Source of the DNA: Herbaspirillum rhizosphaerae
Lineage (GTDB): Bacteria; Pseudomonadota; Gammaproteobacteria; Burkholderiales; Burkholderiaceae_D
Length of the DNA: 64,000 bases
NCBI RefSeq assembly: GCF_001189965.1
Contig: NZ_LFLU01000006.1
Location: 1-64,000 of the forward strand
Direction: 5' to 3'
Part shown: positions 1 through 64,000 of the stretch, one piece after another
How positions within the stretch are numbered: position 1 is the first letter of the stretch
Layout: each line of letters starts with the position of its first letter
The notes under the pieces: model-generated
The model's database searches: none
The model's input: the letters and a program-made list of their open reading frames with translations, nothing else
Told to the model about the DNA's origin: nothing
Position numbers and translations under genes: made by a program

Positions 1-527
1 ACGGCGGCAATGGCAATGACACCATATATGGCGAGTATGGCAATGATGTCCTTCAAGGCCAGGATGGAGATGACCGCTTAAACGGCGAGGCGGGTAATGA
101 CATTCTGGATGGCGGCGCTGGCGACGATACGCTTGAGGGCGGCACAGGAAATGACACTTATTTGTTTGGCAAGGGCTCAAACAGCGATGCCATCAACAAC
201 TACGATTTCACTGGAACAGAAAATGATCGTGTTGCAATTGGGACCGGCGTGTCAGAGAACCAAATTTGGCTGCAACGTACCGGCAACGATCTCCAACTGA
301 CTCTTATCGAAACAAACGACAAGTTGACGCTCCGCAACTGGTACAGTGGGTCTGCCTACCATGTAGACGGGTTCGATCTTGGCAACGGCAAGCATCTTCT
401 GGAAAGTCAGGTTGATACTCTTGTCTCTGCAATGGCTGCCTTCGCACCGCCGGCCGCTGGCCAAACTACCCTCCCGGCAAACTACCAAACGGCCCTGAAT
501 CCGGTGATTGCCGTAAACTGGAAGTAA
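1..527 (+). CDS. RTX (haemolysin-type Ca2+-binding repeat) protein, C-terminal fragment
   Basis: The reading frame is open from the left edge (first full codon at base 3), so only the last ~174 residues are present. The first ~50 residues are glycine-aspartate nonapeptide repeats of the GGxGxDxxx type (GGNGND, GEAGND, GGAGDD, GGTGND), which form Ca2+-binding beta-rolls outside the cell. A YLFGKGS...D segment and a beta-rich region ending at DNWY-like sequence follow, as in the domain that closes many large RTX exoproteins. The uncleaved C-terminal ~60 residues would carry the type I secretion signal. HlyB- and HlyD-like genes follow directly, so this is very likely their substrate. Size and activity (toxin, adhesin or enzyme) cannot be judged because the N-terminal part lies outside the window. 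Confidence 0.85.
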
Positions 528-621
528 GCCACCGTGCTGAGGCTGCAGCTTTGCCCCTTCTACAACCTGCGCTTCTGCTATGGACTTTGGGGTGGTATGC
601 GAATGAATAGAATAGTATTTA

Positions 622-2829
622 ATGACGCACGAACCCTATGACGACCTATCCTATAAAGGGTTGATGATCATCGACTCAATAGCAGAACCGCCCCTCACCC
701 CGCCCCCACAGGCCAAGATCGACACTGGGCTAGCCTGTTTAGTCCTAATTGCACGTCTGCATGGCGTGGCCGCCGATGCGGATCAACTTGCACATGAGTC
801 AGCAGTAACTGATGGCGGTATGAATACTACTGACCTGCTTCTCGCCGCTAAGCGCTTGGAACTTCACGCCAAAGCTCTTAAGGTGGATGTAACTCGGCTG
901 GCAAAGACGCCACTTCCCGCCGTAGCCGTTGGACATTGCGATGACGGATCGCCCGACTTCTTCATTGTGGCGCGCGCGAATGGCGACCGAGTCCTGATTC
1001 AATCCCCCGCAGTTGGCCGTCCCGAAACGTTGTCGTTGGCCGAACTGCAAGCCCGCTGGAAGGGCGAGCTGATCTTGTTCACCTACCGCGCTTCAGTAGC
1101 AGGTGATCTGACTAAATTCGATTTTACGTGGTTCATCCCTGCCATTATCAAGTACCGCAAGCTGCTGCTGGAAGTCTTGCTGGTCAGCTTCGTGTTGCAG
1201 TTTTTTTCCCTCATCACACCGCTCTTCTTTCAGGTAGTGATGGACAAAGTGTTGGTGCATCGTGGTTTCACCACGCTGGATGTTATCGGCGCGGGACTAA
1301 CAGTGGTAGTGCTGTTCGAGGTTTCGCTTACCGCCTTGCGCAGCTTTGTGTTCGCACACACCACCAGTCGCATCGATGTGGAGCTGGGCGCAAGGTTGTT
1401 CCGACACTTATTGACTTTGCCGCTAGCGTATTTTCAAGCGCGAAGAGTCGGCGATTCCGTGGCACGGGTACGTGAGCTGGAAAACATCCGATCCTTCTTG
1501 ACCGGCAACGCTATCACCCTGGTACTGGACTTGTTGTTTTCAGCAGTGTTCATTGCCGTGATGCTGCACTATAGCGGCTGGTTAACCTTGATCGTGGCGA
1601 TCTCGCTACCATGTTATGTAATCCTTTCGACCTTACTCACACCACTCCTGCGCGCACGTTTACACGAGAAGTTCAATCGCGGAGCTGAGAACCAAGCCTT
1701 TCTGGTAGAAACCATCAGCGGCATCGACACTGTCAAGGCGATGGCGGTAGAGCCACACTGGACGCGCAAATGGGATAACCAATTAGCCGCTTATGTGTCG
1801 TCGAGCTTCAAAGCCGCCATGGCTGGCACTTTTGCCAACAGTGGCGTGACCTTGATCTCAAAACTAGTAACAGTTGCCACCATGTACTTGGGCGCAAGAC
1901 TAGTAATCGACAATCAGCTTACCGTCGGCCAATTGATTGCCTTCAACATGCTGGCAGGTCAGGTAGCGCAGCCGGTGATGCGGTTGGCGCAGTTATGGAC
2001 GGATTTTCAACAAACAGGCATTTCGATACAACGCTTGGGCGACATTCTGAATACACGTACCGAGATGGCAAGCAACAAGAGTACGTTACCAGCACTGACT
2101 GGGTGTATCACGCTCGACGAAGTAGTGTTTCGCTATCGTCCTGACGGCCCCGAAGTACTCAAGAGCGTGTCAGTGGCCATCGCTGCGGGTGAAGTGATCG
2201 GAATCGTTGGACGTTCCGGTTCGGGTAAGAGCACTTTGACCAAGCTGGTGCAGCGCCTGTATGTGCCCGAGCGTGGCCGAGTGCTGGTAGACGGCATGGA
2301 CTTGGCACTGGTCGATTCAACGTCACTGCGCCGCCAGATTGGCGTGGTGCTGCAAGAAAACGTATTGTTCGCGCGCAGCATCCGCGACAACATCGCCCTG
2401 GCCGACCCGGGTGCACCGCTGGAGACGGTGATCCAGGTAGCTAAACTCGCCGGAGCACATGAGTTCATTCTGGAGCTGCCCGAAGCTTACGATACGTTGG
2501 TCGGCGAACATGGCTCCACGCTCTCGGGTGGGCAACGCCAACGCATTGCGATTGCCCGAGCTCTAATGACCAACCCACGAGTGCTGATTTTTGACGAAGC
2601 CACCAGCGCGCTGGACTACGAAAGCGAGCGCATTATCCAAGACAACATGAAGGCTATCTGTAAAGATCGCACGGTAATCATCATCGCGCATCGACTGTCA
2701 GCGGTACGGGATTCCAATCGCATCATTGTGATGGAGCGTGGTCAGATTGTAGAGATAGGAACGCATGCCGAGTTACTTCTTCACGCAGCTGGTCATTACT
2801 CACGATTGCACCGCCTTCAACAAGGCTGA
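622..2829 (+). CDS. Type I secretion ABC transporter, HlyB family
   Basis: A 735-residue inner-membrane exporter ATPase, close to E. coli HlyB in length and in long stretches (FDFTWFIPAIIKYRK, TPLFFQVVMDKVLVHRGF). Domains in order: C39-like N-terminal domain (~30-150), six-helix ABC transmembrane domain (~165-440), nucleotide-binding domain (~490-730) with Walker A GRSGSGKST, signature LSGGQ and Walker B VLIFDEATSALD. The catalytic Cys of true C39 peptidases (DCG) is replaced by Thr35 (KIDTGLAC). It should therefore bind, not cleave, its substrate, as in the HlyB class that exports RTX proteins. It starts 94 bp after the RTX gene and is 5 bp from the HlyD-like gene, so the three are probably one operon. 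The base composition is more A/T-rich than the rest of the window, suggesting transfer. Confidence 0.93.
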   Translation: MTHEPYDDLSYKGLMIIDSIAEPPLTPPPQAKIDTGLACLVLIARLHGVAADADQLAHESAVTDGGMNTTDLLLAAKRLELHAKALKVDVTRLAKTPLPAVAVGHCDDGSPDFFIVARANGDRVLIQSPAVGRPETLSLAELQARWKGELILFTYRASVAGDLTKFDFTWFIPAIIKYRKLLLEVLLVSFVLQFFSLITPLFFQVVMDKVLVHRGFTTLDVIGAGLTVVVLFEVSLTALRSFVFAHTTSRIDVELGARLFRHLLTLPLAYFQARRVGDSVARVRELENIRSFLTGNAITLVLDLLFSAVFIAVMLHYSGWLTLIVAISLPCYVILSTLLTPLLRARLHEKFNRGAENQAFLVETISGIDTVKAMAVEPHWTRKWDNQLAAYVSSSFKAAMAGTFANSGVTLISKLVTVATMYLGARLVIDNQLTVGQLIAFNMLAGQVAQPVMRLAQLWTDFQQTGISIQRLGDILNTRTEMASNKSTLPALTGCITLDEVVFRYRPDGPEVLKSVSVAIAAGEVIGIVGRSGSGKSTLTKLVQRLYVPERGRVLVDGMDLALVDSTSLRRQIGVVLQENVLFARSIRDNIALADPGAPLETVIQVAKLAGAHEFILELPEAYDTLVGEHGSTLSGGQRQRIAIARALMTNPRVLIFDEATSALDYESERIIQDNMKAICKDRTVIIIAHRLSAVRDSNRIIVMERGQIVEIGTHAELLLHAAGHYSRLHRLQQG

Positions 2830-2834
2830 ACTCG

Positions 2835-4274
2835 ATGCCTATTAACTTTGCTACGTCCCCGCGATTACAAGCCTTTACCGATTTGCTCAAACGCTACAGT
2901 GCTGCGTTGAGCAATGCTTGGCGACACCGCTCCGATATGCAACCTGTCGAGCGGCTTGCTCACGAGGCGCAGTTTTTGCCAGCGGCATTATCTCTGCAAG
3001 AAACACCGGTATCGGCCGCGCCGCATGCCGCAATATGGATGCTGATTGGCTTCGCTTTCCTGGCTTTGCTCTGGGCAAGTTTCGGCTATATCGATGTTGT
3101 TGCCACAGCGCAGGGTAAGGTGGTGCCGAACGACCGCACCAAGACTATCCAGCCCTTTGAGATCTCCACTATCAAGGCGATCCATGTCACGGATGGGCAG
3201 CAGGTCAAAGTCGGCGATGCTCTGATCGAACTGGATGCTACCATCGCACAAGCCGACCTAGATCGGATACAGAGCGATTTGGGCGTAGCCCGGCTGCAAG
3301 TCGAACGCGAGCAAGCCATGCTGACCGCGCTAGACAACGGCCATACCCTGAAGCTCGAACGCCCTGCCGAAGTTGATGATGCCAAGTTCAACGAAGCGCA
3401 ACGCTTGCTAGCGAGTCAGCTGGCCGAGTTCAACGCAAAGCAAAGTCGGATCGAGGCTGAAACCACAAAACGCGAGGCCGAGTTGCGCTCGACCCAAGAA
3501 TTGGTACGCAAGCTGGAGCAGACCGTGCCGATTGCCAAGCAACGGGCACAAGACTTCAAAAATCTGCTCGATCAGAATTTTGTGTCTAAACATGGATATC
3601 TGGAGCGCGAACAAACTCGAATTGAGCAAGAAGCCGATCTGGCCAATCTGCGCAGCCGACTCAAGGAGATAGAAGCAGCTCTGCGCGAGGCCCGTGGTCA
3701 GCGCGCTGAACTGATGGCCGAAACCCGACGTGTCAGCCTGGATAGCATCACCGATGGACAACAAAAGGTTACGGCACTAGAACAGGACTTACTCAAGGCT
3801 GATTCACGCAGCAAGCTAATGAAGCTAACGTCACCAGTGAATGGCACTGTACAACAGTTGGTAGTTCATACGGTCGGAGGAGTGGTGACGCCCGCCCAGC
3901 CAGTAATGGTGATCGTACCACGCGACACCCCCTTAGAGATCGAAGCCTTCCTGGAGAACAAAGACATCGGTTTCGTTAAACCAAACCAGGATGCCGAAAT
4001 CAAGATCGAAACCTTCCAATATACCAAGTACGGTACCATCCATGCCAAGGTGATGTCGATATCTCATGACGCGATCAACGATGAAAAGCGAGGTCTGATT
4101 TACTCGACCCGAGTCAAAATGGACAAAGCTAGCATCAACGTAAACGGCACCTCAGTATCCTTGAGTCCCGGTATGGCCGTATCGGTAGAAATCAAAACAA
4201 GCAAGAGGCGAGTGATCGAATATTTCCTATCGCCGCTGTTGCAGCATACAAGCGAGAGTTTGCGGGAGCGTTGA
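2835..4274 (+). CDS. Type I secretion periplasmic adaptor (membrane fusion protein), HlyD family
   Basis: A 479-residue adaptor linking the ABC exporter to an outer-membrane channel. There is a cytoplasmic N-terminus, one membrane helix at about residues 67-86 (IWMLIGFAFLALLW), a split lipoyl/barrel-sandwich domain, and a long coiled-coil hairpin at ~130-320 rich in Glu, Gln, Arg and Leu heptads. A C-terminal beta-barrel includes the family motif PVNGTVQQL and the VMSISHDA...RGLIY segment typical of HlyD. It begins 5 bp after the HlyB-like stop. No TolC-type gene follows, so the outer-membrane channel must be encoded elsewhere. No clear terminator was found in the 156 bp before the convergent formaldehyde genes. 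Confidence 0.92.
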   Translation: MPINFATSPRLQAFTDLLKRYSAALSNAWRHRSDMQPVERLAHEAQFLPAALSLQETPVSAAPHAAIWMLIGFAFLALLWASFGYIDVVATAQGKVVPNDRTKTIQPFEISTIKAIHVTDGQQVKVGDALIELDATIAQADLDRIQSDLGVARLQVEREQAMLTALDNGHTLKLERPAEVDDAKFNEAQRLLASQLAEFNAKQSRIEAETTKREAELRSTQELVRKLEQTVPIAKQRAQDFKNLLDQNFVSKHGYLEREQTRIEQEADLANLRSRLKEIEAALREARGQRAELMAETRRVSLDSITDGQQKVTALEQDLLKADSRSKLMKLTSPVNGTVQQLVVHTVGGVVTPAQPVMVIVPRDTPLEIEAFLENKDIGFVKPNQDAEIKIETFQYTKYGTIHAKVMSISHDAINDEKRGLIYSTRVKMDKASINVNGTSVSLSPGMAVSVEIKTSKRRVIEYFLSPLLQHTSESLRER

Positions 4275-4430
4275 ACCGTGAGAGGCGCGCAGGCATTCGC
4301 AACTGCCCGTTTGATTCTGTGTTTCATCACTAACGCACTATTCAACGATCTTCCGGCACTATCAAAAACTCGCCCAAAACTTGGGGGTTAGCACGAGCTT
4401 TCGACTCTATGCGAATTAGGTAGTCTGTTG

Positions 4431-5282
4431 CTATCCATGCAAAAAAATGCGGTGATGAAACCGCAAGTGATCTTCCATGAACGTCGAGATGAAGTAATAA
4501 CCGTGGTCATAGCCTTCATGCCGGCGCAAGGTCAACGGCTGCTTCGCCTGGGCGCAGGCAGCTTCAAATGCCTGCGGCAACAACTGCTGCTCCAGGAATT
4601 TGTCGCTCAGCCCCTGATCGATCAGGATGCCCTGCGGAAATGGCGTCTGCAACTGCTGCATCAGCGCACTTGCATCGTATTGCAGCCACGCGGCCCGGTC
4701 GCTGCCGAGATAGTTGCTGAAAGCCTTTTGCCCCCACGGACATTGCGACGGCGCAGCGATCGGCGCAAAGGCCGACACTGAACGATAAACATCGCGATGG
4801 CGCAAGGCTAGCGTCAAGGCGCCGTGTCCGCCCATTGAATGGCCGAAGATGCCGACCCGGTCCGCATTTGCAGGAAACTCCGCCAGCACCAATTGCAGCA
4901 ACTCTTGCGCAACATACGAACCCATGCGGTAATGCTTGCGCCACGGTTCCTGCGTGGCATCCAGATAGAAACCGGCTCCCACGCCGAAATCCCATGCATC
5001 GTTTTCGCCTGGGATATTCGCGCCGCGCGGGCTGGTGTCCGACGCCACCAGCATCACGCCGAGTTCGGCCGCGATACGCTGCGCGCCACCCTTGATCATG
5101 AAGGTTTCTTCGGTACAGGTCAGGCCGGCCAGATAAAACAAGACGGGCACCGGCCCTTGTTTTGCCTGCGGCGGCACAAACACCGAGAAGCGCATCGGCA
5201 GGCCGATCTCTTGCGATTCATGCTTGTAAAAACCCTGCACGCCGCCGAAGCAGCCGTGCTCGCTCAACAGTTCCAGCGCCAT
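4431..5282 (-). CDS. fghA: S-formylglutathione hydrolase
   Basis: A 283-residue cytosolic serine hydrolase that cleaves S-formylglutathione to formate and glutathione, the second step of glutathione-dependent formaldehyde oxidation. The nucleophile elbow GHSMGGHGA is in the middle of the protein, and the late HEGYDHGYYF segment carries the catalytic His. Length and the N-terminal CFGGVQGFYKHES pattern fit the esterase-D/FGH family. It begins 1 bp after the alcohol dehydrogenase stop on the same strand, so the two are co-transcribed and cover successive reactions. Confidence 0.95.
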   Translation of the reverse strand: MALELLSEHGCFGGVQGFYKHESQEIGLPMRFSVFVPPQAKQGPVPVLFYLAGLTCTEETFMIKGGAQRIAAELGVMLVASDTSPRGANIPGENDAWDFGVGAGFYLDATQEPWRKHYRMGSYVAQELLQLVLAEFPANADRVGIFGHSMGGHGALTLALRHRDVYRSVSAFAPIAAPSQCPWGQKAFSNYLGSDRAAWLQYDASALMQQLQTPFPQGILIDQGLSDKFLEQQLLPQAFEAACAQAKQPLTLRRHEGYDHGYYFISTFMEDHLRFHHRIFLHG

Positions 5283-5283
5283 C

Positions 5284-6390
<1,107 letters not shown>

Positions 6391-6828
6391 TTCTGTCCTT
6401 TGATCTGTTGATGGAAAATTACCGAGATTGTGTATGCATGCCTGCGTCCGAAACTACCCGTCTTTCGCGCCTGGATTCAGCCGGGCTGCGCGGTCAACTG
6501 GTCGGACCTGTAGCGACAGCTGCTTGAAGGCCCGTATTATCGCATTGCCGCCAAGAATTGACAGGCGCAAAAGAGAAACACTCTCATCCGCAGCGTGAAT
6601 CCGGTTGTGGACAGAAACGAACTTTCCCGCCGCGAATGGAATCCTAATTGTTAGATGGATGACAAAGATCATTGCATACGGTATGGTTGAACCATAGCGA
6701 GCAATTCATAGAAGAAACAAAATTTGTGACGGATTTGCAAGCGCCCCCTCGCAAGGCAAAAAAAACAGCGCGCAGGGATCGGATGTTCTGAATGGTTGGC
6801 CGACGCAACAAAATTTAATACTCGCCAC
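6391..6828. promoter_or_regulatory. Divergent intergenic region between frmA and the GGDEF/EAL gene
   Basis: About 440 bp without a convincing gene. It must hold the promoter of the frmA-fghA operon (minus strand) and that of the cyclic-di-GMP gene (plus strand). The right half is A/T-richer. I see no clear operator, riboswitch or repeat. A TTG at 6796 could extend the downstream gene by 11 residues but lacks a well-spaced ribosome site. Confidence 0.4.
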
Positions 6829-9800
6829 ATGGGAAAAGGGAAAAAGCCAGGAAGAGCAACCAGCACGCTGCGGACGTTGTTTTTCTTTGTCGCATTCGTT
6901 ATTGCTGTCATCAGTGCCCAGACATGGTGGGAAGTCCGGCAGGATCGTCAGTTAACCATCGACTCGGAAATAAACAGTTCGATGGTTGCCGTTCGCAGCG
7001 TCGAAGAACACGCTGAGAGGATACTTGTCGACGTCGATCGCATGCTGAACTCCGCGGCGATGTCGATCCAGATCGCCGACCAGCACATCCTCGAAGACGA
7101 CGTTGCCCTGTATCAATTGCTCGAGCATGAAAAGCAAATCCTGCCGCCCGTGCAGGCGCTGCGTTTCGTCGACCTGACCGGCGTCAGCCGCGCCAGCTCG
7201 ATGCGCGTGGGCGCCACCGAAATCGAACTCAGCGACCTGCAGCTGCGCCAGGTCGACGCCAATCCGGCCAAACCGGCCTACTTCGTCGGCCAACTGATCA
7301 AAAGCCCTGCCACCCAGGAACTGATCCTGCCGATCGCCCGCAATCTGTATATGCGCGGCCAGCATGTCGGCATGATCGTCGCTGAACTCAAGGTCAGCTA
7401 TTTCTTCGATTTCTACAAGCGCATCACCAATTATCGGGCGATCGTCTCATTGCGCAAGCTCGACGGTTCGCTGATGATCCGTTCGCCTTTCGAACCCACC
7501 TGGATCGACAAGAGCCTGCGCGACGCCAAGAGTATGATCAACATCCGCAACGGCGCCGACGAAGGCGCCTTCGCGGAACACTCCATACTGAGCGGCGAAT
7601 ACCTGCTCTTCACTTACAAGAAGATCCCCGATTCGGCGATGGTGGCGGTTTATTCGCGCCGCATGGACGACGTGCTGGCCCCATGGAAGAGCCGCACGCT
7701 CAACCGCATCCTGCTGTCGGTCGGCATCTGCGGCTTCATCATTCTGGCGCTGGTCGCTTTCCTGATCTATTACAACTACAAGCAAAAGCGCGACGACGCG
7801 CTGACCGAAAGCGAACACCGCTACCGGCAGCTTTACGACGAGGGCAACGACCCCATCGTCCTGATCAGCCAGGACATGCTGTACATCGACTGCAACGCCG
7901 CCGCCCTCAGGTTCTTCGGCGTGTCGGACAAGCAACGCATCATCGGCAAGAAAGTCGGCCTGTTCTCGCGCCAGAGCGCCCAGCAACTGCAACAACCGGA
8001 CATCACCGCGCTCATCGAGAAAGCCATCGCCGGCGAACCGCAACAGTTTGAATGGATCACCGTACGACGCCACAAAATCATTTATACCGACGTCACCATC
8101 AATCGCACCGAGCTCGACAAGGGCTACGCCATCTTCGCCATCCTGCGCGACATCAGCGCGCGCAAACGCGCCGAGCTGCTGCAAACGACGCAGAACCGCA
8201 TCCTGCATCTGGTCATGACCGATGCCGACCTGGAAGACATCCTCAAAGAGATCGTGCAATTCGCCGACTCGCAGATTCCGCAAAGCGTCTGTTCCATCCT
8301 GATGCTCAACGACGACTCCACGCACCTCGCCGCCATTTACACCTCGCGCCTGTCCGAGCGCACGCATGAAGGTTATCTCAGCATGCCGATTGCACGCGGC
8401 AATGGCGCCAGCAGCGAAGCGGTCATCACCCGCAAGCCGCACGTCGTGGGCGATATCCTGACCGACCCGACCATGGAGAACGCGCGCAAGTTCATCAACA
8501 CCGAAGAGTTTCCATCCTGCGGTTCCTGGCCCATCATCGGCAAGGAAGGCCAGGTCATGGGCGTGTTCTCGTCGCTGCTCAAGGAACACGGCCTGCCCAG
8601 CAGCGAATACCTGCACCTGGCCGGCGTCGTCGCCGATCTTGCCAGCGTCGCCATCGAAAGCCGCAAGGCCGAAGAACGCATCCGCCATCTGGCGCACTAC
8701 GACGAACTGACCGGCCTGCCCAACCGCTTCCTTTGCACGCAGCACATCAGCAATGCGATCGCGCATGCGGAACACCGCGACGGCCAGGTGGCCGTATTCC
8801 TGATGGACCTGGATCGTTTCAAGAACATCAACGACACCTTCGGCCACGAAACCGGCGAAGCCTTGCTGCGCGAAATCGCCATCCGCTTCCGCAATTGCCT
8901 GCGCGAACTCGACATCCTGGCCCGTGTCGGCGGCGATGAATTCATCGTCCTGATCGACGATTACGAAGATCCGCTGCAGCTCGGCGAGATCGCGCAAAAG
9001 CTTCTGATGGAAGCGCGCAAGCCCTTCGATATCAGCGGCCACGAATGCCAGCTCAGCACCAGTATCGGCATCGCCACTTACCCGACCGACGGCGGCAATG
9101 CCCAGACGCTGATCAAGCACGCCGACATCGCCATGTACCGTGCCAAGCACAAAGGCAAGGACGACTACCGCTTCTATTCGGATGAGGTCAACACCCATAC
9201 CATCGAACGCATCGCGCTCGAAACGGAATTGCGCCGCGCCATCGAACGCCAGGAATTCATCGTCCATTACCAGCCCAAGGTCGACCTCAAGAGCTCGCGC
9301 ATCGTCGGCGCCGAAGCGCTGGTGCGCTGGCAGCATCCGGTGCGCGGCCTGCTGCCGCCGGGCGAATTCATCGGATTGGCGGAAGAAGCCGGCCTGATCG
9401 ACCAAATCGGCTTGCAAGTGCTGGACCGCGCCTGTGCCGACATCGACCTGCTCAACAAATTGGGGTTGGCCTTCGGCCGCATCGCCATCAACCTGGCCGG
9501 CAGCCAGTTCAACGACGACAATCTGCTGGCCGACATCCAGCGCGTGGTGCAGGCGCGCGGCGTGTCGTCCTCCAGCCTCGAGTTCGAGATCACCGAAAGC
9601 ATGGTGATGCACAACCGCGAGCAAGCCATCGCCATCATGGACGGCATCCGCGCGCTGGGCTTCACGATTTCCATCGACGACTTCGGCACCGGCTATTCCT
9701 CCCTCGCCTACCTGAAACGCTTCCCGGTCGACAACGTCAAGATCGACCGCTCCTTCATCACCGACATCCCGCACGACGCCAACGGCAGCGCCATCGTGCA

Positions 9801-9987
9801 GGCCATCATCGCCATGGCGCACGCGCTCAATCTCAAGGTCGTCACCGAGGGCGTCGAAACCGAAGTGCAATTGCAGGCTTTACAAGTCTTCGGTTCGGAC
9901 GAATACCAGGGCTACTACTTCAGCCGGCCGATACCGCATGCGGCCTTCGTGCAGATGCTGCAACTGCACGCGCAACCGAAGATCTGA
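6829..9987 (+). CDS. Membrane-bound PAS-GAF-GGDEF-EAL cyclic-di-GMP enzyme
   Basis: A ~1052-residue sensor that makes and/or degrades c-di-GMP. There is a membrane helix at ~14-32, a ~250-residue periplasmic sensor that looks Cache-like, and a second helix at ~293-314. These are followed by PAS (~330-450), GAF (~460-610), GGDEF (~615-780) and EAL (~790-1045) domains. The cyclase motif is intact (GGDEF at ~701) and is preceded by an RxxD inhibitory site (RELD, five residues upstream). The phosphodiesterase domain has EALVRW, the DDFGTGYSS loop and KIDRSFI, so both halves look competent. The ATG at 6829 was preferred to an upstream TTG at 6796. It stands alone between divergent frmA and a binding-protein gene. 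Confidence 0.9.
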   Translation: MGKGKKPGRATSTLRTLFFFVAFVIAVISAQTWWEVRQDRQLTIDSEINSSMVAVRSVEEHAERILVDVDRMLNSAAMSIQIADQHILEDDVALYQLLEHEKQILPPVQALRFVDLTGVSRASSMRVGATEIELSDLQLRQVDANPAKPAYFVGQLIKSPATQELILPIARNLYMRGQHVGMIVAELKVSYFFDFYKRITNYRAIVSLRKLDGSLMIRSPFEPTWIDKSLRDAKSMINIRNGADEGAFAEHSILSGEYLLFTYKKIPDSAMVAVYSRRMDDVLAPWKSRTLNRILLSVGICGFIILALVAFLIYYNYKQKRDDALTESEHRYRQLYDEGNDPIVLISQDMLYIDCNAAALRFFGVSDKQRIIGKKVGLFSRQSAQQLQQPDITALIEKAIAGEPQQFEWITVRRHKIIYTDVTINRTELDKGYAIFAILRDISARKRAELLQTTQNRILHLVMTDADLEDILKEIVQFADSQIPQSVCSILMLNDDSTHLAAIYTSRLSERTHEGYLSMPIARGNGASSEAVITRKPHVVGDILTDPTMENARKFINTEEFPSCGSWPIIGKEGQVMGVFSSLLKEHGLPSSEYLHLAGVVADLASVAIESRKAEERIRHLAHYDELTGLPNRFLCTQHISNAIAHAEHRDGQVAVFLMDLDRFKNINDTFGHETGEALLREIAIRFRNCLRELDILARVGGDEFIVLIDDYEDPLQLGEIAQKLLMEARKPFDISGHECQLSTSIGIATYPTDGGNAQTLIKHADIAMYRAKHKGKDDYRFYSDEVNTHTIERIALETELRRAIERQEFIVHYQPKVDLKSSRIVGAEALVRWQHPVRGLLPPGEFIGLAEEAGLIDQIGLQVLDRACADIDLLNKLGLAFGRIAINLAGSQFNDDNLLADIQRVVQARGVSSSSLEFEITESMVMHNREQAIAIMDGIRALGFTISIDDFGTGYSSLAYLKRFPVDNVKIDRSFITDIPHDANGSAIVQAIIAMAHALNLKVVTEGVETEVQLQALQVFGSDEYQGYYFSRPIPHAAFVQMLQLHAQPKI

Positions 9988-10172
9988 TTTCAATCAGGCT
10001 TTCTGCGCTGGCGACGGCAGACTGGCCGCCTTCTGCATAAAACTCTTATTGCATGTACATTGCGAATGTTATGTATTCCTCGCATAAGCAAATAGGAATA
10101 TTGTTGCACCGGAATCAACAAGTACTCTTAGAATAAGCAGCCTGATTTACATCATTTTTACAGGGAGTTGTG

Positions 10173-11762
10173 ATGGCATTGTCTTTCAAGAAAAAACTGC
10201 TCAGCCTGGCGTTCAGCAGCATCGCCGCCACGGTAGCGCTGCCTCTGACTGCGCATTCCGTCGCAGCGGCCGAACTCAAGATCGGTCTGTTCGCCGACGT
10301 CTCCACGCTGGATCCGCACTTCAACAACATTGCCCCGAACATCTCGCTGTCGTCGCATCTGTTCGATGCGCTGGTCAACGTCGACGCCACCGGCAAGCTG
10401 ATCCCCGGCCTCGCGGTATCGTGGAAAGCCGTCGATCCGACCACCTGGGAATTCAAGCTGCGCCGCGGCGTCAAGTTCCATGACGGCTCCGACTTCACGG
10501 CCGAAGACGTGGTGTTCTCGCTGGATCGCCCTGCCACGCTGACCAACAGCCCCGGCCCGTTCACCAGCTACACCAAGCAGATCGTCGCCAAAGAGATCGT
10601 CGATCCCTATACCGTGCGCCTGAAGACCGCGACGCCATACGGCCCGCTGGCGCTGGACGTGAGCACCATCTTCATCGTTTCCAAGAAGGCGGCGCAAAAC
10701 GCCACCACCGAAGACTTCAACAGCGGCAAGGCGTTGATCGGCACCGGTCCGTTCAAGTTCGGCAGCTTCAAGCGCGGCGACAGCATCGAGCTGGTGCGCA
10801 ACGACAGCTACTGGGGCGGCAAGGCCGACTGGGATAAGGTCACCTTCCGTATCCTGACTTCCGACGGTGCGCGCCTGGCGGCCCTGCTGGCCGGCGAAGT
10901 CGACGCCATCGACAGCGTGCCGCCGGCCGACGTGCCGAAGCTGAAGACCAATCCGAAATTCGAGCTGGTGCAACGCACTTCGTGGCGCACGATTTTCTGG
11001 ACGCTGGATCAGTCGCGCGACAAGACGCCTGATATCACCGACAAATCCGGCAAGCCATTGGACAAGAACCCGCTGAAGGACATCCGCGTCCGTCAGGCGA
11101 TCTCCAAGGCGATCAATCGCCAGGCCTTGACCGAGCGCACGCTGGAAGGCCTCGGCACGCCGGCATCGAACATCGTCGCCCCGGGCATCCTCGGTTATGC
11201 CGACAACCTGAAGGTCGAGAAGTACGATCCTGAAGGCGCCAAGAAGCTGCTGGCGGCTGCCGGCTATCCGAACGGTTTTGCATTGACGCTGCACGGCCCT
11301 AACAACCGCTACATCAACGATGAGCGCGTGGTGCAAACCGTCGCCCAATTCCTGAGCCGCGTCGGCATCCAGACCAAGGTCGAAACCTTCCCGCTGTCGG
11401 TCTACTTCGGCAAAGCGCGCAACGGCGACTTCAGCGTCGCCCTGCTGGGCTGGGGCACGCTGGCAGGCGACTTCGGCCTGCGCACGCTGGTCGGCACTAC
11501 CGATGCGAGCACCGGCTGGGGTTCGTGGAACTGGGGCAAATACAGCAATCCGCAAGTCGACAAGCTGGTGCAATCCTCGCTGGCCTCCGTCGATGAAAAG
11601 CAGCGCCAGGAATTCGCCAGGCAGGCGGCAACCGTGGCCCTGACCGATTACGCGGTGATTCCGCTGCATCACCAGTACGCGACCTGGGCCGTGCGCAAGG
11701 GCATCAAGTACACCCCGCGCATCGACGAATTCACCTTCGCGCATCAGTTCCATCCGCAATAA
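10173..11762 (+). CDS. ABC transporter periplasmic solute-binding protein, family 5 (peptide/nickel/opine type)
   Basis: A 529-residue exported binding protein. The ATG at 10173 has an AGGGAG site 6 bp upstream; a GTG one codon earlier is less well placed. The N-terminus is a classic Sec signal (KKK, then a hydrophobic stretch, ending AAA before ELKIG). The mature part follows the SBP_bac_5 pattern: LDPHFNN near the start, WEFKLRRGVKFHDGSDFTAEDVVFSL, and a late VDKLVQ...D segment. No permease or ATPase genes adjoin it and a strong terminator follows at once, so it is a solitary binding protein that must use a transporter encoded elsewhere. The ligand cannot be deduced. Confidence 0.9.
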   Translation: MALSFKKKLLSLAFSSIAATVALPLTAHSVAAAELKIGLFADVSTLDPHFNNIAPNISLSSHLFDALVNVDATGKLIPGLAVSWKAVDPTTWEFKLRRGVKFHDGSDFTAEDVVFSLDRPATLTNSPGPFTSYTKQIVAKEIVDPYTVRLKTATPYGPLALDVSTIFIVSKKAAQNATTEDFNSGKALIGTGPFKFGSFKRGDSIELVRNDSYWGGKADWDKVTFRILTSDGARLAALLAGEVDAIDSVPPADVPKLKTNPKFELVQRTSWRTIFWTLDQSRDKTPDITDKSGKPLDKNPLKDIRVRQAISKAINRQALTERTLEGLGTPASNIVAPGILGYADNLKVEKYDPEGAKKLLAAAGYPNGFALTLHGPNNRYINDERVVQTVAQFLSRVGIQTKVETFPLSVYFGKARNGDFSVALLGWGTLAGDFGLRTLVGTTDASTGWGSWNWGKYSNPQVDKLVQSSLASVDEKQRQEFARQAATVALTDYAVIPLHHQYATWAVRKGIKYTPRIDEFTFAHQFHPQ

Positions 11763-11786
11763 CGCAGCACGCGTCGCATGACGTCG

Positions 11787-11822
11787 AAAGGCCTGCCGGC
11801 ATGTTTGCCGCAGGCCTTTTTT
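11787..11822 (+). terminator. Rho-independent terminator of the binding-protein gene
   Basis: A perfect 10-bp stem (AAAGGCCTGC at 11787-11796 with GCAGGCCTTT at 11810-11819) and a 13-nt loop, followed by T residues. It begins 25 bp after the stop at 11762. Confidence 0.9.
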
Positions 11823-11902
11823 CTTGCTCGCTGTAATATCCGATGCAGCATCGCGACTAATCGGTATTTGCCGACTTGCAGACTTAACCGAAGGTAACCA
11901 AC

Positions 11903-12475
11903 ATGAAAAAAAACCTCCTGCCCATGGCGCTCTCCTCGCTCCTCCTCTGCACCGGCTGGTCGGCGCCCGGCGCCGCACACGCGCAGCAGACCGGCGACGT
12001 GGTTGAACTGCCGCTGATCTCCGGCTGGTACGACGGCAAGGTGGTGCGCTATATCACCACCGATGTGTCCGATAAAAAGGCGGCCGCCGACATGGGCGCC
12101 AACTATGTGCCGCGGCTGGCCAACGCCATCAGCCAGCAGCGCCAGCCGGGGCAACCCGGCGCTGTCGAGCGCATCTATTCGTTTGTGAATTTCAGGCAAG
12201 GCGGCGTGCTGCCTTCGCTGCCGCAGCCGACCGGCGCCGCCAGCGAAAACGTCAACTATTCACCGCTGTGGCAAGTGCACAAGGTGAGCTGGCTGCCGGG
12301 GAAACAGCCGCGCGTATTGAAGTCGGAAGAAGAAGTGCTGGCCGCCGAAGAAGCCGGCCTGGTCAGCATTGAAAAGACCAACCTGATCGTCAATTGCCCG
12401 GTGGTGTTTTCAGCGGAAGGCGACGCGCTGCCGAACATCCGCATCCATCTCGCCAACCAGGATCCGGAACCCTGA
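11903..12475 (+). CDS. Secreted protein of unknown function
   Basis: 190 residues. The N-terminus (MKKN, then a hydrophobic run, then AAHAQQ) is a Sec signal peptide with likely cleavage after AHA. The mature part has no membrane helix and no motif I can tie to an enzyme. Notable features are a GWYDG segment near its start, a Pro/Gln-rich middle (QQRQPGQPG) and a lone Cys in VNCPVVF. I recognise it only as one of the exported proteins of unknown function common in this group. The start has AAGG upstream. It is followed 5 bp later by the convergent MFS gene. Confidence 0.75.
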   Translation: MKKNLLPMALSSLLLCTGWSAPGAAHAQQTGDVVELPLISGWYDGKVVRYITTDVSDKKAAADMGANYVPRLANAISQQRQPGQPGAVERIYSFVNFRQGGVLPSLPQPTGAASENVNYSPLWQVHKVSWLPGKQPRVLKSEEEVLAAEEAGLVSIEKTNLIVNCPVVFSAEGDALPNIRIHLANQDPEP

Positions 12476-12480
12476 GCGCC

Positions 12481-13713
12481 CTATTTCTTGTCGACCGGCG
12501 CCAACCGGTCGACCTGGAACAATTGCGGAAACAGGCGTATCCACAGCACCACCACCACCAGCGTGCCGATACCGCCGATCAGCACCGCCGGCACGGCGCC
12601 GAACCACGCGGCGGTAAGCCCGGATTCAAATTCGCCCAACTGATTCGAGGTGCCGATGAATACCGAATTGACGGCGCTCACGCGGCCGCGCATTGCATCC
12701 GGCGTTTCCAGTTGCACGAAGGTTGAGCGCACCACCACGCTGATCATATCGGATGCCCCCAGCACCACCAGCGCCAGCAGCGACACCACAAAGGACTGCG
12801 ACAGCCCGAACACGATCGTCGCGCAGCCGAAGATGGCGACCGCAATGAACATGGTGCGGCCGATGCGGCCTCTCAGCGGATTGCGCGCCAGGAACAAGGC
12901 AACCGACAAGGCGCCCACCGCCGGCGCCGAACGCAACAGGCCGAGGCCGACCGAATTGGTATGCAGAATGTCGTGCGCATACACCGGCAGCAAGGCCGTC
13001 GCGCCGCCCAGCAGCACGGCAAACAGATCGAGGGAAATCGCGCCGAAGATCGCCGGCTTGCTGCGGATGTAGGCGATACCGGCAAACACCGATTTGAGCG
13101 TGGCGTTCTCACGCTTGGACGGCGGCGTCTCGACTTTGATCAGCGACACCAGCACGCTGCACAAGATGAACATGGCGCAACTGGTGACATACACCACCGA
13201 CGGTCCCGCCACATACAGAAAGCCGCCCATCGCCGGGCCGACGATGATCGCTACCTGCGTGGCCGATGCGGATCCGGCAACGGCGCGCGGCAACAACGAC
13301 GGCGGCATCAGGGTCGGCAACATCGCCGACATGGTCGGTTTGCTGAACGCCCGGCCCGCGCCGATCACGAACACGATCGCAAAAATCGCCTCCTTGTTCA
13401 GCCAGCCGCCGATGCTGCCCGCAGCAAGAAGACCGGCGGCAATCGCTTCCACCAGGATACTGAAACGGGCCACCTGACGGCGGTCGTGGCGGTCGGCAAC
13501 GTGGCCGACAATGAACACCAGGAACAGCGAAGGAATGAATTGCACCAGCCCGACAATGCCGAGGTCGAAGGCGCTGTGCGTCAATTGATAGACTTGCCAG
13601 CCCACGGCGACGATCTGCATTTGCAGTGCAATCGTCGAGGCCACGCTTGCCAGCCAGAACAAACAAAAAGAGCGATGGTGCAACAGTTGTTCCGGAGCGA
13701 TTGAGGAAGTCAT
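12481..13713 (-). CDS. MFS exporter, EntS-like (MFS_3) family
   Basis: 410 residues with about 12 hydrophobic segments. The loop-2/3 motif appears as GHVADRHDRRQV, and a central basic loop (ETPPSKRENAT) separates the two six-helix halves. The N-terminal half (FWLASVASTIALQMQIVAVGWQVYQLT) matches the family of siderophore and drug exporters that includes EntS. No siderophore genes are near, so the exported compound is unknown. Its neighbours are convergent (secreted unknown) and divergent (aldo/keto reductase), so it appears to be monocistronic. Confidence 0.85.
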   Translation of the reverse strand: MTSSIAPEQLLHHRSFCLFWLASVASTIALQMQIVAVGWQVYQLTHSAFDLGIVGLVQFIPSLFLVFIVGHVADRHDRRQVARFSILVEAIAAGLLAAGSIGGWLNKEAIFAIVFVIGAGRAFSKPTMSAMLPTLMPPSLLPRAVAGSASATQVAIIVGPAMGGFLYVAGPSVVYVTSCAMFILCSVLVSLIKVETPPSKRENATLKSVFAGIAYIRSKPAIFGAISLDLFAVLLGGATALLPVYAHDILHTNSVGLGLLRSAPAVGALSVALFLARNPLRGRIGRTMFIAVAIFGCATIVFGLSQSFVVSLLALVVLGASDMISVVVRSTFVQLETPDAMRGRVSAVNSVFIGTSNQLGEFESGLTAAWFGAVPAVLIGGIGTLVVVVLWIRLFPQLFQVDRLAPVDKK

Positions 13714-13833
13714 TGGAGGGAAATATTCTTATGCGGTGAGGGACGCTGCGCGAAGTTTCACGCGCGGATATACTACTTCATTTCCCGCACGCCGTCTGTC
13801 CGTGTTCTGTCAGCTTTCCGAAAGGATTCACCC

Positions 13834-14883
13834 ATGCAATACCGCCCTCTTGGCCGCACCAACATCAATGTCAGCCTGATCACGCTCGGCACCATGACCT
13901 GGGGCGAACAAAACTCCGAGGCCGAAGCGCACTCCCAGCTTGACTACGCCACCGAGCGCGGCATCAACCTGATCGATGTCGCCGAAATGTATCCGGTGCC
14001 GCCCAAAGCGGAAACCCAGGGCCTGAGCGAACGCTATCTCGGCACCTGGCTCAAGAAATCCGGCAAGCGCGACCAACTGCTGATCGCCACCAAGGCCACC
14101 GGCCCGGCGCGCAAGCCGCACAATCCGCGCCACATCCGCGGCGGCATCAACAACTTCGACCGCAAGGGTCTGACGGAAGCGCTCAACGGCAGCCTCGAAC
14201 GCCTGCAACTCGATCACGTCGATCTGTATCAATTGCACTGGCCGGATCGCAGCGTCAACAGCTTCGGCCAGCTCAACTATGCACACATCGCCGACGAGGA
14301 TACGGTCGCCATTGATGAAACGCTGCGCATCCTGTCCGAGTTCGTCAAAGCCGGCAAAATCCGCCACATCGGCCTGTCCAACGAAACCTCGTGGGGTGTT
14401 GCGCAATTCCTGCGTGCTGCAGAAAAATTTGATCTGGAACGCATCGTCACGATCCAGAATCCCTACAACCTGCTCAATCGCGGGTTCGAAATCAACCTCG
14501 CCGAATTCGCTCATCGCGAACAAGTCGGTCTGCTGGCATACTCGCCGCTGGCCTTCGGCATGCTGTCCGGCAAATACGAAAACGGCGCGCGTCCTGCCGC
14601 CGGCCGCCTGACCCTGTTTGAACGTTTCACGCGCTACACCAACCCGCAAGCCGAAGCCGCGACCAAGGCCTACGTCGCCCTCGCCCGCAAGCACGGCATC
14701 GATCCGGCGCAAATGGCGCTGGCCTATGTCAACAGCCGACCGTTCGTCACCTCCAACATCATCGGCGCCACCACCATGGAGCAGTTGCGCAGCAACATCG
14801 ACAGCCTGTCGGTCCAACTGCCGGCGGAGATCATCGAGCAGATCGATGCGATCCACAAGACGCAGCCCAATCCCGCCCCCTGA
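13834..14883 (+). CDS. NADP(H)-dependent aldo/keto reductase, Tas-like
   Basis: A 349-residue (alpha/beta)8 oxidoreductase. The catalytic tetrad is visible: Asp and Tyr in DVAEMYPV, Lys in LLIATKATG and His in LYQLHWPDR. The insertion around PPKAETQGLSERYLGTWL and the overall length fit E. coli Tas and its relatives, which reduce carbonyls with NADPH; the natural substrate is not settled for the family. The start has a good AAGGA site. The gene is followed by a strong bidirectional terminator and stands alone. Confidence 0.92.
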   Translation: MQYRPLGRTNINVSLITLGTMTWGEQNSEAEAHSQLDYATERGINLIDVAEMYPVPPKAETQGLSERYLGTWLKKSGKRDQLLIATKATGPARKPHNPRHIRGGINNFDRKGLTEALNGSLERLQLDHVDLYQLHWPDRSVNSFGQLNYAHIADEDTVAIDETLRILSEFVKAGKIRHIGLSNETSWGVAQFLRAAEKFDLERIVTIQNPYNLLNRGFEINLAEFAHREQVGLLAYSPLAFGMLSGKYENGARPAAGRLTLFERFTRYTNPQAEAATKAYVALARKHGIDPAQMALAYVNSRPFVTSNIIGATTMEQLRSNIDSLSVQLPAEIIEQIDAIHKTQPNPAP

Positions 14884-14900
14884 TCCGCTGCGAGCAAGAC

Positions 14901-14935
14901 AAAAAGCCCACCGGTTTGCGCCGGCGGGCTTTTTT
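14901..14935. terminator. Bidirectional terminator between the aldo/keto reductase and dctP
   Basis: The stem AAAAAGCCCACCGG pairs with CCGGCGGGCTTTTT, with one A-C mismatch and a 6-nt loop. A-runs on the left and T-runs on the right let it stop both converging transcripts. Confidence 0.88.
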
Positions 14936-14961
14936 ATTGCCAAGATCGAAAATGCGTTGAT

Positions 14962-15978
14962 TTATTTCACGCCCAGATTCGCGGTTTCCTTGTAAATTTC
15001 CTGGATCAGATCCTTGCCTACACGCGCCTCCATCGACTTGTGTACCGGCAGCATCGCTTTGCGCCATTCCGCTTTTTCAGCATCGGTCAGATAGTAAACC
15101 TTGGTCTTGCCGGAAGCCTTGATCGCCGCCAGCGCATCTTCATTCTCTTGCTGGGCAATCGCGTTGGCGTAGCGCGTCGCATCTTTCATTGCCGACTCGA
15201 GTTGCGCGCGAATGTCAGGCGGCAGGTTGTCCCAGAACTTCTTGTTCACGATCACCGCATAGCCGATGTAGCCGTGATCGGACACCGTCAGCTGCGACTG
15301 CACTTCATACACTTTCTGCGTGTAGATATTGGAAGGCGTATTCTCGCTGCCGTCGACCACGCCGGTCTGCATGGCCTGGTACACCTCGGAGAACGCCAGC
15401 ACCTGCGGATTGGCCTTCAGGGCGCGGAACTGTTCGTCCAGCACCTTGGATGATTGGATACGCATCTTCAGGCCGCGGAAGTCGTCAACCTTGTGCAAGG
15501 GCTTGTTGGCGGTCATCACCTTCATGCCGTTGTCCCAATAGGCCAATCCCTTGATGCCCTTGCTTTCCAGTTTCTTGAACAGGCCTTGCCCGATCGGGCC
15601 TTCGGTGATGCGCGCCAGCACCGCGCGGTTCGGGAAGATGTAAGGCAAGTCGAATACTTCGTATTCCTTCACGCCGAGCGGACCGAACTTGGCCAGCGAC
15701 GGCGCCAGCATTTGCACCGCGCCGAGCTGCAGCGCTTCCAGCTCTTCCTTGTCCTTGTAAAGCTGGCTGTTGGGATACACCTCCACCTTCACGCGGCCTT
15801 TGGTGCGCTCTTCCGCCAGCTGCTTGAAGCGTTCCGCTCCCTTGCCCTTGGGCGTGTTGTTCGCCACGACGTGGCTGAACTTGATCACGATAGGCTGCTG
15901 CGCCAGTGCAGGAACTGCCTGCACTGCTAATGCCAGAACAACCGCCGTCGTTGCAGCGGTCAATATTTTTTTCATCAT
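14962..15978 (-). CDS. dctP: TRAP transporter substrate-binding protein, DctP family
   Basis: A 338-residue periplasmic binding protein with a Sec signal (MMKK...VPALAQQ). The DctP fold is recognisable from IKFSHVVANNTPKGKGAERF, the YPNSQLYKDKEELEAL segment, GLKMRIQSSKV and the conserved VYQAMQTGVVDGSENTPSNI. Family members bind small mono- or dicarboxylates. It is the last gene of the six-gene operon, 21 bp after the alcohol dehydrogenase. The membrane partners DctQ and DctM are absent. In the Pseudomonas itaconate locus a DctPQM system accompanies the same enzymes, so itaconate or a similar C5 acid is a reasonable guess. The start has GAGGAG 7 bp upstream. Confidence 0.92.
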   Translation of the reverse strand: MMKKILTAATTAVVLALAVQAVPALAQQPIVIKFSHVVANNTPKGKGAERFKQLAEERTKGRVKVEVYPNSQLYKDKEELEALQLGAVQMLAPSLAKFGPLGVKEYEVFDLPYIFPNRAVLARITEGPIGQGLFKKLESKGIKGLAYWDNGMKVMTANKPLHKVDDFRGLKMRIQSSKVLDEQFRALKANPQVLAFSEVYQAMQTGVVDGSENTPSNIYTQKVYEVQSQLTVSDHGYIGYAVIVNKKFWDNLPPDIRAQLESAMKDATRYANAIAQQENEDALAAIKASGKTKVYYLTDAEKAEWRKAMLPVHKSMEARVGKDLIQEIYKETANLGVK

Positions 15979-15999
15979 TCTCAGTCTCCTCGTTGTACC

Positions 16000-17124
16000 T
16001 CAAAAAACAATCAGATCGCGCAACCCTTCCCCCGAAGCCAGACGGTCAAAGCCGCTGTTGATATCAGACAGGGCCAGACGCTGTCCCATCAATTTGTCGA
16101 CCGGCAGCCGTCCGCTCTGATACAGGCCGATATAACGCGGGATATCGCGCACCGGCACGCAAGAGCCGATATAGCTGCCTTTGACCGTGCGCTCCTCGGC
16201 CACCAGGCTAACCTGCTGCAAGGCCCATTTCTGATCCGGCGCGGGCAAGCCGGCTGTCACGGTCATGCCGCCGCGGCGCGTCATCCGGTAGGCCGCTTCC
16301 ATGGCTTGCACCGAACCGGCCATCTCGAAGGCGTAGTCGACGCCGCCTTTCGTCAGCGCCTTGACCTTCTCCACCGCATCGGGATCGCGTGCGTTGACCG
16401 TGGCGGTCGCGCCGAGCGACCTCGCCAGTTCCAGCTTGCTGTCGTGCAGGTCAATGGCGATCACCTCGCGCGCGCCGGAGGCCAGCGCGCCCAGCATGGC
16501 GCACAGACCGACGCCGCCCAGGCCGAGCACGGCAGCGGTGGTGCCGGCTTTCACTTCGGCGGTGTTGACTGCGGCGCCGACGCCGGTCAATACGGCACAA
16601 CCGAACAAGGCAGCTTCCACCGGATCGATGTCCGCCTCGATCTTGACGCAGGAGCGGCGCGACACCACCGCGTGATCGGCAAACGCCGACACGCCGAGAT
16701 GATGGTTGATGACTTTGTTCTGCCCGCGCAGGCGCATGGCGCCCGACAGCAACTGGCCCTTGGTGTTGGCCTCCGCGCCCGGTTCGCACAATGCCGGACG
16801 GCCCTCCATGCAGGGCATGCAATGCCCGCAGCTCGGTACAAACACCAGCACGACCAGATCGCCGGGACGCAGATCGTGGACGCCGGCGCCGACTTCCACC
16901 ACCTCGCCGGAAGCCTCATGCCCCAGCGCCATCGGCACCGGACGCGGACGCGCGCCGGTAATCACCGACAGGTCGGAATGGCACAGGCCGGCGGCGCGCA
17001 TTTTGATCAGCACCTCCCCCGGTCCCGGCGCATCGAGATCCAGCTCTTCAATCCGCAGCGGCCGGCTGCTGGCGAAAGGTTCGACCGTGGTCATTTCTCG
17101 TAATACTGCAGCCTGGATCTTCAT
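16000..17124 (-). CDS. Zinc-dependent alcohol dehydrogenase (medium-chain)
   Basis: 374 residues. The catalytic zinc site is GLCHSDLSVITG...GHEASG, the structural zinc loop is CGHCMPCMEGRPALC, and the cofactor fingerprint is GLGGVG followed by AID (NAD+ preference). It is related to, but clearly distinct from, the class III enzyme at 5284-6390: it lacks the HTDYYTL signature of glutathione adducts. It lies in the operon between the CitE-like lyase (126 bp) and dctP (21 bp). A role in oxidising a hydroxyacid or alcohol feeding the CoA pathway is inference. Confidence 0.88.
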   Translation of the reverse strand: MKIQAAVLREMTTVEPFASSRPLRIEELDLDAPGPGEVLIKMRAAGLCHSDLSVITGARPRPVPMALGHEASGEVVEVGAGVHDLRPGDLVVLVFVPSCGHCMPCMEGRPALCEPGAEANTKGQLLSGAMRLRGQNKVINHHLGVSAFADHAVVSRRSCVKIEADIDPVEAALFGCAVLTGVGAAVNTAEVKAGTTAAVLGLGGVGLCAMLGALASGAREVIAIDLHDSKLELARSLGATATVNARDPDAVEKVKALTKGGVDYAFEMAGSVQAMEAAYRMTRRGGMTVTAGLPAPDQKWALQQVSLVAEERTVKGSYIGSCVPVRDIPRYIGLYQSGRLPVDKLMGQRLALSDINSGFDRLASGEGLRDLIVF

Positions 17125-17250
17125 GTCTGTCTCCCGTTTCAGATGATGCGTTGATGGTCGAATGGCGTCCGCTTGGAAATTGGATAATACGTTTTGATTT
17201 AGATCTCCGTTTTACCCTATTTCCGCCCGCAATTCGACTATTGCCGCACT

Positions 17251-18114
17251 TCACTCTTCATCGGACGTCTGCCTGTTCTGCTGCAGGAAGCGCTCCGCCT
17301 GCATGATCACCGGTTTGTCGATCATCTTGCCGTTCAGCGAGATCGCACCGCCGTCGCTCTTTGCCACCGCATCCATGACGGCGCGCGCCCAGGCGATCTC
17401 TTCCTCGCTCGGCAGGAAGCCCTGATTGACGACCTCCACCTGAAGCGGATGAATGCACAATTTCGCACCGAAACCGGTGCGCCGCGCGCGGCTGACCGCC
17501 GCCGCCAGAAACGGCACATCGTCAAAACTCGTTGTCACACCATCGACCGGCTGCGCGATGTTCGCCAGCCTTGAAGCGATCACCATCTCGATCCGCAAAT
17601 GCGACAGTTCGCTCTCCAGCGGTTCGCACTGGATGCCGAGATCGACTTGCAGGTCGATCGATCCGAATACCAGCCGCCCGACGTTTTCGGCTTGCGCAAT
17701 CTGACGCATCCGCGCGATGCCCGCTGCGGTTTCAATCAACGCCAGCACGCGCGACTGGCTGCGCGGTCCGGTGAAGTGCCGGCCGATAGCGCGAATCGCG
17801 TCGCAGTCTTCCGCCTTGGGCAGGACGATGCCGGCGATGCTTCCTGCAGACGCGGCGGCGAAACAGCGAACGTCATCCGCATGCCATGGCGTATCGGCGG
17901 CATTGATGCGTATCCACAGATTGGCGGGCGGCTGTACCTGCTGCGCAAGCCAGTCCGCCAGGGTGTCCCTTGCCTGTGTCTTGAGCGACGGTGCGACCGC
18001 GTCCTCCAAATCCACGATCACTGCATCTGCGCCGCTGCTCAAGGCCTTGATGTAACGATCCGGCCGGTTGGCAGGAACGAACAGATAGGAGCGGGCTGAC
18101 GCTGCGGCTGACAT
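17251..18114 (-). CDS. CitE-like (HpcH/HpaI family) CoA-ester lyase, candidate (S)-citramalyl-CoA lyase
   Basis: 287 residues. It has the RSYLFVPANRPDR start, the DLEDAV metal/CoA motif, ALIETAAGI, FGSIDLQVDLG and the late GFGAKLCIHPLQV motif of CitE-type enzymes. These cleave citramalyl-, malyl- or citryl-CoA. Its ATG overlaps the last base of the CoA-transferase gene, a sign of tight coupling. Next to a CaiB transferase and a FAS1-like hydratase, the best-supported role is cleavage of (S)-citramalyl-CoA to acetyl-CoA and pyruvate, as by Ccl in itaconate-degrading pseudomonads. The exact substrate is inference. Confidence 0.85.
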   Translation of the reverse strand: MSAAASARSYLFVPANRPDRYIKALSSGADAVIVDLEDAVAPSLKTQARDTLADWLAQQVQPPANLWIRINAADTPWHADDVRCFAAASAGSIAGIVLPKAEDCDAIRAIGRHFTGPRSQSRVLALIETAAGIARMRQIAQAENVGRLVFGSIDLQVDLGIQCEPLESELSHLRIEMVIASRLANIAQPVDGVTTSFDDVPFLAAAVSRARRTGFGAKLCIHPLQVEVVNQGFLPSEEEIAWARAVMDAVAKSDGGAISLNGKMIDKPVIMQAERFLQQNRQTSDEE

Positions 18115-19304
18115 CAGATTGCTCCGCGCTCGCGCATCTGATCGATCTGCGTCTGCGCATAACCGAGCTTGCCGAGAATGGCGTCGGTATGCTGGCCCAG
18201 CGCAGGGATCGGATCCATGCGGAAGTCGTAAGTATTATTGACGCCCGGCGGCAGCAATGCCGGCAGCGTGCCGGCCGGCGAGCCGACCTCGGCCCAGCGT
18301 TCGCGCGCCGCCAGCTGCGGGTGCTGCCACAAGTCTTGCATGGTGTTGACGTGAGCGTTGGCGATCTGCGCTTCGTCCAGCCGAGCCACCACCTGCTCCG
18401 CCGTCAGCGGCGCGAACATGTCGAGGATCAGTTGGCGCAATTCCGCGCGATTCTCATGCCGGCGCGAATTGCTCGAGAAGCGCGCATCCAGCGTCAGGGC
18501 CGGGTCTTGCAGCACCGATTCGCAAAACACTTTCCACTCGCGCTCGTTCTGCAAGCCCAGCATCACCACCTTGCCGTCGCCGGCCGTGAACGGGCCGTAG
18601 GGATAAATCGTCGCGTGTTCCGCACCGGAACGCACCGGCGCCGACGCACCCTGGTAGGCGTAATACATCGGGAAACTCATCCACTCCGTCAGCGACTCCA
18701 GCATCGACAGATCGATGTGGCTGCCGACGCCGTCGCGGCCGCGTTTGATCAACGCCGCCAGGATGTGCGAGTAGGCGTACATGCCGGCGGCGATATCGGC
18801 GATGGAACAACCTGCCTTGGCTTGCTCGCCGGCAGTCCCCGTCACCGACAGGAAGCCGGCTTCGCTCTGGATCAGCAAGTCGTAGGCCTTCTTGTCGCGA
18901 TAAGGGCCGTTCTCGCCATAGCCTGAGATATCGCAGACGATCAGGCGCGGATTCTTCTTGTGCAGCACCGCTGCCGACAGGCCCAGCCCCGCCGCCGCTC
19001 CCGGCGCCAGGTTCTGCACCAGCACGTCGGCTTCGGACAGCAGCTTGTCGATGATGATCTTGCCATCTTCGTCTTTCAGATTCAGCGTGAGGCTTTCCTT
19101 GGAGCGGTTGGTCCAGACGAAATGCGAGGACAGTCCGTTGACGCGCTCGTCGTAGCCGCGCGCGAAGTCGCCGACGCCGGGCCGCTCGACCTTGATCACC
19201 CGTGCCCCCATGTCGGCCAGCTGGCGCGTGCAAAACGGCGCGGCGATGGCGTGTTCGAGACTGACGACGGTGATGCCTTCGAGAGGACGTAAGGATTGCA
19301 TCAT
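18114..19304 (-). CDS. CaiB/BaiF family CoA-transferase (class III), candidate itaconate CoA-transferase
   Basis: 396 residues with the class III transferase pattern: LEHAIAAPFCTRQLADMGARVIKVERPG at the start (CoA site), NRSKESLTLNLK, and YDLLIQSEAG with the catalytic Asp that forms the aspartyl-CoA intermediate. Family members move CoA between carboxylic acids, usually with succinyl-CoA as donor. It is followed with a 1-nt overlap by the CitE-like gene and preceded at 64 bp by an acyl-CoA dehydrogenase. The operon composition favours activation of itaconate or a related methyl-branched C5 diacid (Ict role), which sequence alone cannot prove. Confidence 0.86.
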   Translation of the reverse strand: MMQSLRPLEGITVVSLEHAIAAPFCTRQLADMGARVIKVERPGVGDFARGYDERVNGLSSHFVWTNRSKESLTLNLKDEDGKIIIDKLLSEADVLVQNLAPGAAAGLGLSAAVLHKKNPRLIVCDISGYGENGPYRDKKAYDLLIQSEAGFLSVTGTAGEQAKAGCSIADIAAGMYAYSHILAALIKRGRDGVGSHIDLSMLESLTEWMSFPMYYAYQGASAPVRSGAEHATIYPYGPFTAGDGKVVMLGLQNEREWKVFCESVLQDPALTLDARFSSNSRRHENRAELRQLILDMFAPLTAEQVVARLDEAQIANAHVNTMQDLWQHPQLAARERWAEVGSPAGTLPALLPPGVNNTYDFRMDPIPALGQHTDAILGKLGYAQTQIDQMRERGAI

Positions 19305-19368
19305 GATTTTTCTCTTGCCTGAAAAGTTGATAGGGACGAATGCCTCAGCGAAAAGGAACCCCGGCGCA

Positions 19369-20529
19369 TCAGAACGAGCGCGGCAACCCGAGAATATGCT
19401 CAGCCACGTAGGAATAAATCAGATTGGTCGAGATCGGCGCGACCTGGTACAGACGCGTTTCACGGAACTTGCGCTCGACATCGTATTCGCAGGCGAAACC
19501 GAAACCGCCGTGCGTTTGCAGGCAGACGTTGGCCGCTTCCCACGACGCCTTCGCGGCGAGGAATTTCGCCATGTTGGCTTGTGCGCCGCAGGGCTGATGG
19601 GCGTCGAACAATTCGCAGGCCTTGAAGCGCATCAGGTTGGCGGCTTCCAGCTCGATATAGCTGTCCGCAATCGGGAACTGCACGCCCTGGTTCATGCCGA
19701 TGGGGCGATCGAAGACGATGCGTTCCTTCGCATATTGCGCCGCCTTGTCGATGAACCAGTAGCCGTCGCCGATGCACTCGGCAGCGATCAGCGTGCGCTC
19801 GGCGTTGAGGCCGTCGAGGATGTATTTGAAGCCTTTGCCTTCTTCGCCGATCAGGTTTTCAACCGGGATTTCCAGGTTATCGAAGAACAGTTCGTTGGTC
19901 TCGTGATTGACCATGTTGAGGATGGGCCGCACCGACATGCCGTTGGCGACGGCGTGCTTGAGGTCGACCAGGAAGATCGACATGCCTTCCGATTTTTTCT
20001 TCACCTGATCGAGCGGCGTGGTGCGCGCCAGCAGGATCATCAGGTCGGAATGCTGGATGCGCGAGATCCACACTTTCTGGCCGTTGACGACGTAACGGTC
20101 GCCCTTTTTGACGGCGGTTGTCTTGATCTTGGTGGTGTCGGTGCCGGTGGTCGGTTCGGTCACGCCCATCGACTGCAGGCGCAATTCGCCGCTGGCGATC
20201 TTCGGCAGATAGAGCTGCTTCTGCTGCTCGGAACCGTGGCGCAGCAAGGTGCCCATGTTGTACATCTGGCCATGGCAGGCGCCGGAGTTGCCGCCGGTGC
20301 GATTGATCTCTTCCATGATCACCGACGCTTCCGTCAGGCCCAGGCCGGAGCCGCCGTACTCGGCGGGAATCAGCGCCGCCAGCCAGCCGGCCTTGGTCAG
20401 CGCATCGACGAATTCTTCCGGATAGCCGCGTGCTTCATCGACCTTGCGCCAGTATTCCGGCGGAAAGGTATTGCAAAGATCGCGCACGGCGTCGCGCAGG
20501 TCCTGGTAAGCGTCCGACTGATGAGACAT
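19369..20529 (-). CDS. Acyl-CoA dehydrogenase family protein
   Basis: A 386-residue flavoprotein of the acyl-CoA dehydrogenase fold: IPAEYGGSGLGLTEAS in the N-terminal helical domain, MGVTEPTTGTDTT in the beta-domain FAD/substrate site, and QTHGGFGFACEYDVERKFRE in the C-terminal helical domain. A homologous gene sits in the Pseudomonas itaconate locus, where its step is not established. Here it lies second in the operon, 58 bp after the hydratase gene. Confidence 0.9.
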   Translation of the reverse strand: MSHQSDAYQDLRDAVRDLCNTFPPEYWRKVDEARGYPEEFVDALTKAGWLAALIPAEYGGSGLGLTEASVIMEEINRTGGNSGACHGQMYNMGTLLRHGSEQQKQLYLPKIASGELRLQSMGVTEPTTGTDTTKIKTTAVKKGDRYVVNGQKVWISRIQHSDLMILLARTTPLDQVKKKSEGMSIFLVDLKHAVANGMSVRPILNMVNHETNELFFDNLEIPVENLIGEEGKGFKYILDGLNAERTLIAAECIGDGYWFIDKAAQYAKERIVFDRPIGMNQGVQFPIADSYIELEAANLMRFKACELFDAHQPCGAQANMAKFLAAKASWEAANVCLQTHGGFGFACEYDVERKFRETRLYQVAPISTNLIYSYVAEHILGLPRSF

Positions 20530-20587
20530 GGATGATTCCTCTGTTGATGGTTTGCTTATTTAACTGATGGAGTATTGGATGACTGGT

Positions 20588-21460
20588 TCACGCCAGCACG
20601 GCCTGCGCCTGCATCGCCAGTTCGCCGCGCAGGTTCTGCGCCCATAGCTCGGCGCTCTTGCCGTCGGCCGCCAGCTTGCCGCAGACTTCGAAGGCCTCGG
20701 TGTCGAACAGACTGCCGACTGCGCGGAAGTTGAACTCCACCAGGCGCGCCAACGGCAGGCTGCGTCCCAGCAGGTCGACCAGCAAGGTGGCAATCAGCGG
20801 GCCGTGCACGATCAGACCGGGATAGCCTTCGACGCCGGTGACATAGCTGCGGTCGTAATGGATGCGGTGGCCGTTGAAGGTCAGCGCGGAATAGCGGAAC
20901 AGCAGCACCGGATCCGGCTCGATGCGGCGGCGCCAGTCGGCTTCGGTCGGAGCGACTTTCGGTGCGACCGGCGCAGCGCCCGGTTGCGGCATGTCGCGAT
21001 AAACGATGTCGTGTTCTTCGTAGACGGCGACTTTGCCGTTGTGCGTAATCTCATGCGCAACGGTGACAAAGGCCAGCTCGCCGGTCTTGCCCTTTTTGAC
21101 ATCGACGCTGGCGATGCGCGAGGTCTTGACGGCGCTCGCACCGATCGGCAGCGGCGCGGCGAAACGCAAGCGCCCGCCCGCCCACATTCGGCGCGGCAGC
21201 GGCACCGGCGGCAAGAATCCGCCGCGGCGCGGATGGCCGTCGTCGCCGACTTCGGACTGGCGGCAGGCCGTCCAGAAATAGATCCAGTGCCACAGCGGCG
21301 GCAAGGCCTCGCCCGCGACCGGCGGCTGCGGATGATCCAGCGTCGCCGCCAGCGCCGCGGCGAAAGCCGGATTGATGGTGTCGCTGTGCGACTCTGTCTT
21401 GCCTATCCACTGGCGCAACAGCGTCAGGTCGATATCGTGCGTGCTCATATGCGTGCTCAT
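20588..21460 (-). CDS. FAS1-like/MaoC-type dehydratase, candidate itaconyl-CoA or mesaconyl-C4-CoA hydratase
   Basis: 290 residues, a double hot-dog protein. The N-terminal half looks like the FAS1-like dehydratase domain (WHWIYF...GHPRRGGFLPP, PRRMWAGGRLRF). The C-terminal half has the MaoC-type RYSALTFNGHRIHYDRSY and GLIVHGPL motifs, whose Asp/His pair is the hydratase centre. This architecture and length fit mesaconyl-C4-CoA hydratase and the Pseudomonas itaconyl-CoA hydratase Ich. It is the first gene of the operon. Two in-frame ATGs four codons apart (21460 and 21448) are possible starts. Hydration of itaconyl-CoA to citramalyl-CoA is inferred from the context. Confidence 0.85.
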   Translation of the reverse strand: MSTHMSTHDIDLTLLRQWIGKTESHSDTINPAFAAALAATLDHPQPPVAGEALPPLWHWIYFWTACRQSEVGDDGHPRRGGFLPPVPLPRRMWAGGRLRFAAPLPIGASAVKTSRIASVDVKKGKTGELAFVTVAHEITHNGKVAVYEEHDIVYRDMPQPGAAPVAPKVAPTEADWRRRIEPDPVLLFRYSALTFNGHRIHYDRSYVTGVEGYPGLIVHGPLIATLLVDLLGRSLPLARLVEFNFRAVGSLFDTEAFEVCGKLAADGKSAELWAQNLRGELAMQAQAVLA

Positions 21461-21730
21461 GTGCCTGGCCTGCCTCTGTCATTCTTTTTTAGCCGGATGA
21501 TCCGGGAACGCAACAGAGTCTGAGCGCCGGAGCTTGTCAAAACAATCTGTATTTTCTGAAGGGGGGCATCGGCTTTGCTGAAGTCACTCATGTGCGGTTG
21601 CAACAATGTTCGTCATGAAATGAAGCCGGCTGCACCGCGCCGCATGACGCATTCACTGTGCGAAAATCTGCTGCTATAGTGCCCGCCACGCCATGCTTTC
21701 CGTATTTCCATTTTTCGACAGGAGCACACC

Positions 21731-22093
21731 ATGAAGGTCAAGCGCATCGTCGCCAATGTTCATACCGAGACCGTCGATCGGGCCGGAGCGTTTTACCGCG
21801 ATCTTTTCGGACTCGATGTGCTTATGGACCACGGCTGGATCGCCACCTATGGCTCCGCCGAACAGATGAGCGTACAGATCAGCTTTGCTTCGGAAGGCGG
21901 CTCCGGCACGCCGACGCCGGACTTGTCGATCGAAGTGGATGACATCGGGACCGCCTTGTCGCGCGTCCAAAAGATGAACATCCCGCTCGAATACGGCCCG
22001 GCCGACGAACCCTGGGGCGTGCGCCGCTTTTACATCCGCGATCCCTTCGGCAAACTGGTCAATGTGCTGGCGCATCGGGACGTCAAAGAATGA
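21731..22093 (+). CDS. VOC (glyoxalase/bleomycin-resistance) family protein
   Basis: 120 residues in two betaalpha-beta-beta-beta repeats (VETVDRAGAFYRDLFGLDV in the first, YGPADEPWGVRRFYIRDPFGKLVNVL in the second), typical of small metal-binding VOC proteins. The start has an AGGAG site 8 bp upstream. It is divergent from the itaconate-like operon, with a 270-bp shared promoter region. The Pseudomonas itaconate locus also carries a VOC-type gene, but the reaction is unknown. Confidence 0.85.
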   Translation: MKVKRIVANVHTETVDRAGAFYRDLFGLDVLMDHGWIATYGSAEQMSVQISFASEGGSGTPTPDLSIEVDDIGTALSRVQKMNIPLEYGPADEPWGVRRFYIRDPFGKLVNVLAHRDVKE

Positions 22094-22236
22094 GTCCTGA
22101 CGTCTCGGGAAAAATACTCCGTGGAAACACGCGAAAAATAGCAACATAAACACTGCCGCCCGTCATGCTTCCGTGGGTTGTCTGACGTTACAATCGCAGT
22201 AGTACCGCTCCGGTGCGCCCCGATCACAACGAAGCG

Positions 22237-23709
22237 ATGAACAATACAAGCCGGGCATGGGAACGCCCCAGATGGTGGTTCTACCTCCTGCTGCCGCTGG
22301 TGCATTTCGCCAGCGTCAAGCTGACCTTTTTCTGTGCCGTCACTCCCGAAAACGAAGTCGTCGTCTGGCTGCCCAACGCCGTGTTGCTGGCCGCCCTCAT
22401 GCGCTTTCGCGGCCAGCGCGCCTGGCTCATGGCGGCGCTGGCGTTCTGCTCCGACACCGGAGCTAATCTCGCCGTGTTCACGCCGGCAGTCGCGGTGCAG
22501 CTCAGCGGCATCAACCTGATCGAAGTCCTCATCACTTATCTGCTCATGCGCCGCACCGGAGGGGTGTCGGATCTGAAACGCGTTGAAGACTTGCGCAAGT
22601 TCACCGTTGCCGGCCCGCTGATCGGCACGCTGATCGCCAGCCTGATGGCCGCGGCAGTACTCAAGAGCCAGATAGCCACCGACACGCCCTATCTCACGCT
22701 CACGCGCCTGTGGTGGTTCGGCGATGCGCTCGGCATGATGATCTACACGCCCCTGCTGCTGGCGCTGACGCAAAGCGGCCGCGACATCGTCAGGCTGCGC
22801 AAGGCCGACGGCCTGGCGGTGCTGCTGATCATCGTGCTGGCCGGCGCGATCTTTTCCACCTATGAAGGCGCCATCGACGGCATCTCGCTGACGCCGACGC
22901 TGCTGCTGCCGATGGTGCTGTACATCGCTGTGCGCTTCGGCACCCGCTGGACCACGCTGACGGTGGCGCTGATCTCGCTCGCCATTTCGATGATGCTGAC
23001 CGGCGGCCAGAAACCCTTCGGCAACGTCTCCGTGCATATGGAGATCGTCCGCGCGCAGGAATTCATTCTGACCTTATGCCTGGTCGGCATCGGCTTTTCC
23101 ATCCTCATCAACGAATTGCGCGTACGTGAGCGCAGTCTGGAAGAACGCGTCCGTCAACGCACACGCGAACTGGAAGAATCCAACAGCAAGCTGGCGACAT
23201 TGAGCCAGACCGACGGCCTGACCGGCATCGCCAATCGCCGCCGCTTCGACGAAGTGCTGGCGGCAGAATGGAGCCGCGCCGGACGCAGCGTGCAGCCGCT
23301 GGCGCTGGCCATCCTCGATGTCGATTACTTCAAGGCCTACAACGACAGCTATGGACACCAGGCCGGCGACGACTGCCTGCGCGCCGTCGCGGCGTTGCTC
23401 AATGACAAGGTCCGCCGCACCAGCGATCTCGCGGCGCGTTACGGCGGCGAAGAATTTGCGTTCGTCGCGCCGATGACCGATCGCGACAGCGCATACCAGA
23501 TCGCTGAAGCCGTCCGCAACGCGCTGGAACAGCTGGCCTTGCCGCACATCGCTTCGCCGTTCCGTATCGTCACGGCCAGCATCGGCGTGGCCGTCGTCGT
23601 TCCCGGTCAGGCCGCGACACCGCAAAGCCTGTTCCAGCTGGCCGACGCTGCGCTCTACCAGGCCAAACAACAGGGACGCAATCGCGTCGTGATTGCCGAC
23701 GACGCATGA
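22237..23709 (+). CDS. MASE1-domain diguanylate cyclase
   Basis: A ~490-residue membrane cyclase that makes c-di-GMP. The first ~290 residues form about eight hydrophobic helices of the MASE1 type (FFCAVTPENEVVVWLPNAVLLAAL, then further helices to ~290). A short coiled coil (ERSLEERVRQRTRELEES) and a GGDEF domain follow. The active-site motif is GGEEF, and an RTSD inhibitory site lies five residues before it, so product inhibition is expected. The ATG at 22237 is chosen; a GTG at 22213 is an alternative. It is followed at ~100 bp by a LysR gene on the same strand. Confidence 0.9.
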   Translation: MNNTSRAWERPRWWFYLLLPLVHFASVKLTFFCAVTPENEVVVWLPNAVLLAALMRFRGQRAWLMAALAFCSDTGANLAVFTPAVAVQLSGINLIEVLITYLLMRRTGGVSDLKRVEDLRKFTVAGPLIGTLIASLMAAAVLKSQIATDTPYLTLTRLWWFGDALGMMIYTPLLLALTQSGRDIVRLRKADGLAVLLIIVLAGAIFSTYEGAIDGISLTPTLLLPMVLYIAVRFGTRWTTLTVALISLAISMMLTGGQKPFGNVSVHMEIVRAQEFILTLCLVGIGFSILINELRVRERSLEERVRQRTRELEESNSKLATLSQTDGLTGIANRRRFDEVLAAEWSRAGRSVQPLALAILDVDYFKAYNDSYGHQAGDDCLRAVAALLNDKVRRTSDLAARYGGEEFAFVAPMTDRDSAYQIAEAVRNALEQLALPHIASPFRIVTASIGVAVVVPGQAATPQSLFQLADAALYQAKQQGRNRVVIADDA

Positions 23710-23807
23710 CTGCAGCCACAACGCCGGCTTTTTAGGCGTAATATAAGTCAGGCCAAACCAGACCGGCGCCATCGAGCCGGCGACCATTTCAGAGAGACTC
23801 CCACATC

Positions 23808-24734
23808 ATGCTATTCGACCTGACCGACCTGCGCCTGTTCATCCTGATTGCCGAACTCAACAGCCTCACGCGCAGCGCCGAGCGCATGAACATGTCGCTG
23901 GCGGCGACCAGCAATCGCATCAAGGAACTGGAAACCCGCTTCGGCATGCGCCTGCTTTACCGCGAAAGCAAGGGCGTGCAGCTGACGCCGGCCGGCCAGA
24001 CCTTCCTCAGCCATGCGCAGCAGTTCATGCAGCAGGTCGAGCGCCTCAAGGGCGACATGCAGCAGTACAACAACGGCATCAAGGGCTACATCCGCATCTT
24101 CGCCAACACCACGGCGGTGACGGAATTCATGCCCGAGATCCTGGGCAAATTTCTCACCTTGCATCCACAAGTCAACGTGGCGCTGGAAGAACGTCTGAAT
24201 CACGACATCATGCGCGGCATTCAGGAAGGCACCGCCGACATCGGCATCGTCGCCGGCCCGGTGCAGGGAGAAGGATTGGAGATTCTGAATTTTTCCACCG
24301 ACCGGCTGGTGCTCGCGACCGCGCTGGAACATCCGCTGGCCGACAGCGGCAAGGTGAGCTTCGCCGAAACGCTGGAATACGAACACGTCGGCCTGCACGA
24401 GGGCAGCACGCTGCACCACTTCCTCAACCGCATCGTGTCGGAAAGCGGCCAGCGTCTCAAATTGCGGATTCAGGTGCGCAGCTTCGAAGCCATGTGCCGC
24501 ATGGTGGAAACCAATGTCGGCATCGGCATCATGCCGCACTCGGCGGCGCTGCGTCACAAACAGACCATGCAGCTGAGCCTGATCGAACTGAGCGATCCGT
24601 GGAGCGTGCGCGAGCGCAGCATGGTGGTCCAGAGCCTCGACGCCCTGCCCCTGTATGCGCGCGATCTGGTGGAATTCATCCGGCAGCAGACGGCGCAAGT
24701 GCCGCCGGTGCCGGTGGAGAAGGAAGCGGCCTAG
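23808..24734 (+). CDS. LysR-family transcriptional regulator
   Basis: 308 residues: an N-terminal winged helix (LFILIAELNSLTRSAERMNMSLAATSNRIKELE) and a LysR-type effector domain (VDIGIVAG-like core DIGIVAGPVQ). It is clearly paralogous to the regulator at 43720-44646 (same length; shared SLTR, RIKELE/RVKKLE, FANTTA, DIGIVAG, LEYEHVGLHE/LEYDHVSLHE segments). The itaconate-like operon of Pseudomonas has a LysR neighbour, so this one is a candidate regulator of 14962-21460, although the VOC and cyclase genes lie between. Confidence 0.92.
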   Translation: MLFDLTDLRLFILIAELNSLTRSAERMNMSLAATSNRIKELETRFGMRLLYRESKGVQLTPAGQTFLSHAQQFMQQVERLKGDMQQYNNGIKGYIRIFANTTAVTEFMPEILGKFLTLHPQVNVALEERLNHDIMRGIQEGTADIGIVAGPVQGEGLEILNFSTDRLVLATALEHPLADSGKVSFAETLEYEHVGLHEGSTLHHFLNRIVSESGQRLKLRIQVRSFEAMCRMVETNVGIGIMPHSAALRHKQTMQLSLIELSDPWSVRERSMVVQSLDALPLYARDLVEFIRQQTAQVPPVPVEKEAA

Positions 24735-24752
24735 TTTAGTTATGCGATACGT

Positions 24753-25517
24753 CTAACCGTGGGTCATCATCCACAGGGCGATGGCGATCAGGGCGCCGCA
24801 AAACAGCATCCGTAAACGCCGCTCCGGCAAATGATGCGCCAGCGCCACGCCCCAGGAAATGCTCAGCATCCCGCCCAGCGCCAACGGAATCCCGACACTC
24901 CAGTCGACATGTCCGGCGCTGGCATAAGTCCATAGCGCCACCAGCGTCCCCGGCGTCACCATCGCCAGACCCAGCCCTTGGGCTGCGGTCTGCGTCAAGC
25001 CGAACAAGCCGACCAGCCCCGGCACCGCCACAATCGCGCCGCCGACGCTAAAAAAACCCGCCGAAGCGCCCGCCGCGATCCCCATCAGGAAAATATACTT
25101 CTGCGGCAGACGCGCGCGCGGAATCATTTCCTTCTGCTTGCGCATCAAGGTCCACAGGTAGTACACGGCGAGCACCACCATGAACATCGCAAACGCCAGA
25201 TGCAGGGAACGCGCATCGATGGACGTCGCGAAGCGCGCCGCAAAGTAGGTCATGAACACCGCCGGAATCGCCATCTGCAATGTCGAGCTCAACACGATGT
25301 TGTTGCGCTGCTTGTAGCGCCAGAAACCGATCACCACGTTCGGCACGATCATCACCAGCGCGGTGCCTTGCGCGAGCTGCTGATCCATGCCGTACAAAAA
25401 TCCGAGGATGGGAATCGCAATCAGGCCGCCGCCGATGCCGAACAGACCGCCTAGTGCACCGAGCACGCCGCCAAGGAGAAAGTTTACTATTACGGTGAAA
25501 TACAAGGAATGCATCAT
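24753..25517 (-). CDS. TauE/SafE family permease
   Basis: 254 residues with about eight membrane helices arranged as two related halves. The repeat signature appears as GALGGLFGIGGGLIAIPIL near the N-terminus and again as GASAGFFSVGGAIVAVPGL in the second half. Family members export sulfite, sulfoacetate or related anions, but most are uncharacterised. It converges on the LysR gene (18 bp) and stands alone. It is 12 kb from the possible sulfonate genes, so a link is not claimed. Confidence 0.9.
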   Translation of the reverse strand: MMHSLYFTVIVNFLLGGVLGALGGLFGIGGGLIAIPILGFLYGMDQQLAQGTALVMIVPNVVIGFWRYKQRNNIVLSSTLQMAIPAVFMTYFAARFATSIDARSLHLAFAMFMVVLAVYYLWTLMRKQKEMIPRARLPQKYIFLMGIAAGASAGFFSVGGAIVAVPGLVGLFGLTQTAAQGLGLAMVTPGTLVALWTYASAGHVDWSVGIPLALGGMLSISWGVALAHHLPERRLRMLFCGALIAIALWMMTHG

Positions 25518-25603
25518 AGGTGTAAAGTACGCACTTGGCTGGACAAGTCCCGTCGAAAGACCGAGAAGACTTGCCGAACCGGCGAACCAAAAAGGAGACA
25601 GGC

Positions 25604-25699
25604 GTGAATAATGGAAGCAGCGGCGTTCTGGTTGTTGTACTTGAAGCTGGCGTTGTCATCATTATTGCGCTGGCGATTTACCTGATCCGCAAAAAATAA
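25604..25699 (+). CDS. Small single-helix membrane protein (31 residues), overlooked by size
   Basis: A GTG at 25604 preceded by a perfect AAAGGAG (25591-25597, 6-bp spacing) opens a 31-codon frame ending in TAA at 25699. The product has a short polar N-terminus (MNNGSSG), a ~20-residue hydrophobic helix with one Glu in its first half (VLVVVLEAGVV, then III and ALAIYL), and ends in IRKK, so the basic end should stay in the cytoplasm. It lies between the divergent TauE-like gene and an SDR. Small helices of this kind often assist larger membrane complexes, but no function can be assigned. Support is the ribosome site plus the coherent amphipathic design; conservation is untested. Confidence 0.6.
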   Translation: MNNGSSGVLVVVLEAGVVIIIALAIYLIRKK

Positions 25700-25870
25700 A
25701 ACGGATCGTAACCGCGCCCTCCCCAAGCTGTGAGCCAGTTTATCAGCCAGACCTCGCCGTCACAAGCGAAGCACGCGATCTGCTCGGAAGCGTCGGATGA
25801 AAATTTTTAATCCGGCGAAGCAAGTATCGACCACGCAACAATGTGACCCAACACTAAGGAATCAAGAACC

Positions 25871-26674
25871 ATGGATCTCGGACTACAAGGAAAAATCGCC
25901 CTCGTCTGCGGCGCAAGCAAGGGCCTCGGCTACGCCAGCGCCGAACATCTGGCGCGTGAAGGCGCGCACGTCGTCATCGTCGCGCGCGGCCAGGAAGCGC
26001 TCGACCAGGCTGCCGCCAAACTGCGCGCACTCGGCAATATCAAAGTCATCGCCGTCGCCACCGACATCGCGACCGCCGAAGGCCGCGCCAAAGCCCTCGC
26101 CGCCGTCGACGAAATCGCCGGTGAACAAGGCCGCGGCCCCGACATCCTCGTCAACAACGCCGGCGGCCCGCCGCTGGGCGACTTCCGCGACTGGGACCGC
26201 GATGTCTGGCTCAAGGCCATCGACGCCAACATGCTGACGCCGATCGAACTGATCAAAGCCACCGTCGATCAGATGATCGCGCGCGGCTGGGGCCGCATCG
26301 TCAACATCACCAGCAGCTCGGTCAAGGCCCCGCGCTACGACCTCGGCCTGTCCAACGGCGCCCGCTCCGGCCTGACCGGCTTCGTGGCCGGCGTCTCGCG
26401 CCACATCGCCAAGAGCGGCGTGACCATCAACAACCTGCTGCCCGGCAGCTTCGAAACCGATCGCCTGCGCAGCAGCTTCGTCGGCTCCGCCAAACTGACC
26501 GGCGAAACACCGGAAGAAGTCCGCGTGCAACGCATGGCCGAAACCCCGGCCGGCCGCTTCGGCGATCCGGATGAATTCGGCGCCACCTGCGCTTTCCTGT
26601 GCAGCAAGCACGCCGGCTACATCAACGGCCAGAACGTGCTGATGGACGGCGGCGCTTACCCGGGCATTTTCTAA
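25871..26674 (+). CDS. SDR-family oxidoreductase (3-oxoacyl reductase-like)
   Basis: A 267-residue Rossmann-fold reductase. The cofactor motif is GASKGLGYA (classical TGxxxGxG with A for T), followed by the NNAGGPP motif and ITSSSVKAP carrying the catalytic Ser. The usual YxxxK is not evident: the sequence reads YDLGLSNGARSGL, with no Lys four residues after the Tyr. This altered centre is seen in a subgroup of SDRs, and catalysis is uncertain. The C-terminus QNVLMDGGAYPGIF is typical. It sits just upstream of the tRNA-Ser gene. Confidence 0.85.
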   Translation: MDLGLQGKIALVCGASKGLGYASAEHLAREGAHVVIVARGQEALDQAAAKLRALGNIKVIAVATDIATAEGRAKALAAVDEIAGEQGRGPDILVNNAGGPPLGDFRDWDRDVWLKAIDANMLTPIELIKATVDQMIARGWGRIVNITSSSVKAPRYDLGLSNGARSGLTGFVAGVSRHIAKSGVTINNLLPGSFETDRLRSSFVGSAKLTGETPEEVRVQRMAETPAGRFGDPDEFGATCAFLCSKHAGYINGQNVLMDGGAYPGIF

Positions 26675-26699
26675 GCCGGGATCGTTCAACAAGCAAAAC

Positions 26700-26728
26700 A
26701 GCTGGCAGCCGGGCAACTCATGTATAAT
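26700..26728 (+). promoter_or_regulatory. Sigma70-type promoter of tRNA-Ser
   Basis: A TATAAT at 26723-26728 with a TG just before it (extended -10) lies 14 bp before the mature tRNA. The -35 region (AGCTGG at the expected place) is weak, as is common with an extended -10. Confidence 0.65.
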
Positions 26729-26742
26729 GCCCGGCTTGCGCA

Positions 26743-26832
26743 GGAAGGTTGGCAGAGCGGTTGAATGCACCAGTCTTGAAAACTGGCGAGGGCGCAAGCC
26801 CTTCGTGAGTTCGAATCTCACACCTTCCGCCA
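26743..26832 (+). tRNA. tRNA-Ser (anticodon UGA)
   Basis: A 90-nt class II tRNA. The acceptor stem GGAAGGT pairs with ACCTTCC, followed by discriminator G and an encoded CCA. The anticodon arm is CCAGT-CTTGAAA-ACTGG, giving anticodon TGA. There is a long variable arm (GAGGGC..AAGCCCTTC) and the T-arm TTCGAATC. It reads UCA/UCG-type serine codons. Confidence 0.97.
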
Positions 26833-26840
26833 TTTAATAC

Positions 26841-26866
26841 AAAACGACCGTTAGGTCGTTTTTGTT
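26841..26866 (+). terminator. Rho-independent terminator after tRNA-Ser
   Basis: The stem AAAACGACC pairs with GGTCGTTTT across a GTTA loop, then a T-rich tail. It begins 8 nt after the tRNA 3' end. Confidence 0.85.
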
Positions 26867-26873
26867 TTTGGAA

Positions 26874-26976
26874 GGGAGCAAGCCCCCTGCGCGGCTTGCG
26901 GGTAAGATTCGAAGGGAATCGCTTGCTAGCGATTCAGCGGCCTGCAGAATGCAGGCGAATCTCGCACCTCCCGTCA
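26874..26976 (+). other. Degenerate tRNA-Ser-like sequence (possible tRNA remnant or att-type repeat)
   Basis: The last 21 bases (26956-26976) match the 3' end of the adjacent tRNA-Ser at 18 of 21 positions (T-arm through CCA). The whole segment can fold in a tRNA-like order: GGGAG (26874) with CTCCC (26968), a CAAGCC/GGCTTG arm, a 7-bp GAATCGC/GCGATTC hairpin where an anticodon arm would sit, and CCTGC/GCAGG as a variable arm. The hairpin loop holds no proper 7-nt anticodon loop, so it is not a functional tRNA. It may be a decayed duplicate or the footprint of an element that used the tRNA 3' end. Confidence 0.5.
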
Positions 26977-27484
26977 AAAAGCCTTTACCAGCAAGGCTTT
27001 CAGAAAACTCCCCCTACCCACACATTCACCCACAAATAATTTCCCGCTGCTTTGGGCATGTCATTGCATCTGTGAGCCGGTACGGATCTGCGTCTCCTGC
27101 TTTTCTATTCTGAAAAGACTATCCCTGATGTAGAGAACCTCAAGCTTCATTTGAGACAAGAAATGAATTTGCCTGGAGCCATAGCCAGATTAATCTCCCC
27201 AATGCCAGTCAACATGGACTTATGTTGAGTCGCGTCGAAAACTGATCATGAGTGCATCAATATATTTCCTCAATTGTGCCGGCCATCAACGATAAATAGC
27301 CCAGAACGGACGCTTAAGTGATCTCTCGGAAATTTCTCGCATGAAAATAGAGACTTCCTACATACATTCCAAGGGCCGCCCTCCAAGATGACGAACGTCA
27401 GACACATCTCTGGAAACATCAGGAATTGAAATAATTTTTACATCATTACCAGCCTCATCACCATCCATCAGGCAAGGCCAATAC
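26977..27484. other. Gene-free, A/T-richer tract between the tRNA region and carbonic anhydrase
   Basis: About 500 bp with no convincing coding frame on either strand. It contains a hairpin AAAGCCTT/AAGGCTTT (about 26978-27000) with no T-tail and an inverted repeat TCAACAT-N6-ATGTTGA at 27209-27228. The composition is lower in G+C than the flanking genes. The carbonic anhydrase promoter must lie in its right end. No transposase remnant could be read. Confidence 0.45.
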
Positions 27485-28228
27485 ATGTGTAATTCAGAAA
27501 ACCACTCTCATCCCACTCGCCGTAAATTTTTTCAATTGACCGGCGCCTCCGTAGTCGGTGCGGCAGTCTTGTCGAGCCAATTGTTATCGACCAATGTACA
27601 CGCTGCATCGAAAGACGACAAAGCTCCTCCCAAACCTCAAAATGTCCTGACGCCCAAGGAAGCACTGGATCACCTGATGCAGGGCAATGCCCGTTATGTG
27701 GACGGCGTCGCGCGCAGGCACGATTTTCGTCATGATCGTGATGCGCTGACAGCCGGCCAAAATCCGTATGCGGCCGTGCTGAGCTGCTCCGATTCGCGGA
27801 TCGCACCGGAATACGCTTTCGATAGTGCGCGCGGGGATATCTTCGCGGTACGGGTTGCCGGCAATTTTGTCAGCAACGAAGGCCTTGGCAGCCTTGAGTA
27901 CGCGGTAGCGGTGCTGAAGACACCGTTGGTGATGGTACTTGGGCATGACGGCTGCGGTGCGGTCAGCGCGGCTGTCAAGATGCAGAAAGACAAGGCGAGC
28001 TATCCGGGAAAAATCCAGGAAATCGCCAGATCGCTCACGCCTTCCGTGCAAAAGGTGCTGGCTGAGAAGGGCGACCTGCTGGACAACGCCATACGCCAGA
28101 ATGTGATCGATACCGTCGACAAACTGAAAAACTCGTCGCTTATTCTCAGCGAGGCGGTCAGCAGCAGAAAACTGATGATCGTGGGCGGTATCTATGAACT
28201 GGCCACCGGCAAAGTTAAACTGATCTAG
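27485..28228 (+). CDS. Tat-exported beta-class carbonic anhydrase
   Basis: 247 residues. The N-terminus has a twin-arginine signal (PTRRKFFQLTG, then a hydrophobic stretch ending around VHAAS), so the protein should be folded in the cytoplasm and exported to the periplasm. The enzyme core has the beta-class zinc ligands: CSDSR (Cys, Asp) and GHDGCG (His, Cys), with VRVAGNF between. It interconverts CO2 and bicarbonate. Most bacterial beta enzymes are cytoplasmic, so export is the notable feature. It is single, and followed by a 10-bp GC hairpin. Confidence 0.93.
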   Translation: MCNSENHSHPTRRKFFQLTGASVVGAAVLSSQLLSTNVHAASKDDKAPPKPQNVLTPKEALDHLMQGNARYVDGVARRHDFRHDRDALTAGQNPYAAVLSCSDSRIAPEYAFDSARGDIFAVRVAGNFVSNEGLGSLEYAVAVLKTPLVMVLGHDGCGAVSAAVKMQKDKASYPGKIQEIARSLTPSVQKVLAEKGDLLDNAIRQNVIDTVDKLKNSSLILSEAVSSRKLMIVGGIYELATGKVKLI

Positions 28229-28240
28229 CCTGCTCCAGGC

Positions 28241-28261
28241 GTTGCAGGCGACGCCTGCAAC
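28241..28261 (+). terminator. GC-rich hairpin after the carbonic anhydrase gene
   Basis: GTTGCAGG pairs with CCTGCAAC around CGACG, 12 bp after the stop. There is no clear T-run, so it may protect the mRNA 3' end or act as a weak terminator. Confidence 0.5.
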
Positions 28262-28378
28262 AATGCCGTCGACGTCATCGGCTTGTGAAATCCGCTCACA
28301 TTGGCTGGACTGATTACTTCGGACCAGGTCAAATTCAGATCCGGCTCCCTGCATTCAGAAACCAAAAAACCGGACAGA

Positions 28379-29170
28379 TCACAAATACTCGAGATTGCCG
28401 TCCACACTGATCGCCTGCCCCGAGATGTTCCTTCCTGCCGGGGAAGAAAGAAACAGCGCCATGGCCGCCACGTCTTGCGTTGTGACCAGGCGTCGCAGTG
28501 ATATCTTTTTGACGTAGTCTTCGCGCATCTCCTCAACCGTCAGTCCGAGCGCCTGGGCCCGGGCGGCGATGACGCCATCCATGCGCTCGCCTTCCACGAC
28601 GCCGGGAAGAATGGCATTGACGCGGATATTGCTTGGCCCAAGTTCGATCGCCAGCGATTTCATCAGGCCGACGATGGCCCACTTGGTCGATGCGTACGGC
28701 GTGCGGAACTGATAGCCCAGGCGTCCGGCCACCGAAGAGACGGTGATGATGCTCGGATTGGTAGAACTCTGTTTCAGCAAGGGAACCGCGCGCTTGAGAA
28801 AGTAGAACTGGCTGTTCAGATTGGTGTTGATGGTTTTTTCCCAGGCATCAGGGGCGATGTCTTCCACTGCGGCGGTCGGTCCTGCGATGCCTGCATTGTT
28901 GATCAGGATATCGAGTCCGCCCAATTTTTCCTGTGCATCCAGCATGACGGCGTCCACGTCTTCCCACTTGCCGACGTCGGCAACGCCGGCATGGATCTGC
29001 GGATGCTTCTGTTTCATTGCGTCGACTGCAACGGGATTGATGTCGCACACGTAGACCGCGGCGCCGGCCTCAAGAAATGCTTCGGCCATCGCGGCGCCGA
29101 TGCCGGTAGCTGCTCCGGAGATGAAGACGCGAAGTCCGGCGTCCGGTTTGAGAAGATCGAGTGTTTTCAT
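28379..29170 (-). CDS. SDR-family oxidoreductase of the BKACE cluster
   Basis: A 263-residue short-chain dehydrogenase. The cofactor motif is ISGAATGIGAA, with Asp at the end of beta-2 (VCDI), which favours NAD(H). NNAGIAG, a catalytic Ser in TVSSVAG and the YASTK pair complete the active site. It ends in ISGQAISVDGNLEYL. It is the last gene of the minus-strand cluster BKACE - MFS - SDR - SDR and would suit oxidation of a 3-hydroxy acid or related alcohol. The substrate cannot be named. Confidence 0.88.
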   Translation of the reverse strand: MKTLDLLKPDAGLRVFISGAATGIGAAMAEAFLEAGAAVYVCDINPVAVDAMKQKHPQIHAGVADVGKWEDVDAVMLDAQEKLGGLDILINNAGIAGPTAAVEDIAPDAWEKTINTNLNSQFYFLKRAVPLLKQSSTNPSIITVSSVAGRLGYQFRTPYASTKWAIVGLMKSLAIELGPSNIRVNAILPGVVEGERMDGVIAARAQALGLTVEEMREDYVKKISLRRLVTTQDVAAMALFLSSPAGRNISGQAISVDGNLEYL

Positions 29171-29243
29171 GAAAATTCCTGCATAGGAGCCACGCCGCCG
29201 GAGGCAAGGCGTGGCGATCGAAAAAAGAACAAGGATGACATAT

Positions 29244-29261
29244 CAGGCGGATATCCGCCTG
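29244..29261. repeat. Perfect 18-bp palindrome between the two SDR genes
   Basis: CAGGCGGATATCCGCCTG reads the same on both strands. It sits 9 bp after the stop of the upstream SDR (29270-30040) in the direction of transcription. A second inverted pair, GCCACGCC with GGCGTGGC (~29189-29215), follows. Neither has a T-run on the transcribed strand. They may be mRNA processing or stability elements that set different levels of the two SDRs, or an operator. Confidence 0.45.
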
Positions 29262-29269
29262 TACCTTCC

Positions 29270-30040
29270 TTAAAGCGTCATACCGCCCGATACTTCAATC
29301 ACCGCGCCGTTAATGTAGCTCGCTTCATTGCTGGCCAGGAAGGCGTAGATGTTCGCGATTTCTTCAGGCTTGCCCAGGCGCCGCAACGGCACCTGATCGC
29401 GCATTTTTTGCAGCACCTCTTCCGGCACCGTGGAGAGTATGGGGGTATCAATAAAGCCGGGCGCAACGGCATTGACGCGAATGCCCTTCGGCCCCAGTTC
29501 GCGGCTCCAGGTTTTGGTGAAGCCGATCACACCGAACTTGCTTGCCGCGTAGTTCGTCTGCCCATAGTTGCCATAAATGCCGACGACGGAGCTGGCGTTC
29601 AAAATGGCGCCGCCTCCGCCCTCGATCATGATGTCGACGACCGCCTGCGAGGCGTGAAACACCGCCCGCAAATTCACATCGATGACTTCGTCGAACTGGC
29701 GGGCGGTCATCTTCTGCAGACGGGCGTCGCGGGTAATGCCTGCGTTGTTGACCAGGGTGTCGATGCGTCCGTATTTTTCACGCACTGCGGCAACCATCTC
29801 GTCGAGACTCGCGCGGGAGGTCACGTCGAGACAGAAACCTCCCGCCGCACGGCATTCCGCCACGGTCGACCTGACCGCTTCGCCGTCCAGGTCGCACACC
29901 GCAACGGAGGCGCCTTCACGCGCAAACTTCAATGCGGTGGCCTTGCCGATGCCTTGCGCAGCGCCAGTCACAATCGCTACATTTCCAGATAATCTCATTG
30001 CATTTCTTTCTATGTTCATTCCAGACCCGCCGTCACTCAT
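29270..30040 (-). CDS. SDR-family 3-oxoacyl-ACP/CoA reductase-like (FabG/PhaB-like) protein
   Basis: 256 residues. The core [35 protein letters not shown], a Ser in LNASSVVG and YAASKFGV match FabG/acetoacetyl-CoA reductase proteins, and the C-terminus [14 protein letters not shown] is typical. The ATG at 30040 overlaps the MFS stop (ATGA, 4 bp), suggesting translational coupling. A start at 29998 ([12 protein letters not shown]) would match the usual family N-terminus better. In this cluster it may interconvert a 3-hydroxy acid (or its ester) and the keto acid used by the BKACE enzyme, or handle the acetoacetate that BKACE enzymes release. Confidence 0.88.
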
Positions 30041-31392
30041 GTGTCGGTCCTTGATACGCCGTTCAGATTGGCACGATGCGGCGACAGATTCCGACGCGAT
30101 TCATTCCTGATCGATCTTGCCAGCAGCGGCACCATCAGCAGACCGAGCACCGCTGCGCCCAGGATGATGCTGAAACCGGCATCGCTGCGACCGGTTGCGG
30201 TTTCCGCCATGCCGAACAGATAGGGACCGACAAAGCCGCCCAGCAATCCGATCGTATTGATGAACGCCAGCCCGGCAGCCGCCTGGACTCCCTGCATTCT
30301 TTTCATGGCGATGGACCAGTAAGACGGGAGGACGCCGCCGGCAAAGAAGGCGGTCACCACAAACAGCGCGATCTTTCCGCCGAAGCTCGCGGTGGCGATG
30401 AAAGCAATGGCGCAGACGACCAGCCCGGCGGTCAATACGCCCAGGTAGACGGCGTCGCTGTCAACGCGCCGGTGAATGCGGGGCAACACCAGCACGCCGA
30501 TCAAGAATCCCATGCCCACGCTGGCCGACAGCAATCCGACGATCAGCGGCGAACTGATATGCATCTGGCTGACCATGGCCGGAGTGAAGAAATACAAGCC
30601 CACAAAGGCAACCTGATTGAGGAAATAAATCAGGCCGATCAGAATGGTGGTCGGTCGCTTCAATGCCGCCATCCAGTCTTTGGAAGAATATTGCCCGTGT
30701 TGCTGCGCATCGATCACCGCGTGTTTCTCCAGCGATTTCGCCTCATCCGGGTTGAGCCATTTGGCATCGCTGGGACGGTCCGGCAGCTTGAAGTACAACA
30801 AGATTCCCAGGAACACGCTAGGCAGCCCTTCAATCACGAACATCCACTGCCAGCCGTGCATGCCCGCGATGCCGTCCAGCTGCATGAGCGCGCCGCCGAT
30901 GGGATTGCCCAGCATCAGGGCCAGCGCCGGCGCGGTATAAATCCAGCCGATTGCCACCGGACGGTCTTTGCCCGCAAACCACAGCGTCACCATGTACATC
31001 AGCGCCGGAAACAAGCCCGCCTCGGCAATGCCGAGCAAGACCCGCAGGATATAAAACGACCACTCGCCCGAAACAAAGACCATGGCGGTTGACAGGATGC
31101 CCCACGTCACCGCGATGCGCGATATCCAGCGGCGCGGCCCGAAGCGATGCGCCGCCAGATTGCTGGGGACTTCCAGCAAGGCGTAGCCGATGAAGAAAAT
31201 CCCCGATCCAAGCCCGTACGCGGCGGCGCTGATGCCGACATCCGCCGCCAGATGGATCTTGGCCAGCGCCACGTTGGTCCGGTCGAGGAAGGACATAAAG
31301 TAAATCGCGCACATCAAGGGAATCAGCTTCAGATAAGCCTTGTGCGTGGCCAGCCGATGCAAATCGGCATCGCCTGTAACGGTAGTATTCAT
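30037..31392 (-). CDS. MFS permease, anion:cation symporter (tartrate/hydroxyphenylacetate-type) family
   Basis: A 451-residue protein with 12 predicted helices. The ACS-family landmarks are [15 protein letters not shown] in helix 1, [25 protein letters not shown], and [23 protein letters not shown]. Family members import organic acids such as tartrate, hexuronates or hydroxyphenylacetate. The ATG at 31392 has AGGAG 5 bp upstream and is preferred to one five codons earlier. It lies between the BKACE gene (94 bp) and the coupled SDR, so it probably imports the cluster's substrate. Confidence 0.9.
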
Positions 31393-31486
31393 GCGGTCTC
31401 CTGACAATATTCAGTTCTTGTTATGGACAAGTGCAAATCACGGTGTCGGTTCCTGCATCAGATCGACGTCCGACGCCGTGTCCTGC

Positions 31487-32425
31487 TTACGGTGAGATGT
31501 GTTCGGCGCCTTTCAGTCCCAGCATTGCGCGCGCTTCGGCCGGTGTTGCAATCTCGAAGGAAAGCTCTTCGAGAATGTGCCGGATCTTGCGCACTTGCTG
31601 CGCATTGCTTTCCGCCTTCACGCCTTTGGCGATGTACACGCTGTCTTCCAGGCCGACGCGCACATTTCCGCCCAGGATCGCCGCCATGGTCACCAGGGAC
31701 ATCTGGTGCCGCCCTGCCCCCAGTACGGAAAAATGGTAATTCTCGCGTCCGAACAAACGATCCGCCGTGGTGCGCATGACGGTCATGTTCTCGGGATCTG
31801 CGCCTATGCCGCCGAGAATGCCGAACGCTGCCTGGATAAAGAGCGGACCCTTTACCAATCCCTTTTCGACGAAATGCGCCAGGTTGTACAGATGGCCGAC
31901 GTCGTAGCACTCAAACTCAAACCGTGTCCCCTGGGCGCCTAACTCGAGCATGATTTTCTTGATGTCGTCGAAGGTGTTCTTGAAGACCATGTCTTCCATG
32001 CCTTCGACGTAATCTTTTTCCCAGTCATGGCGCCAGGATGAAATTTTCGCTGCCACGGGATGAATCGAGAAATTCATCGACCCCATGTTCAGCGAGCACA
32101 TTTCGGGCTTGATCATGCGCGGATACGCCAGGCGTTCTTCAAGCGTCATCCGGGTGCTTCCGCCCGTGGTGATGTTGATGACCGCATCCGTGGCCTTGAC
32201 GATATCGGGAACGAATTGCCTGAACACGGCGGGATCCGGCGTCGGGCGGCCGTCTTCAGGATTGCGCGCATGCAAGTGAATGATGGCGGCGCCGGCCTCG
32301 GCCGCTTCGATCGCCTGATCTCTGATCTGCGCCGGCGTGATCGGCAAATACGCCGACATGGAAGGAACATGGGTGGCGCCGGTGACGGCGCACGAGATGA
32401 TGACTTTTCTGCTGGTTTTGCTCAT
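31487..32425 (-). CDS. Beta-keto acid cleavage enzyme (BKACE, DUF849/Kce family)
   Basis: 312 residues. The family is clear from SCAVTGATHVPSMSAYLPITPAQI, the zinc-binding AAIIHLHARNPEDGRPTPDP and INITTGGS, plus a late GLEDSVYIAKG. BKACE enzymes condense a beta-keto acid with acetyl-CoA and split it to acetoacetate and a new acyl-CoA; known members act on 3-keto-5-aminohexanoate, dehydrocarnitine and others. The start at 32425 (MSKTSRK) is chosen because upstream codons do not resemble the family. With two SDRs, a permease and a divergent AraC regulator, the substrate is likely a 3-hydroxy acid that is imported, oxidised and cleaved. Confidence 0.92.
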   Translation of the reverse strand: MSKTSRKVIISCAVTGATHVPSMSAYLPITPAQIRDQAIEAAEAGAAIIHLHARNPEDGRPTPDPAVFRQFVPDIVKATDAVINITTGGSTRMTLEERLAYPRMIKPEMCSLNMGSMNFSIHPVAAKISSWRHDWEKDYVEGMEDMVFKNTFDDIKKIMLELGAQGTRFEFECYDVGHLYNLAHFVEKGLVKGPLFIQAAFGILGGIGADPENMTVMRTTADRLFGRENYHFSVLGAGRHQMSLVTMAAILGGNVRVGLEDSVYIAKGVKAESNAQQVRKIRHILEELSFEIATPAEARAMLGLKGAEHISP

Positions 32426-32725
32426 TTGAAATTCTTTGTTGGCCGTTCGCTCATTCGCACCGCTCTCGGCAAGCAAGGCATATGCGCCTTCGAAGCGGGA
32501 TTGATAAACAACTGGCCGCCGATGGGAAGCCCTTCATTCAGTAAAGCAGGAATGAAAAAGCGATCATCGCCAACCGGTCTCCGGTATGTTTTAAGAAAGC
32601 GCCGCGCACGGATCGCCTTCATTGTGAGACCGATGATAATCAGTTAAGCTGGCAAAAGTAAGGTCTTTACCGGACACTGCGGAGTCATAATAGGACACGG
32701 ATTCATTTCATATTAAGGAGCTGTC
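32426..32725. promoter_or_regulatory. Divergent promoter region between the BKACE operon and the AraC regulator
   Basis: 300 bp without a gene, between divergently read genes. It should hold the operator of the AraC-type regulator. The right end has AAGGAG at 32715-32720. I see no obvious long inverted repeat. Confidence 0.45.
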
Positions 32726-33748
32726 TTGTCGTCGATTTCCTTGCTTAACGAACGTCTTTACGCCCCCTACAAGATCGCGGCGCTGGTCGAGGTGCTGGCG
32801 GAACAAGGCATTTCTGCGGAAGAAAGCCTGGAAGGAAGCGGCGTCCATCCGGACCAGATCTATGACGCATCGCTACTGACCTCGGTCCGTCAATACGCAA
32901 CGGTCTGCAAGAACGCCATCGCGCTCTCCAGCGATCCCGCCACCCCGTTCAAGGTCGGCGGACGCCTGCATTTGTCGGCTTACGGCATGTACGGCTACGC
33001 GCTCATGTCCTGCCTGTCATTGCGCGACTATTTCAAGCTGGGCGTGAAATACCATAGCCTGGCAACCCCTACCCTGAAAATCGAATGGCACGAATACCCA
33101 GACCGCGCGGTCTGGTCGTTTCCCGATGCGTTCATTTCCAGCCCGTCACGGGAATTGCGGGAATTCATCGTCGAGCAACAGTTCACCCAGCACGTGACCC
33201 ATCTGCAGGATGTCGCCGGCCATCGCAGCCCGCCGCTCAAGGCATGCTTCTCCTACCCGGCTCCTGCGCATGCGGACATCTATAGCGACTACATCGGCTG
33301 TCCCTGCCATTTCGAGCAGCCGGCGTGCGAACTCATTTACGACAGCGCCATTCTTGAGCAGCAACCCCAGTTGGCCCACAAGCTGACGGCGAAGTTGCTC
33401 CAGAACATGTGCGATCGCCTGATCGGGCAATCGAAAGTGTCGGTCGGCGTGGCCGGCGAGGTCTATCAGGTGCTGATGAGCAAACCTGGCGTCTTCCCGG
33501 ACATGGAGGGTGTTGCCGATGCCTTGAAGATGACCAGCAGGACCTTGCGCCGGCGGCTCGAAGCCGAGGGAACCTCGTTCATCGCCATCACCGACGACGT
33601 GCGCTGCTCCCTGGCCCTCGAATACCTGCGCACCACACAGATGAGCACGGATGACATTGCGATGCTGCTGGGGTTTAGCGACGGCGCCAACTTCAGAAGA
33701 GCCTTGAAGCGCTGGACCGGCAAAGCGCCGAGCGAACTCCGGAAATAA
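32726..33748 (+). CDS. AraC-family regulator of the BKACE cluster
   Basis: 340 residues starting at a TTG placed 5 bp after a perfect AAGGAG; no nearby ATG fits. The N-terminal ~200 residues form the OruR/ArgR-type effector domain (LVEVLAEQGISAEESLEGSGV, then AYGMYGYALMSC). The C-terminal ~100 residues are the double helix-turn-helix (PDMEGVADALKMTSRTLRRRLEAEG and STDDIAMLLGFSDGANFRRALKRWTG). The divergent arrangement makes it the probable activator of 28379-32425. Confidence 0.9.
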   Translation: MSSISLLNERLYAPYKIAALVEVLAEQGISAEESLEGSGVHPDQIYDASLLTSVRQYATVCKNAIALSSDPATPFKVGGRLHLSAYGMYGYALMSCLSLRDYFKLGVKYHSLATPTLKIEWHEYPDRAVWSFPDAFISSPSRELREFIVEQQFTQHVTHLQDVAGHRSPPLKACFSYPAPAHADIYSDYIGCPCHFEQPACELIYDSAILEQQPQLAHKLTAKLLQNMCDRLIGQSKVSVGVAGEVYQVLMSKPGVFPDMEGVADALKMTSRTLRRRLEAEGTSFIAITDDVRCSLALEYLRTTQMSTDDIAMLLGFSDGANFRRALKRWTGKAPSELRK

Positions 33749-33782
33749 TTGCGGCTACCCTTCTTCGCCTCTCACAGGAAAC

Positions 33783-33809
33783 CGCCCGTTTTCGGGCGTT
33801 CTTGTTTTT
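33783..33809 (+). terminator. Rho-independent terminator of the AraC gene
   Basis: The stem CGCCCG/CGGGCG with a TTTT loop is followed by TTCTTGTTTTT. It begins 35 bp after the stop at 33748. Confidence 0.8.
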
Positions 33810-33942
33810 GAAGATTCGGAAGCGACTTCTGCTGCGCAGAACCCTCCCTTCGATATTCGCGCATTGCGATGCCGCCATCGAAGGAAGACAATGGAGAGCG
33901 AACCGGAAGCCTATCCGGACGTCCAGACAGGAGACACAAGAG

Positions 33943-34722
33943 ATGGCAAGCACGCAAGCAATGCAATTGCAATCGCCGGCATCGGCCGCTTTCAGCCAGG
34001 CCGAATGGGAAACCCGCGTCAACCTGGCCGCCTGTTACCGGCTCATGGCGTGTTTCGGGATGAGCGACCTGATCTACAACCACATCACGGCGCGCATCCC
34101 AGGCACCGAAGATCTGCTGATCAATCCCTACGGCTTCATGTATGAGGAGATCACTGCCTCCAGCCTCGTCCGCATCGATATCGACGGCAACGTCCTGCAC
34201 AATCCGAACAAGGACCTCGGCATCAACGCTGCGGGCTACGTCATCCACAGCGCGGTGCATGCCGCGCGCAGGGACGTATCCTGCGTCATCCATACCCATA
34301 CCCGCGCCGGGATGGCGGTCTCCGCGATGGAATGCGGCCTGCTGCCGCTGACGCAGACCGCAATGCGGTTTTCTGAAATCGGCTATCACGATTACGAGAG
34401 CGTGGCGCTGGAACTCGACGAACGCCAACGCCTCGTGCGCGACCTCGGCAAGCTCGACACCATGGTGCTGCGCAATCACGGCCTGCTCGCGGTCGGCGCC
34501 AGCATCGCGCAGGCGTTCAACACCATGTACTGGCTGGAGATGGCCTGCAAGTCGCAGGTCGACGCCATGTCCTGCTCCACGCCGCTGCACATGCCGTCGC
34601 CGGAGATCGCCGCCAAGACCTATCATCTGTATCGCCCAGAAACGCGCCGCCCTTACGGCGAGATGGAATGGCCCGCCATGCTGCGCTACCTCGACCGGCG
34701 CGACACGTCTTATCGCGACTAA
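33943..34722 (+). CDS. Class II aldolase/adducin-family protein
   Basis: 259 residues. The start at 33943 (MASTQAM) has CAGGAG 8 bp upstream. Metal-site residues of the family are present: the HTHT pair in CVIHTHTRAGMA and the later NHGLLAVG, with YNHITARIPG and INPYGFMYEEI at the start of the domain. Family members are zinc-dependent aldolases, epimerases or decarboxylases acting on small (often phosphorylated) hydroxy compounds; this short, unphosphorylated-type subgroup is poorly characterised. It is followed at 100 bp by a DUF2520 dehydrogenase and then a LysR gene. Confidence 0.87.
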   Translation: MASTQAMQLQSPASAAFSQAEWETRVNLAACYRLMACFGMSDLIYNHITARIPGTEDLLINPYGFMYEEITASSLVRIDIDGNVLHNPNKDLGINAAGYVIHSAVHAARRDVSCVIHTHTRAGMAVSAMECGLLPLTQTAMRFSEIGYHDYESVALELDERQRLVRDLGKLDTMVLRNHGLLAVGASIAQAFNTMYWLEMACKSQVDAMSCSTPLHMPSPEIAAKTYHLYRPETRRPYGEMEWPAMLRYLDRRDTSYRD

Positions 34723-34822
34723 GCGCGATTGATTCTTTGCAGCATCGGGCGCCGCCATGATTTGAGCGCGGCGGCCTGCTTCTCTTCGCATCCCTTATCT
34801 GCCATTTCCGGGAGTCTTCCCC

Positions 34823-35677
34823 ATGCAATCCATCAGCTTCATCGGCGCCGGCCGTCTCGGCACCACGCTGGCAATCGCCTGGCACCGCGCCGGCATGCCG
34901 GTCGCCATGATCGCCAGCCGCAATCCGGAGTCGGCCCGCAAAGCCGCCGCCGGGCTAGAAGGCTGCGCCGCCGTGACGCCTGAACAAGCGGTGCAGGCCG
35001 ACCTGGTGTTTCTGACAGTGCCGGACGACGACATCGGTCCGCTGGCCGCCAGCCTGCCGTGGCGCAAAGGCCAGTACGTCGTGCATTGCAGCGGAGCCAC
35101 CGAAGTCGCGGTATTGGATGCGGCGGCGCAAGCCGGCGCCATCACCGGCGGCTACCATCCGATGCAAATCTTCTCCGACCCGCAACGTACGCTGGCGCTG
35201 CTGCCCGGCGCCACTGCCGGTATCGAAGGCCCGCCTGCGCTGGAGCAGATCCTGCGCCAGTTGGCCGAAAAGCTGGGCATGGTGCCGATGCTGCTGCCGC
35301 CCGGCTCGCGCGCGCTGTATCACGGCGGCAGCCTGTTTGTCGGGACCTTCCTGCTGTCCATGCTCAACGAAGCGGCGCGCGCTTGGAGCGCCTTCGGCAT
35401 CAGCGAAGAGCAAACCTTGCGCGCCCTGCTGCCGGTGGCGCGCGGCACCCTGGAAACCGCCGCCGTCAAAGGCGTCGCCGCCTCGCTGGCCGGCCCCATT
35501 TCGCGCGGCGACGTCAAGGTGGTGCAGCGGCATTTGCGCGCGCTGGAACAACTCAGCGACGAACAGGCATCCTTCTACCGCCAGCTGGCCGTAAGGCAGC
35601 TACAATTGGCGCGCCGGAATGGCAAATTGCAGCAGCATCAACTTGATGCGCTGCAGGAAGCCATCGGACCAGGCTAA
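34823..35677 (+). CDS. Rossmann-fold DUF2520 protein (putative NADP-dependent oxidoreductase)
   Basis: 284 residues. The N-terminal cofactor motif is ISFIGAGRLGTTLA, followed by DLVFLTVPDDDI and VHCSGAT. The C-terminal all-helical DUF2520 domain contains YHGGSLFVGTFLLSMLNEA and a late GPISRGDVKVVQRHLRAL. It resembles F420/NADP oxidoreductases and 6-phosphogluconate-type dehydrogenases, but no reaction is established for the family. It may act on the product of the preceding aldolase-like gene. Confidence 0.82.
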   Translation: MQSISFIGAGRLGTTLAIAWHRAGMPVAMIASRNPESARKAAAGLEGCAAVTPEQAVQADLVFLTVPDDDIGPLAASLPWRKGQYVVHCSGATEVAVLDAAAQAGAITGGYHPMQIFSDPQRTLALLPGATAGIEGPPALEQILRQLAEKLGMVPMLLPPGSRALYHGGSLFVGTFLLSMLNEAARAWSAFGISEEQTLRALLPVARGTLETAAVKGVAASLAGPISRGDVKVVQRHLRALEQLSDEQASFYRQLAVRQLQLARRNGKLQQHQLDALQEAIGPG

Positions 35678-35742
35678 TCAGCCGGGGCAACGCAAACTTT
35701 GCATAGAATATGCGTTGCCGCCTTCCATCCCCAGGAGATCAT

Positions 35743-36675
35743 TTGGACGTCAAACAGTTGCGCGCCCTGCTTGCGATTGCCGAAACCGGCAGCGTGACCC
35801 GTGCCGCCGAATTGCTGCACATTGTCCAGCCGGCGGTATCCCGCCAGCTGCGTTTGCTGGAAGAAGACATGGGCGCCATGCTGTTTGCCCGCGGCCGGCG
35901 CGGCATGGAGCTGACCGACGCCGGACGCATCTTGGCCAGTCACGCCCGCCGCGCCCTGCATGAACTCGATGCCGCCAAGGCCGAAATCGTCCCCGCACCC
36001 GGCACCGTCACCGGCACGGTCACCGTCGGCCTGCTGCCCAGCACCACCGATCTGCTGGCGGCGGCGCTGGTGAGCAGCCTCAAGCGCCAGTATCCGCAAC
36101 TGACCGTCAACATCTCCGTCGGCTATGCCGGCTATCTGCAGCAATGGCTGGAAGACGGCGAGGTCGACGTTGCCCTGCTCTACGATCCCAAGCCTTCCGC
36201 AGTACTCGAAGTGCAACCGCTGCTCAACGAGATTCTCTATCTGGTCGGCCTGCCGGAAAACAAACCGACCGCCGGCGTCGAAGCGCCCTTGCAAGATATC
36301 GCCGAGCTGCCGCTGATCCTGCCCAGCCAGCCGCACGGCCTGCGCCATCTGGTGGACCGCGCCTGCGCCCAGGCCGACGTGCATCTGTCGGTGGTCGCCG
36401 AGACCAACGCCATGAACGTGCAAAAGAATCTCGTCTTCAGCGGCCTCGGCTACACCATCCTGCCCGGCGTGGCGGTGTTCGACGATGTCGCGGCCGGCCG
36501 ACTGAGCGCCGCGGCCATCACCAATCCCCCGCTGCTGCGCAAGATCGTGCTGGCCCTGCCGCTGACACGGCGCTCGTCGATCGGCGTGCGCTGCGCCGTC
36601 AGCGAGCTGCGCACCCTGATCAAGGACCGTGTCGACCAGGGCGCCTGGCCCGGTGCGACCTGGCTCGCGGAGTAA
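35743..36675 (+). CDS. LysR-family transcriptional regulator
   Basis: 310 residues from a TTG at 35743, which has AGGAG 5 bp upstream and gives the canonical start LDVKQLRALLAIAETGSVTRAAELLHIVQPAVSRQL. Upstream in-frame codons do not look like LysR sequence. The effector domain has GLLPSTTDLLAAALVSSL and ends in WLAE. It precedes the ThDP decarboxylase pair by 131 bp on the same strand and is a candidate regulator of that operon or of the aldolase genes. Confidence 0.9.
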   Translation: MDVKQLRALLAIAETGSVTRAAELLHIVQPAVSRQLRLLEEDMGAMLFARGRRGMELTDAGRILASHARRALHELDAAKAEIVPAPGTVTGTVTVGLLPSTTDLLAAALVSSLKRQYPQLTVNISVGYAGYLQQWLEDGEVDVALLYDPKPSAVLEVQPLLNEILYLVGLPENKPTAGVEAPLQDIAELPLILPSQPHGLRHLVDRACAQADVHLSVVAETNAMNVQKNLVFSGLGYTILPGVAVFDDVAAGRLSAAAITNPPLLRKIVLALPLTRRSSIGVRCAVSELRTLIKDRVDQGAWPGATWLAE

Positions 36676-36806
36676 ATTTACAAGCAGCCTGCAGGCGACT
36701 TTTCAGAGCTATGCCGAAAACTGATTGGGCGACAAAATATCAGTATTGGACGCATGCTTTCCACGCATTCTATGATCCCAGCTCAAGAACATTGATCGGG
36801 GATTTT

Positions 36807-37349
36807 ATGAACAGCTCTAGCAGCACAGCTCCGCAGCCAGCCTGGCGCGAAGAGATTTTTTCCATCCTGAAGAACGGCGGCGTCAAACAGGTCGCCTACG
36901 TGCCGGATGCCGGCCACTCTCACGTCATCCAGCGCGTGCATGCCGATCCGGAAATGCGCGGCGTGGTGCTGACCACAGAAGAAGAAGGCGTCGCCACCGT
37001 CTGCGGCGCCTGGCTTGGCGGCCAGCGCGCAGCCTTGCTGATGCAGAGCAGCGGCGTGGGCAATTGCATCAACATGTTCTCGCTGGTGGCCAACTGCCGC
37101 TTTCCGTTTTTCTCCATCATCACCATGCGCGGCGAATGGGCCGAATTCAATCAATGGCAATCGCCGATGGGCAAAGCGACCCAGGCCGCCATCGAACTGA
37201 TGGGCATCACGGTGCTGCGCGCCGATCGTCCGGAAGAAGTGGCGGACACCGTCAGCGCAGGCTTCGACGCTGCGTTTGAAGGCGGCGAATCGGTCTGCGT
37301 GTTGCTCGGCCAACGCCTGATCGGCAAAAAGAAATGGGAGGCAAAATGA
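36807..37349 (+). CDS. ThDP-dependent 2-oxoacid decarboxylase, alpha (PYR-domain) subunit, ComD/sulfopyruvate decarboxylase-like
   Basis: 180 residues comprising only a PYR-type ThDP half-domain: VKQVAYVPDAGHSHVIQRV, the activating Glu in TTEEEGVATVCGAWLGG, MQSSGVGNCINMF, then MRGEWAEFNQWQSPMG. A separate alpha subunit of this size is typical of sulfopyruvate decarboxylase (ComD) and of phosphonopyruvate decarboxylase split forms. The start at 36807 is chosen; an ATG at 36711 would add 32 unlike residues. It overlaps the beta subunit by 4 bp (ATGA). The expected reaction is 2-oxoacid to aldehyde plus CO2, and aldehyde dehydrogenases lie downstream. The substrate is inference. Confidence 0.85.
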   Translation: MNSSSSTAPQPAWREEIFSILKNGGVKQVAYVPDAGHSHVIQRVHADPEMRGVVLTTEEEGVATVCGAWLGGQRAALLMQSSGVGNCINMFSLVANCRFPFFSIITMRGEWAEFNQWQSPMGKATQAAIELMGITVLRADRPEEVADTVSAGFDAAFEGGESVCVLLGQRLIGKKKWEAK

Positions 37350-37942
37350 ACCAGCGCACCAACACCGCCAGCATCGACCGCCGCGTCTTCGTCAGCAAGC
37401 TGATCGCCGACTGCCCGGATGCGCTTGTGGTCACCGGCCTGGGTTCTGCTTCTTATGACGTGTATGCCGCCGGCGATCGTCCCGAGAATTTTTACCTGTG
37501 GGGCGCGATGGGCGGCGCTGCAGCGGTTGGCCTGGGCATCGCACTGGCCCAACCCGAACGCACCGTGATCGTGATCACCGGCGACGGCGAGCAACTGATG
37601 GGCATCGGCGCACTGGCCACCATCGGCGCACAGCAACCGAAGAATCTGAACGTCGTCGTCATCGATAACGGCCATTTCGGCGAAACCGGCATGCAGCGCA
37701 GCCACACCAGCCTCGGCACCGACCTCGCCGTGGTGGCGCGTGGCTGCGGCATCGCTGAAGTCGTCACCGTCAACGACCTGCATCAGATCGAAGCGCTGGC
37801 CTCGACCATCAACAAACGCGCCAACACCTTGCTGGCCCAGGTCTTCGTCCACGCCGACGAACTGCCGCGCGCCTTGCCGCCGCGCGACGGCGTCTACGTC
37901 AAGAACCGTTTCCGGGCGGCGTTGGGATTGGCCCCGATGTAA
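37346..37942 (+). CDS. ThDP-dependent 2-oxoacid decarboxylase, beta (PP-domain) subunit, ComE-like
   Basis: 198 residues with the diphosphate-binding half: WGAMGGAAAVGLGIALA, then ITGDGEQLMGIGAL and VVVIDNGHFGETGMQ (the GDG...N Mg2+/ThDP motif). The ATG at 37346 lies in an ATGA overlap with the alpha gene and has GGGAGG 4 bp upstream, better than the ATG at 37334. The two halves should form one enzyme. Sulfopyruvate decarboxylase gives sulfoacetaldehyde; phosphonopyruvate and simple 2-oxoacids are alternatives. A strong terminator follows 25 bp later. Confidence 0.87.
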   Translation: MNQRTNTASIDRRVFVSKLIADCPDALVVTGLGSASYDVYAAGDRPENFYLWGAMGGAAAVGLGIALAQPERTVIVITGDGEQLMGIGALATIGAQQPKNLNVVVIDNGHFGETGMQRSHTSLGTDLAVVARGCGIAEVVTVNDLHQIEALASTINKRANTLLAQVFVHADELPRALPPRDGVYVKNRFRAALGLAPM

Positions 37943-37966
37943 TCGTCCGACTCGTTGTATCTTCAC

Positions 37967-37994
37967 GGCCCGCCCTGCCCGGCGGGCCTTTTTT
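37967..37994 (+). terminator. Rho-independent terminator of the ThDP decarboxylase operon
   Basis: The perfect 8-bp stem GGCCCGCC/GGCGGGCC with loop CTGCCC is followed by six T residues. Confidence 0.9.
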
Positions 37995-38020
37995 ATGGTT
38001 TTTCGTCACGATCGGTAAAC

Positions 38021-38051
38021 AAAAAAACTGCCCGCGACTTCCGGGCAGTTT
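38021..38051 (-). terminator. Rho-independent terminator of the Liv-type binding-protein gene
   Basis: Read on the minus strand, the 10-bp stem AAACTGCCCG/CGGGCAGTTT with a 7-nt loop ends in a T-run (A-run at 38021-38027). It lies 22 bp after the stop of the minus-strand gene. Confidence 0.88.
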
Positions 38052-38072
38052 CAGCGACGACGAACTACATCT

Positions 38073-39272
38073 TTACTTCCAATAAGTACACTTCGATTCA
38101 GCCTTGCTCATGTAAGCCTGATCGCCGGGAATGGTCTGCACGATCTTGGCGTAGTCCCATGGATACTTGGATTCGGCCGGCGTCTTGACCTGCATCAGGT
38201 ACATGTCATGCACCATGCGGCCGTCCGGACGGATCACGCCGCCGCTGGCGAAGAAGTCGTCGATCTTGTGCGAACGCATGTAGTCCATCACCTTGTCGGC
38301 ATCGGTGCCGACTGCCTTGACCGCGCGCAGATAGGTTGCCACCGCCGACGCATCGCCGGCTTGCAGCGACGTCGGCATGCGCTTGGTCTTCAGGAAAAAG
38401 CGGCGCGACCAGGCGCGCGACTCTTCGGTGCGGTCCCAGTAAAAGCCGTCGGTGAAATACAAGCCCTGGCTCTGCTGCAATCCCAGTGCGTGGATATCGC
38501 TGATGAACATCAGGATGCCGGCCAGCTTCATGGTCTTTGGAATGCCGAATTCGGCGGCGCCCTTGATGGCGTTGACCAGATCGTTGCCGCCGGTCGCCAG
38601 GCCCAGCACCTGCGCCTTGGAGGATTGCGCCTGCAACAGGAAGGAAGAGAAATCCGATGCCGCCAGCGGATGCTTGACCGCGCCCAATACCGTGCCGCCG
38701 TTGGCCTTGACCGTATCGCCGGTGTCTTTCTCCAGCGAGTTGCCGAAGGCCACGTCCGCCGTCAGGAAATACCAAGTCTTGCCGCCCTGCTTGACCATCG
38801 CCGTACCGGTGCCGCGCGCAACCGAGATCGTGTCGTAGGTGTATTGCACGGTATAAGGATTGCACTCTTCGTTAGTCAGGCGCGTGGTGCCGCTGCCGGG
38901 AGAGAGGAACACGCGTTTCTTTTCTGACGCGACCTTGGCGATCGCCAGGCTGGCCGACGAATTGGTGCCGCCGACCACCACGTCGTAACCGGAGTCGTAC
39001 CACTCGCGCGCACGGCTGGCGGCGATGTCGGCCTTGTTCTGGTGATCGATGACGGTCAGCTCGATCTTCTTGCCGTTGATGCTGCCGCCGGCATCGGCGA
39101 TCGCCATCTTGATCGCCTCGACGCCGCCGGCGCCGTCCAGGTCGGCATAGACGCCCGAGATATCCGTAATAAAACCGATCCTGATGGTATCTCCCGCAGC
39201 CGATGCACTACCGTAACTCATGGCAAGACCGGCAGCTATTGCAGCGGTCAACCCCTTCAATTTCGCATTCAT
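38073..39272 (-). CDS. ABC transporter substrate-binding protein, branched-chain amino acid (Liv) type
   Basis: 399 residues with a Sec signal (MNAKLKG...GSASAAG). The type I periplasmic fold is seen in IRIGFITDISGVYADLDG, ELTVIDHQNKADIAASRAREW and VVVGGTNSSASLAIAKVA. The ATG at 39272 has GGAG 6 bp upstream; one four codons earlier is less well placed. No LivHMGF genes accompany it. It is divergent from the aldehyde dehydrogenase operon and follows the decarboxylase genes tail to tail. Many Liv-type proteins bind aromatic or other organic acids, so its ligand may be the substrate of the neighbouring enzymes. Confidence 0.9.
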   Translation of the reverse strand: MNAKLKGLTAAIAAGLAMSYGSASAAGDTIRIGFITDISGVYADLDGAGGVEAIKMAIADAGGSINGKKIELTVIDHQNKADIAASRAREWYDSGYDVVVGGTNSSASLAIAKVASEKKRVFLSPGSGTTRLTNEECNPYTVQYTYDTISVARGTGTAMVKQGGKTWYFLTADVAFGNSLEKDTGDTVKANGGTVLGAVKHPLAASDFSSFLLQAQSSKAQVLGLATGGNDLVNAIKGAAEFGIPKTMKLAGILMFISDIHALGLQQSQGLYFTDGFYWDRTEESRAWSRRFFLKTKRMPTSLQAGDASAVATYLRAVKAVGTDADKVMDYMRSHKIDDFFASGGVIRPDGRMVHDMYLMQVKTPAESKYPWDYAKIVQTIPGDQAYMSKAESKCTYWK

Positions 39273-39624
39273 TGTCTTCTCCATTGTTATAAGAATTTCC
39301 GCACACCGGCTTCTTTGTTTTTACAAGCTCAGCGCTGCGACCAAAAACTTATCGTAGCGACCCGGTACTGTCCAATGACGGATTCTGATCGACGCATTCC
39401 CAATTGCTATACGCGTTCATGCAGCCTCCATCTGCATCCTCATTTGTTTCGCGCTATGCTCAGAACAGGCATCGCCGGCTAGCATGCAGAAACGTGATGA
39501 CCCAATCAAAATCGGTCATTGGACGCTCGCCGCCCGCCATGCGATGCTTGATTCCCTCCAGCAATCAAATCGGGAGCGCAGGAAACCCTTCCTGCCTCAC
39601 CTCACTGTGTGCAAAAGGCAAGCA
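39273..39624. promoter_or_regulatory. Divergent promoter region between the Liv-type binding protein and aldehyde dehydrogenase
   Basis: About 350 bp. An in-frame extension of the dehydrogenase to 39484 exists, but it does not resemble the family and lacks a ribosome site. The region must carry both promoters. I see no clear operator. Confidence 0.4.
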
Positions 39625-41055
39625 ATGACTGAATACAAAAATCTGATCGCCGGCGAATGGGTCTCCGGCGCCGCCAACGTCGACAACATCAATCCTTCCG
39701 ACACCGCCGACATCATCGGCAGCGCCGCGCACGCCAGCGCCCAGCAAGTTGCCGAAGCCATCGCTGCAGCGCAACAGGCACTGGCGAAATGGGCCACCGG
39801 CACCTCGCAGCTGCGCGCCGACATCCTGAGCACCGTCGCCAACGAACTGTTTGCACGCAAGGAAGAACTGGGTGAACTGCTGGCCCGCGAAGAAGGCAAG
39901 ACACGCGCCGAAGCCATCGGCGAAGTCGGTCGCGCCGCCAACATCTTTCGCTTCTTTGCCAGCGAAGTGCTGCGCATGCGCGGTGAAAAACTGGCCTCGG
40001 TGCGCCCCGGCGTCGACGTCGAAGTCACGCGCGACCCGGTCGGCGTGATCGGCATCATCACCCCATGGAACTTCCCGATCGGCATCCCGGCATGGAAGAT
40101 CGCCCCGGCGCTGGCCTTCGGCAACACGGTCGTCTTCAAGCCCTCGGAAGCCACGCCCGGCACGGCAACCGCGCTGGCGGAAATCATCGCGCGCGCCGGC
40201 GTGCCGCCCGGCGTATTCAATATGCTGCACGGCAGCGGCCCGGTGGTCGGTGAAGCCATGCTGGCGGGCGTGGACGCGATCACCTTTACCGGTTCGGTCA
40301 AGACCGGGCGTCAGATCGTGGAAAAAGCCACCAAGCGCATGATCCGGGTACAGGCCGAAATGGGCGGCAAGAATCCGCTCATCGTGCTCGACGACGCCGA
40401 CTTCGACACCGCAGTCAATTGCGCAGTGGACGGCTCCTTCTTCCAGACCGGCCAACGCTGCACGGCATCGAGCCGCCTGATCGTCACCGAAGGCATCCAT
40501 GATCGCTTCGTCAGCGCCGTGGCCGAACGCCTGGGCAAGATCGTCATCGACAACGCGCTCAAGGCCGGCACGCAAGTCGGTCCCGTCGTGGATCAGCGCC
40601 AGCTCGATCAGGATCTGCGCTACATCGACATCGGCATCGCCGAAGGCGCCAAGGCGACCGTCAAGGGCGAACTGCTGCAACGCGCGACCAAGGGACATTA
40701 CCTGTCGCCGACGCTGTTCACGGAAACCACCAACCAGATGCAGATCAACCGCGAAGAAATCTTCGGGCCGGTGGCCGCCGTGATCCGCGCGAAGAATTAC
40801 GAAGAAGCGCTCAGCATCGCCAACGACACGCCGTTCGGCCTGTCCGCCGGCATCTGCACCACCTCGCAAAAGCATGCGCGGCATTTCCAGGCCAATGCGC
40901 AAGCCGGCCTGACCATGCTCAACCTCGCTACCGCCGGGCTGGATTACCACGTGCCGTTCGGCGGCCGCAAGGCATCGAGCTACGGTCCGCGCGAGCAAGG
41001 TACTTATGCGATCGAGTTTTACACTATCGTCAAGACCTCTTATCTGAGCGTCTGA
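39625..41055 (+). CDS. NAD(P)+-dependent aldehyde dehydrogenase, 2-oxoglutarate-semialdehyde dehydrogenase-like
   Basis: 476 residues. The start at 39625 (MTEYKNL) has AAAGG 7 bp upstream. The ALDH landmarks are TPWNFPIGIPAWKIAPAL, the cofactor loop TFTGSVKTGR, a catalytic Glu in AEMGGKNP and a catalytic Cys in TGQRCTASS. The C-terminal YGPREQGTYAIEFYTIVKTSY is characteristic of the subgroup containing 2-oxoglutarate-semialdehyde dehydrogenases. Here, beside a YihU-like reductase and a second ALDH, the natural aldehyde may be different. It is first in a probable three-gene operon. Confidence 0.92.
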   Translation: MTEYKNLIAGEWVSGAANVDNINPSDTADIIGSAAHASAQQVAEAIAAAQQALAKWATGTSQLRADILSTVANELFARKEELGELLAREEGKTRAEAIGEVGRAANIFRFFASEVLRMRGEKLASVRPGVDVEVTRDPVGVIGIITPWNFPIGIPAWKIAPALAFGNTVVFKPSEATPGTATALAEIIARAGVPPGVFNMLHGSGPVVGEAMLAGVDAITFTGSVKTGRQIVEKATKRMIRVQAEMGGKNPLIVLDDADFDTAVNCAVDGSFFQTGQRCTASSRLIVTEGIHDRFVSAVAERLGKIVIDNALKAGTQVGPVVDQRQLDQDLRYIDIGIAEGAKATVKGELLQRATKGHYLSPTLFTETTNQMQINREEIFGPVAAVIRAKNYEEALSIANDTPFGLSAGICTTSQKHARHFQANAQAGLTMLNLATAGLDYHVPFGGRKASSYGPREQGTYAIEFYTIVKTSYLSV

Positions 41056-41128
41056 GCATCTCAGTCACTATCATCCCAAAGACGCCACCCGCCAACGGCG
41101 GCGTCAACAATAATCAGGAGACAAAGCA

Positions 41129-42058
41129 ATGAGCGAGAACAAACAATCCGGCCTCAACGTCGGCTTCATCGGCCTCGGCCGCATGGGATTGGGCATGGCG
41201 TCCAACCTGCAGCGCAAGGGCTTCCGGCTGACCGTCTACGACATCAACCAGGCCGCCGTCGATGCCCTGGTCAAGCTGGGCGCGCGCGCCGCTCCCGGCA
41301 TTGCCGATGCCTCGCGCGACATGGACGTGATCATCACCATGCTGCCTAATTCAGCCATCGTGCAGACTGCCGTGGGCGGCGCCGACGGCGTGCTGCAACA
41401 TGCGCGCCGCGGCGCCATCGTCATGGACATGAGCACCGTCGAACCCGACGTCACCGACCGCCTGGCAGCCGCTGCGCTGGCGCAAGGCAAGTCCTTCGTC
41501 GACGCTCCCGTCGGCCGGCTGGCGAGCCATGCCGACCGCGGCGAGTCGCTGTTCATGGTCGGCGCCACGGATGCCGACTACGCCACGGTGACGCCGTTGT
41601 TGCAAGCCATGGGCACGACGATCCATCATTGCGGCGGCACCGGCGCCGGCACCCGCACCAAGCTGGTCAACAATTATCTGGCGGTAGTGTCCTGTCAGCT
41701 CAACGCCGAAGCATTGACGCTGTCGCAACGCTTCGGCCTGTCGCTGGAAAAAACCCTCGACGTCATCTACGGCACCACCGCCACCAACGGCCAGCTCAAG
41801 ATTGCATGGCCGGACAAGGTGCTGGCCGGCGACATCGGTCCCGGCTTCACCATCGACCTGGCGCACAAGGATCTGACGCTTATCGTCGACGCCGCCAATA
41901 CGGTGAAGTCGCCGATGCCGATCGGCGCTGCTGCACGTGAAGCGTTCAGCACGGCGCGCGCACGCGGCTTCGGCGGCAACGATTTCTCTGCGATGGTCGA
42001 TGTCTTGTGCGATCTGTCCGGCACGGAAAAAGCCCGTCTCAAGAAAAAGCCCGCATAA
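41129..42058 (+). CDS. Beta-hydroxyacid dehydrogenase family reductase, YihU-like (candidate 3-sulfolactaldehyde reductase type)
   Basis: 309 residues. It has the N-terminal VGFIGLGRMGLGMASNL cofactor motif, ITMLPNS, catalytic Lys178 in RTKLVNNYLA, and IDLAHKDLTL. In ordinary 3-hydroxyisobutyrate and tartronate-semialdehyde enzymes the substrate loop reads DAPVSGG; here it is DAPVGR (Arg130). From memory, E. coli YihU, the sulfolactaldehyde reductase, also has PVGR, with the Arg contacting the sulfonate. Further matches to YihU as I recall it are WPDKVLAGD, PGFTIDLAHKDL and PMPIGAA. So a sulfonate-bearing or similar anionic aldehyde/hydroxyacid is plausible. It lies between two aldehyde dehydrogenases with short gaps (73 and 24 bp). 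Confidence 0.86.
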   Translation: MSENKQSGLNVGFIGLGRMGLGMASNLQRKGFRLTVYDINQAAVDALVKLGARAAPGIADASRDMDVIITMLPNSAIVQTAVGGADGVLQHARRGAIVMDMSTVEPDVTDRLAAAALAQGKSFVDAPVGRLASHADRGESLFMVGATDADYATVTPLLQAMGTTIHHCGGTGAGTRTKLVNNYLAVVSCQLNAEALTLSQRFGLSLEKTLDVIYGTTATNGQLKIAWPDKVLAGDIGPGFTIDLAHKDLTLIVDAANTVKSPMPIGAAAREAFSTARARGFGGNDFSAMVDVLCDLSGTEKARLKKKPA

Positions 42059-42082
42059 ATAATTTCGCAGAGGAACATCACC

Positions 42083-43561
42083 GTGCAACGTCATCAGCTC
42101 TTCATCGACGGCAAATTTTCGGACGCCGCATCGGGCGCCTGGTTCGATACCTATAATCCATTTACCGGCAAGGTATGGTCCCAGGTGGCCGCCGGCGGCG
42201 CCGCCGATGTCGAGCGTGCGGTGCAGGCCGCACATCGCGCCTTCACCACCGGCGTCTGGCCGGCATTGACGGCAAGCCAGCGCGGCGCGCTGCTGCGCCG
42301 CCTCGGCGACCTGATCGCCCGCGATGCCGACAAGCTGGCGCAAATCGAAGTGCGCGACAACGGCAAGCTCATCGCCGAGATGCGCGGCCAGCTCAATTAC
42401 ATTCCGCAGTGGTTCTATTACTTCGGCGGCCTCGCCGACAAGATCCAGGGCGCAGTCATCCCACTGGACAAGAAGGATTATTTCAACTTCACCCGGCACG
42501 AACCGCTGGGCGTGGTGGCCGCCATCACGCCGTGGAATTCGCCGCTGCTGCTTACCGCATGGAAGATCGCGCCGGCGCTGGCCGCAGGATGCACGGTGGT
42601 GCTCAAGCCGTCCGAGTTCACCTCCGTGTCGTCGCTGGAATTCGTCAAGCTGTTCGAGGAAGCCGGCTTTCCGCCGGGCGTGGTCAATGTCGTCACCGGC
42701 TACGGCAAGGACGTCGGCACGCCGCTGGTCGAGCATCCTCTGGTGCGCAAGATCACCTTCACCGGCTCCGACGCCACCGGCCGCATGATCAACCAGAGCG
42801 CCGCCAAACAGTTCAAGCGCGTGAGCCTGGAACTGGGCGGCAAGTCGCCCAACATCGTCTTCAACGACGCCAATCTGGAAGATGCCGTCAACGGCGCCGT
42901 ATCCGGCATTTTTGCCGCCACCGGCCAAACCTGCATCGCCGGCTCGCGCCTGCTGTTGCAGGACGACATCCACGACGCCTTCCTGGAGAAACTGACGGCG
43001 CTGGCGTCCACTGCGCGCATGGGCGATCCGCTCGACGCCGGCACCCAGGTCGGGCCGATCACCACGCGCCAGCAATACGACAAGGTGCTGGGTTACATCG
43101 ACATCGCCAAACAGGACGGCGCCAAACTGATCATGGGCGGCGCGCCGGCCACGCGTGCCGAATGCGGCAACGGCTGGTTCATCGAACCGACCATTTTCTC
43201 GGGCGTCAGCAATCGCATGCGCATCGCCCAGGAAGAAGTGTTCGGCCCGATTCTCTCGGTCATCCGCTTCAAGGATGAGGAAGAAGCCGTTGCCATCGCC
43301 AACGACTCGGCCTACGGCCTGGGCGCGGGCGTATGGACCGCCGACATCGGCCGCGCATTTCGCATGTCGTCGCGCATCCAGGCCGGCACGGTGTGGGTCA
43401 ACACCTATCGTGCGGTGAGTTACATGTCGCCCTTCGGCGGCTACAAGGACTCCGGCACCGGTCGCGAGAACGGCATGGATGCGATCCACGAGTACCTGCA
43501 GGTCAAGAGCGTCTGGATCAATACCGGCGCCGCCACCGGCAATCCGTTCACCATGCGTTGA
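42083..43561 (+). CDS. Aldehyde dehydrogenase family protein
   Basis: 492 residues from a GTG with AGAGGAA upstream. The motifs are TPWNSPLLLTAWKIAPAL, TFTGSDATGR, LELGGKSPN (catalytic Glu) and TGQTCIAGSR (catalytic Cys), with the conserved EEVFGPILSV and SPFGGYKDSGTGRENG near the end. It is only 24 bp after the YihU-like gene, so it is co-transcribed. It is not closely similar to the first ALDH of the operon, which suggests a different aldehyde or a different position in the pathway. Confidence 0.92.
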   Translation: MQRHQLFIDGKFSDAASGAWFDTYNPFTGKVWSQVAAGGAADVERAVQAAHRAFTTGVWPALTASQRGALLRRLGDLIARDADKLAQIEVRDNGKLIAEMRGQLNYIPQWFYYFGGLADKIQGAVIPLDKKDYFNFTRHEPLGVVAAITPWNSPLLLTAWKIAPALAAGCTVVLKPSEFTSVSSLEFVKLFEEAGFPPGVVNVVTGYGKDVGTPLVEHPLVRKITFTGSDATGRMINQSAAKQFKRVSLELGGKSPNIVFNDANLEDAVNGAVSGIFAATGQTCIAGSRLLLQDDIHDAFLEKLTALASTARMGDPLDAGTQVGPITTRQQYDKVLGYIDIAKQDGAKLIMGGAPATRAECGNGWFIEPTIFSGVSNRMRIAQEEVFGPILSVIRFKDEEEAVAIANDSAYGLGAGVWTADIGRAFRMSSRIQAGTVWVNTYRAVSYMSPFGGYKDSGTGRENGMDAIHEYLQVKSVWINTGAATGNPFTMR

Positions 43562-43719
43562 CCGACACAGCAAGCGTCACCTGCGTCACCTCACGCCTGT
43601 TGCACTGCGACAGGCGTTTTTCGTTGGCGCCCGGACTTTTCCTGCGCCAGTCCCCTTTGCGCTTTTGCGCTACACTCCTTCGATACCGCTCCCTTCGTCC
43701 CGTGTCCAGCCTCTTCCCT

Positions 43720-44646
43720 ATGCACTTTGATCTTGTCGATTTACGCCTGCTGGTCAACATCGCTGATTTCAACAGCCTCACGCGCACCGCGGACGCAACG
43801 CACATGTCGCTGTCGGCGGTGAGCACCCGGGTCAAGAAGCTGGAAGACAGCATCGGCATACAACTGATTTACCGCACCGGACAAGGCGTGGCCCTGACGC
43901 CGACCGGCCTGACCTTCGCCATGCACGCGCGCCTGGTGCTGCGGCAGATCCAGCATCTGCGCGGCGATCTGCAGGAATACGCCAAAGGCGTAAAAGGACA
44001 CCTGCGCGTGTTCGCCAACACGACGGCACTGGTGGAATTCCTGCCGCCCATCCTGCAGGCCTACCTGGCCTCGCATCCTGACGTGAACATCGACCTGCAT
44101 GAGAAACCGAGCCGCGACATCGTGCGCGCCGTCGCCGACGGCCAGACCGATATCGGCATCGTCGCCGGCAATGTCAGCACGCGCGACCTGGAAGTCATTC
44201 CTTACCGCAGCGACCGGCTGGTGCTGGTCACGCCGCCCGGCCATGCACTGGCCCAGGCAGGCGCGGTGGATTTTGCCGACACCCTGGAATACGACCACGT
44301 GAGCCTGCACGAGGCCAGCGCCCTGCACACCTTCCTGCACGAAGCCAGCGACGCCTTGCATCGCAGCTTGCAGATCCGCATCCAGGTCGGCAACTTTGAA
44401 GCGGCCTGCCGCATGATCGCTGCCGACATCGGCGTCGGCATCCTTCCCGAATCCGCTGCGCGCCGCTATGCGCAAAACACCGACATCGCCATCGTGCCGC
44501 TCAACGACAAATGGGCGGTGCGCGCGATGAAAATCTGTGTACGCAATCTTGAGGAATTGCCGGCCTTCGCCAAGGCGCTCATCGTGCTGCTGGCAGCCGA
44601 TGCGGAAAAAGCCGGAGCCGAGGACGGAAGTACGGGCGCCAACTAA
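43720..44646 (+). CDS. LysR-family transcriptional regulator
   Basis: 308 residues starting at MHFDLVDLRLLVNIADFNSLTRTADATHMSLSAVSTRVKKLE. Upstream in-frame codons overlap the ALDH gene and are not LysR-like. The effector domain carries DIGIVAGNVSTRD and LEYDHVSLHEASALH. It is a clear paralogue of 23808-24734. It lies between the ALDH operon (same strand) and the convergent MmgE/PrpD gene, so either could be its target. Confidence 0.9.
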   Translation: MHFDLVDLRLLVNIADFNSLTRTADATHMSLSAVSTRVKKLEDSIGIQLIYRTGQGVALTPTGLTFAMHARLVLRQIQHLRGDLQEYAKGVKGHLRVFANTTALVEFLPPILQAYLASHPDVNIDLHEKPSRDIVRAVADGQTDIGIVAGNVSTRDLEVIPYRSDRLVLVTPPGHALAQAGAVDFADTLEYDHVSLHEASALHTFLHEASDALHRSLQIRIQVGNFEAACRMIAADIGVGILPESAARRYAQNTDIAIVPLNDKWAVRAMKICVRNLEELPAFAKALIVLLAADAEKAGAEDGSTGAN

Positions 44647-44672
44647 ACCCCGCCCTTTCCGCCCCTGTCCTT

Positions 44673-46094
44673 TTAACCCAGGATGTCGCCGATGCGCTCG
44701 ACGTGCTCCAGATTCCACGCCTGTGCAATCACCTTCTGCATTTCCGCCGGGCTGGCGCCGTCGCGATAGCTGGCCAGCACAATTGCTTTCTTCTCGATTT
44801 CCGGACGGCTGAGCGTATTGCCGGGATCGCCTTTCGGTTCATCGACGCGTCCTTCATAGGTCTTTCCGTCGGCGGTGCGCACTTTCACCTTGCCTATCCA
44901 GCGCGCCGGATACGCGGCGTCGACTTCGGCGTCGAGCTGCATGCTGACCTTGTTGCGAAACGCCACCACCGCCGGATCGACATAGCTGTTGTCGAATTCG
45001 GTCAGGCTGGCGCTGTCGTAGTTCGCGATCAGGCCGAGCACCGTGCCCATGGAGAATTTCGACTGATGCACGGTCTGCGGATCGGTAACTGGTCCCAGCA
45101 CGTCGATGGCGCCCTGATGCACCAGCGCAACCACGCTGGAGATATCGGCAAGCTTCAGCTTGTCGCGACGCAGCACCTGCTGCAAGGCGTCCGCCGCTGG
45201 ATGCGTGTGGCGGCAGGATGCATGGAACTTGAACGAAGTCTCCGGCAACGCCCAGCGTGTGCCCAGGCGATCGGTGAGCTTGCGCAGATCGGCGTCGGTG
45301 GACATGCCGGCGGCCATGCCCTGCTTGCCTTCCAATATCTGGCGCGCGCCGGTGAAGCCGTCCTTGGCCAGGTAAGCCGCCGTCAATCCAGCGCCCGCTG
45401 CGTGCGCAGTGTGCAACTGTTTGGAATCGGCCGCATCGCGCAAAAATTCCCACAAGCCGGTTGCTTGCGTACCGGCCGAGCCGATGGCGTTGAGCATCTG
45501 TTCCGGCGTGAGTTTGAGCAGCGACCCAACCGCCACTGCAGCGGCGATTGTGCCGGCAGTGCCGGTGGTGTGAAAGATCTTGTAATGCGAACGCCCCAGA
45601 TATTCGCCGATGCGGATGCCCACTTCGTAACCAACCACCGACGCCACCAGGAATTCGCGGCCGCTGCTGCCGAGCGCCTGCGCCACTGCCAACGCCGGTG
45701 AAAACACCACCGTCGCCGGATGAAATACGGAGCCGTTGTGCACGTCGTCCTGCTCCGCCACATGCGATGCCGCCGCATTGCTCATGGCCGCCACCAGCGG
45801 GCTGCTGTGCTTGCGATTGATCAGGATTTCGGAGGGACCGTCTGCAGCGCCCATCATCATCGAAAAGCGTGTGAGCGATTCCACCGGACGCGAGCCCTTG
45901 CCCGCCAGTGCCGAACCCAGCCAGTCAAGGTACAGGTCTTCGGTCTTTCGGATGACCGCTGCCGGGATATCGGCGAAGCGCAGGTTTGCCGCAAAATCGG
46001 CAAGCTGCCGGCTGGCCGACGGAGCGACTGCGGAGATCGATGGGGCCTCGGAAACCGGCTTGTTTTCCGGGGCGCGGGCGAGTGCGTTGCTCAT
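44673..46094 (-). CDS. MmgE/PrpD family protein
   Basis: 473 residues. The start at 46094 (MSNALARAPE) has GGAG 5-6 bp upstream. Recognisable segments are DWLGSALAGKGSRPVESLTRF, HNGSVFHPATVVFSPALAVAQALG, GTAGTIAAAVAVGSLLKLTPEQMLNAIG, FKFHASCRHTHPAADALQ and VTDPQTVHQSKFSMGTVLGLI. The family includes 2-methylcitrate dehydratase and cis-aconitate decarboxylase (the enzyme that makes itaconate), plus many unknowns. It is the second gene after an iron alcohol dehydrogenase (65 bp). A related gene also occurs in the Pseudomonas itaconate locus, which hints at, but does not show, a link with 14962-21460. Confidence 0.88.
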   Translation of the reverse strand: MSNALARAPENKPVSEAPSISAVAPSASRQLADFAANLRFADIPAAVIRKTEDLYLDWLGSALAGKGSRPVESLTRFSMMMGAADGPSEILINRKHSSPLVAAMSNAAASHVAEQDDVHNGSVFHPATVVFSPALAVAQALGSSGREFLVASVVGYEVGIRIGEYLGRSHYKIFHTTGTAGTIAAAVAVGSLLKLTPEQMLNAIGSAGTQATGLWEFLRDAADSKQLHTAHAAGAGLTAAYLAKDGFTGARQILEGKQGMAAGMSTDADLRKLTDRLGTRWALPETSFKFHASCRHTHPAADALQQVLRRDKLKLADISSVVALVHQGAIDVLGPVTDPQTVHQSKFSMGTVLGLIANYDSASLTEFDNSYVDPAVVAFRNKVSMQLDAEVDAAYPARWIGKVKVRTADGKTYEGRVDEPKGDPGNTLSRPEIEKKAIVLASYRDGASPAEMQKVIAQAWNLEHVERIGDILG

Positions 46095-46159
46095 GGGGGC
46101 TCCTTGTCGATAAATCTGTTTTGTCTCGATCAGTTTGTCGGCGTACGCAGGCAACCTGA

Positions 46160-47329
46160 TTACACCGTGCCGCGCATGCCACATTGCAGCATGTGGGCCA
46201 GATCGTTGCGCGTCGGCAGACGCGGATTGATGGCGATGTTGCCCGAGGTCAGGGTCTCATCGATGACGGCTTCGAACGCCGCTTCGGTCACGCCAAAGTC
46301 GGCCAGCGTCTGGGTCAGCCCGATGTCGAACTTGAGCTGCTGCACCGCATGCACCGAGCGCTCGGCCGCTTCGCGCAGACTCAGTCCCTCGATGCGCTCG
46401 CCGAACAGCTCGGCGATCTTGGCGTATTTCTGCAGGTTGCCCGGCAGGTTGAAACGCATCACCGCCGGCAGCATGATGCCGTTGACCAGGCCGTGCGGAA
46501 TGTGAAATTTATTGCCCAGCGGCAGCGCAAAAGCATGGACCAGCCCGAGACGGATGCGATTGAAGGACATGCCGGCCAGCGAGCTGGCGATCAGCATGTT
46601 GCCGCGCGCCTCCATGTGGTCGCCTTGCGCCACCGCCACCCGCAGGTTGTCGGCGATGAGCCGGATCGCTTTTTCCGCCACGGCTTCAGCCATCGGATGG
46701 CAGGACTTGTTGACGTAGGATTCAACGGCGTGCGTGAGCGCATCCATGCCGGTGGCCGCGGTCACATGGGCCGGCAGACTCCTGGTCAGTTCCGGATCGA
46801 GTATCGCCACGCGCGCGTAGTTGAAGGGACTGCCGATATTGACCTTGAGGTCGTTCTCGGTATCCGACAGCACCGACCACACCGTCACCTCGCTGCCGGT
46901 GCCGCCCGTGGTCGGAATGGCGATCACCGGCGCGCCGGCGCGCTTAACCTTGTCGATGCCGAAGAAGTCCCGGATATTGCCTTCGTTGGTGATCATCAGC
47001 GCAATCGCCTTGGCCGCATCGAGCGCGCTGCCGCCGCCGATGCCGACGACCATGTCGGCGCCCTTCTGCTTCGCCATGGCCACGCCCAGATCCACCGAAC
47101 GTACTTCGGGGTCGCTCTTGATATCGGTAAACACATCATGCGGAATATCCGCAGCCGACAGCACCTGCGTGACGCGCCCCACCAGCCCGGCCTGCAGCAC
47201 GCCGGGATCGCCCACCACCAGCACCCGCCGCCCGCCCAGCGACTGCACGATCGCCGGCAATCTGGCGAGGCTGCCTGCGCCGAACTGGAGTTCGACCGGG
47301 TTGTGATAGTTGAAGGCGGCCAGTGTCAT
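46160..47329 (-). CDS. Iron-containing alcohol dehydrogenase
   Basis: 389 residues from MTLAAFNYHNPVELQFGAGSLARLP, the usual family start; an upstream extension is not family-like. The cofactor region GIGGGSALDAAKAIA and GAPVIAIPTTGGTGSEVT are typical, as are metal-binding His residues in DALTHAVESYVNKSCHP and LGLVHAFALPLGNKFHIPHG. Group III dehydrogenases interconvert alcohols or hydroxyacids and aldehydes with NAD(P)H. It leads a two-gene operon with MmgE/PrpD. Confidence 0.92.
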   Translation of the reverse strand: MTLAAFNYHNPVELQFGAGSLARLPAIVQSLGGRRVLVVGDPGVLQAGLVGRVTQVLSAADIPHDVFTDIKSDPEVRSVDLGVAMAKQKGADMVVGIGGGSALDAAKAIALMITNEGNIRDFFGIDKVKRAGAPVIAIPTTGGTGSEVTVWSVLSDTENDLKVNIGSPFNYARVAILDPELTRSLPAHVTAATGMDALTHAVESYVNKSCHPMAEAVAEKAIRLIADNLRVAVAQGDHMEARGNMLIASSLAGMSFNRIRLGLVHAFALPLGNKFHIPHGLVNGIMLPAVMRFNLPGNLQKYAKIAELFGERIEGLSLREAAERSVHAVQQLKFDIGLTQTLADFGVTEAAFEAVIDETLTSGNIAINPRLPTRNDLAHMLQCGMRGTV

Positions 47330-47666
47330 GAGGAATGCTTCCCGATAGGTGAAGCGCCAGAAATGCAGGCGCGAGGTATCGAAGCAGTATGCCAAAGCGC
47401 ACCAGCGTGGACCATTCTTGTTTGCCGAAGACGATCTTATGTTTTGGTGAAGTCGACTTCATCGGGAGCGTGATATTTTCTTATGGCATTGCAGCATCTC
47501 CCCGCACCCGGAGCAAAGCGGCGCTGCGCTGTATGTCATATTCCCAAAAGACTATCGCAATGGAAGCAATAAAAATCAATGGCCGCCCAACCGTAAACGC
47601 AAAAGACAAATAACGCATACCATCTCAACCAATATCAACCAATGCCAGCCCCCAAGGAGCACAAAA
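47330..47666. promoter_or_regulatory. Divergent promoter region with a 14-bp perfect palindrome
   Basis: About 340 bp between the Fe-alcohol dehydrogenase operon and a chemoreceptor gene, with no credible gene. TGAAGTCGACTTCA at 47448-47461 is a perfect palindrome about 120 bp upstream of the dehydrogenase start and is a candidate operator. The right end holds AAGGAG before the chemoreceptor ATG. Confidence 0.45.
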
Positions 47667-49328
47667 ATGAAGTGGTTTTACAATCTTAAAATCTTCAAAA
47701 AACTGATTTCGACGTTTTCTCTCTTCATCGTACTGGTATCGGGACTGGGCATCTTTGCGATCCACGAACTGGACAAAGTCAATCAAGCCTCCAACGACAT
47801 TTCCACCAACTGGCTTCCAAGCATCCGCACACTGTCGCAAATCCAGTTGTCGCTGGCACGTATCCGCAGTCTTGAATTTCAGCACATCCTGGCCTCGCAG
47901 CCCGCCGAGTTTGATCGCATTGAACAAGAGATGAACAAGCAGATCGCTCAGTTGGCAAGTCAGCAAAAAGACTACGCAGGTCAAATCAGCGAACCGGAAG
48001 AGAAAACCATCTATCCGGAAGTCGCCGCCTCGATCAATACTTTCCTGGCGGAACATCAAAAAATGCTGGTGATATCGCGCGCCGACAAGAATGACGAAGC
48101 TGTCGCCTTACTCAAGGGAGAATCCACCGTCGCCTACACGCGGCTGCGCGAACATCTGGACAGATTGACGACGGTCAACGACACGGGTGCAGCAGTTGCC
48201 AACCAGACCTCAGACACCACCTATGCCAGTGCCCGCCTGTGGATCATTGCCGTATTGCTGTTTTGCATCGTCACGGCAGTCGTCCTGGCGGTCTGGATCG
48301 CCAGGCTGATTTCCCGCCCGCTGACCGAAGCAGTGCAAGTAGCGCAACGCGTGTCGGGAGGCGATCTGACTGCCGACATCCAGCCGACCGGCAAGGATGA
48401 GACCGGACAACTCCTGCAAGCCTTGAAGGTGATGAACGGCAGCTTATTGCGAATCGTCAGGGAAGTGCGTTCCGGCACCGACACCATGGTGACGGCATCG
48501 AGCCAGATCGCAAGCGGCAATCTGGATCTCTCTGCACGTACGGAGCAGCAAGCCGGCTCATTGGAAGAAACGGCATCTGCGATGGAAGAGTTGACGTCGA
48601 CGGTAAAGCAAAATGCAGACAATGCGCGTCAGGCCAATCAGCTGGCGGTCTCTGCCTCTGAAGTTGCCCTCAGCGGCGGCGACGTTGTCAGCAGGGTCGT
48701 CGACACCATGCGGTCCATCAACAACTCCTCCCGCAAAATTGTCGAAATCATCGGCGTCATCGACGGCATTGCTTTCCAGACCAATATCCTCGCGCTCAAT
48801 GCTGCCGTCGAAGCCGCGCGTGCCGGCGAGCAAGGCCGGGGCTTTGCGGTGGTGGCGTCCGAAGTCCGCAGTCTGGCGCAACGCTCTGCCGCCGCAGCCA
48901 AGGAAATCAAATCACTTATCGATAGTTCCGTTGCCCAGGTCGACATTGGCAGCAAGCTGGTGGAAGAAGCCGGCAGCACCATGACCGATGTCGTCAACAG
49001 CGTCAAACGTGTGACCGATATCGTCGGAGAAATCACTTCCGCCAGCCGGGAACAAAGCGATGGCATCGAACAAGTCAATCTGGCCATCACGCAGATGGAT
49101 GAAGTCACGCAGCAAAATGCCGCGCTGGTGGAGGAAGCCGCCGCAGCGGCTCAATCCATGCAGGATCAGGCCAGTAGACTGTCTGAGGTCGTGGGCATCT
49201 TCAGGCTCGATAATGGAAACAAGATCGGTTTTTCATCGACCGCCATCCCACCGACACGCATGCTCTCAGACGAGAGAATCATTGAGGCAGGGTCGTCGCC
49301 TATCCTCTTGATCCAGAATGATAAATAG
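47667..49328 (+). CDS. Methyl-accepting chemotaxis protein (4HB-type sensor)
   Basis: A 553-residue transmembrane chemoreceptor: membrane helix ~11-31, a ~155-residue periplasmic four-helix domain, second helix ~191-213 ([20 protein letters not shown]), HAMP (~213-265) and a long cytoplasmic coiled coil. The hairpin tip is [37 protein letters not shown]. The last residues lack the NWETF-type CheR-tethering pentapeptide. The start has AAGGAG 7 bp upstream. The ligand is not predictable. A bidirectional terminator follows. Confidence 0.93.
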
Positions 49329-49376
49329 GCGTGCCATTTCTGGCGATTGAGAACCAGGCTGAGGGGATCTCACCGA

Positions 49377-49402
49377 AAAACGGGCCTCGACGGGCCCGTT
49401 TT
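49377..49402. terminator. Bidirectional terminator between the chemoreceptor and yciI
   Basis: AAAACGGGCC pairs with GGCCCGTTTT over a 6-nt loop. It is placed between convergent genes, with A-runs on the left and T-runs on the right. Confidence 0.88.
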
Positions 49403-49437
49403 CGCATTGCAAGATTTGAATCGCCATCAGTCCGACA

Positions 49438-49728
49438 TCAATCCGGCACCACCAGCGCCGGATTGATCGCCAGCAACAGCCAGGGCTTGATTTCCGAACG
49501 CACGAAGACGCCGCTGATCGCGAATGGATCCTGGTCGCGCAAGGCTTCGGCGTCCTCCTTCGTTGCAACTTCGTAAATCATCAGGCCGCCGCTGCCGTCC
49601 GGAAACGGGCCGCCCAGCGACAGCTTGCCGGCGTCGAGCAAGCTTTTCATATAGTTTTTGTGGTCGGGCGCATGCGCGGCGAGTTTTTCCTTGTCGTCGG
49701 TGTAGGCGACGTAGTTGATGAATTTCAT
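49438..49728 (-). CDS. YciI family protein
   Basis: A 96-residue dimeric alpha/beta-barrel fold protein (ferredoxin-like). MKFINYVAYTDD, HKNYMKSLLDAGKLSLGGPFPDGSGG and the DPFAISGVF segment, with its conserved His and Asp, are family features. No firm biochemical role is known for most members. It follows the DoxX gene by 25 bp on the same strand. Confidence 0.9.
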   Translation of the reverse strand: MKFINYVAYTDDKEKLAAHAPDHKNYMKSLLDAGKLSLGGPFPDGSGGLMIYEVATKEDAEALRDQDPFAISGVFVRSEIKPWLLLAINPALVVPD

Positions 49729-49753
49729 GACTGTCCTTGTCTGGTTGATGTTG

Positions 49754-50323
49754 TCAGATTTCTCGCTTCAGTTTTCTGTCCAGCGCGTAGGCGCCTGCCC
49801 CGCGCAGGGCGAAGTACAGCGCGACCAGTCCGAGCAGCACCGGGTATTCGATACCGCGGTCGATCCAGGGCCAGGTGGGCCCCATGGCATAACTGATGGC
49901 GATCATCTCCACCGTCATCAATACGGCAATCAGACGCGTCAGCAAGCCGAGCGCCAGCATCGCGGCGCCGGCGGTTTCCAGCAGCATCACCAGAACAGCC
50001 AGTTGCGGCGCAAACGGCAGCCCCATGACCTTGCCGATCATGTTGATCGAACCCGCCATCGGATCGGCCATGGAACCATGTGAGATTCCCAGCGCCTTGG
50101 GCAAACCATGCGTGAAGATGATGGCGCCGAAGCCGAACCGGAGCAGCGCGTAGCCGACGCCTTCCATGCACCCATAAAAACGACCCAATGCCGGAAATAC
50201 GTAACGCCCGGATGCAGACGCCGATGCTTGGCGGCCCGGACCGGCATCGGTACCCGCAGGCGTACTTTCTGGCGGAAGAGATTGGTCCACGATGGACTCC
50301 ATATCGGGGTTGGAAGCGTTCAT
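49754..50323 (-). CDS. DoxX family membrane protein
   Basis: About 189 residues. The N-terminal ~60 residues are polar and low-complexity (Ala, Ser, Gly), then four hydrophobic helices begin at YALLRFGFGAIIFTHGLPKAL and include LAVLVMLLETAGAAMLALGLLTR. The start is uncertain (50347, 50323, 50302 or later) because no upstream ATG has a good ribosome site. DoxX-type proteins are often linked to redox or sulfur stress. A GTAACC-like hexamer upstream lacks a matching -10, so membership in the buf regulon is not supported. Confidence 0.82.
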   Translation of the reverse strand: MNASNPDMESIVDQSLPPESTPAGTDAGPGRQASASASGRYVFPALGRFYGCMEGVGYALLRFGFGAIIFTHGLPKALGISHGSMADPMAGSINMIGKVMGLPFAPQLAVLVMLLETAGAAMLALGLLTRLIAVLMTVEMIAISYAMGPTWPWIDRGIEYPVLLGLVALYFALRGAGAYALDRKLKREI

Positions 50324-50523
50324 ACGGCAGAGAGAAAGCCGATGCACGCCATCATCCCGGTTACCGCCGTGCAGATAAACCGCCGGCAGCCGAATTGACT
50401 ATTCGGCATGGACTAAGAGTGCTGCCGAAACAGTCCCACGCTGCACCTGAATCTGCCAAAGTCTCTACAATCTCATCCACATCAATTCACGGACAAGCAT
50501 TCAGCCTCGTCACCCGCAAAATC

Positions 50524-51711
50524 ATGAGCCTCCATTCGATCCCGCTCTCTCCCGCCCAGGCGCGGGCCATCTGGCTGCGCGCGCAACGTCTTGACGAACT
50601 CGCGCCTTTCGGCGACGGCGCCGAGGCCGTCAGGCTGGCGACCGAACATCTCGGCTATGTGCAAATCGACACCATCAACGTCATCGAACGCAGCCATCAC
50701 CACATTCTCTACACGCGCATCCCCGGCTACAAACTGAGCGACCTGGAACAGGCGCAGTCGGTCGACAAGTCGGTATTTGAATACTGGACTCACGCGCTGG
50801 CCTATGTGCCGACGACGGCGTTTCGTCATTTCATCCCGGCGATGGAACAGCGGCGACTCAATCCGCACAGCTCGTTTGATGGCGTCGATGAAGCCGACTA
50901 CGCCGCCCTGCTCAAGCGCATCCGCAAGGAAGGCGGCTTGTCGATCCGCGATATCGAGGACGACGTACTGGTGGAAAAGACCCATCCCTGGGGCAGCCGC
51001 AAGCCCTCGAAGAAAGCCTTGCGCTGGGGCTTCTTCGTCGGCGATCTTGTGATCAGCAAACGCACCGGGATGATCAAGACTTATGAGCTGGCAGGACGCC
51101 ATTTCGGCTGGCAGCGGCGGCCGTCGGCGTCAAAGGAAAAGCAATTCGCGCAATACCTGCTGCAACGCGCGCTGCAGTCGCAGGGCGTCGTCAGCCTGGA
51201 TTCGATCTGCTACGGCAATGCGCCGATGAAGGCAATGGTCAGGGAATTGATAGAGGCCGGCGTCAGACGCAAACAACTGCTGCCTGTGCATCTCGACGGC
51301 GCGCCGAAAAGCCAGCACTGGATCACGCCGGAACAACTGGAGACGGTCATTGCAAGCACCGAGCCGGTTTCAGGAGAGCGCGTCCACATCCTGTCGCCCT
51401 TCGACCCGCTGGTGATCCAGCGCAAGCGGCTAGAGTTGTTCTTCGATTACGAACATCGCTTCGAAGCCTATGTGCCGGCAGAGAAACGCGTGCTCGGCTA
51501 CTTCGCGCTGCCGGTGCTGGTGGGCGACCGCATCGTCGCAGCGCTCGACCTCAAGATGGATCGCCAGGCCGGCAAGTTGCGCATGCAAAAGTGGAGCTGG
51601 ATTGCGAAGAAATCAGCGCCGCTGAAAAATCTCATCGAGGAAGAACTGCACCGCTTCGAACAATTCCAGAAACAATCGATGCGCTCAGCTCTTCCTCAGG
51701 ACCAAGACTAA
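50524..51711 (+). CDS. YcaQ/AlkZ-type winged-helix DNA glycosylase (HTH_42 family)
   Basis: 395 residues, near the ~410 of E. coli YcaQ. Three winged-helix modules and a beta-barrel are expected. The key catalytic segment is present as [20 protein letters not shown]: the Q-x-D form (QID) seen in YcaQ, versus QxQ in AlkZ. Further family motifs are [27 protein letters not shown] and [28 protein letters not shown]. YcaQ unhooks interstrand crosslinks and alkylated bases. The ATG at 50524 is chosen; upstream in-frame codons are not family-like. Its 3' end overlaps the convergent chemoreceptor gene by 4 bp. Confidence 0.88.
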
Positions 51712-53372
51712 ACACTGGCGTAACCGAGCATGTTGCGCGGCGTGACGTCGGTTGCCGGACGCATGGTGCTGCGGTCTTCCGCCGCGGCCAGTTCCGCTTC
51801 TGCCGTTGTCTCCGTTTCCGACGCGGCGATGTTGAACACCGACACCGATTGCACCAGGCTGTCGGCCTGACGTGTGAGCGCATTGGCGGCCTCGGCGGTC
51901 TGATCGACCAGCGCGGCGTTTTCCTGGGTGGACTTGTCCATTTCCACCACTACGCGGCTGACCTGCTCCAGGCCCTCCGCCTGTTCTTGCGTGGCAATCG
52001 AGATTTCATTCATGGTGTTCATGACGGTGTTGACCGAGGTCACGATCTGCTCCATGGCGCGGCCGGTTTCGATCACCTGGGCCGATGCCAGATCGATGCA
52101 GGCGGCGGATTCGCCGATCAATACCTTGACCTCCTTGGCCGCCTCGGCGCTGCGCAGGGCCAGCGAACGCACTTCCGTCGCCACCACTGCAAAGCCCCTG
52201 CCCTGCGTGCCGGCGCGCGCCGCTTCGACCGCGGCGTTCAAGGCCAGGATATTGGTCTGGAATGCAATGCCGTCGATCACGCTGACGATTTCGGAAATCT
52301 TGTTGGCGCTGACCGAGACTTCGCCCATGGTGCCGACGATCCTGGTCATCAGCTCGCCGCCTTTGACGGCGTCGCCTGCCGCGGTTGCAGCCAGCTGGTT
52401 GGTATGGCGCGTGTTCTCGGCATTTTGCTTGACGGCCGCCGACAGTTGTTCCAGCGTGGCGGCGGTTTCTTCCAATGACGATGCTTGCTGCTCGGTGCGC
52501 GCCGCCAGATCGATGTTGCCCTCGGCGATGTCGCGCGCGCTGCGGTTGACGTCTTCGGTGCCGTTGCGAATCGATGAGACGGTTTCCACCAAGCCTTGCT
52601 GCATGCGCTGCAAAGCGCCGAGCAAGACGCCGATCTCGTTGCGGGATGCGCCTTCTACCGGCGAGCTGAGATCGCCGCCGGCGATGCGGTCGAAATGCAT
52701 GCCGGTCGTGGCCAGCGGGCGCAGCAGCACGCGGTCGAACAGCATCCAGTACAGGCCGACCAGCAGCAGGGAAAACACGAACAGGCCGCCCGCCAGATAG
52801 ACGGCGATCATATAGCGCTGTTCGGATGCTGCGCTCAGGGTATCGCGCACCGATTCGGCGTGACGGATGACGGTGCGCAAGGTCGACGCGAACACGCGAT
52901 CGGCTTCTTCCGCGCTGGTGGTTGCTGCAGCATAGGCATCCAGCGAAACATCGTAGAGCGCCACTTCACGCCCCTCCAGCACCTTGGTGTAGGCGTCGTA
53001 GGCCTGGCCGACCTGCTGCGAGCGCTCCGCCAGGCCGGATGCCGACTGGTCGCCCTTGCGGTAGTTTTCAAACGTCTTCTTCGCTTCCTGTAACGCCGTC
53101 GATGCCTTGCGCGTGTAGTCGTTGGCCTTGACCTGATCGCCGCGCACCAGGTTGATGTAGGCGTTGTCCATGTTGATCAGCGTGGACTGAAACAGGCGCT
53201 CGACTTCATGCAGCGGCTGGATCTGCTTGTCCGACAGCGCTATCAGTTCGTTCATGGCCCTGGCCGACTGGCGCGCATCGGTCCAGGCAATGAATACCGC
53301 CGTCCACAATGCAAGCGAAAAGATGCCGAGGACGAACAAGAGGCTGGTGCGGATTTTCAGTTTGGCGAACAT
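51708..53372 (-). CDS. Methyl-accepting chemotaxis protein (Tar-like ligand domain)
   Basis: A 554-residue chemoreceptor: membrane helix ~11-31, a periplasmic four-helix domain (~35-190) with [20 protein letters not shown], second helix ~190-212, HAMP and signalling coiled coil. The tip is [37 protein letters not shown]. No NWETF pentapeptide is present at the C-terminus. It overlaps yciQ-like gene ycaQ tail to tail by 4 bp and starts 35 bp after the stop of the buf-operon DoxX gene on the same strand, so some read-through is possible. Confidence 0.93.
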
Positions 53373-53406
53373 GGCAGGCTCACAGTAGATGGCGGATGGA
53401 GGAGGA

Positions 53407-53901
53407 TTATTTGATGCCGAACAGACGATCCAGCGACCAGGCGCCGGCGCCGCGACCGACCAGGAACAGCAGCAGACCGGCCCAGGTCAGGTGCGTCGGC
53501 CAGGCGTCCGGATAGACGAAGATTTCGATGACCGCCGTCATGCCCAGCAGGCCCAGTGCTGCGGAGCGGGTGAACAAGCCCAACACCAGCAGCAGCGGGA
53601 AAAAATGTTCTGCATAGGCGGCCAGATGCGCAGCGATTTCCGGCGGCACCAGCGGCAGTTTGTATTCCTGTTCGAACAGCGTGTAGGTGCTGTCCTTGAT
53701 GCTCAAGAAACCGGTGACCTTGGTGCGGCCGGAGAGAAAGAACACGGCCGCGACGGCCACCCGCGCCACCAGCGCCAGCAAGGAATCGCCGACCAGTTGC
53801 GTGGCGCGCGCGGCGGCGAAGTTGTACCAGCCGGCGATGGAGTTCGGCTTCGCTGCGGGGCTTGTTGTAGCTGGTGTCGCAGATGTGGGATGGGCAGACA
53901 T
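53407..53901 (-). CDS. DoxX family membrane protein of the bufferin operon
   Basis: 164 residues. The start at 53901 ([11 protein letters not shown]) has GGAG 7 bp upstream. A polar Pro/Ala-rich N-terminus of ~30 residues is followed by four helices: [54 protein letters not shown] and [16 protein letters not shown]. DoxX proteins often end bufferin-type operons; a redox or membrane role in maturation or delivery of the product has been suggested but is not established. It follows bufC by 31 bp and is the last gene of the operon. Confidence 0.88.
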
Positions 53902-53932
53902 GATGGTCTCCGTGAATAAAGATGAATGGATA

Positions 53933-54700
53933 TCAGCGCGTGGGCGTGAAAGGCGAAGCAAATGCTTCGGCGTGGATCAGCGTGCCGAGCAGGCGTGCAA
54001 CATCGAGTGCAGGTTCTGCGTCGACTGCCTTTGCCGTGGCAGTCTGCAAATTCTCGCCGGCGGCGCAGGCGTCGAGAAATGCACACATGCCGGGACCTGC
54101 CGCCTGCCAGACGACCTGGCCGTCGATGCGGCTCAGCAAGGCGCCCTCGCCGTCCCAGCTGAGTTCGTCGGCAAGCTCGCGTTGCTCGCGATTGGCTTGC
54201 CAGATGGAATAAGCAGGCTGGTCTGCGCACCAGCGCCAACGTATGCTGGCGCGCGGCCGCAATGCGCTCTGCAGCAGATCCACTTCGCCCAACGCCGCCA
54301 GCATCGCTGCTTCCAGCGGCGCCTCGTCGGCAGCGATATGGCATTCGGTCCACAAGCGATCCAGGCGCGCAACCTCGCCCAGGTAGGGCAACTCGGCAGC
54401 CGGACCGAACGCCGACAGAAAATCGGTGAAACCGCGGCCGTATTCAATCAGGCACACGCTTTCGGGCGGCTCGGCGCAGGCATGGATCAGCGCCGCGGAG
54501 CGAAACCATTCTTCGCCGACCAGACGCACGATGGTCGGGTAATTGGCCGCCAGCGCATCGACGCTGGCCTTGAGCACGGTGTTGCGATATACCTTGAAAC
54601 CCGGCTGGCCGGTCAGCTGCGCCAGCGGCGATGCGCTGTCGCCGACGCCGTAAATGGCGCGGATGAATTCGTGTTGAAAACTGTCGGAGGCGTGATTCAT
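53933..54700 (-). CDS. bufC: DUF2063/HvfC-type partner protein of the MNIO enzyme
   Basis: 255 residues. The N-terminal domain ([59 protein letters not shown]) is the DUF2063/HvfC-BufC domain. The family acts with a DUF692 enzyme, presenting or recognising the precursor peptide. Its ATG overlaps the bufB stop (ATGA), the usual arrangement for this obligate pair. The C-terminal ~100 residues are more variable, with a [18 protein letters not shown] segment. Confidence 0.9.
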
Positions 54701-55539
54701 TTCAGCACTCCTTGTGCGGACAAAATTTCTTGTGCCTTGTCGCGTTCGCTCAGCAATTCAGCGAAGGCGGGAATCTTGTCGTCGCGCTCGATCAGTGTCG
54801 GGCGTTCGCCGATGCGTTCGATCAGATGACGGTACAAGCGCCAGACCGGCTCGATCACCGGGGCGTCGTGCGAGTCGATCAGCAGCGGCGTGTCGGCACT
54901 CTCGTCGCCGTCTTCGCTATGTCCGGCCAGATGGATTTCCATGATCGCCCCGGCCGGCAGATTGTCGAGATAGGTGCGTGCGTCGTAACCGATGTTGTGC
55001 GCGCTGACATAGACGTTGTTGACGTCGACCAGCAATCCGCAACCGGTGCGGCGCACCAGCTCGTCGAGGAAGTCGGTTTCGCTCCAGTCGTGGTTGTCCA
55101 TGCGCAGGTAGTGCGATGGATTTTCAATGGCAATGCGGCGTTGCAGTTGCTCTTGCGTGCGCTGGATGTTGGCGGCGACGCGCACCAGGATGTCGCTGGT
55201 GCGCGGCACCGGCAACAAGTCGGGATAATAGCGGCCGTCCAACGTCGACCAGGCCAGATGTTCGGATATCAGCGCCGGCTCGACCCGGCGTATCAGTTCT
55301 TTCAGGCGCTGCAGGTGTTGCCGGTCGGGAGCAGCTTCTCCCGCCAGCGACAGCGACACCCCGTGCAGCGACACCGGATGGCGGCTGCGGACGGCGTCCA
55401 GCCATGCCAGCCGCGGACCGCCCGCCATCAGGTAATTCTCGGGATGGACTTCGAACCACATCCCGGCTTCGGCGCATTGCAACGCCTCATCGAAATGTTG
55501 CGGCTTCAATCCCAGTCCGGCGCCAAGTGTCGCTGTCAT
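54697..55539 (-). CDS. bufB: MNIO (DUF692) family multinuclear non-haem iron oxidative enzyme
   Basis: A 280-residue TIM-barrel enzyme. The iron-binding residues of the family can be read as GMWFEVHPENYL, VSLHGVSLSL, ISEHLAWS, IENPSHYL, LLVDVNNVYVSAHN, MEIHLAGHS and DSHDAPV. MNIO enzymes modify Cys residues of ribosomally made peptides, in bufferins to thiooxazole-type heterocycles. The substrate here should be the BufA-like protein encoded 25 bp upstream. The start has a GGAG site. It is coupled to bufC by a 4-bp overlap. Confidence 0.94.
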   Translation of the reverse strand: MTATLGAGLGLKPQHFDEALQCAEAGMWFEVHPENYLMAGGPRLAWLDAVRSRHPVSLHGVSLSLAGEAAPDRQHLQRLKELIRRVEPALISEHLAWSTLDGRYYPDLLPVPRTSDILVRVAANIQRTQEQLQRRIAIENPSHYLRMDNHDWSETDFLDELVRRTGCGLLVDVNNVYVSAHNIGYDARTYLDNLPAGAIMEIHLAGHSEDGDESADTPLLIDSHDAPVIEPVWRLYRHLIERIGERPTLIERDDKIPAFAELLSERDKAQEILSAQGVLK

Positions 55540-55564
55540 TTCAGGCTCCTGCTCCTGTGTGCAA

Positions 55565-55843
55565 TCAGATTGCAGTCAGGGAACCGGCGCCCTTCGGGGT
55601 CTTGATGCTGGTGCAGGTGCCGGCAGGAACGTTCTTCCAGGCGTTGCCCTGGTAATCCATCTTGGCGGTGCCGGCGCAAGTCGTGCCTTCGCCTGCCTTG
55701 CAATCGTTCTGGCCGGCCAGCGAGACGCCGTAGCATTTTTCAACGGCGGTCTTGGCTGCGGCTGGTGTGTTTTGCGCCATGGCGATACCGGATGTCAGAG
55801 CAGCCAGGGTGAAAGCGGCAGTTGCGAGTTTGATGGTGTTCAT
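55565..55843 (-). CDS. bufA: Bufferin-type (DUF2282) exported Cys-rich RiPP precursor
   Basis: 92 residues. A Sec signal ([13 protein letters not shown]...IAMA, cleavage after Ala23) precedes a ~69-residue mature part with four Cys at 37, 48, 56 and 77, in the family pattern [31 protein letters not shown] and PAGTC. DUF2282 proteins are precursors of bufferins, copper-binding metallophores whose Cys residues are modified by MNIO enzymes before or during export. It is the first gene of the operon bufA-bufB-bufC-doxX and is preceded by a sigma-type promoter element at 55928-55953. Confidence 0.93.
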
Positions 55844-55927
55844 GAGGTACTCCTTGAAGATGAATGGATTGTTGAGAGAAGCAGATATCCGCCGGAAGCG
55901 TTCTTTTGCAGATGATCTGAACGTTAG

Positions 55928-55953
55928 TTCGTCGCACCATGGCGTTCGGTTAC
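55928..55953 (-). promoter_or_regulatory. ECF sigma (SigF-type) promoter of the bufferin operon
   Basis: On the minus strand: GTAACC (55953-55948), 16 bp, CGAA (55931-55928). The CGAA is ~85 bp before the bufA ATG. The same hexamer, spacing and tetramer occur in the opposite direction at 55998-56023, with the flanks CTGTAACCG shared. As I recall, the Caulobacter SigF promoter is of this form. Confidence 0.78.
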
Positions 55954-55997
55954 AGCAAATTGAAAATAAATTTGAAAATATTTATTTTGCAAACGCT

Positions 55998-56023
55998 GTA
56001 ACCGGATCCGTCATGCCAACGAA
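55998..56023 (+). promoter_or_regulatory. ECF sigma (SigF-type) promoter of the orphan nrsF-like gene
   Basis: GTAACC (55998-56003), 16 bp, CGAA (56020-56023), ~70 bp before the ATG at 56093. It matches the divergent element upstream of bufA in both boxes and in the exact spacer length. Confidence 0.78.
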
Positions 56024-56092
56024 CATATAGACAAGGCGTCTTGCCGGACCGGTGGCGGTCCAGGGGCAGAAGACGCGAGGATGGAGAATTTG

Positions 56093-56737
56093 ATGAAAAC
56101 ACCTGACCTGGTGTCCATGCTTGCTACAGGAACAACACGCAGCGATCCCGATATATTGGGCAAGCGACTTGGACTGGCCTTGCTGATCGGCCTGATCGGC
56201 GCGTCTGCGCTGCTGGTGGCGGCTTACGGAATACGCGGCGACATGCCGGAACTGCTGGCGACGCCCTTGTTCTGGATCAAGGTATCGTTTCCGCTGGCGA
56301 TCCTGATGTCGGCGCAGGGCATCACCGCACGGCTGGCGCGTCCGGGGGCTTTGCTCGGACTGCAGCGGCTGATCCTGCTGGGCTTGCCGGTGCTGGCGAT
56401 CTGGCTGGCGAGTATCGGCTTTCTGCTGCTGGCGCCGCCGTCGCTGCGGCTGGCCTTGGTGCTGGGTTCGACCTGGCAGGTCTGCTCATTGAATATTGCA
56501 CTGCTGTCGCTGCCGACTTTCTTTTCGATGTTCTGGGCCATGCGCGGCCTGGCGCCGACGCGGCTGATGCTGACCGGCGCCAGCATCGGGCTGGTGGCCG
56601 GCGCACAGGGCGTGGTGGTCTACACCTTATATTGCACGGAAATGACGATGCCCTTCTGGGGCGTCTGGTATGTGATCGGCATGCTGGCGCCGACGGCGGT
56701 GGGCGCCCTGCTCGGTCCGCGCTTGCTGCGCTGGTAG
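56093..56737 (+). CDS. Orphan NrsF-family (DUF1109) anti-sigma factor, second copy
   Basis: 214 residues with six hydrophobic helices. The N-terminus MKTPDLVSMLATG is nearly the same as that of the sigma-linked copy at 58082 ([13 protein letters not shown]). The sensor Cys positions are kept: TWQVCSLNIALLSLPT and YTLYCTEMTMPFWG, though the second site has one Cys where the other copy has two (YCLHCPEM). The ATG at 56093 has GGAG 6 bp upstream; one at 56081 is less well placed. NrsF proteins hold an ECF sigma factor at the membrane until metal or thiol stress. No sigma gene adjoins this copy, but a SigF-type promoter does, suggesting negative feedback. Confidence 0.86.
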   Translation: MKTPDLVSMLATGTTRSDPDILGKRLGLALLIGLIGASALLVAAYGIRGDMPELLATPLFWIKVSFPLAILMSAQGITARLARPGALLGLQRLILLGLPVLAIWLASIGFLLLAPPSLRLALVLGSTWQVCSLNIALLSLPTFFSMFWAMRGLAPTRLMLTGASIGLVAGAQGVVVYTLYCTEMTMPFWGVWYVIGMLAPTAVGALLGPRLLRW

Positions 56738-56754
56738 AGGGTGTAGTGATCTGT

Positions 56755-57339
56755 TCAGGGATCGAGCAAGGCCGCAACCGGCCGCACCAGTCCTTCGAGC
56801 AAGGCGCGCTCGGGACGGGTGCGCGCCAGCACGCGGATACCGAGCAAGGTGCTCAGCAAGACGCGCCCCATGTCGTCCGCCGATTGACCGGAAGAAATGC
56901 TGCCGTCGCGCTGGCCGGCGGCGACGCAGCGGCGGAAGAAGGATTCCACCTGCACCAGCACGTCGGCAACCACTCGCTGGAATTCGGGATCGTGCGGCGC
57001 GACTTCCAGCGCCGAGTTGACCAGCATGCAACCCTTGCGGTCCTTGTCCGCCAGCGAGCGTTTGATGATTTCGTTGAAGAAGGCGGCGATGGCGGCGCGC
57101 GGCGGCATGTGGTTTTCGAAACGGCCGACGCGGTCAAGGAAACTCTGCTCGACGTAACGGTCCAGCGCACGCCGGTACAGGGCGCGCTTGTCGCCGAAGG
57201 CGTTGTAGAGGCTGGCGCCGGTGATGCCCATGCTGTCGGCCAGGTCGCGCACCGACGTGGCTTCGTAGCCGCGGGCCCAGAAACATTGGACGGCGGCGTC
57301 AAGCGCTGCCGCTTCGTCGAATTCGCGTGGTCGTGCCAT
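56755..57339 (-). CDS. TetR/AcrR-family transcriptional regulator
   Basis: 194 residues. The helix-turn-helix is ALDAAVQCFWARGYEATSVRDLADSMGITGASLYNAFGDKRALYRRAL. The C-terminal domain has KGCMLVNSALEVAPHDPEF, with a Cys found in a subgroup that often senses electrophiles. It is inserted between the two anti-sigma genes, convergent with the first and divergent from the sigma gene. Its target is not evident; autoregulation is likely (see 57390-57420). Confidence 0.9.
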   Translation of the reverse strand: MARPREFDEAAALDAAVQCFWARGYEATSVRDLADSMGITGASLYNAFGDKRALYRRALDRYVEQSFLDRVGRFENHMPPRAAIAAFFNEIIKRSLADKDRKGCMLVNSALEVAPHDPEFQRVVADVLVQVESFFRRCVAAGQRDGSISSGQSADDMGRVLLSTLLGIRVLARTRPERALLEGLVRPVAALLDP

Positions 57340-57389
57340 GAGACGTGTCGTATCGGCTTGATTGCCGTGATTGCTCTGTTATTGCGGCT

Positions 57390-57420
57390 AGTATATCATT
57401 TTAAAACAACCGATCTAAAA
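57390..57420 (-). promoter_or_regulatory. Promoter/operator region of the TetR gene
   Basis: On the minus strand, TTAGAT (57418-57413), 17 bp, TATACT (57395-57390) makes a reasonable sigma70 promoter ~50 bp from the ATG. The spacer contains the short inverted arms TTTTA and TAAAA around AACAACCGATC, a possible operator. The ECF sigma gene starts on the other side, so the same site could affect it. Confidence 0.45.
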
Positions 57421-57500
57421 CACGCCGCAGCACCATTGATGTCTGCGACCGATCATTGCTTTAGCCCAAAACCAAGCCATCGCCATTGCCTGGCCGCCTG

Positions 57501-58085
57501 ATGAAGCGACTGACAACAACAGCAGAAACCGATCCGGGGATGTCCGTCGAGGAGCGCTTGAAGGCGTTGCTTCTGGCCGGACTGGACGGCAATGAAACTG
57601 CCTATCACGCCTTCCTCAACGAACTCAGCGGCCGCCTGCGCGCCTATGTCAGGAAGCGCCTGTTCCATCTGCACGAGGAGGTCGAGGATATCGTGCAGGA
57701 AACCTTGCTGGCCGTCCACAACGCGCGCCACACCTACCGCGCGGAAGAACCGCTGACGGCGTGGGTGTATGCGATTGCGCGCTACAAGCTGATGGATTTC
57801 CTGCGCATGCGCTCGCGTCACGACGCCTTCAACGAGCCGCTGGACGACTATGTCGACATCTTCTCCAGCTCCGACGACGAGCCGGCCAACGACGCCAAGC
57901 GCGACATCAACGTCTTGCTGGAACAATTGCCGGACAAGCAACGCCTGCCCATCGTTCACGTTAAACTGCAAGGCATGTCGGTGGCGGAAACCGCGCAACT
58001 GACGGGCCTGTCCGAATCCGCCGTTAAAATAGGCATACACCGCGGCCTCAAATCCCTCGCGGCCAAAATACGATTGTTTTCATGA
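57501..58085 (+). CDS. ECF-type RNA polymerase sigma factor, SigF/NrsF group
   Basis: About 194 residues with regions sigma2 ([35 protein letters not shown] and [20 protein letters not shown]) and sigma4 ([44 protein letters not shown]). The stop overlaps the start of an NrsF-like anti-sigma gene by 4 bp, so it is the cognate pair. The start is uncertain: ATG 57501 is used, while TTG 57486 and ATG 57540 are alternatives, none with a strong ribosome site. I found no GTAACC-N16-CGAA element upstream of it, so it does not seem to drive itself. Likely targets are bufA and the orphan nrsF gene. Confidence 0.92.
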
Positions 58086-58723
58086 AGACCGACGATTTCA
58101 TTTCCATGCTGGCAACCGGTGTCAAACCGGTGGATCGTCACGTGCAGTTCAAGCGTTTCTCGCAAGCCATCCTGGTCGGCGGCGCCGGCGCCTTCATCCT
58201 GATGGTGTTGCGGTTCGGCATCCGCCCGGATATCGGCGTCATGCTGGTCACGCCGCTGTTCTGGTTCAAGATGGCTTTCCCGCTGTCGCTGGCTGCCGCT
58301 TCGCTGTGGCTGCTGACACGCCTGAGCCGCCCCGGCGCCGGCCTGGGAAAACGCTGGATCGCGCCGGCCGCGCCGGTGCTGGTGATCTGGATCGCGGCGC
58401 TGGCCGTGCTGGCGCTTGCGCCGGAAAGCGAACGCCTGAACCTGATCATGGGCTTCACCTGGCGCCGCTGCCCCTTCAATATCGCCATCCTCTCGATACC
58501 GACCTGCGTGACGATCACCTGGGCGGTGCGCCAACTGGCGCCGACGCGCCTGCGCCTGGCCGGCGCCATGGCGGGCTTGCTGGCCGGTTCGGTAGCGACC
58601 GTCGCCTATTGCCTGCACTGCCCGGAAATGGGCATGCCTTTCTGGGGTATCTGGTACCTGGGCGGCATGCTGATTCCCGCCGTGCTGGGATGGATCTTCG
58701 GGCCGGCGCTGTTGCGCTGGTAA
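58082..58723 (+). CDS. nrsF: NrsF-family (DUF1109) membrane anti-sigma factor
   Basis: 213 residues with six membrane helices. It starts in an ATGA overlap with the sigma gene, the standard layout. The N-terminal cytoplasmic [13 protein letters not shown] segment probably binds the sigma factor. Conserved Cys lie in [16 protein letters not shown] and [17 protein letters not shown]; in Caulobacter NrsF, Cys residues are needed for sensing metals. The protein ends [10 protein letters not shown], like the paralogue at 56093 (GPRLLRW). It converges on the AraC gene with 6 bp between. Confidence 0.92.
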
Positions 58724-58729
58724 ATGCCC

Positions 58730-59671
58730 CTACTCCACGACGTGATGCCTGAGGTATTCGACGTCCTGTAACGGCGATGCGCCGAACAAGCGGCGGTATT
58801 CGCGGCTGAACTGCGACGGGCTTTCGTAACCGACCTGATACGCCACTGTGGCCGCTTCCACGCCGCCGGCCATCAGCATGCGGCGCGCTTCCAGCAGACG
58901 TGTCTGCTTCTGGTATTGCAGCGGACTCATCACGGTAGTCGCCTTGAAGCGGTGATGCAGCGTCGACACGCTCATGCGGACCTGTTTGGCCAGCTTCTCT
59001 ATCGACATCGGCTCGGCATAGTTCTGCTTGATCCACTGAATCGCATCGTTGACGCCGCGCTCCTGATAATGCGACAGCACGGTGTGATACAGCACGTCGC
59101 CGTTCTGCGCCGAGATCAGGCGGTACATGATTTCCTGCTTGAGGATGCGCGACATGGCGGCGATATCCTGCGGCTTTTCCAGCAGGCGTATCAGCCGCAA
59201 GAAAGTCTCTTGCAAATCGATGCTCGATTCTTCGACATAGGCACCGACGCGCGTGCTGCGTTTGGGCGGCGCCGGGATATTGAGTTCGATGATGAAGGCA
59301 GCGATCTCTTTCGGATCGAGGTCGATGCGCACGCCGTAGTACGGCTCCTTCTCATCTGCTTCGACGATCTGCCCGGACACCGGCAAATCGATCGCCGACA
59401 ACACGTAGCTGCCGCTGCCGTAGTGATTGACGGTCTTGCCGATCAGCACCTTCTTGCGGCCTTGCACCACCATGCACATGGATGGCTCCAGCATGCCGCG
59501 GCTCAGCGCCGTGGGTTGGCAGATGCGGATGAAAGAGAGATAAGGGATCGCCGTCAATACATCGCGCTGCGCCGCCGGCACACCGGCGAAATGCGCAGCC
59601 ACCTCCGTCCGCAACTGCGCGAGCAGGTCGGAGGATGGTGCAGCGACGGAATCAGCGTTGGGCGTTTTCAT
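58730..59671 (-). CDS. AraC-family regulator with AraC_N sensor domain
   Basis: 313 residues. The start at 59671 (MKTPNADSV) is used; one at 59683 is possible. The N-terminal cupin-like AraC_N domain includes PTALSRGMLEPSMCMVVQGRKKVLIG and GSYVLSAIDLPVSGQI. The C-terminal double helix-turn-helix has PMSIEKLAKQVRMSVSTLHHRFKATTVMSPLQYQKQTRL and AATVAYQVGYESPSQFSREYRRLFG. Its 5' end overlaps the ALDH 3' end by ~20 bp on the same strand, so they are co-transcribed. Regulators of this type often control aldehyde dehydrogenases and oxidoreductases next door. Confidence 0.92.
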   Translation of the reverse strand: MKTPNADSVAAPSSDLLAQLRTEVAAHFAGVPAAQRDVLTAIPYLSFIRICQPTALSRGMLEPSMCMVVQGRKKVLIGKTVNHYGSGSYVLSAIDLPVSGQIVEADEKEPYYGVRIDLDPKEIAAFIIELNIPAPPKRSTRVGAYVEESSIDLQETFLRLIRLLEKPQDIAAMSRILKQEIMYRLISAQNGDVLYHTVLSHYQERGVNDAIQWIKQNYAEPMSIEKLAKQVRMSVSTLHHRFKATTVMSPLQYQKQTRLLEARRMLMAGGVEAATVAYQVGYESPSQFSREYRRLFGASPLQDVEYLRHHVVE

Positions 59672-61100
59672 GGACCGGGACATCGTAACCAATGATGGCT
59701 TTCGGTTCAACATAAGCTTCCAGACCGTAAGGCCCGAATTCGCGGCCGATGCCGGATTGCTTGAAGCCGCCGAACGGTGCGCGCGGTTCGTCATACAGGC
59801 CGTTGATGAAGACGCGCCCTGCCACGATCTGCGACGCCACGCGGTTGGCGCGCTCCAGGTCGGCGCCGCTGACGTAGCCGTGCAGACCGTAGACGGTGTC
59901 GTTGGCGATGTCGATGGCTTCTTCCTCGGTGCGATACGTCAGGATGGACAAGACCGGGCCGAAGATTTCTTCACGCGCGATGCGCATGTCGTTGGTGACG
60001 TTGACGAACACGGTTGGCTTGACGAAATAGCCATGTTCCAGTCCCTCGGGATGGCCTTCGCCGCCGACCAGCAGCTCGGCGCCTTCTTCCACGCCAAGGA
60101 GGATGTAGCTTTGCACGCGCTCGTATTGCTTGTGCGTGACCAGCGGCCCGATGACGGTGTCTTCATCGCCGGGGTTACCCACCTTCATTGCCGCTACGGC
60201 TTGTTTGACCAGGACCTTGATCTCTTCCAGGCGCTGCTCGGGCACGATCAGGCGTGTTCCTGCGAGGCAAGCCTGGCCGTTGTTGAACGCCGCCGCCATC
60301 ACCGCCTGCGGGATCGCCGTCGCCAGATCGGCGTCGTCGAGCAGGATGTTGGGCGACTTGCCGCCGAGTTCCAGCGTGACGCGCTTCATGGTGTCGACGG
60401 CGCCGCGCGCGATCTGCTTGCCGACGGCGGTCGAGCCGGTGAAGGAAATCTTCGCGATGTCCGGATGGCGCGTGATCTCGGCGCCGACGGTGTCGCCGCG
60501 TCCCGTCACAATATTGAATACGCCCGGCGGCAAACCTGCTTCATGCAGACATTGCGTCAGCAGCTGGGTCTGCATGGCGCTCAGTTCGCTGGGCTTGATG
60601 ACGGTAGTGCTGCCGGCAACCATCGCGGTCGACAGCTTGCTGCAGATGAAGCCATAGTTTGCGTTCCACGGTGTGATCAGGCCGACCACGCCGAGCGGCT
60701 CCATCGTCACGCGCGCCGTACCAGCCTGGCGCACGAAGTCGAAGCTGTTAAGCAACTCGATCGCCAGCAAAAAGCTGTTGGCCGAGCGCGCCACCGTACC
60801 GGCACACATGCGGCGCGTGCCGCCGTATTCCGCGATCATGACTTCGATCAGCTCCTGAGAGCGACGCTGGATGGCGTCATGCATGGCTTGCAGATAACCG
60901 GTGCGTTCTTCCTTGCTGCTGCGCGAAAAACTCTTGTAGGCCGCTTTGGCGGCGGCGATGGCGCGGCGCGCATCCTCTTCGTCAGCCAGGCGGACGTCGG
61001 CGATGGCGGTCTTGTTGGTTGGATTGATCAGCTCCATGATTTCCGTGCCGTGAGGCTGGACGAACTGGCCGTTGATGTAGATTTCATTGATGTGTCGCAT
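59652..61100 (-). CDS. Aldehyde dehydrogenase family protein
   Basis: 482 residues from ATG 61100 (MRHINEIYING), with AGGAAA 6 bp upstream; longer frames do not match the family. The motifs are TPWNANYGFICSKLSTAM (NFP replaced by NAN), SFTGSTAVGK, LELGGKSPN with the catalytic Glu, and NGQACLAGTR with the catalytic Cys. It ends in PFGGFKQSGIGREFGPYGLEAYVEPKAI. It is similar to the general betaine/3-succinoylsemialdehyde-pyridine type; the aldehyde is unknown. It is the first gene of a two-gene unit with the AraC regulator. Confidence 0.92.
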   Translation of the reverse strand: MRHINEIYINGQFVQPHGTEIMELINPTNKTAIADVRLADEEDARRAIAAAKAAYKSFSRSSKEERTGYLQAMHDAIQRRSQELIEVMIAEYGGTRRMCAGTVARSANSFLLAIELLNSFDFVRQAGTARVTMEPLGVVGLITPWNANYGFICSKLSTAMVAGSTTVIKPSELSAMQTQLLTQCLHEAGLPPGVFNIVTGRGDTVGAEITRHPDIAKISFTGSTAVGKQIARGAVDTMKRVTLELGGKSPNILLDDADLATAIPQAVMAAAFNNGQACLAGTRLIVPEQRLEEIKVLVKQAVAAMKVGNPGDEDTVIGPLVTHKQYERVQSYILLGVEEGAELLVGGEGHPEGLEHGYFVKPTVFVNVTNDMRIAREEIFGPVLSILTYRTEEEAIDIANDTVYGLHGYVSGADLERANRVASQIVAGRVFINGLYDEPRAPFGGFKQSGIGREFGPYGLEAYVEPKAIIGYDVPVHENAQR

Positions 61101-61421
61101 GTCGGTTTCCTGGTGAAAGAATGCAGTGGGCATGCGAAACATGGTACGAGTCGAGCACCTGGACACGGTAGACCGATGCTGCCGGAGGATTGCCTGATCC
61201 TGCCGCCCGGTGGATTTTCTTGCCATCGGGATATGCCGGATTGCTTGCATGCAGCGGCCTGCAGACCGGACATCTACCCAAAATCGCCCGGTGCAGCGCA
61301 CCATTTGCGAGCAGCCGTGCACCGCGACACCTCATAACGTGACATATATTTTCACCATTGTTTCTTCCCCGCCATCCCAACATCCTCTGAAACCCTTTTG
61401 CGACAAGGGTTTCCGCCCTTC
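61101..61421. promoter_or_regulatory. Divergent region between the aldehyde dehydrogenase and nitrate assimilation genes
   Basis: About 320 bp without a convincing gene. It contains the dehydrogenase promoter (minus strand) and, near its right end, a hairpin AAACCCTT/AAGGGTTT (about 61390-61412). GC-rich GGTGCA/TGCACC half-sites occur around 61290-61325, where an NtrC-type activator might bind, but no clean consensus pair is visible. Confidence 0.4.
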
Positions 61422-61437
61422 TGGCACAGGCTTTGCA
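61422..61437 (+). promoter_or_regulatory. Sigma54 (RpoN) promoter of the nitrate assimilation operon
   Basis: TGGCACAGGCTTTGCA fits the -24/-12 consensus TGGCACN5TTGCA: GG at 61423-61424 and GC at 61435-61436 are separated by exactly 10 bp. Transcription would begin near 61448, ~130 bp before the transporter ATG, leaving a structured leader. This implies NtrC-type control by nitrogen limitation. Confidence 0.85.
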
Positions 61438-61483
61438 TATACCCGGATACGGATCAACGACGATCCCCCCAATTCTTAATGCC

Positions 61484-61566
61484 GATCTAAAGACGGATCT
61501 GCAGGACAACGGCGTCCGCTTAGCTTGGCATTCTTGCCTTGTTGAGCGGGCGCCTTTTTGTTTTTT
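61484..61566 (+). ncRNA. NasT/ANTAR-type antitermination leader with an intrinsic terminator
   Basis: Two short hairpins carry six-base loops with A at position 1 and G at position 4: GATCT-AAAGAC-GGATC (61484-61499) and GGAC-AACGGC-GTCC (61504-61517). The second overlaps the 5' arm of a terminator: GGCGTCCGCT (61511-61520) pairs with AGCGGGCGCC (61545-61554, one G-U), followed by TTTTTGTTTTTT. This matches the known ANTAR target: NasT binding to the hexaloops would prevent the terminator and allow nitrate-induced read-through into 61578. nasS/nasT are not in the window. Confidence 0.85.
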
Positions 61567-61577
61567 ACGGGATAAAA

Positions 61578-62915
61578 ATGGCCGTCACCTCACCAAGCAG
61601 CTCCAGCAAGGCAGGCAAGATCGAACTGTTCTCGATCAGCTCGCCGCAAATGCGCGCCTTCCATCTGACCTGGATGGCCTTCTTCGTGTGTTTCTTCGCC
61701 TGGTTCGCCTGCGCGCCTTTGATGCCGGTCATCAAGGGCCAGCTCGGCCTGACCATCGAGCAGATCGCCAACATCAATATCGCCGCCGTCGCCGTGACGA
61801 TCCTGGTGCGCCTGATCATCGGCCCGATGTGCGATCGCTACGGTCCGCGCAAGACCTACACCGGCCTGCTGCTGATCGGCGCCATTCCGGTGATCGGCGT
61901 CGGTTTTTCGCAGAGTTATGAAAGCTTCCTGTTCTTCCGCCTGTGCATCGGCGCGGTCGGCGCCAGCTTCGTGATCACGCAGTACCACACCTCGGTGATG
62001 TTCGCGCCTAACGTGGTCGGCACCGCCAACGCGGCGACTGCGGGCTGGGGCAACGCCGGCGGCGGCGTGGCGCAAGGCCTGATGCCTTTGCTGCTGGCTG
62101 CGATGCTGATGCTGGGCGTGGGCGACTACCTCGGCTGGCGCGTGGCGCTGCTGGTGCCGGGCCTGCTGATGCTGGTGATGGCGGCGCTGTACTGGCACTT
62201 CACCCAGGATTGCCCGCAAGGCAATTTCGATGAATTGCGCGCTGCCGGCATCACGATTGAAAGCGGCAAAAAAGGCGGCTGGGCAAGTTTCCGCGCGGCC
62301 AGCGCCAATTACCGCGTGTGGATGCTGTTCGTCACCTACGGCGCCTGCTTCGGCGTGGAAATCTTCATCCACAACATCGCCGCCATCTATTACGTCGATC
62401 ACTTCGGCCTGTCTTTGAAGAGCGCCGGCATCGCCGCCGCCAGCTTCGGTTTGCTGGCGCTGTTTGCGCGCGCACTGGGCGGCATCATCTCCGACAAGGT
62501 CGCTCTCCGGGGCGGTCTCAATCGCCGCGCCACCCTGCTGTTCGTGATGATGCTGGGCGAAGGCCTGGGCCTGTTGTGGTTTGCCCATGCCGGCAGCGTG
62601 ACGCTGGCCGTCATCGCCATGCTGTGCTTCGGCCTGTTCACACACATGGCCTGCGGTGCGACCTATGCACTGGTGCCTTTTATCGATCGCAAGGCGCTGG
62701 GCGGCGTGGCCGGCATCATCGGCGCGGGCGGCAACGTCGGTGCGGTGCTGGCGGGCTTCCTGATGAAGAGCCTCGGCAATACGCAACAGACGCTGAGCAT
62801 GCTGGGTGTGCTGGTGACGGTATCGGCGCTGTGCGCCATCGCTGTACGTTTCACTGCTACCGACAAGAGCGACGAGCCCGCACTTGCCGTCGCCGCCAAT
62901 AACATTCCCGCCTGA
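61578..62915 (+). CDS. Nitrate/nitrite MFS transporter (NarK/NasA family)
   Basis: 445 residues with 12 helices. The start at 61578 (MAVTSPSS) fits the family; upstream codons lie in the leader terminator. Nitrate-signature motifs are GWGNAGGGVAQGLMPLLL in helix 5 and GAGGNVGAVLAG in helix 11, with RLIIGPMCDRYGPRKTY in the loop after helix 2. It imports nitrate for assimilation and probably exports nitrite. It is 13 bp before nirB, under sigma54 and leader control. Confidence 0.94.
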   Translation: MAVTSPSSSSKAGKIELFSISSPQMRAFHLTWMAFFVCFFAWFACAPLMPVIKGQLGLTIEQIANINIAAVAVTILVRLIIGPMCDRYGPRKTYTGLLLIGAIPVIGVGFSQSYESFLFFRLCIGAVGASFVITQYHTSVMFAPNVVGTANAATAGWGNAGGGVAQGLMPLLLAAMLMLGVGDYLGWRVALLVPGLLMLVMAALYWHFTQDCPQGNFDELRAAGITIESGKKGGWASFRAASANYRVWMLFVTYGACFGVEIFIHNIAAIYYVDHFGLSLKSAGIAAASFGLLALFARALGGIISDKVALRGGLNRRATLLFVMMLGEGLGLLWFAHAGSVTLAVIAMLCFGLFTHMACGATYALVPFIDRKALGGVAGIIGAGGNVGAVLAGFLMKSLGNTQQTLSMLGVLVTVSALCAIAVRFTATDKSDEPALAVAANNIPA

Positions 62916-62928
62916 GGAGAACCGGATC

Positions 62929-64000
62929 ATGAACATCATCGTCATTGGCCACGGCATGGTCGGTCACAAATTCCTGGAATCGCTTGCCGAAAGCGGCGCG
63001 CCCAATATCAAGGTCACCGTCCTGTGCGAAGAACCGCGCCCGGCCTACGACCGCGTGCATCTGTCCGAATTCTTCGCCGGCAAGAGCGCCGACGATCTGT
63101 CGCTGGTGACGCCCGGATTTTTCGATGCCGGCAAGAGCAGCATCCACTTCGACCTCAAGCTCAACGCCAAGGCGCAGAACATCGACATCGTCGGCAAAAC
63201 CGTGACCGTCAACGTCAACGGCGCCGTTGAAACCATGTCTTACGACAAGCTCGTGATGGCGACCGGCTCCTACCCTTTTGTCCCGACCGTCGCCGGTAAC
63301 CAGCGCAAGGATTGCTTCGTCTATCGCACCATCGAAGACCTGGAAGCGATGCTCGAATGCGGCAAGCGTTCAAAGACCGGCGTGGTCATCGGCGGCGGTC
63401 TGCTCGGCCTGGAATGCGCCAAGGCATTGCGCGACATGAACCTGGAAACCCACGTGGTCGAATTCGCCCCGCGCCTGATGGCGGTGCAGGTCGATGACAG
63501 CGGCGGCCGCATCTTGCGTCAGAAGATCCAGGACCTCGGCGTCACCGCCCACACGCAAAAGAACACGCTGGAAATCGTCGACGGCAAGGCCGGCACGCAC
63601 CGCATGAATTTCGAAGACGGCACGCACCTCGACACCGACATGATCGTCTTCTCGGCCGGCATCCGTCCACGCGACGAACTGGCGCGCGAGTCGGGTATCA
63701 AGGTCGGCGACCGCGGCGGCATCGTCATTGACAACAGCTGCATCACCTCCGATCCCCATATCTACGCCATCGGCGAATGCGCCTTGTGGAACGGCAAGAT
63801 TTTCGGCCTGGTCGCCCCCGGTTACGACATGGCGCGCATCGCTGCCAAACACGTGCTGGCGCACCTGAGCGACGACACCGGCAGCGCTCCGCAATTCAAC
63901 GGCGCCGACATGAGCACCAAGTTGAAGCTCATGGGCGTGGATGTCGCCAGCATCGGCGATCCGCACGGCAAGGAAGCCGGCAGCCGCTCGTTCCAGTTCA
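62929..64000 (+). CDS. nirB: Assimilatory nitrite reductase large subunit, N-terminal part (cut by window edge)
   Basis: The first ~357 codons are present; the frame stays open at base 64000. The start has GAGGAGA ~9 bp upstream. Two Rossmann folds are seen: VIGHGMVGHKFLESL (FAD) and VIGGGLLGLECAKALRDM (NADH), with AYDRVHLSEFFAG, MATGSYPFVP and SDPHIYAIGECA. This is the NADH:flavin module of NirB; the [2Fe-2S], ferredoxin-like and sirohaem domains would follow outside the window. It reduces nitrite to ammonium in the cytosol, following the transporter in the same operon. Confidence 0.93.
   Translation, partial: MNIIVIGHGMVGHKFLESLAESGAPNIKVTVLCEEPRPAYDRVHLSEFFAGKSADDLSLVTPGFFDAGKSSIHFDLKLNAKAQNIDIVGKTVTVNVNGAVETMSYDKLVMATGSYPFVPTVAGNQRKDCFVYRTIEDLEAMLECGKRSKTGVVIGGGLLGLECAKALRDMNLETHVVEFAPRLMAVQVDDSGGRILRQKIQDLGVTAHTQKNTLEIVDGKAGTHRMNFEDGTHLDTDMIVFSAGIRPRDELARESGIKVGDRGGIVIDNSCITSDPHIYAIGECALWNGKIFGLVAPGYDMARIAAKHVLAHLSDDTGSAPQFNGADMSTKLKLMGVDVASIGDPHGKEAGSRSFQF

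Follow-up and report, generated by a model that had tools for sequence, protein, structure and literature searches.

Gene Content of the Bufferin Locus

The window analyzed here (the whole stretch of 64,000 nucleotides) harbors, on its reverse strand, the genes bufA-bufB-bufC-doxX (53407-55843), which profile matches support as a complete Buf1-type bufferin operon. The precursor gene bufA (55565-55843, reverse strand) encodes a Buf1-type DUF2282 protein (PF10048, 85.7 bits, cut-off 22.4) with a signal peptide recognized by eye and cysteines at residues 37, 48, 56, and 77, all four of which are kept in 38/38 aligned BufA sequences. Assignment of this precursor to the Buf2 type was ruled out by its NF050166 score (25.8 bits, cut-off 60). 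Adjoining it, bufB (54697-55539, reverse strand) encodes an MNIO bufferin maturase, the sole MNIO match in the genome, with PF05114 at 340.6 bits and the NCBIfam equivalog NF050167 (MNIO_BufB) above its cut-off (371 versus 310); its closest solved chain is 3bww. The DUF2063 partner of this enzyme is encoded by bufC (53933-54700, reverse strand; PF09836, 66.8 bits versus 27.2), followed by doxX (53407-53901, reverse strand; PF07681, 67 bits versus 23.6), which most likely starts at ATG 53901, while the longer open reading frame in the ORF listing runs to a TTG at 53961. The gene order and the four precursor cysteines, both proposed in an earlier note on this DNA, are thus borne out by profiles above cut-off and by residue positions. 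A DUF2282 precursor with four cysteines, an adjoining BufB-type MNIO, and a DUF2063 partner are all present; the Buf1 definition also includes conversion of cysteine to thiooxazole and a copper-binding peptide, and the locus is known here from its genes.

On the forward strand lies an ECF16/SigF-type sigma factor gene (57501-58085; NF009188, PRK12536, 312.8 bits versus 250), possibly starting at ATG 57540. It overlaps nrsF2 (58082-58723, forward strand; PF06532, 247.2 bits versus 26.8), which encodes an NrsF anti-sigma factor with two conserved cysteines and the sensor motif YCLHCPE. The earlier note's SigF-group sigma factor and adjoining NrsF at 57501-58723 are therefore confirmed by profile, with a correction of distance: 1.66 kb, and not the stated 1.4 kb, separate the bufA start codon from the start of the sigma ORF. 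A second anti-sigma gene, nrsF1 (56081-56737, forward strand; PF06532, 216.5 bits), possibly starting at ATG 56093, carries an altered sensor motif, TLYCTE. Both NrsF copies score below the cut-off of the NCBIfam equivalog NF042994. The nrsF1 gene was absent from the earlier note.

Between nrsF1 and sigF lies an antisense tetR-type regulator gene (56755-57339, reverse strand; PF00440, 53 bits), an arrangement found only in the clade of the window, namely the window and 3/32 genus loci (L068, L074, and L080). The interval between tetR and sigF holds no match to the sigma-F-type motif described below with up to two mismatches, so that sigF lacks a promoter of this type there. The earlier note implied a simple sigma-NrsF pair under autoregulation, from which the wiring differs, because the forward-strand promoter precedes nrsF1 and tetR stands between nrsF1 and sigF.

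A Conserved Divergent Pair of Predicted Promoters

Upstream of bufA, two exact copies of the GTAACC-N16-CGAA motif, defined for sigma-F in Caulobacter with 5'RACE support (PMC3511200), are arranged back to back. One faces bufA (55928-55953, reverse strand), the other precedes nrsF1 (55998-56023, forward strand) and is conserved in relatives, and an A/T-rich spacer of 44 bp (55954-55997) separates their -35 elements. This spacer measures 42-44 bp in 21 of the 28 promoter pairs of genus loci, a set to which the window does not belong.

These two are the only zero-mismatch matches within the 64 kb window, and the genome holds six more; when one or two mismatches are also allowed, 43 matches fall in the window against a shuffle mean of 37, which is not above chance. 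Since the bare motif with mismatches occurs at chance level and exact matches exist elsewhere, the case rests on placing and conservation. Across 32 genus loci picked for their NrsF matches (330,647 bp), 58 exact matches occur at spacing 16, and no other spacing in the range 8 to 25 yields more than one. GTAAC[CT]-N16-CGAA lies upstream of bufA in 35/38 loci, with diverged spacers; in the remaining three (L128, L163, and L164), a stretch of about 260 bp is free of the motif, which counts against the link. The two identical-form elements of the earlier note are exact matches, and their proposed tie to one sigma factor is consistent with motif identity, spacing, and conservation. Judged by these predicted promoters, the SigF-type stress sigma factor probably activates transcription of the bufferin operon.

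Five of the other exact genomic matches (L002, L007, L008, L013, and L027) were rejected as further regulon members, as they fall inside long ORFs. For the sixth, G000:C52:221175 (L144), the one overlapping ORF among those listed with at least 100 aa is a TTG ORF of 110 aa.

Oxidants (reactive chlorine, peroxide, or thiol oxidation), rather than metals, could be what the sigma system detects, although this is the less probable case; the bufferin would then be one of the redox-repair outputs, and copper would not be the physiological inducer. In Brucella, hypochlorite induces the ECF16 system, which controls methionine sulfoxide reductase (PMC8315932), and in genome G208 (L124) a gene resembling an exported MsrB, judged by eye from its first residues, lies 104 bp past the doxX stop. 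The annotation of L166 places a DUF1223 gene close to the sigma-NrsF pair, and a similar one (by eye) adjoins sigF in L162. However, Caulobacter SigF, of the ECF16/SigF group, is described as answering chromate and cadmium (PMC3511200), and the gig operon of Cupriavidus metallidurans as answering copper and gold (PMC10304878). Moreover, with five of the six other exact motif matches of the window's genome inside long ORFs and the sixth unassigned, no redox gene was tied to the motif. A sigma-F motif for the MsrB-like gene was dropped as a candidate, the sole GTAACT motif in L124 lying about 4 kb off, at 14499. The copper or other metal signal that the earlier note inferred is a candidate signal; members of the one ECF16/SigF group answer metals in Caulobacter and hypochlorite in Brucella.

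A Second NrsF Lineage

The window strain, a soil bacterium, and many relatives share a second inhibitor copy. The search returned 75 NrsF ORFs, of which three under 180 aa (fragments L095, L096, and L097) were excluded; in the resulting tree, two types separate with support 98/95, a sigF-upstream one of 26 sequences and a downstream one of 46, so NrsF1 is a separate paralogue lineage. Three of the 26 upstream labels (L084, L088, and L091), for sequences that have no neighboring sigF, were given by similarity; the labels of L066, L126, and some others were assigned by gene order, and L141 is labeled downstream with no sigF match in its stretch.

The paralogues differ at the sensor site. In the main NrsF1 clade, [ST]xYC[VTI]E replaces HCPE in 23/23 copies, while a histidine stands beside the sensor cysteine in 44 of the 46 downstream-type proteins. 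As these 23 copies form one clade (support 100/97), the sensor change counts as one event and not 23. Among close relatives NrsF1 evolves under purifying selection, with dN/dS of 0.03-0.13 against four of them; values against more distant ones are looser, at 0.42-0.46 (L073: 0.44). Its sigma-F-type promoter stays with it in L084, L088, and L091, where sigF is not adjacent, and in the tetR clade.

NrsF1 could instead be a redundant duplicate, both NrsF proteins holding the sigma factor alike. The two universal cysteines kept in both types (72/72) and a similar N-terminal MKT...ML region would fit such redundancy, as would the loss of nrsF1 from L085, L086, and L092, with a single NrsF match in the genomes of the first two. 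This explanation is nevertheless unlikely given the clean paralogue split with its consistent sensor-motif change, and given that nrsF1 has its own conserved sigma-F-type promoter and is kept apart from sigF in three loci. NrsF1 is better regarded as a putative sigma-induced brake, an inhibitor copy whose expression the sigma factor itself probably activates. No second NrsF at one sigma locus was found in the literature searched, which consisted mostly of main texts available without subscription. With its defined residue change, the second NrsF would make this a natural two-inhibitor circuit for studying stress sensing by this anti-sigma family.

A Chemoreceptor Gene Downstream of doxX

Beyond doxX, where the operon of the earlier note ended, a gene for a methyl-accepting chemotaxis protein (MCP; 51708-53372, reverse strand), with Pfam matches to a TarH four-helix sensor, HAMP, and the MCP signal domain, begins 34 bp past the doxX stop. 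It is the probable last gene of the bufferin operon. The sensor domain occurs in 14/34 genus genomes, each time at a bufA locus (14/14); as it is absent from the other 20, 11 of which are among the 25 genomes with an MNIO match, the chemoreceptor is optional. Counting against the proposed circuit, G153 has bufABC-MCP and no NrsF match; G023 and G026 are fragmented assemblies. Against four close relatives, the MCP shows dN/dS of 0.03-0.10. Of the three strong copies outside the genus, one follows doxX, one bufC, and one sigF-nrsF, the last with its own GTAACT-N16-CGAA. Among 399 genomes of the order (few of the genus), a match at E ≤ 1e-20 was seen only in the genome of the window, and plasmids yielded no MCP homologue.

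There is some chance, though below even, that the MCP is a passenger gene, downstream by synteny and responding to an unrelated cue, for instance aromatic acids. Among solved structures, its sensor domain is best matched by a chemoreceptor for aromatic acids (6s18, E = 0.0032), and a TPR-methyltransferase-like gene (by eye) occupies the same slot in L070-L072 and L078. Against a passenger role stand the 14/14 linkage and the three strong copies at buf or sigF-nrsF loci, with four different arrangements and one sigma-F-type motif of its own.

A search of the sensor domain for a metal-binding Cys/His site found none, with no conserved cysteine and no invariant histidine; His55 is found in 16/17 aligned domains, and Met68 is invariant. 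No MCP within a bufferin operon was found in the publications searched, again largely open main texts. According to a 2025 eLife paper, there is no evidence that any MCP directly binds the metal ions it senses (PMC11978298). For this question, called open in print, the chemoreceptor linked to the bufferin operon provides a concrete candidate.

Relation to Known Systems

The core of the locus, an operon for a metal-scavenging peptide of the bufferin kind with SigF/NrsF, is already known from the Caulobacter SigF regulon, Cupriavidus gigPABT-rpoQ-rsqA, and Buf1 clusters with NrsF. Caulobacter crescentus SigF-NrsF (CC3253-CC3252), with CC3254-CC3257, has the same sigma and anti-sigma families, and shares with the window the DUF2282-DUF692-DUF2063-DoxX order, the GTAACC-N16-CGAA promoter, and the two conserved NrsF cysteines (PMC3511200). 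As described there, however, Caulobacter has one NrsF and sigF itself carries the promoter, whereas in the window this promoter goes with the second NrsF gene, tetR stands in front of sigF, and doxX is followed by an MCP gene. Promoter conservation extends this Caulobacter-type link into the Burkholderiales.

In C. metallidurans (L165), the copper- and gold-inducible gig operon forms the same divergon and carries the same exact motif pair, but has one anti-sigma gene and a directly divergent sigma gene (PMC10304878); no MCP match lies within the 10.6 kb taken. The analysis thus adds a predicted promoter pair at an operon for which the text of that study names no promoter. In the same work, rpoQ deletion raised gig expression in metal-treated cells, for which the authors invoke compensation, and rpoQ-rsqA is reported to depend on the housekeeping sigma factor RpoD; both observations caution against a face-value reading of the motif pair in this species.

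The Buf1 clusters of the MNIO survey share the Buf1 precursor, MNIO, DUF2063, and DoxX core, and sigma and NrsF genes are reported in Buf1, not Buf2, clusters (PMC12452194). The main text of the survey mentions anti-sigma once and has zero mentions of MCP, methyl-accepting, or chemotaxis. Brucella BcrS/AbcS likewise pairs an ECF16 sigma factor with an NrsF-family anti-sigma factor (cysteines C129/C179), and its promoter, (T/C)GTAAC-N17-CGAA, is likened to the motif of the window; unlike the window, it controls bcrXQP and hypochlorite resistance, and DUF692 has zero mentions in the article text (PMC8315932).

Proposed Circuit

Taken together, these observations point, with a probability of roughly 0.6, to a Buf1 operon under the control of an ECF16/SigF-type sigma factor, with re-capture by NrsF1 and read-through into a chemoreceptor gene. 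Envelope stress would act on the periplasmic cysteines of NrsF2 and free the sigma factor, which would then read both back-to-back promoters. The leftward transcript would yield DoxX and a secreted BufA, Cys-modified by BufB/BufC, and read-through past doxX would produce the chemoreceptor. The rightward transcript would supply NrsF1, a second anti-sigma factor with a changed sensor site, which would re-capture the sigma factor and limit the response.

A more elaborate version, which we consider speculative and rather unlikely, is a timed pulse: the sigma factor would induce an inducer-insensitive NrsF1 (HCPE to YC(V/T/I)E), and the dedicated transmembrane chemoreceptor of the operon would respond to metal, to bufferin loaded with metal, or to the envelope stress itself, linking metal buffering with swimming escape.

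The feedback expected from the circuit would vary within the genus. In 14/32 genus loci, nrsF1 and sigF are separated by 59-108 bp between match ends, and rightward transcription may continue from nrsF1 into sigF-nrsF2, so that positive feedback would be combined with negative. In the clade of the window, the antisense tetR intervenes, which would leave mainly negative feedback.

The Bufferin Operon and Its Predicted Sigma-F Promoters

The earlier note had described a bufferin operon accompanied by an ECF sigma gene and an NrsF gene, and this gene content is borne out, with every family scoring above its curated cut-off. The minus strand carries bufA (55565-55843, DUF2282), bufB (54697-55539, MNIO_BufB), bufC (53933-54700, DUF2063) and doxX (53407-53901, DoxX), while the plus strand carries sigF (57501-58085, PRK12536) and the overlapping nrsF2 (58082-58723, NrsF). 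All four Cys of the window BufA are kept across the alignment (38/38 BufA); an assignment to Buf2 was rejected, and the protein is a Buf1. The genome holds a single MNIO match and two NrsF matches, the latter both from genes of this locus. The link between bufferins, SigF and NrsF is already known (PMC3511200, PMC10304878, PMC12452194).

The window contains two exact copies of GTAACC-N16-CGAA, known as the sigma-F element in Caulobacter (PMC3511200); they stand back to back within the 237 bp that separate bufA from the adjacent gene. Six further exact matches lie elsewhere in the genome, five of them inside long ORFs. The promoter pair reported earlier is present, but its rightward (+) member faces a complete second NrsF gene, nrsF1 (56081-56737, +), and not sigF. 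Within 32 genus loci, chosen for containing NrsF matches, the motif was found 58 times at spacing 16 versus 0-1 times at each other spacing from 8 to 25. Upstream of bufA, the GTAAC[CT] form is present in 35 of the 38 loci scanned (genus, family and C. metallidurans) and no motif was found in L128, L163 and L164; the spacer sequences differ widely while the motif is kept. The sigma-F promoters described here are predictions from sequence.

Across 28 genus pairs, the two -35 elements lie 42-44 bp apart in 21, 33-34 in 3, 56 in 2 and 112-120 in 2. In the window (55954-55997) and its relatives, these distances cluster at 33-34, 42-44 and 56 bp, about one DNA turn apart, and most printed spacers of the genus pairs have an A/T tract between the -35 elements. 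This may point to helical phasing or shared UP elements.

A Second NrsF with an Altered Sensor Motif

NrsF was detected in 27 of 34 genus genomes, with two or more matches in 22 (the three matches of G013 represent two genes, one of them broken across contigs). Of the 32 genus loci, 14 have the most frequent order, bufA <P P> nrsF1-sigF-nrsF2, and in these the nrsF1 and sigF matches are separated by 59-108 bp. In the family sample of 294 genomes, other adjacent full NrsF pairs occur only in G208 and G236, both from one other genus; G212 was rejected as a pair, its two neighbouring matches covering different halves of the profile. Where nrsF1 is missing, the promoter precedes sigF (e.g., L085, L086 and L092; outside the genus, L129, L130 and C. 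metallidurans).

In a tree of 72 NrsF proteins, the 26 that are of the sigF-upstream type group apart from the 46 downstream-type ones (support 98/95). In three loci outside the genus (L126, L128 and L131), the upstream-type copy is the sole NrsF match at the sigF locus, an indication that this type can act alone as an anti-sigma; the genome of L126 (G222) also has a downstream-type NrsF beside another sigF. Counterparts of both conserved Cys (C131/C181 in Caulobacter, PMC3511200; C129/C179 in Brucella, PMC8315932) are present in 72/72 proteins, the equivalents, by position only, being C130/C180 in NrsF2 and C135/C185 in NrsF1. The downstream type has His before the periplasmic Cys in 44/46 proteins and HCPE in 43/46, whereas main-clade NrsF1 reads [ST]-x-Y-C-[VTI]-E there in 23/23; the three remaining upstream-type proteins keep YC(L/F)HCPE. 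Since the 23 altered copies form one clade (support 100/97), the alteration counts as a single change that was then retained and not as 23 separate ones. The dN/dS of NrsF1 is 0.03-0.13 against four close relatives, indicating purifying selection, versus 0.42-0.46 against three distant ones, indicating looser constraint. We infer that NrsF1 is a sigma-induced brake with altered sensing; a regulated second NrsF was not found in the literature searched.

The window and three of 32 genus loci (L068, L074 and L080) carry a tetR gene in antisense orientation between nrsF1 and sigF; the near relative G013 has no tetR there. The stretch TATATCATTTTAAAACAA..GATCTAAAAC upstream of sigF is kept in all four tetR loci, and a sigma-70-like consensus match directed at tetR overlaps it. 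Simple co-transcription of sigF from the sigma-F promoter is unlikely in the window, and the loop of this clade would be mainly one of negative feedback.

A sigma-F-type promoter is retained by nrsF1 in three loci without adjacent sigF (L084, L088 and L091). Genome G017 carries sigF-nrsF2 (L083) and, 79 kb away, nrsF1 with such a promoter (L084); MNIO and DUF2282 matches are absent from this genome, and its sigma-F regulon must be something other than bufferin genes. L088 (G023) and L091 (G026) hold a second bufA with nrsF1 and a chemoreceptor gene, without bufBC-doxX, and the bufABC-doxX-sigF-nrsF2 locus is on another contig (both assemblies are fragmented). These genomes possibly have two precursors for one maturase.

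Comparison with the gig Locus and the Inducing Signal

The counterpart locus of Cupriavidus metallidurans CH34, gigPABT-rpoQ-rsqA (L165, chromid NC_007974.2), has an exact GTAACC-N16-CGAA pair between gigP and the sigma gene rpoQ, at 4217-4242 (-) and 4277-4302 (+). It shares the motif pair of the window; unlike in the window, the promoter there precedes the sigma gene. According to the 2023 gig paper, a gig promoter had yet to be identified and rpoQ-rsqA depends on RpoD; it also reports that rpoQ deletion raised gig expression in metal-treated cells, which its authors ascribe to compensation (PMC10304878). Because these results speak against a bufferin operon read by SigF with NrsF1 as a sigma-induced brake, they slightly lower our confidence in this explanation, whose probability as a whole we place at roughly 0.6.

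The inducing signal could be a metal or an oxidant, the latter because the same sigma group responds to hypochlorite in Brucella (PMC8315932). In L124 (G208), a gene that by eye starts like an exported MsrB, without its own sigma-F motif nearby, follows doxX by ~104 bp, a hint that methionine sulfoxide repair may accompany metal buffering.

A Linked Chemoreceptor Gene

A methyl-accepting chemotaxis protein (MCP) gene (51708-53372, -) starts 34 bp beyond doxX, with no terminator-like site between them in the window. The sensor region of this protein (residues 1-212) has matches in 14/34 genus genomes, one copy each, and every copy is at a bufA locus: 12 follow doxX, and the other 2 follow a bufA without adjacent bufBC-doxX. 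Among the 25 genus genomes that have an MNIO match, 11 lack this MCP. The family sample of 294 genomes adds three strong matches and three weak ones (21-26% identity). Among the strong ones, the MCP follows doxX in G220 and bufC in G153, where no doxX match intervenes and the genome has no NrsF match. In G186 it follows sigF-nrsF2, some 20 kb from bufABC-doxX, with GTAACT-N16-CGAA ~95 bp upstream; assuming uniform base use, the motif is expected by chance in a given 150-bp stretch at ~3 in 10,000, or 9 in 10,000 over the three spacings allowed in the scan. An order-wide sample of 399 genomes gave no other sensor match at E <= 1e-20, and a bufferin-linked MCP was not found in the literature searched.

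With 14 CheW-domain matches in its genome, the window strain probably has a chemotaxis apparatus. The aligned MCP sensors have no conserved Cys, and the solved structure closest to the sensor in sequence is that of an aromatic acid chemoreceptor (E = 0.0032). In L070, L071, L072 and L078, a gene resembling, by eye, a TPR-methyltransferase occupies the MCP slot after doxX.
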